From Pseudonocardia sp. (GTDB taxonomy: Bacteria > Actinomycetota > Actinomycetes > Mycobacteriales > Pseudonocardiaceae), in the NCBI GenBank assembly GCA_030453005.1, contig JAKDLE010000021.1:1-12982 (forward strand): a stretch of 12,982 bases of DNA, read 5' to 3'. Of the stretch, positions 1 to 12,982 are shown in pieces. Position 1 is the stretch's first letter, and each line of letters opens with the position of its first letter. The position numbers and the translations under genes are program-made. The notes below the pieces were generated by a model. That model was not told the origin of the DNA, did not search any database, and worked only from the letters and a program-made list of their open reading frames with translations.

Positions 1-137
1 GCACGATCCAGTCCGCCTACCGCACCATCGCCACCGACCCCAGCACCCCGACCCGCGCCGAACCCGCTCCGAGGCGGCCCGCGCAGAGGGGCGAGCCGGC
101 ACGCTCGCCGGCACCGTCGGGCAGGGGGCTGGCATGA
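1..137 (+). CDS. C-terminal tail of an upstream protein (partial)
   Basis: Reading codons from base 3 gives about 44 residues ending at the TGA at 135-137. The tail is rich in Pro, Arg and Ala and looks disordered, with no recognisable domain. The stop overlaps the ATG of the next gene (ATGA at 134-137), the usual arrangement of translationally coupled genes in one operon. Third codon positions are strongly G/C, which supports real coding. The identity of the protein cannot be told from this fragment; in related elements this place is often taken by a DNA-processing or transfer protein, but that is only context. Confidence 0.6.
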   Translation, partial: TIQSAYRTIATDPSTPTRAEPAPRRPAQRGEPARSPAPSGRGLA

Positions 138-943
138 ACGAGGCACGCGGGTACGGGTGGACGGTCGTGACGGCAGCGGTGGGCACGATGCTGATCGGCG
201 CCGGGGCGTTCTGGTTGAGCTTCGTCGCCCTGGCTGATCTCGCGATGCGTTCGGGGATCGCGCGGGGGCAGTCGTGGATCTGGCCGCTGCTGGTGGACGG
301 GTTGATCGTGGTCGCGACCGTCGCGGTCGTCGCCCTTGATGGGCGCCGGACGGCCTGGTATCCCTGGGCGCTGCTCATCGGCGGCGCCGGTGTCTCGGTC
401 ACGGCGAACGCGGCACACGCGATCCTCGCTGCTGACCTGACCGTGCCCGCTCTCCTTGCCGCGGTCGTGGCCGCGATCCCACCGCTGGTCCTGCTGGCCG
501 CGACGCATCTGACCGTCATCCTTACCCGTCCCGCCGACCACGGCACCGAACCCCCGCCCGCGGTGCCGGTCGAGGCGGCTGAGGTCGATGCTGCCGAGAC
601 GGCCGAGCCTGCGGCGGAAGAAGTGACGACGGGGCCGGTCGAGGACGCCAAGACACAGGCCCCGCCGCGAATCACTGCGCCTGAAGCGGCCTCGGCGTCG
701 TCGGGCGGAACGTCGACCGAGGTTCCCGAGGGGGCCGGGCGTCGGGTGCGGGCGGAGGAGCTGCGGAGCTTGGGGTGGTCGAACAAGCGGATCGCGCGTG
801 AGGTCGGCGTGCACCCCTCCACTGTCGGCCGCTGGGCCACGACTCCACGCCGGAAAGAGGCCGAGACGTCGGGTGACCAGAGCACCGGGAACGAGAAGAA
901 ACACCACGATGAGGAGCAGGACGATGAACCCGCACGAGCATGA
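134..943 (+). CDS. DUF2637 membrane protein with C-terminal helix-turn-helix
   Basis: This 269-residue protein has about four hydrophobic helices in its first 130 residues (roughly 8-32, 48-66, 73-95 and 100-127). The spacing and signatures, such as SFVALADLA early and WPLLVDGL before the second helix, are those of the DUF2637 family found in actinobacterial plasmids and integrative elements. An acidic Ala/Pro/Glu linker of about 65 residues follows. Residues about 203-241 form a helix-turn-helix: an amphipathic helix, then SNKRIAREVGVHPSTVGRW, as in Hin/resolvase-like or sigma-like DNA-binding ends. The start is set by the ATGA overlap with the upstream gene, and the 3' end overlaps the next gene by 20 bases. 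The likely role is a membrane-anchored DNA-binding or regulatory protein of the transfer module; the exact function is unknown. Confidence 0.85.
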   Translation: MNEARGYGWTVVTAAVGTMLIGAGAFWLSFVALADLAMRSGIARGQSWIWPLLVDGLIVVATVAVVALDGRRTAWYPWALLIGGAGVSVTANAAHAILAADLTVPALLAAVVAAIPPLVLLAATHLTVILTRPADHGTEPPPAVPVEAAEVDAAETAEPAAEEVTTGPVEDAKTQAPPRITAPEAASASSGGTSTEVPEGAGRRVRAEELRSLGWSNKRIAREVGVHPSTVGRWATTPRRKEAETSGDQSTGNEKKHHDEEQDDEPARA

Positions 944-1325
944 CCACCAGCAGGAGCACCAGCACCGGCCCGATCCCGAGGCGAGGCAGGCTCCGACGGC
1001 AGAGAACGCGGGAGCGCCGGAGGCGATCGGCGCTGCCGACGTCACCCGTGACCGAGGCCAGGAGATCCCCGGCGAAGGTGTCGGGGGTCGGCGGGCGCGT
1101 GGGGTCGATTGGGTGCGCCCGAACGACCTGCTGGCTCGTGGCACGGGGAGGATGTCGCGGGCGGCGATCGACTTCAACACGCACCTGTCCGAGCAGTCCC
1201 GCACGGGCCTCGTGACGGGGGCGAAGTGGGTCGGTGCCCAGGCCCGCAAGCTGCCCCATCTTTCCGCGTTCGGCCACGGCCGCGGCCGGACCGGTGCCGA
1301 CCGGTCGCCGGTCGGGATGCAGTAG
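924..1325 (+). CDS. Hypothetical protein with His-rich N terminus
   Basis: This is a 133-residue protein that I do not recognise by name. The start at 924 has GAGGAG eight to twelve bases upstream; an in-frame ATG at 909 would add five residues but has a weaker site. The N terminus is unusually rich in His, Glu and Gln (HEHDHQQEHQH within the first 14 residues) and is followed by a charged, probably disordered stretch to about residue 65. The C-terminal half looks folded: a VDWVRPNDLLARG segment, then an amphipathic region (AAIDFNTHLSEQSR) and a basic end. It overlaps the DUF2637 gene by 20 bases and is followed 17 bases later by the next gene, so it belongs to the same operon. The His cluster could bind metal or may simply be low complexity. 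Confidence 0.7.
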   Translation: MNPHEHDHQQEHQHRPDPEARQAPTAENAGAPEAIGAADVTRDRGQEIPGEGVGGRRARGVDWVRPNDLLARGTGRMSRAAIDFNTHLSEQSRTGLVTGAKWVGAQARKLPHLSAFGHGRGRTGADRSPVGMQ

Positions 1326-1342
1326 AGGGGCGGTGAAAGATC

Positions 1343-2305
1343 ATGACGATCACCGCGCTGGCTGCCCCGGACCCCGACGACGAGCACCACGATCCTCTCC
1401 TGTGCGCAGGCGAGTGCACCTGCTCGTCAGGAGGTGCCGACACCATGAACACGAAACCCCGCCGCCTGGGCGCGGACTACACGACCAGCCGGGGCCTGCG
1501 CTCCCTGCTCACCCGCCTGCACGAGGCCGGACCGGGAGCGTGGGAACGCGACCCGGCCGCCGGCGAGTTGATGGCTTTCGCCGCGGAGAAGTACGCCGCC
1601 CTGGCACGCAAGCACGGCCTCGACCCGTGGGAGGCCGCATCCGCGGCGTTCGATGTGATGCGCACCCGTTCCGCCAGGGAGGCGGTCGATCCGTGGGGCG
1701 TGGTCACCCACGCGGTGCGGATCACCTGCATCGCCGAGGAACGCGCGACCGGGCTGCTGTGCTCGGTGCACCAGGCCCGCCGCCCGCATTTCTCCTGCTT
1801 CCACGACGCCGAACGTCTCTCGGATCGGGAGAACCAGCTCGACGACTACCACCTCGCGTTCCAGACAGTCGACCCGCACTCCGACGACGAGATCCCCGAG
1901 GAGAGCGCGGACGGGCCGGAGGCGCGGGCGTGCATGTCCGCATCGTCGGCGGTGGAGGACGCGATCGCGCTGGTGACGATGCTCGGCTGGCCGCCGGCAA
2001 TGGCGAGGCACACGGTCGAGCACATCTGCGCCGCGCTCATCAACGCCGGTTCCCGGCACACGGCGTATGAGAACCTGCGCCGCGACCAGCACTCCCGCGC
2101 CCTGCTCGACGTGCCGGGCCGGTCGTGGACGCCGATGCTGCGTGCCCTGCTGGGCACCCCGCATCCCGCGCTCGCGTCCACCAGCGCGGGCCGGGGCGTG
2201 CTGCTGCGCCTCCTGCTCGGGGAAACGTTGCCGGTGCTGCTCCACGATGACGACCTCGTGCTCGCCATCAGCCTCGCCGCAGCCCGCCGAGACCAGCGCA
2301 GCTGA
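1343..2305 (+). CDS. Conserved-looking protein of the transfer operon, unknown function
   Basis: This 320-residue, mostly helical soluble protein has no enzyme motif that I recognise. It starts 17 bases after the previous gene. A second plausible start is ATG at 1445 (MNTKPRRL), which has a perfect AGGAGG at 1429-1434, ten bases upstream. The region between the two starts keeps G/C-rich third positions and contains a CxxxCxC cluster (CAGECTC), so I keep the longer form. The segment around LARKHGLDPWEAASAAFDVMR, followed by DPWGVVTHAVRITCIAEERATGLL, faintly resembles region 2 of sigma-70-like proteins. That is a weak impression and is not used as the call. The C-terminal part is Leu-rich and probably helical. 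The position directly before parB suggests a partner or regulator in DNA handling. Confidence 0.75.
   Translation: MTITALAAPDPDDEHHDPLLCAGECTCSSGGADTMNTKPRRLGADYTTSRGLRSLLTRLHEAGPGAWERDPAAGELMAFAAEKYAALARKHGLDPWEAASAAFDVMRTRSAREAVDPWGVVTHAVRITCIAEERATGLLCSVHQARRPHFSCFHDAERLSDRENQLDDYHLAFQTVDPHSDDEIPEESADGPEARACMSASSAVEDAIALVTMLGWPPAMARHTVEHICAALINAGSRHTAYENLRRDQHSRALLDVPGRSWTPMLRALLGTPHPALASTSAGRGVLLRLLLGETLPVLLHDDDLVLAISLAAARRDQRS
1429..1434 (+). promoter_or_regulatory. Strong internal Shine-Dalgarno (AGGAGG) for an alternative start
   Basis: AGGAGG lies ten bases before the ATG at 1445, inside the longer reading frame that starts at 1343. It is a better site than the one before 1343 (GGTGAAAG). 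It may set the true start or allow two protein forms, with and without the Cys-containing N-terminal segment. Confidence 0.5.
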
Positions 2306-2329
2306 ACCACAGGGAGGGGGTGAACGCTC

Positions 2330-3388
2330 ATGGGTATCGAATTGACGCGCACGGTCGCCTCGATCCAGGTCGGGCAGCGGCATCGCAGCGACCTCGGCGA
2401 CATCGACGCGCTGGCACGCTCGATCGACCAGCGCGGTCTGTTGCAGCCGATGACGATCACCCCCGACGGGGTCCTTGTCTGCGGCAGGCGCCGCCTGGAA
2501 GCCATCCGAGCGCTGGGGTGGAAGACCACGAGCGTGTGGGTGCGCTCGGACGTCTCGGACCGTCTCGGGCACCTGCTCGCCGAGCAGGATGACAACGCCG
2601 AGCACAAGCCGCTGACCCAGGTCGAGGCGGCCGGCCTGTACCGGGAGCTCACGCAGCTCCTGCGCGAGGACGCCGAACGCCGCCAGCAGTCCACCCGGTT
2701 CAGCGCCGAGCATCAGCCGGGTGAGGACGGTGCGCGAAAATTTCGCGCACCGTCCGACCAGATAGGTCGCGTCTCCCGGCAGGCCGCGGCGATGATCCCC
2801 GGCGGTGCCTCGGATCGCACGCTCGACAAGATCGACTACGTCAAACAGGCCGCCTCGCGCACCGACCTGCCCACCGACATCCGCGAGCAGCTGGCCGGGG
2901 AGGTCGCGATCCTCGAATCAGGCGGCGCGGTCGAACCGGTCTATGCCCGCGTGCGTGCCCTGTTCGATGAGGACCGTGAGCATCGCCAAGCCGATCTGCA
3001 CACCCTGGCCGAGGAGGCGGTCGCTCGCGTCACCGCCGCCAAGACCACAAAGAAGAAGACGCCAGCCCGTCAGGCGACGCCGCCGACGGGAGCGGTCGGG
3101 AAGTGGCCGGTGCGGGCGTTCGTGCTGACCTGGCGGGAACTGGAATCGTGGTGGACCCACTACGACATGGACGAGCTCGTTACTGAGCTCACCCTCGACC
3201 AGATCGACGGGTTCCTCGCCACCGCCGCCGGTACCGCCGAGTTCGCGGCCCGGCTCCGCGCCGCCCTCGACCGCCACAAGAACGCCACCCCCACGGCTGG
3301 CGACGCACGCGAAGACGCTGAGGGTGCCGCCGCGGAGGGCGACGACGAGGATGAGGGCGGTGGGCGGCCGCTGCTGCGGGCGATTTGA
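2330..3388 (+). CDS. ParB/Spo0J-like DNA-binding protein
   Basis: This 352-residue protein begins with a ParB N-terminal (ParB/sulfiredoxin-fold) domain: the IQVGQRHR start, the DIDALARSIDQRGLLQPMTI stretch and the conserved phosphate/CTP-binding loop CGRRRLEAIRALGW at residues 51-64, which matches the GERRxxA box of ParB proteins. The DDNAEHKPLTQVEAAGLYREL part follows, as in ParB-type proteins. After a variable loop at about 125-150, a central helical region (SRQAAAMIPGGASDRTLDKIDYVKQAA) resembles the KorB/ParB-type helix-turn-helix area. The C terminus has a basic Lys/Arg linker (about 238-250), a folded segment with WRELESWWTHYDMDELV, and a very acidic end. AGGGAGGGGG at 2311-2320 precedes the ATG. 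No ParA partner is seen nearby, so it may act in regulation or DNA transfer rather than classical partitioning. The loop-coding DNA contains the 31-bp palindrome listed separately. Confidence 0.88.
   Translation: MGIELTRTVASIQVGQRHRSDLGDIDALARSIDQRGLLQPMTITPDGVLVCGRRRLEAIRALGWKTTSVWVRSDVSDRLGHLLAEQDDNAEHKPLTQVEAAGLYRELTQLLREDAERRQQSTRFSAEHQPGEDGARKFRAPSDQIGRVSRQAAAMIPGGASDRTLDKIDYVKQAASRTDLPTDIREQLAGEVAILESGGAVEPVYARVRALFDEDREHRQADLHTLAEEAVARVTAAKTTKKKTPARQATPPTGAVGKWPVRAFVLTWRELESWWTHYDMDELVTELTLDQIDGFLATAAGTAEFAARLRAALDRHKNATPTAGDAREDAEGAAAEGDDEDEGGGRPLLRAI
2725..2755. promoter_or_regulatory. Perfect 31-bp palindrome inside parB, candidate ParB or regulator binding site
   Basis: The left arm GGACGGTGCGCGAAA (2725-2739) and the right arm TTTCGCGCACCGTCC (2741-2755) are exact inverted repeats around a single central A at 2740. 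The site falls in codons 132-142 of the ParB-like gene, in a region that appears to be a linker. It forces AT-ending codons (CGA, AAA, TTT), which are rare in this window. This suggests selection on the DNA rather than on the protein. Binding by the ParB-like protein itself (a parS-like or autoregulatory site) is the simplest guess but is untested. Confidence 0.6.
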
Positions 3389-3406
3389 TCCTGTCTGCTG
3401 ACGGGT

Positions 3407-3420
3407 GGGGTGCACCTGGG
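3407..3420 (+). promoter_or_regulatory. Copy 1 of the GGGGTGCACCTGGG motif
   Basis: This 14-bp sequence with a palindromic GGTGCACC core lies in the 36-bp gap after parB, four bases before the ATG at 3425. It is identical to 9435-9448 and close to 6128-6141. It also covers the place where a ribosome binding site would be expected, so a bound protein or RNA structure here could control translation of the next gene. Confidence 0.5.
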
Positions 3421-3424
3421 CGGT

Positions 3425-4108
3425 ATGACTCCCTCTGCTGATTCGAAGGCGCGTCGCCGCCTCGTCGTTCTCCTCATCGCCGGCCTGCTCGTGCTCGTGC
3501 TGGCCGGCATCGGCGTCTACGGTCTGATCACCGGACCCGCACCCCGCCCCGATGGCCCCGACGGTGGGAGTGACCCGGCACCGACCGCCACCGCCCTCAG
3601 CGAGGACGGACACGAGGCATCGGAGCTGCGGCCGGTCGTTGCCAGTGATGATCCGGAGGAGTTCGCCCGGAACGTCGCCACAGCCGTGTTCGCCTGGGAT
3701 ACGGGATCGGGGTTCATGCCGCTGGACTATCAGGCCGTCATCGTCGACGTCGGCGACCCCTCCGGCACCGAACAAGCCGGCCTCGCCACCGATGTCGCCG
3801 GGTATCTGCCTACGCGTGAGGCCTGGGCCGATCTGCGCCAGTACGACACGAACCAGCACCTGGAAATCTCCGCCGTGTCCGTGCCCGCTGCGTGGGATGA
3901 CGCGCTCGGACAGGCCGAGCCTGGGCAGATCGCCGAGGGCACGACCGCGTACACGATCGAGGGCACCCGCCACCGGCGCGGGGTCTGGAACGACGAACCG
4001 GTGACGTCCGAGCACCAGGTCGCGTTCACCGTGTTCGTCGTCTGCGGCCCGACCTACGACACGTGCCATCTGCTTCGTCTGTCCGAGCTGGACAACCCCC
4101 TCCGCTAA
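3425..4108 (+). CDS. Single-pass membrane protein, possible VirB8/TcpC-like channel component
   Basis: This 227-residue protein has a short basic cytoplasmic N terminus (KARRR), one membrane helix at about residues 13-36, a Pro/Gly/Asp-rich linker to about residue 60, and an extracytoplasmic domain of about 160 residues. That domain begins with DDPEEFARNVATAVFAWDT and ends with a beta-rich HQVAFTVFVVCGPTYDTCHLLRL segment carrying two Cys that could pair. The topology and size match the VirB8/TcpC class of conjugation proteins with an NTF2-like fold; this is inferred from layout and position, not from a definite motif. ATG 3425 is chosen because it gives the natural N-in membrane topology. An in-frame GTG at 3410 lies inside the shared motif and is less likely. 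It heads the secretion block and sits just before the cell-wall hydrolase. Confidence 0.75.
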   Translation: MTPSADSKARRRLVVLLIAGLLVLVLAGIGVYGLITGPAPRPDGPDGGSDPAPTATALSEDGHEASELRPVVASDDPEEFARNVATAVFAWDTGSGFMPLDYQAVIVDVGDPSGTEQAGLATDVAGYLPTREAWADLRQYDTNQHLEISAVSVPAAWDDALGQAEPGQIAEGTTAYTIEGTRHRRGVWNDEPVTSEHQVAFTVFVVCGPTYDTCHLLRLSELDNPLR

Positions 4109-4132
4109 ACCCCCGTGGTCCTGCGTGGTCTG

Positions 4133-4140
4133 AAAGGAGG
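4133..4140 (+). promoter_or_regulatory. Shine-Dalgarno AAAGGAGG deciding the hydrolase start
   Basis: This strong site lies nine bases before the GTG at 4150 and rules out the more upstream in-frame start at 4063, which would lie within the previous gene. The gap from 4109 to 4149 holds nothing else that I can recognise. Confidence 0.7.
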
Positions 4141-4149
4141 CCGTTCGTC

Positions 4150-5790
4150 GTGGTGAAGAAGATTCTCGCGGTCCTCGCCGTCCTCGTCCTACTCGGTCCG
4201 CTCCTGGCCGGTGTCGGGATCGGGCTGCTGATGAACCCTGCCGCGACCTCCTGCACGGACCTTGGTGGCGGCGGGTCCGTGCCGGTCGGCGACGTGCCCG
4301 ACGAGCTCGCCGTCGAGACGCGGGATGGGGAATCGTTCACGCTGAACAAGAAGCAGCTCACGCACGCGGCGACGATCATCGAGATCGGGGGCGGGATCGA
4401 CGGCGTCGGTCGTGGCGGCATCCAGATCGCGCTCATGGCCGCGCTGACCGAATCCACGCTGCGCCAGCTCGCCAACACCGGCACCTACCCCGACTCCGGG
4501 AACTACGACAACGACGGTAACGGCGGCGATCACGACAGCCTCGGTCTGTTCCAGATGCGCCCTCAGTCCGGGTGGGGGTCCGTGAAAGAGCTCATGGACC
4601 CCGAGTATCAAGCACGCGCGTTCTTCGGCGGGCCGGACGGCCCGAACGCCGGGAGCCCGCGGGGGCTGCTCGACATCCCCGGCTGGGAAGAGATGAGCAA
4701 AGGCGAGGCGGCTCAATCGGTCGAGGTCTCCGCTTTCCCGGACCGCTACGACAACTACGCTCCCGTCGCCGAGGACATCCTCGACGCCCTCTCCACCGAC
4801 TCCGGCACTGGTGCGAGCGGGAGCGCGGTGCCCGTGTCAGCGGAGTCGTCGCGGGTGGTGTTCCCTCTGCCGGAGGGCACGTGGACGCCCACGTCGCCGT
4901 TCGGGCCGCGCACGCATCCGATCACCGGCGAGCAGACGCTGCACACCGGAAGCGATTTCTCCGCCCCGGACGGCACCCCGATCCTCGCCGCCGCCGACGG
5001 CACCGTCACCCGCGCCGAGTACACCGATCAATGGGGCGGGCAGGTCGTCATCGAACACCGCCTCGACGGGGCCACGGTCGCGACCGCGTACGTCCACATG
5101 TGGGAAGACGGCATCCGTGTCTCCGTCGGCGATACCGTCACCGGCGGCCAGCACATCGCCGACGTCGGATCCTCCGGCATGTCCACGGGCCCGCATCTGC
5201 ATTTCGAGGTGCATGAAGGCGGCATGGACGGCGACTACGCGGACCCGGCCGCGTGGCTCAACGCTCACGACGCCGCCGACCTGCCCGAGGCCGAGACCGA
5301 CCCGCCCGGCGGATCGGACGACGGATGCCAGAGCGGCGGCTCCGAGAATCCGGGCGGGGAGCCGGACCCGGTCGAGGGCGACCCGGACGAGATGGTCGAT
5401 GACCCGACTTCGGAGGGGCAGATCACCGCCCGCACCCGCCACCTCTACGACGAGGGCATGAATGCCTTCCCCGACACGTCCTGGGCCTGCTACTCGCCAC
5501 GGCCAGGCTCGAAATCCGAGCACCCGCTCGGGCGGGCGTGCGACGTCACGTTCGGCAACCCCATTGGGAAGAAGCCGACGCCGGCACAGATCGAGGCCGG
5601 CTGGGAGGTCACGAACTGGATGAAGGACAACGCCGAGAAGCTCGGCGTCGAATACCTCATCTGGCAGGACAAGATCTGGAACATCAACCGCGATGACGAG
5701 GGCTGGCGCGACTACACCCGCGGCACCGATGTCACGACGAAGCATCTCGATCACGTCCACGTCACGACACGGGCCGGGGGTGATGCGTGA
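4150..5790 (+). CDS. Three-domain peptidoglycan hydrolase of the transfer apparatus (transglycosylase + M23 + VanY/ARB-07466-like)
   Basis: This 546-residue secreted or membrane-anchored protein starts with a hydrophobic helix (about 4-28). Domain 1 (about 60-220) is lysozyme/SLT-like: ALTES, with probable catalytic Glu101, then the SLGLFQMRPQSGWG motif (LGLFQM at 131-136). Domain 2 (about 240-370) is an M23 metallopeptidase: SPFGPRTHP (His256), the zinc-binding HTGSD (His265, Asp269), YVHM (His316) and GPHLHFEV (His349, His351). Domain 3 (about 400-546) resembles the VanY/ARB-07466 C-terminal family: SEHPLGRACDVTF (His458, Asp465) and HLDHVHV (His532, His535, His537) give the usual zinc ligands. 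All three sets of active-site residues appear intact. Such proteins locally open the cell wall for conjugation machinery (VirB1-like role). GTG 4150 is supported by AAAGGAGG; GTG 4153 is a close alternative. The stop overlaps the next gene. Confidence 0.92.
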   Translation: MVKKILAVLAVLVLLGPLLAGVGIGLLMNPAATSCTDLGGGGSVPVGDVPDELAVETRDGESFTLNKKQLTHAATIIEIGGGIDGVGRGGIQIALMAALTESTLRQLANTGTYPDSGNYDNDGNGGDHDSLGLFQMRPQSGWGSVKELMDPEYQARAFFGGPDGPNAGSPRGLLDIPGWEEMSKGEAAQSVEVSAFPDRYDNYAPVAEDILDALSTDSGTGASGSAVPVSAESSRVVFPLPEGTWTPTSPFGPRTHPITGEQTLHTGSDFSAPDGTPILAAADGTVTRAEYTDQWGGQVVIEHRLDGATVATAYVHMWEDGIRVSVGDTVTGGQHIADVGSSGMSTGPHLHFEVHEGGMDGDYADPAAWLNAHDAADLPEAETDPPGGSDDGCQSGGSENPGGEPDPVEGDPDEMVDDPTSEGQITARTRHLYDEGMNAFPDTSWACYSPRPGSKSEHPLGRACDVTFGNPIGKKPTPAQIEAGWEVTNWMKDNAEKLGVEYLIWQDKIWNINRDDEGWRDYTRGTDVTTKHLDHVHVTTRAGGDA

Positions 5791-6056
5791 TGGACGTGTT
5801 CCCCGACTTCGACGGGCTGGCCGGAATCGGCGAGTTGTCCGAGGCGATCGGCGCGGCGCTGATGTTCGTGCTCATCATCGCCGTGCTCATGCTCATCGTC
5901 TCCGGCATCGCCTGGGCCATCGGCGCTGCGACCGGGAACTACCAGGCCGCCTCCAAAGGGCGCATCGGCGTGCTCGTCGCCCTCGGCGCCGCGATCCTCG
6001 CCGGAGGCGCGGTGGCCTGGATGAACTGGCTGATCGGCGTCGGCCAGCAGCTCTAG
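5790..6056 (+). CDS. Small two-helix membrane protein (DUF6112-like), copy 1
   Basis: This 88-residue protein has an acidic N terminus (DVFPDFDGLAGIGEL), a first membrane helix at about 18-45, a short polar loop (GNYQAASKGRIG) and a second helix at about 55-80. It resembles the small membrane proteins annotated as DUF6112 in actinobacterial transfer regions, and in size and topology it resembles VirB2/TrbC pilin-like subunits. The start ATG at 5790 overlaps the stop of the hydrolase gene (TGATG); a GTG at 5787 is an equally near alternative. Third codon positions are about 95% G/C by hand count. It lies directly before a paralogue of about 40% identity and the TrbL-like gene, so a channel or pseudo-pilus role is likely but not proven. 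Confidence 0.8.
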   Translation: MDVFPDFDGLAGIGELSEAIGAALMFVLIIAVLMLIVSGIAWAIGAATGNYQAASKGRIGVLVALGAAILAGGAVAWMNWLIGVGQQL

Positions 6057-6077
6057 CCCCTGACGCCTTCGCGTGGT

Positions 6078-6117
6078 GCGCCCGTTCCGGTTCCGGCCGG
6101 GGCGGGCGCTTCTGTGT
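6078..6117 (+). terminator. Terminator-like hairpin between the two small membrane-protein genes
   Basis: A left arm at 6078-6090 (GCGCCCGTTCCGG) pairs with 6097-6109 (CCGGGGCGGGCGC) through 13 pairs, two of them G-U, around a TTCCGG loop. TTCTGTGT follows. The T stretch is weak, so it may reduce transcription rather than stop it. A smaller hairpin (GCCGAA/TTCGGC, 6143-6163, followed by TTCT) lies just downstream. Placed inside an operon, this would lower expression of the genes that follow unless they have their own promoter. Confidence 0.5.
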
Positions 6118-6127
6118 CGTGGAGGGC

Positions 6128-6141
6128 CGGGTGCACCTGGT
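6128..6141 (+). promoter_or_regulatory. Copy 2 of the GTGCACCTG motif (one mismatch at each end)
   Basis: CGGGTGCACCTGGT matches the other two copies in the central 12 bases (GGGTGCACCTGG). It lies in the 130-bp gap between the two small membrane-protein genes, after the terminator-like hairpin and 45 bases before the GTG start at 6187. Confidence 0.45.
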
Positions 6142-6171
6142 CGCCGAACCCCACTGTTTCGGCTTCTAGGC

Positions 6172-6178
6172 AAGGGAG
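6172..6178 (+). promoter_or_regulatory. Shine-Dalgarno AAGGGAG choosing the GTG at 6187
   Basis: AAGGGAG ends eight bases before GTG 6187. Another in-frame GTG at 6178 overlaps this site and so is not favoured. The chosen start gives a protein of the same length as its upstream paralogue. Confidence 0.6.
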
Positions 6179-6186
6179 TGCTCGCC

Positions 6187-6456
6187 GTGATCGACATCGA
6201 CCCCAATGATTCAGGCCTTCCGGGCATCGAGCAGCTGCGCGACATCGTCGGCGCAGTCATGACCGTCGGACTCATCCTCTCCGTCTTGGCATTGATTATC
6301 TCGGCGATTGTGTGGGGTTTCGGCTCCAACTCCTCGAACCCGCACCTCTCGGGCCGCGGGAAAATCGGGGTCCTCATTTCCTGTGGCGCGGCGGTGATCT
6401 GCGGCGCGAGTGTCACATTGATCAATTTCTTCTGGGACGTCGGCCAGTCCGTCTGA
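6187..6456 (+). CDS. Small two-helix membrane protein (DUF6112-like), copy 2
   Basis: This 89-residue protein has the same plan as the preceding gene: an acidic N terminus (DIDPNDSGLPGIEQL), a first membrane helix (about 19-44), a polar basic loop (NPHLSGRGKIG) and a second helix (about 55-80). An ungapped hand alignment from GL(A/P)GI to the C terminus gives about 32 of 80 identical residues, with shared GRIGVL/GKIGVL and VGQ near the end. Third codon positions are only about 82% G/C by hand count (ATT, ACA, AAT, TCA codons), clearly lower than its neighbours. That suggests a separate history rather than a recent duplication. It is preceded by a 130-bp gap with hairpins and the GTGCACCTG motif. 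The likely role is a second small subunit of the membrane channel or pilus-like structure. Confidence 0.8.
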   Translation: MIDIDPNDSGLPGIEQLRDIVGAVMTVGLILSVLALIISAIVWGFGSNSSNPHLSGRGKIGVLISCGAAVICGASVTLINFFWDVGQSV

Positions 6457-6472
6457 TCCGGTTCGTTTCCTG

Positions 6473-6480
6473 GAAGGAGG
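6473..6480 (+). promoter_or_regulatory. Shine-Dalgarno GAAGGAGG of the TrbL-like gene
   Basis: This strong site lies six bases before ATG 6487 and only three before GTG 6484, so the ATG is preferred. Confidence 0.65.
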
Positions 6481-6486
6481 CGCGTG

Positions 6487-7926
6487 ATGGCGCTGTGCGA
6501 TGTGCCCGTGATCTCGAACGTCTGCGACGTCGCCGGTGAGGCGACCGCGACGGTCGTGGCTGCCCCGTTCGACTTCTTCGCCCAAGCCCTCGGCGGGGCG
6601 GCGGGCTGGCTGATCGAGGCGATGTGGACCGTGTTCGACACGACGACCCTGGTCGATGTCACCCAGGCCGGCTACCTCGATGTCTACAACCTGCTCTTCG
6701 GCATCGGCGTGTTCATCGTGCTGCTGTTCTTCTGCTTCCAACTCATCCTCGGCCTCATCCGCCGCGACCCCACCGCCCTTGCCCGCGCCGCCCTCGGCGC
6801 GGGCAAGGCGGTCTTGGGGTCCTTCGTCGTGATCACGCTCGCGGCGTTGGCGTTGGAGATCGTCGATCAACTGTGCATCGGCATCGTCCAAGCCGCCGGG
6901 GAGACAACCGAGACGATGGGCGACAAGATCGTCCTCCTCACCGCGGGCCTGACCGCGATCAACGTGAGCGCCCCAGGGGTCGGGGCGATCGTGACGATCT
7001 TCCTCGCCGGCCTCATGGTCTCCGCGATCTGCATCGTCTGGTTCTCCCTGCTGATCCGCAAAGCGCTGCTGCTCATCGCGATCATCCTCGCCCCGCTGGC
7101 GTTCGCCGGAGCCGCCTGGGATGCCACCCGCGGGTGGATCGGGAAGTGGGCGGCGTTCGTCCTCGCCCTCATCGTCTCCAAACTCGTGCTCGTGGTCGTC
7201 TTCTTGGTGGCGATCACGCAGATGGCGACGCCGATCGAGATGGACCTGACCGCGATCACCGAACCGATCACAGGCATCGTGATGCTCGCGATCGCCGCGT
7301 TCGCGCCCTACATGGTGTACCGGCTCATCGCGTTCCTCGGCTTCGACGTCTACAACCAGATGGGCATGGAACAAGAGGCCAAGAACGCCATGAACCGGCC
7401 CGTCCCGATGCCGAACAAGCCCCAAGGTGATGGCCCGAAGAAGGTCCTCGACAACGACGACGGCGGCGACGGGGATGGAGGCGGTGGTGACCCGCCCGGA
7501 GGCGGCGGGCCACGCCCCACCCCGGAACCGGCACCCGCGTCCACAGAAGGCGGTGCCGGAGCCGGCACCGGTGCCGGCGAGGCAGGCGGGGCCGGAGCGG
7601 GAGCCGGCGGGAGCGCAGGCGCGGGCGCCGGGGGTGCGGCAGCGGCAGGCCCCGCGGCAGCGGTGGTCGTCGGCGCGGAGGTCGCCAACGAGTCCTGGGA
7701 TGCCGGCCCCGAGGCCGGCGAGCAGATCGGCGGGCAGGCCGAGGCCGCGACCGACGGCGCCAACCAGAACACCACCGGCCCGAGCAGCGACGGCGGTAGT
7801 GACGGCGGACAGGCACCGCCGCCGCAGACACCGCCACCGAACGCGCCCAGTGGTCCCCAGACGCCTCCGCCGTCCTCGGATGGCGACGGGGCCGGACAGC
7901 AGCCGCCGACCGCGGACAAGGAGTGA
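6487..7926 (+). CDS. TrbL/VirB6-like polytopic conjugal transfer protein
   Basis: This 479-residue protein has about seven to eight membrane helices in its first 290 residues: around 68-95 (VYNLLFGIGVFIVLLFFCFQ), 107-127, 155-183, 186-205, 212-236 and 250-280. One conserved-looking segment is LLIRKALLLIAIILAPLAFAG followed by TRGWIGKWAAFV, typical of VirB6/TrbL proteins of Gram-positive type IV secretion systems. From about residue 315 to the end the chain is a low-complexity Gly/Ala/Pro/Asp/Gln-rich tail with few hydrophobic residues, presumably disordered and cytoplasmic or periplasm-facing. In the family this protein forms the inner-membrane channel together with VirB8 and VirB4. The tail is made of GC-rich tandem-like DNA, including an 18-bp palindrome at 7561-7578. 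The gene ends four bases before the SCO6880-like gene. Confidence 0.88.
   Translation: MALCDVPVISNVCDVAGEATATVVAAPFDFFAQALGGAAGWLIEAMWTVFDTTTLVDVTQAGYLDVYNLLFGIGVFIVLLFFCFQLILGLIRRDPTALARAALGAGKAVLGSFVVITLAALALEIVDQLCIGIVQAAGETTETMGDKIVLLTAGLTAINVSAPGVGAIVTIFLAGLMVSAICIVWFSLLIRKALLLIAIILAPLAFAGAAWDATRGWIGKWAAFVLALIVSKLVLVVVFLVAITQMATPIEMDLTAITEPITGIVMLAIAAFAPYMVYRLIAFLGFDVYNQMGMEQEAKNAMNRPVPMPNKPQGDGPKKVLDNDDGGDGDGGGGDPPGGGGPRPTPEPAPASTEGGAGAGTGAGEAGGAGAGAGGSAGAGAGGAAAAGPAAAVVVGAEVANESWDAGPEAGEQIGGQAEAATDGANQNTTGPSSDGGSDGGQAPPPQTPPPNAPSGPQTPPPSSDGDGAGQQPPTADKE
7561..7578. repeat. 18-bp palindrome in the Gly/Ala-repeat DNA of the TrbL tail
   Basis: GCCGGCACCGGTGCCGGC is its own reverse complement, and a near-palindrome (GGTGCCGG/CCGGCACC) overlaps it from 7551. 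It lies in codons for alternating Gly, Ala and Thr, where GCC/GGC/ACC/GGT choices easily create such symmetry. A coding by-product is the likelier explanation. Confidence 0.4.
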
Positions 7927-7930
7927 GGCG

Positions 7931-9400
7931 ATGAGCCAGACGACGAAGAACCAGCAGCCCGGCTCCGACCTGGTGCCGGTGAAGTTCAGCCGCCTCTCGC
8001 GCCGTGGCGTCCTCCTCGGCCTCTCCGCCTCGCAACTGATCTGCCTGGCAGTCGGAGGGATCACGCTGGTCGGTGCGTTCTACGCCGGCGGCGGGATGCT
8101 CCTGGCCTACACCGCACCGATCTGGACGATTTCAGCGGCGATGACGTGGATGCCGGTCGCGGGCCGCCCGGTCGTGGAGTGGATTCCAGTCGCCGGATGG
8201 TGGCTCTGGCGAACCTCTGGCGGGCAGCTGATCTACCGGCGCCGCATCGTGGCCCCACGCCCGGTCGGGACCCTCGCCCTGCCCGGCGATGCCGCACGGC
8301 TGCGAGAGTATCGCGACCCTGAGACCGGGGCCGGCATGATCCACGACCCCCATCAGGCCCGCCTCACCGTCGTCTGCGAAGTCGTGCATCCCGCGTTCGT
8401 GCTCCTCGACCCCGCCGAGCAGGCCCGCCGCGTCAACTCCTGGGGTCGCGTACTCGCCACCGTTTGCCGTTCCGGGCGGATCGGCACGCTGCAGGTGTTG
8501 GAGCGCACCCTGCCCGACTCCGGGACCGGCCTGGCCGAATGGTGGGCCGCACACGGCACCACCGACGATTCGTGGGCATCGACGACCTATGCGGAGCTCA
8601 TCGACCGTGCCGGACCCGCCGGGGAACGCCACGCCTCGACCATCAGCCTGTCCCTGGACATGAAGACCGCCGCGAGGCAGATCCGCACCGCCGGCGGCGG
8701 ACTGAAAGGTGCCGCCGCGGTGCTGCGACAAGAAATGTCGACCCTGACCGCGGCGCTGCGCTCGGCGGACCTCGCCCCCTCCGGCTGGCTCAGTCCAGGC
8801 CGGGTGGCCGTGGCGCTGCGCAGTGCCTACGATCCCGCGATCGCCGCGACGTTGGAACGCCACGGCGAGATCGGCCAATCGTTGGCGACCGCCGGACCGG
8901 TCGCGGTGAACGAGACCTGGGGCAGCCTGCGCACCGACACCGGCTACCACGCGGTGCTCTGGATCTCGGAGTGGCCGCGAGCGATGGTCTATCCGGGGTT
9001 CCTCGCCCCGGTCCTGCTCTCGACCGGCATACAGCGCTCCCTGTCGCTGATCTACACGCCGCTGCGCACCGACCAGGCCGCCCGCGACATCCGCAAGAAG
9101 AAAGTCGAACACGTCTCCGACGCCGCACAACGCCGCCGGATCGGGCAGATCGAGGACGCCTCCCAGACCGCCGAGCTCGACGATGTGCTCCAGCAGGAAG
9201 CCGATCTCACCGCCGGACACGGTGTCCTGCGCGTGACCGGCCTCATCGCGGTCTCCGCGACCAGCCGCGAGGAACTCGACGCGGCGGTCTCGAAGATCGA
9301 GCAGGCCGCGATCCAGGCCTCCTGCGAGACCCGGCGGCTCGTCGGCCAGCAGGCCGTGGCGTTCACCGCCGCGGCCCTGCCGCTGTGCCGAACCCTCTGA
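7931..9400 (+). CDS. SCO6880-family protein (PrgI-like N terminus plus VirB4-N-like domain)
   Basis: This 489-residue protein has a polar N terminus and VKFSRLSRRGVLLGLS, leading into two or three membrane helices (about 30-75), and then WWLWRTSGGQLIYRRRI. This is the arrangement of the SCO6880 family seen next to VirB4 genes in actinobacterial conjugative elements. The remaining 380 residues are soluble, with TLALPGDAARLREYRD, SLSLDMKTAARQIRTAGGG and a long helical segment around DIRKKKVEHVSDAAQRRRIGQIED. They resemble the N-terminal, non-ATPase domain of VirB4/TraC proteins; no Walker motifs are present. ATG 7931 is supported by AAGGAG at 7918-7923, which overlaps the end of the TrbL gene. 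It probably docks the separate VirB4 ATPase, encoded two genes downstream, to the membrane channel. Confidence 0.85.
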   Translation: MSQTTKNQQPGSDLVPVKFSRLSRRGVLLGLSASQLICLAVGGITLVGAFYAGGGMLLAYTAPIWTISAAMTWMPVAGRPVVEWIPVAGWWLWRTSGGQLIYRRRIVAPRPVGTLALPGDAARLREYRDPETGAGMIHDPHQARLTVVCEVVHPAFVLLDPAEQARRVNSWGRVLATVCRSGRIGTLQVLERTLPDSGTGLAEWWAAHGTTDDSWASTTYAELIDRAGPAGERHASTISLSLDMKTAARQIRTAGGGLKGAAAVLRQEMSTLTAALRSADLAPSGWLSPGRVAVALRSAYDPAIAATLERHGEIGQSLATAGPVAVNETWGSLRTDTGYHAVLWISEWPRAMVYPGFLAPVLLSTGIQRSLSLIYTPLRTDQAARDIRKKKVEHVSDAAQRRRIGQIEDASQTAELDDVLQQEADLTAGHGVLRVTGLIAVSATSREELDAAVSKIEQAAIQASCETRRLVGQQAVAFTAAALPLCRTL

Positions 9401-9412
9401 CCCTCACACCAC

Positions 9413-9428
9413 TTATCGAGTTATCGGG
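9413..9428 (+). repeat. Short tandem repeat TTATCGAG/TTATCGGG in the promoter-like gap
   Basis: Two 8-bp units with one mismatch lie just after the stop of the SCO6880-like gene and before the hairpin. They are AT-richer than their surroundings and could be part of a promoter (-10-like TTATCG) or an operator. No clear -35 is visible, so the call is tentative. Confidence 0.3.
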
Positions 9429-9475
9429 CGGGGCGGGGTGCACCTGGGGTGCACACCCGTCCCGCTCACCATTTT
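9429..9475 (+). terminator. Long hairpin followed by TTTT, candidate attenuator, containing motif copy 3
   Basis: Bases 9429-9444 pair with 9448-9464 around a TGG loop: 16 pairs with one bulged A (9455) and one G-T pair. An ATTTTG stretch follows about eight bases later. The spacing of the T run is longer than ideal, so read-through or a regulatory RNA role is possible. The stem contains GTGCAC twice, 11 bases apart (9438 and 9449), about one helical turn. A dimeric protein could therefore bind the duplex DNA, or the RNA hairpin could act by itself. Confidence 0.5.
9435..9448 (+). promoter_or_regulatory. Copy 3 of the GGGGTGCACCTGGG motif
   Basis: This copy is identical over 14 bases to 3407-3420. 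It lies 39 bases before the ATG at 9488, with a second GGTGCAC half immediately downstream (9448-9454). Confidence 0.5.
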
Positions 9476-9487
9476 GGGAGGCTCCTC

Positions 9488-10354
9488 ATGCCCACGTTCT
9501 ACGATCCCGTCTCCGACGCCGACGAAGCCTCGCAGGCGCTACGCGGTCTTGCGCACGCCAGTCGTTCCTTCGAGAACCCCGGCGACCTCTACGGCGTCCT
9601 CGGGGATGTCCTCTCCGGCGTCAGGTCGCTGCGGCAGGTCCTCGACCAGCTCTCCACCGCGCACACCGAGCGCCGCGCGTTCGCGTTCGATGACGCCGGC
9701 AACCACGAGACCGGCGATATGTATGCCCTGGCCGCGGGCGATGCGCTGCACGAGACCGCGACGATGATCTACCAGGCCGAAGGTCGCCTCGATGAGGCGA
9801 TGACCGCTGCCGGCCGCATCGCCTGGCACCCCAACCCCGACCCGGCCACAGTGCAGCGAGACGCCGCCGGGGCCGGACACCGCTGGGTGTCGGTCGTGTT
9901 CCTCCAAGGCGAGGACGCCGACCAGGTGCTCGACATGATCGACCGCGACGGCCCCGAGGCCGCGATGACCCACCTGGCCGGGTACGACTACGGCGCCGAG
10001 ACCACCGAGGCCGCCCTCTCCGATGGGCATGTCTACGAGAAGATCCCCACCTCTGGCCGGGATCAGATGGCCGTCGAGGGCGACTACCGGATGACCTTCA
10101 ACCCAGCCAGAGAGCTCGTCGCCGGGCACGTCGCCCTCTACCGCCAGCACACTGTCGCCCCCACCGACCGCGTCGACCTACCCGGGCCCGCGCTCCGTCA
10201 GGCACGACCGGGGCGCCCGGTCGCAGGCCGCAGCGGGCCCGCCCGGGGCAGCGACGCCGCCCGCCAGGGCGCCAGCACGGGTGTGCGGTCGGGGTCGTGG
10301 TTCGAGCATCCCGGCGTCGCCGCGGTCAAGCAGGAGCGGGGGCTGGGCCTGTGA
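9488..10354 (+). CDS. Hypothetical two-part protein of the transfer operon
   Basis: This 288-residue protein has no recognised enzyme motif. Residues about 10-120 look like a helical bundle (ALRGLAHASRSFENPGDLYGVLGDVLSGVRSLRQVLDQL and later helices). Residues about 133-220 form a second, compact alpha/beta segment starting HRWVSVVFLQGEDADQVLDMIDRDG and ending with YRMTFNPARELVAGHVALYR. The last 65 residues are basic, Pro/Gly/Ala-rich and probably disordered. I have the impression that both halves recur in other actinobacterial elements, but I cannot verify it here. The start ATG 9488 has GGGAG at 9476-9480; the upstream in-frame ATG at 9449 region lies inside the hairpin and is rejected. The stop overlaps the GTG of the VirB4-like gene, so the two are translationally coupled. 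Confidence 0.75.
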   Translation: MPTFYDPVSDADEASQALRGLAHASRSFENPGDLYGVLGDVLSGVRSLRQVLDQLSTAHTERRAFAFDDAGNHETGDMYALAAGDALHETATMIYQAEGRLDEAMTAAGRIAWHPNPDPATVQRDAAGAGHRWVSVVFLQGEDADQVLDMIDRDGPEAAMTHLAGYDYGAETTEAALSDGHVYEKIPTSGRDQMAVEGDYRMTFNPARELVAGHVALYRQHTVAPTDRVDLPGPALRQARPGRPVAGRSGPARGSDAARQGASTGVRSGSWFEHPGVAAVKQERGLGL

Positions 10355-11823
10355 ACGAGAAGGAGCGCCTGCACACCTCCGTCCTGCTCGCACCGTCCAC
10401 GGAGCGGCGCCGTCTGCGCAAGCAGCGCCGCCAGGCCGCCGCCCGGATCACCGCCGACCAGCGCAAGGCCGAACAGCGTGCTGCGAAGCAGAAGCTCGCC
10501 GCGGAACGCGATGAGCGCAGATCCACCGAGTTACTGCCTGCAGCCGGCGAGCCCGGCCCGGCTGCGCTGCGCATGCCCGGACGTATCCGGTTGCCGAAGC
10601 ATCAGGACACCTCCGCCACGCTCGCCGGGCAGTACCCGTTCCTGGCCGAGGGCGGGCTTGGCTCGGACGGGGTCTTCATCGGCCAGGACCTTTACAGCGG
10701 CGCGAGCTTTGTCTACGACCCGTGGGTGCTCTACCAGGCCGGCGTCATCACCGCCCCGAACATCGTCCTCGCCGGAATCGTCGGCTCCGGCAAGTCGTCG
10801 CTGGCGAAATCGCTCTACACGAGGAGCCTGCCGTTCGGGCGACGGGTCTACGTGCCCGGTGATCCGAAAGGGGAGCACACGGAGATCGCCCGCGCCGTCG
10901 GAGGCCGCGCGATCGTCCTCGGCCACGGCCTGCACACCCGTCTGAACCCGCTCGACGAGGGCTACCGGCCAGCGGCGATGGATGACGCACAGTGGCAGGT
11001 CACGGTCGCCTCCCGCCGCCGCGATCTCATCGGCGCCCTGGCAGAGACCGTGCTTGGGCGGGCGATGTCGCCGCTGGAGCACACCGCGATCGACACCGCC
11101 CTTACGGCCACCGTGCGAGAGAACACGACCCCGATCCTGCCGATGATCGTCGACCACCTCCTCGCTCCAGCCGACGACCAGGACGGGCGACTGCGAGAGG
11201 ACGGGCGGCTCGTCGGTCACGCGCTGCGTCGCCTCGTCGCCGGGGATCTGAGCGGCTTGTTCGACGGGCCCTCGACGGAACAGTTCGACCCGACACTGCC
11301 GATGGTCACCCTCGACCTGTCTCGTGTCACCGAGAACTCGACCCTGATCTCGGTGATGATGACGTGCTCGTCGGCGTGGATGGAGTCAGCTCTCCTCGAT
11401 CCCGCCGGCGGGCAACGCTGGTGCGTCTACGACGAGGCGTGGCGACTGATGGGCGAACCCGCCCTGCTCAAACGGATGGACGCGCACTGGCGTCTGGCCC
11501 GCGCCTACGGGATCAGCAACATGCTCATCTTCCACAAGCTGACCGATCTGGAGAACGTCGGCGATGCCGGCTCCGCGCAGCGCTCGTTGGCGAACAGTCT
11601 GCTCGCGAACGCGGAGACGAGGATCGTCTACCGGCAGGAATCTGATCAGCTCGGCGTGACCGCGAAGACGCTCGGCCTGACCGGCACCGAACGCTCCCTC
11701 CTGCCCACGCTGGGCACCGGGCAGGGGCTATGGCGGATTAAAGATCGTGCCTTCGTCGTCCAACACCAGCTCCACCCCTCGGAACTCTCCATGTTCGACA
11801 CGACAGCCCGCATGAACGGCTAA
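10351..11823 (+). CDS. VirB4-like conjugation ATPase
   Basis: This 490-residue protein has a charged, Arg/Lys-rich N terminus (about 20-60, possible coiled coil), then LAGQYPFLAEGGLGSDGVFIGQDLYSG, and the ATPase core. Walker A is GIVGSGKSS at 142-150 with Lys148. A GDPKGEHTEIA segment and HTRLNPLDEG follow, as in VirB4/TraC proteins. Walker B is CVYDEAW with Asp361 and Glu362. Near the C terminus, IVYRQESDQLGVTAKTLGLTGTE matches the family's conserved helical end. The usual N-terminal VirB4 domain (about 200 residues or more) is missing; the SCO6880-like protein probably supplies it. The GTG start at 10351 overlaps the stop of the previous gene (GTGA). GGAG lies 14 bases upstream, which is far, so coupling is likely important. 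The protein would power assembly or substrate transfer at the inner membrane. Confidence 0.92.
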   Translation: MNEKERLHTSVLLAPSTERRRLRKQRRQAAARITADQRKAEQRAAKQKLAAERDERRSTELLPAAGEPGPAALRMPGRIRLPKHQDTSATLAGQYPFLAEGGLGSDGVFIGQDLYSGASFVYDPWVLYQAGVITAPNIVLAGIVGSGKSSLAKSLYTRSLPFGRRVYVPGDPKGEHTEIARAVGGRAIVLGHGLHTRLNPLDEGYRPAAMDDAQWQVTVASRRRDLIGALAETVLGRAMSPLEHTAIDTALTATVRENTTPILPMIVDHLLAPADDQDGRLREDGRLVGHALRRLVAGDLSGLFDGPSTEQFDPTLPMVTLDLSRVTENSTLISVMMTCSSAWMESALLDPAGGQRWCVYDEAWRLMGEPALLKRMDAHWRLARAYGISNMLIFHKLTDLENVGDAGSAQRSLANSLLANAETRIVYRQESDQLGVTAKTLGLTGTERSLLPTLGTGQGLWRIKDRAFVVQHQLHPSELSMFDTTARMNG

Positions 11824-11881
11824 ACGCTCATGTTCCCCGGATTTCTGAAGGTTTCTGGCCGAACCCGAGCATCCACCACGC

Positions 11882-11896
11882 CCCGGCAGGGCCGGG
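11882..11896. terminator. Short hairpin between convergent genes, possible bidirectional terminator
   Basis: CCCGGC, AGG loop and GCCGGG form a six-pair stem in the 84-bp gap between the VirB4-like gene and the minus-strand SRAP gene. There is no T run on either side, so the call is weak and rests mainly on position. The rest of the gap (11824-11907) shows nothing else that I can recognise. Confidence 0.35.
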
Positions 11897-11907
11897 CTTC
11901 CACGGGG

Positions 11908-12573
11908 TCAGAACAGGGTCGCGTCATCGGTCTGCGCGTCCGGGGTCGTCTTCTTCGCGGCGTGGATGGCGTGGCTGATCTCGTCGGAGGCGGCGACCAT
12001 TGCCGCGATCAGGTCGGCGTCGCCTTCCTGGCCGGGGTCGAGCCAGTCGTCGTGGAGCTCACGCGGGAGGACCAGCGGCATCCGCGGCTGCACTCGCGCC
12101 GCAGCCGCGACGGCTTCTCGGGTCACGAGCGAATAGGTCAGCAGATCGCCGTCATCTGATGGTGCGGTGGTCGTGATTGCGGCGATTCCGAACGCCTCCC
12201 CGTCGAGCGCGAAGCTGGTGCCTTTCTCGACGTACCAGGTGGCTGGGGCGATCGCGCGATGCTGGAACGCGGTCCGCCACTTCGACATCAACGCGTCGGC
12301 GCGGGAGTTGAACGCGGAGAACTTCGCGGGCTGTCCGCCCGGGTGCAGCCACCACCACGCGAAGTCCATCCGCCGGCCGGTCTCGGTCGCGGTGATCAGC
12401 GGGTTGAGGTTGCGGGCGTTCTTCCCCGTGACGCGGGCCGTGTGCTGTTGTTCGCGCATCCATTCGATCAGGCGGGCCTGGTTCTCCCGCTCGTCCAATG
12501 GTGGCAGGTCGAAGTCTGGCTCCTCACCCTCTGCCGGGTAGGGGCCGCCGCCCAGACCGTAACTCGCACACAC
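11908..12573 (-). CDS. SOS response-associated peptidase-like protein (SRAP, YedK/HMCES family)
   Basis: This 221-residue protein has a size close to E. coli YedK. SRAP proteins form a thiazolidine link from Cys2 to abasic sites in single-stranded DNA. The GTG at 12573 gives MCASYGLGG with Cys at position 2; the upstream ATG frame (MTGSGLCWIV) would bury that Cys and is rejected. The DFAWWWLHPGG segment and FNSRAD (Asn89, Arg91) correspond to the YWGYAP and NAR(x)E motifs of the family, with Asp in place of Glu. ATWYVEKG (112-118) lies where the family has GWFEW. VQPRMPLVLP (161-170) matches the HxRMPVIL motif but has Gln162 where the active-site His is expected. The protein is thus a divergent member. 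It reads against the transfer operon and has its own promoter-like upstream region. A role in protecting transferred single-stranded DNA is inference. Confidence 0.85.
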   Translation of the reverse strand: MCASYGLGGGPYPAEGEEPDFDLPPLDERENQARLIEWMREQQHTARVTGKNARNLNPLITATETGRRMDFAWWWLHPGGQPAKFSAFNSRADALMSKWRTAFQHRAIAPATWYVEKGTSFALDGEAFGIAAITTTAPSDDGDLLTYSLVTREAVAAAARVQPRMPLVLPRELHDDWLDPGQEGDADLIAAMVAASDEISHAIHAAKKTTPDAQTDDATLF

Positions 12574-12578
12574 AATCC

Positions 12579-12584
12579 AGCATA
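12579..12584 (-). promoter_or_regulatory. -10-like TATGCT just before the SRAP start (possible leaderless mRNA)
   Basis: On the minus strand TATGCT lies five bases before the GTG start, and no good Shine-Dalgarno is present between them. This is the spacing expected when transcription begins at or next to the start codon, which is common in actinobacteria. No convincing -35 hexamer is seen at the right distance (TTGATA is about 24 bases upstream), so the call is tentative. No LexA-box-like palindrome is evident. Confidence 0.4.
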
Positions 12585-12651
12585 AGCCGGAGCCCGTCAT
12601 GCGTGGGGTATCAATCTCGCACCGGGGCAGGCGGCGGAGCACCTGGCGGCC

Positions 12652-12982
12652 ATGAGCACACATCAACGACGCCGCCACGCGAAACCGAATCCCGACGAAA
12701 CCGCCGCGAACGAGGCGAGGCCTCTCGAAGCAGACGAAGTGCCGGTCATTCTGCCGCTGTTGGTCGTCACCGTCACCGAGACCGGGGCGCTGGAGGTCTC
12801 GCTCGATGGCGCGGATTTCCCGCCCCCGGACGAGGAGCAGGCGTGGACGCGGAGATCGTTCGGCCGGCTGCTGGATGCGGCCACGCAGGAGCGGGAGATC
12901 TCGCTGCGTATCGAGGTCCACGAGACCGACGGCACGAGCTTCACCGACCTCATCCCTGCCAAGCCCCGCCGCACCCAGGCCC
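12652..12982 (+). CDS. Hypothetical protein, N-terminal part (runs off the right edge)
   Basis: The reading frame is open from the ATG at 12652 to the end of the window, about 110 residues with no stop. CGGAG at 12635-12639 is a possible ribosome binding site, 12 bases upstream. The N terminus is basic (QRRRHAKP), followed by an acidic stretch. A segment then resembles a small alpha/beta domain: VILPLLVVTVTETGALEVSLDG, then a helix with SFGRLLDAATQE and ISLRIEVHETDG. Strong G/C third positions support coding. I do not recognise the family. It is divergent from the SRAP gene, with 78 bp between them, and may begin the next operon of the element. Confidence 0.65.
   Translation, partial: MSTHQRRRHAKPNPDETAANEARPLEADEVPVILPLLVVTVTETGALEVSLDGADFPPPDEEQAWTRRSFGRLLDAATQEREISLRIEVHETDGTSFTDLIPAKPRRTQA

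Follow-up and report, generated by a model that had tools for sequence, protein, structure and literature searches.

The stretch of DNA analyzed in this work, 12,982 nucleotides of a contig from a Pseudonocardia sp. assembly that we refer to as the window, carries a ParB-like gene, followed downstream by conjugation-type genes (SCO6881 and SCO6880 families) and by a gene for an M23 peptidase (Table 1). Of 23 wide loci surrounding ParB-like genes, 21 had a counterpart of the SCO6881-type gene. An N-terminal domain of the ParB/CTPase type places the encoded protein in the ParB superfamily, with a ParB_N score of 22.8 bits that is under the curated 26.3 and a TIGR00180 score that is also under its curated cut-off. 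The profile match to Spo0J/ParB/Noc chains (E 3.5e-12) covers the N domain only. Foldseek ranked Noc, ParB and KorB at the top (best E 1.3e-7, for Noc); the best fold match was the Noc-NBS complex 7ol9, the KorB structures 8qa8 and 8qa9 were also matched, and the match is local, with a whole-length TM of 0.2. The CTPase motif residues G52, R54 and R55 are kept in 85 sequences, and the protein may bind and hydrolyse CTP. At least 814 relatives were found at E 0.001 among 7997 candidates scored, and the best organism-named match bore the name of Brevibacterium sediminis (94% identical). The proteins closest to that of the window are from Brevibacterium, and six same-genus genomes of the group of the source assembly had no match; therefore, the contig may be a mobile element or may have been mis-binned.

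Table 1. Features of the ParB-like gene and of its surroundings, in positions of the window.
Feature	Position	Strand	Basis
ParB-like gene, 352 amino acids, site in its linker	2330..3388	+	ORF, profile and Foldseek matches
Perfect palindrome of 31 bp, with arms of 15 bp and A2740 at the centre; copy of the site in the window	2725..2755		Sequence
25-bp core, dyad kept across homologues (CGG...CCG outer, symmetric-variable inner)	2728..2752		Pairing across 66 25-mers
HTH region, residues 144-176 (helices 144-154 and 162-176)	2759..2857	+	AlphaFold2 model
R147 codon; residue co-varies with site positions 6-7	2768..2770	+	Co-variation and tree test
R163 to K167 codons, recognition helix; co-variation of 163, 164 and 167 with site positions 2-4	2816..2830	+	Co-variation
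SCO6881-family gene, neighbouring conjugation module	6484..7926	+	118.7 bits, under curated 325
SCO6880-family conjugation ATPase-type gene	7865..9400	+	460.6 bits, over curated 60

An earlier note on this DNA had described a perfect palindrome with a single central A within the parB-like coding sequence, and inspection of the sequence confirmed this palindrome. Positions 2725-2755 read GGACGGTGCGCGAAAATTTCGCGCACCGTCC, the arms 2725-2739 and 2741-2755 are complementary at 15 of 15 positions around A2740, and the whole spans codons 132-142 of the open reading frame. The longest perfect arm (spacer 0-10) in each of 100 dinucleotide-matched random sequences of window length was 8-13 bp, never 15, and the palindrome is thus beyond chance. 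Its location in a linker was also borne out, since the AlphaFold2 model (pTM 0.44) is poorly ordered before the HTH, with a mean pLDDT of 53 for residues 131-140. The claim that the site forces rare codons held for TTT (3 of 69 Phe codons in the nine ORFs of the window) and CGA (19 of 250 Arg codons) but not for AAA, which accounts for 16 of 66 Lys codons. A search of the 4.45-Mb source assembly (72% complete) returned a single occurrence of the central 29 bp at up to 3 mismatches. The window has a second long inverted repeat at 6777-6808, CCTTGCCCGCGCCGCCCTCGGCGCGGGCAAGG, with 14-bp arms and a 4-nt spacer, within the SCO6881-type gene. This repeat is not conserved because the longest perfect arm near its place reaches only 3-7 bp in 21 counterparts.

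The homologous genes that were compared amounted to 106 distinct ORFs, a subset of all matches, taken from at most 30 loci per genome search and 20 further loci. The family was defined by an N domain more than 40% identical to that of the window's protein together with an HTH signature, and it comprised 85 ORFs. A dyad site with at least 10 of 12 complementary pairs was found in 84 of them, in the linker before the HTH and always in the same place and codon phase; 54 sites were perfect (12/12), 25 had 11 pairs and five had 10. The sole exception, L122, had 8 of 12 pairs and lacks the site. In a control segment of the same 85 genes, 10 pairs were reached in four cases and 11 in none. Outside the family, six of 21 ORFs had 11-12 pairs and the other 15, whose similarity to the query is mainly in the ParB N domain, had 7-8. 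The centre of the best site fell at codon position 3 in all 85 family members.

The encoded peptide alone makes symmetry easier. When synonymous codons were redrawn and the best place was taken, 24.5 of the 85 genes were expected to show at least 10 of 12 pairs. With the centre fixed, however, the same redraw gave an expectation of 0.72 perfect sites against 54 seen, and of 6.2 sites with 11 or more pairs against 79 seen; 70 of the 85 genes were individually significant (p<0.05) and 15 were not. The earlier note had suspected selection for the DNA site and had named freely varying synonymous codons in homologues as the finding that would speak against it. The excess of perfect sites over the redraw does not bear out such free variation. 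The exact peptide GARKFRAPS is not conserved, and the palindrome is. These results support the view that the site is under selection as DNA.

The letters of the site were analyzed in the 86 of 106 ORFs that had a score of at least 8 and an odd centre. They comprise 66 distinct 25-mers in which both arms change together: 768 of 792 pair cells are Watson-Crick, compared with 61% when the right arms were re-dealt and 21-35% in slid registers. Complementarity drops from 62 of 66 sites at position 12 from the dyad to 34 of 66 at position 13, and therefore the site is 25 bp long with a 1-nt centre. The palindrome of the window, like some other copies, reaches beyond this core. The outer CGG/CCG is near-invariant (G-C at positions 10 and 11 in 64 of 66 sites, C-G at position 12 in 58 of 66), positions 3-9 show symmetric variation, and the codon phase is fixed in 85 of the 86 ORFs.

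This variation follows the HTH of the encoded protein. Among the 82 proteins that remained for the distance and residue-base tests after L005, L126 and near-identical proteins were left out, the distances between sites correlated with those between HTHs (partial Mantel r 0.46; p 0.002, the lowest value that 499 permutations allow), while the N domain gave -0.19, the C domain 0.05 and the segment after the HTH 0.11. Residues 107-129, just upstream of the site, gave a correlation of 0.21, as opposed to 0.41 for the recognition helix, which is farther off. The correlation declines gradually downstream and, since the site and the HTH are near neighbours in the gene, part of it could stem from their joint inheritance through recombination. 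Individual residues were linked to individual bases. At residue 147, D went with CC at -7/-6 in 35 of 36 cases, E with CC in 8 of 9 and K with GT in 19 of 20; R147, which is the residue in the window's own protein, was mixed (GT 7, CG 3, TG 1). At residue 167, Q went with G at -2 (41/41) and K with A (12/12), R being mixed. At residue 164, R and M went with G at -2 (26/26 and 12/12) and T with A or C (28/29). At residue 163, T went with C at -4 (36/39), K, R and H with G (17/17) and G with T (4/4). All four residues fall in predicted helices of the HTH, 147 in the first helix and 163-167 in the recognition helix of the AlphaFold2 model.

These links were then set against a tree that was built by a quick method without the linker and the HTH (83 rows, 57 to 83 per test). 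For an acidic residue versus K or R at 147 there were 12 independent pairs, of which a mean of 11.4 agreed and none opposed (median p 0.001), whereas the crossed controls gave 0.5 agreeing to 0.5 opposing and 2.4 to 1.1. Residues 167, 164 and 163 had 3.9 of 6, 3.8 of 4 and 3.9 of 5 independent pairs in agreement and none opposing; they fall short of significance because each has only 4-6 such pairs. Among 118 of 120 homologous proteins from outside the DNA set, K147 came with Gly135, the residue forced by the GT site, in 45 of 45 cases, a count that is uncorrected for relatedness. Five of the same 118 had D or E at 147, one of them with Gly135, and R147 proteins were mixed. The half-site changed at least 54 times on the 83-gene tree. 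Chromosomal parS, which also occurs inside spo0J of B. subtilis, is by contrast nearly constant across bacteria, and its near-invariant sequence, TGTTTCACGTGAAACA, was not matched by any of the 66 distinct 25-mers, which have other letters.

A degenerate consensus of the site was searched for in 13 genomes. All 14 exact matches lay within ParB-like genes, as did another three with 1-2 mismatches; a further four, with 3 mismatches, lay outside such genes, about as many as a reversed-pattern control produced. A regulon of many sites was therefore rejected, the copies being confined to ParB-like genes apart from these control-level matches. No further copy at up to 3 mismatches was found in 24 sequences of 13-21 kb (the window, L002, L003, L129 and L142-L161), in which the reversed control gave nothing under 6 mismatches. 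Weak second copies, at a distance of about 6-7 kb from the ParB-like gene, occur at L154:2036 (4 mismatches) and L153:3187 (5 mismatches) and may represent a second site in these loci. L157 had no site of 11 or more pairs. One ParB-like gene, L116 (G716:C34:27635-27713), contains two perfect 25-bp palindromes that differ in sequence and lie 54 bp from each other within one open frame; the second of them is one of the three consensus matches with 1-2 mismatches. Incompatibility as the force behind divergence was not supported: 26 co-resident pairs of sites differed by a mean of 7.4 positions, less than the 9.1 between genomes, and two of the 26 differed by 0 or 1 (pairs with L122 were dropped and L052 had no entry). 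A 26-bp palindrome, ACCAGGGCGCTGGTCAGCGCCCTGGT, is present at L003:789-814 and L129:780-805, in both cases about 9.2 kb upstream of the ParB-like gene.

The computation thus supports four points: the DNA is under selection, the site has the dyad symmetry of a duplex, it has co-evolved with the HTH, and it is present as a single copy where searched. Because the site letters track the HTH on independent tree pairs, it is very likely that the encoded protein binds within its own gene, and we assign a probability of about 0.83 to this predicted interaction. The palindrome would be the cognate site, similar to parS or to an operator, of the ParB-like protein whose gene contains it, as the earlier note had suggested when it proposed a parS-like or autoregulatory function. 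A dimer of the protein would read the 25-bp duplex symmetrically, with the first HTH helix contacting, through residue 147, positions 6-7 as counted from the dyad, and the recognition helix contacting positions 2-4 through residues 163, 164 and 167. A similar arrangement is found in ParB/parS and Noc/NBS, where a palindrome is recognized symmetrically by the HTHs of a dimer and the specificity depends on a few HTH residues (PMC7383237). By analogy with ParB, Noc and KorB, a CTP-dependent clamp might then load at the site and slide into the flanking operon.

As for the outcome of this predicted binding, we lean with low confidence towards a KorB-like silencing or an autoregulation of the transfer operon. 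KorB of RK2 silences from its OB operators and resembles the present case in being a ParB-fold protein of a conjugative element that recognizes a palindrome with an odd centre, as in the OB oligonucleotide (PMC11790492). The two cases differ in that there are several OB sites upstream of promoters (PMC11790492), whereas here the site is inside the gene and no second clear copy was found in the 24 sequences. The same binding could serve another purpose, that of a centromere-like site for segregational stability, which we consider a doubtful yet credible outcome. This possibility agrees with the ParB fold of the protein and with the presence of one cis site per gene, and it has a parallel in SpdA2 of the Streptomyces plasmid pIJ101, which binds a palindrome in its own coding region. 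Loss of the sps palindrome or of spdA2 had an effect on segregational stability and none on transfer (PMC4170104). Both systems belong to actinomycete conjugative elements and have a DNA-binding protein (binding being predicted in our case) with a palindrome inside its coding region. However, SpdA2 is a small unrelated protein and sps is a highly conserved 12-bp motif repeated 2-3 times (PMC4170104), as opposed to a ParB fold and a usually single 25-bp site with letters that vary together with the HTH. A partition system with a nearby parA was rejected, as a search of 17 genomes, some of them with short contigs, found no ATPase of the PF13614 family within 20 kb of a ParB-like gene; the nearest, in G895, is about 26 kb away. 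The window's protein also lacks the ParA-binding motif [LFI]G[KR]G[LFI] (as given in PMC12704722). Silencing or autoregulation is favoured over segregational stability because no parA was found nearby and the motif is absent.

Other explanations dispense with binding by the encoded protein. The palindrome could be bound by another protein of the element or of the host, such as an integrase, a relaxase or a different regulator; it adjoins a conjugation module, and palindromes suit many binding proteins. We regard this as improbable in view of the residue-specific links between the site letters and the HTH encoded in the same gene, and of the flat crossed controls. A use of the site in DNA transfer, which the earlier note had also raised, received no direct support. 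Compensating changes in complementary arms would also fit the stem of a hairpin in the transcript or in a transferred single strand of DNA. Yet the innermost pair (+-1), which could not form in a hairpin, is complementary in 65 of 66 sites, and the mismatches (6 G.T, 7 C.A and 11 other) show no preference for wobble pairs. Because G.T is not favoured and the innermost pair is kept, the site is one of duplex DNA and an RNA hairpin was rejected; these features suggest that a symmetric dimer reads the duplex. A hairpin would furthermore leave the co-variation with the HTH unexplained, and we judge it very improbable. Template switching can perfect palindromes and the peptide eases symmetry, but a by-product of such mutation in a repetitive peptide, with no bound protein, is the least credible reading given the sharp 25-bp edge, the fixed codon phase, the near-invariant outer CGG/CCG, the lack of conservation of the repeat at 6777-6808 and the co-variation with the HTH.

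Binding of a protein within its own gene thus has a precedent in SpdA2 and sps. In the open-access literature we found no report of a co-varying site inside a ParB-like gene, and the ParB-type version is, as far as we found, unreported. The accessible parts of PMC12207404, PMC7022226 and PMC6399470 describe no site inside parB, and the word stem 'palindrom' is absent from the available main text of the 2025 survey of the ParB-CTPase fold (PMC12704722). If the predicted binding is correct, a binding protein and its site can travel on mobile elements as a single, indivisible gene and can shift their specificity jointly, with no separate sites to update. The more than 80 protein-site pairs matched within this family would then make the evolution of ParB-type specificity directly testable, and a sequence signature would be available to find such one-gene modules.

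Similar palindromes were found beyond the family. Seven of 16 further ParB-like genes had one at p 3/100 or better, located before the HTH as read from the translation. A gene of a Streptomyces atratus plasmid and a related viral contig have a perfect palindrome with 14-bp arms and different letters, a Vibrio phage gene has a perfect 24-mer, and two Staphylococcus phages, a Pseudomonas phage and a Mycobacterium prophage have palindromes with 1-2 mismatches. The other nine genes did not stand out (L138, at 6/100, L139, L133, L163, L165, L166, L131, L136 and L167). The palindromes of the Vibrio phage and of the Streptomyces plasmid are single in their own records at up to 3 mismatches. Scans of viral contigs found four and one in some scans and none in others. 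It is more likely than not that one-gene modules make up a broad class of the ParB-like genes found in several phyla on integrative elements, plasmids and prophages, each combining a clamp with its own loading site in the codons before the HTH. Since each such gene would carry its own cognate site, genomes alone would then provide a natural table of matched protein-DNA specificities and a readable residue-to-base code. A Mycobacterium prophage locus has a perfect 30-bp palindrome, CAAGGTTAGGGTCTATAGACCCTAACCTTG, at L135:486-515, near its ParB-like gene and outside it.
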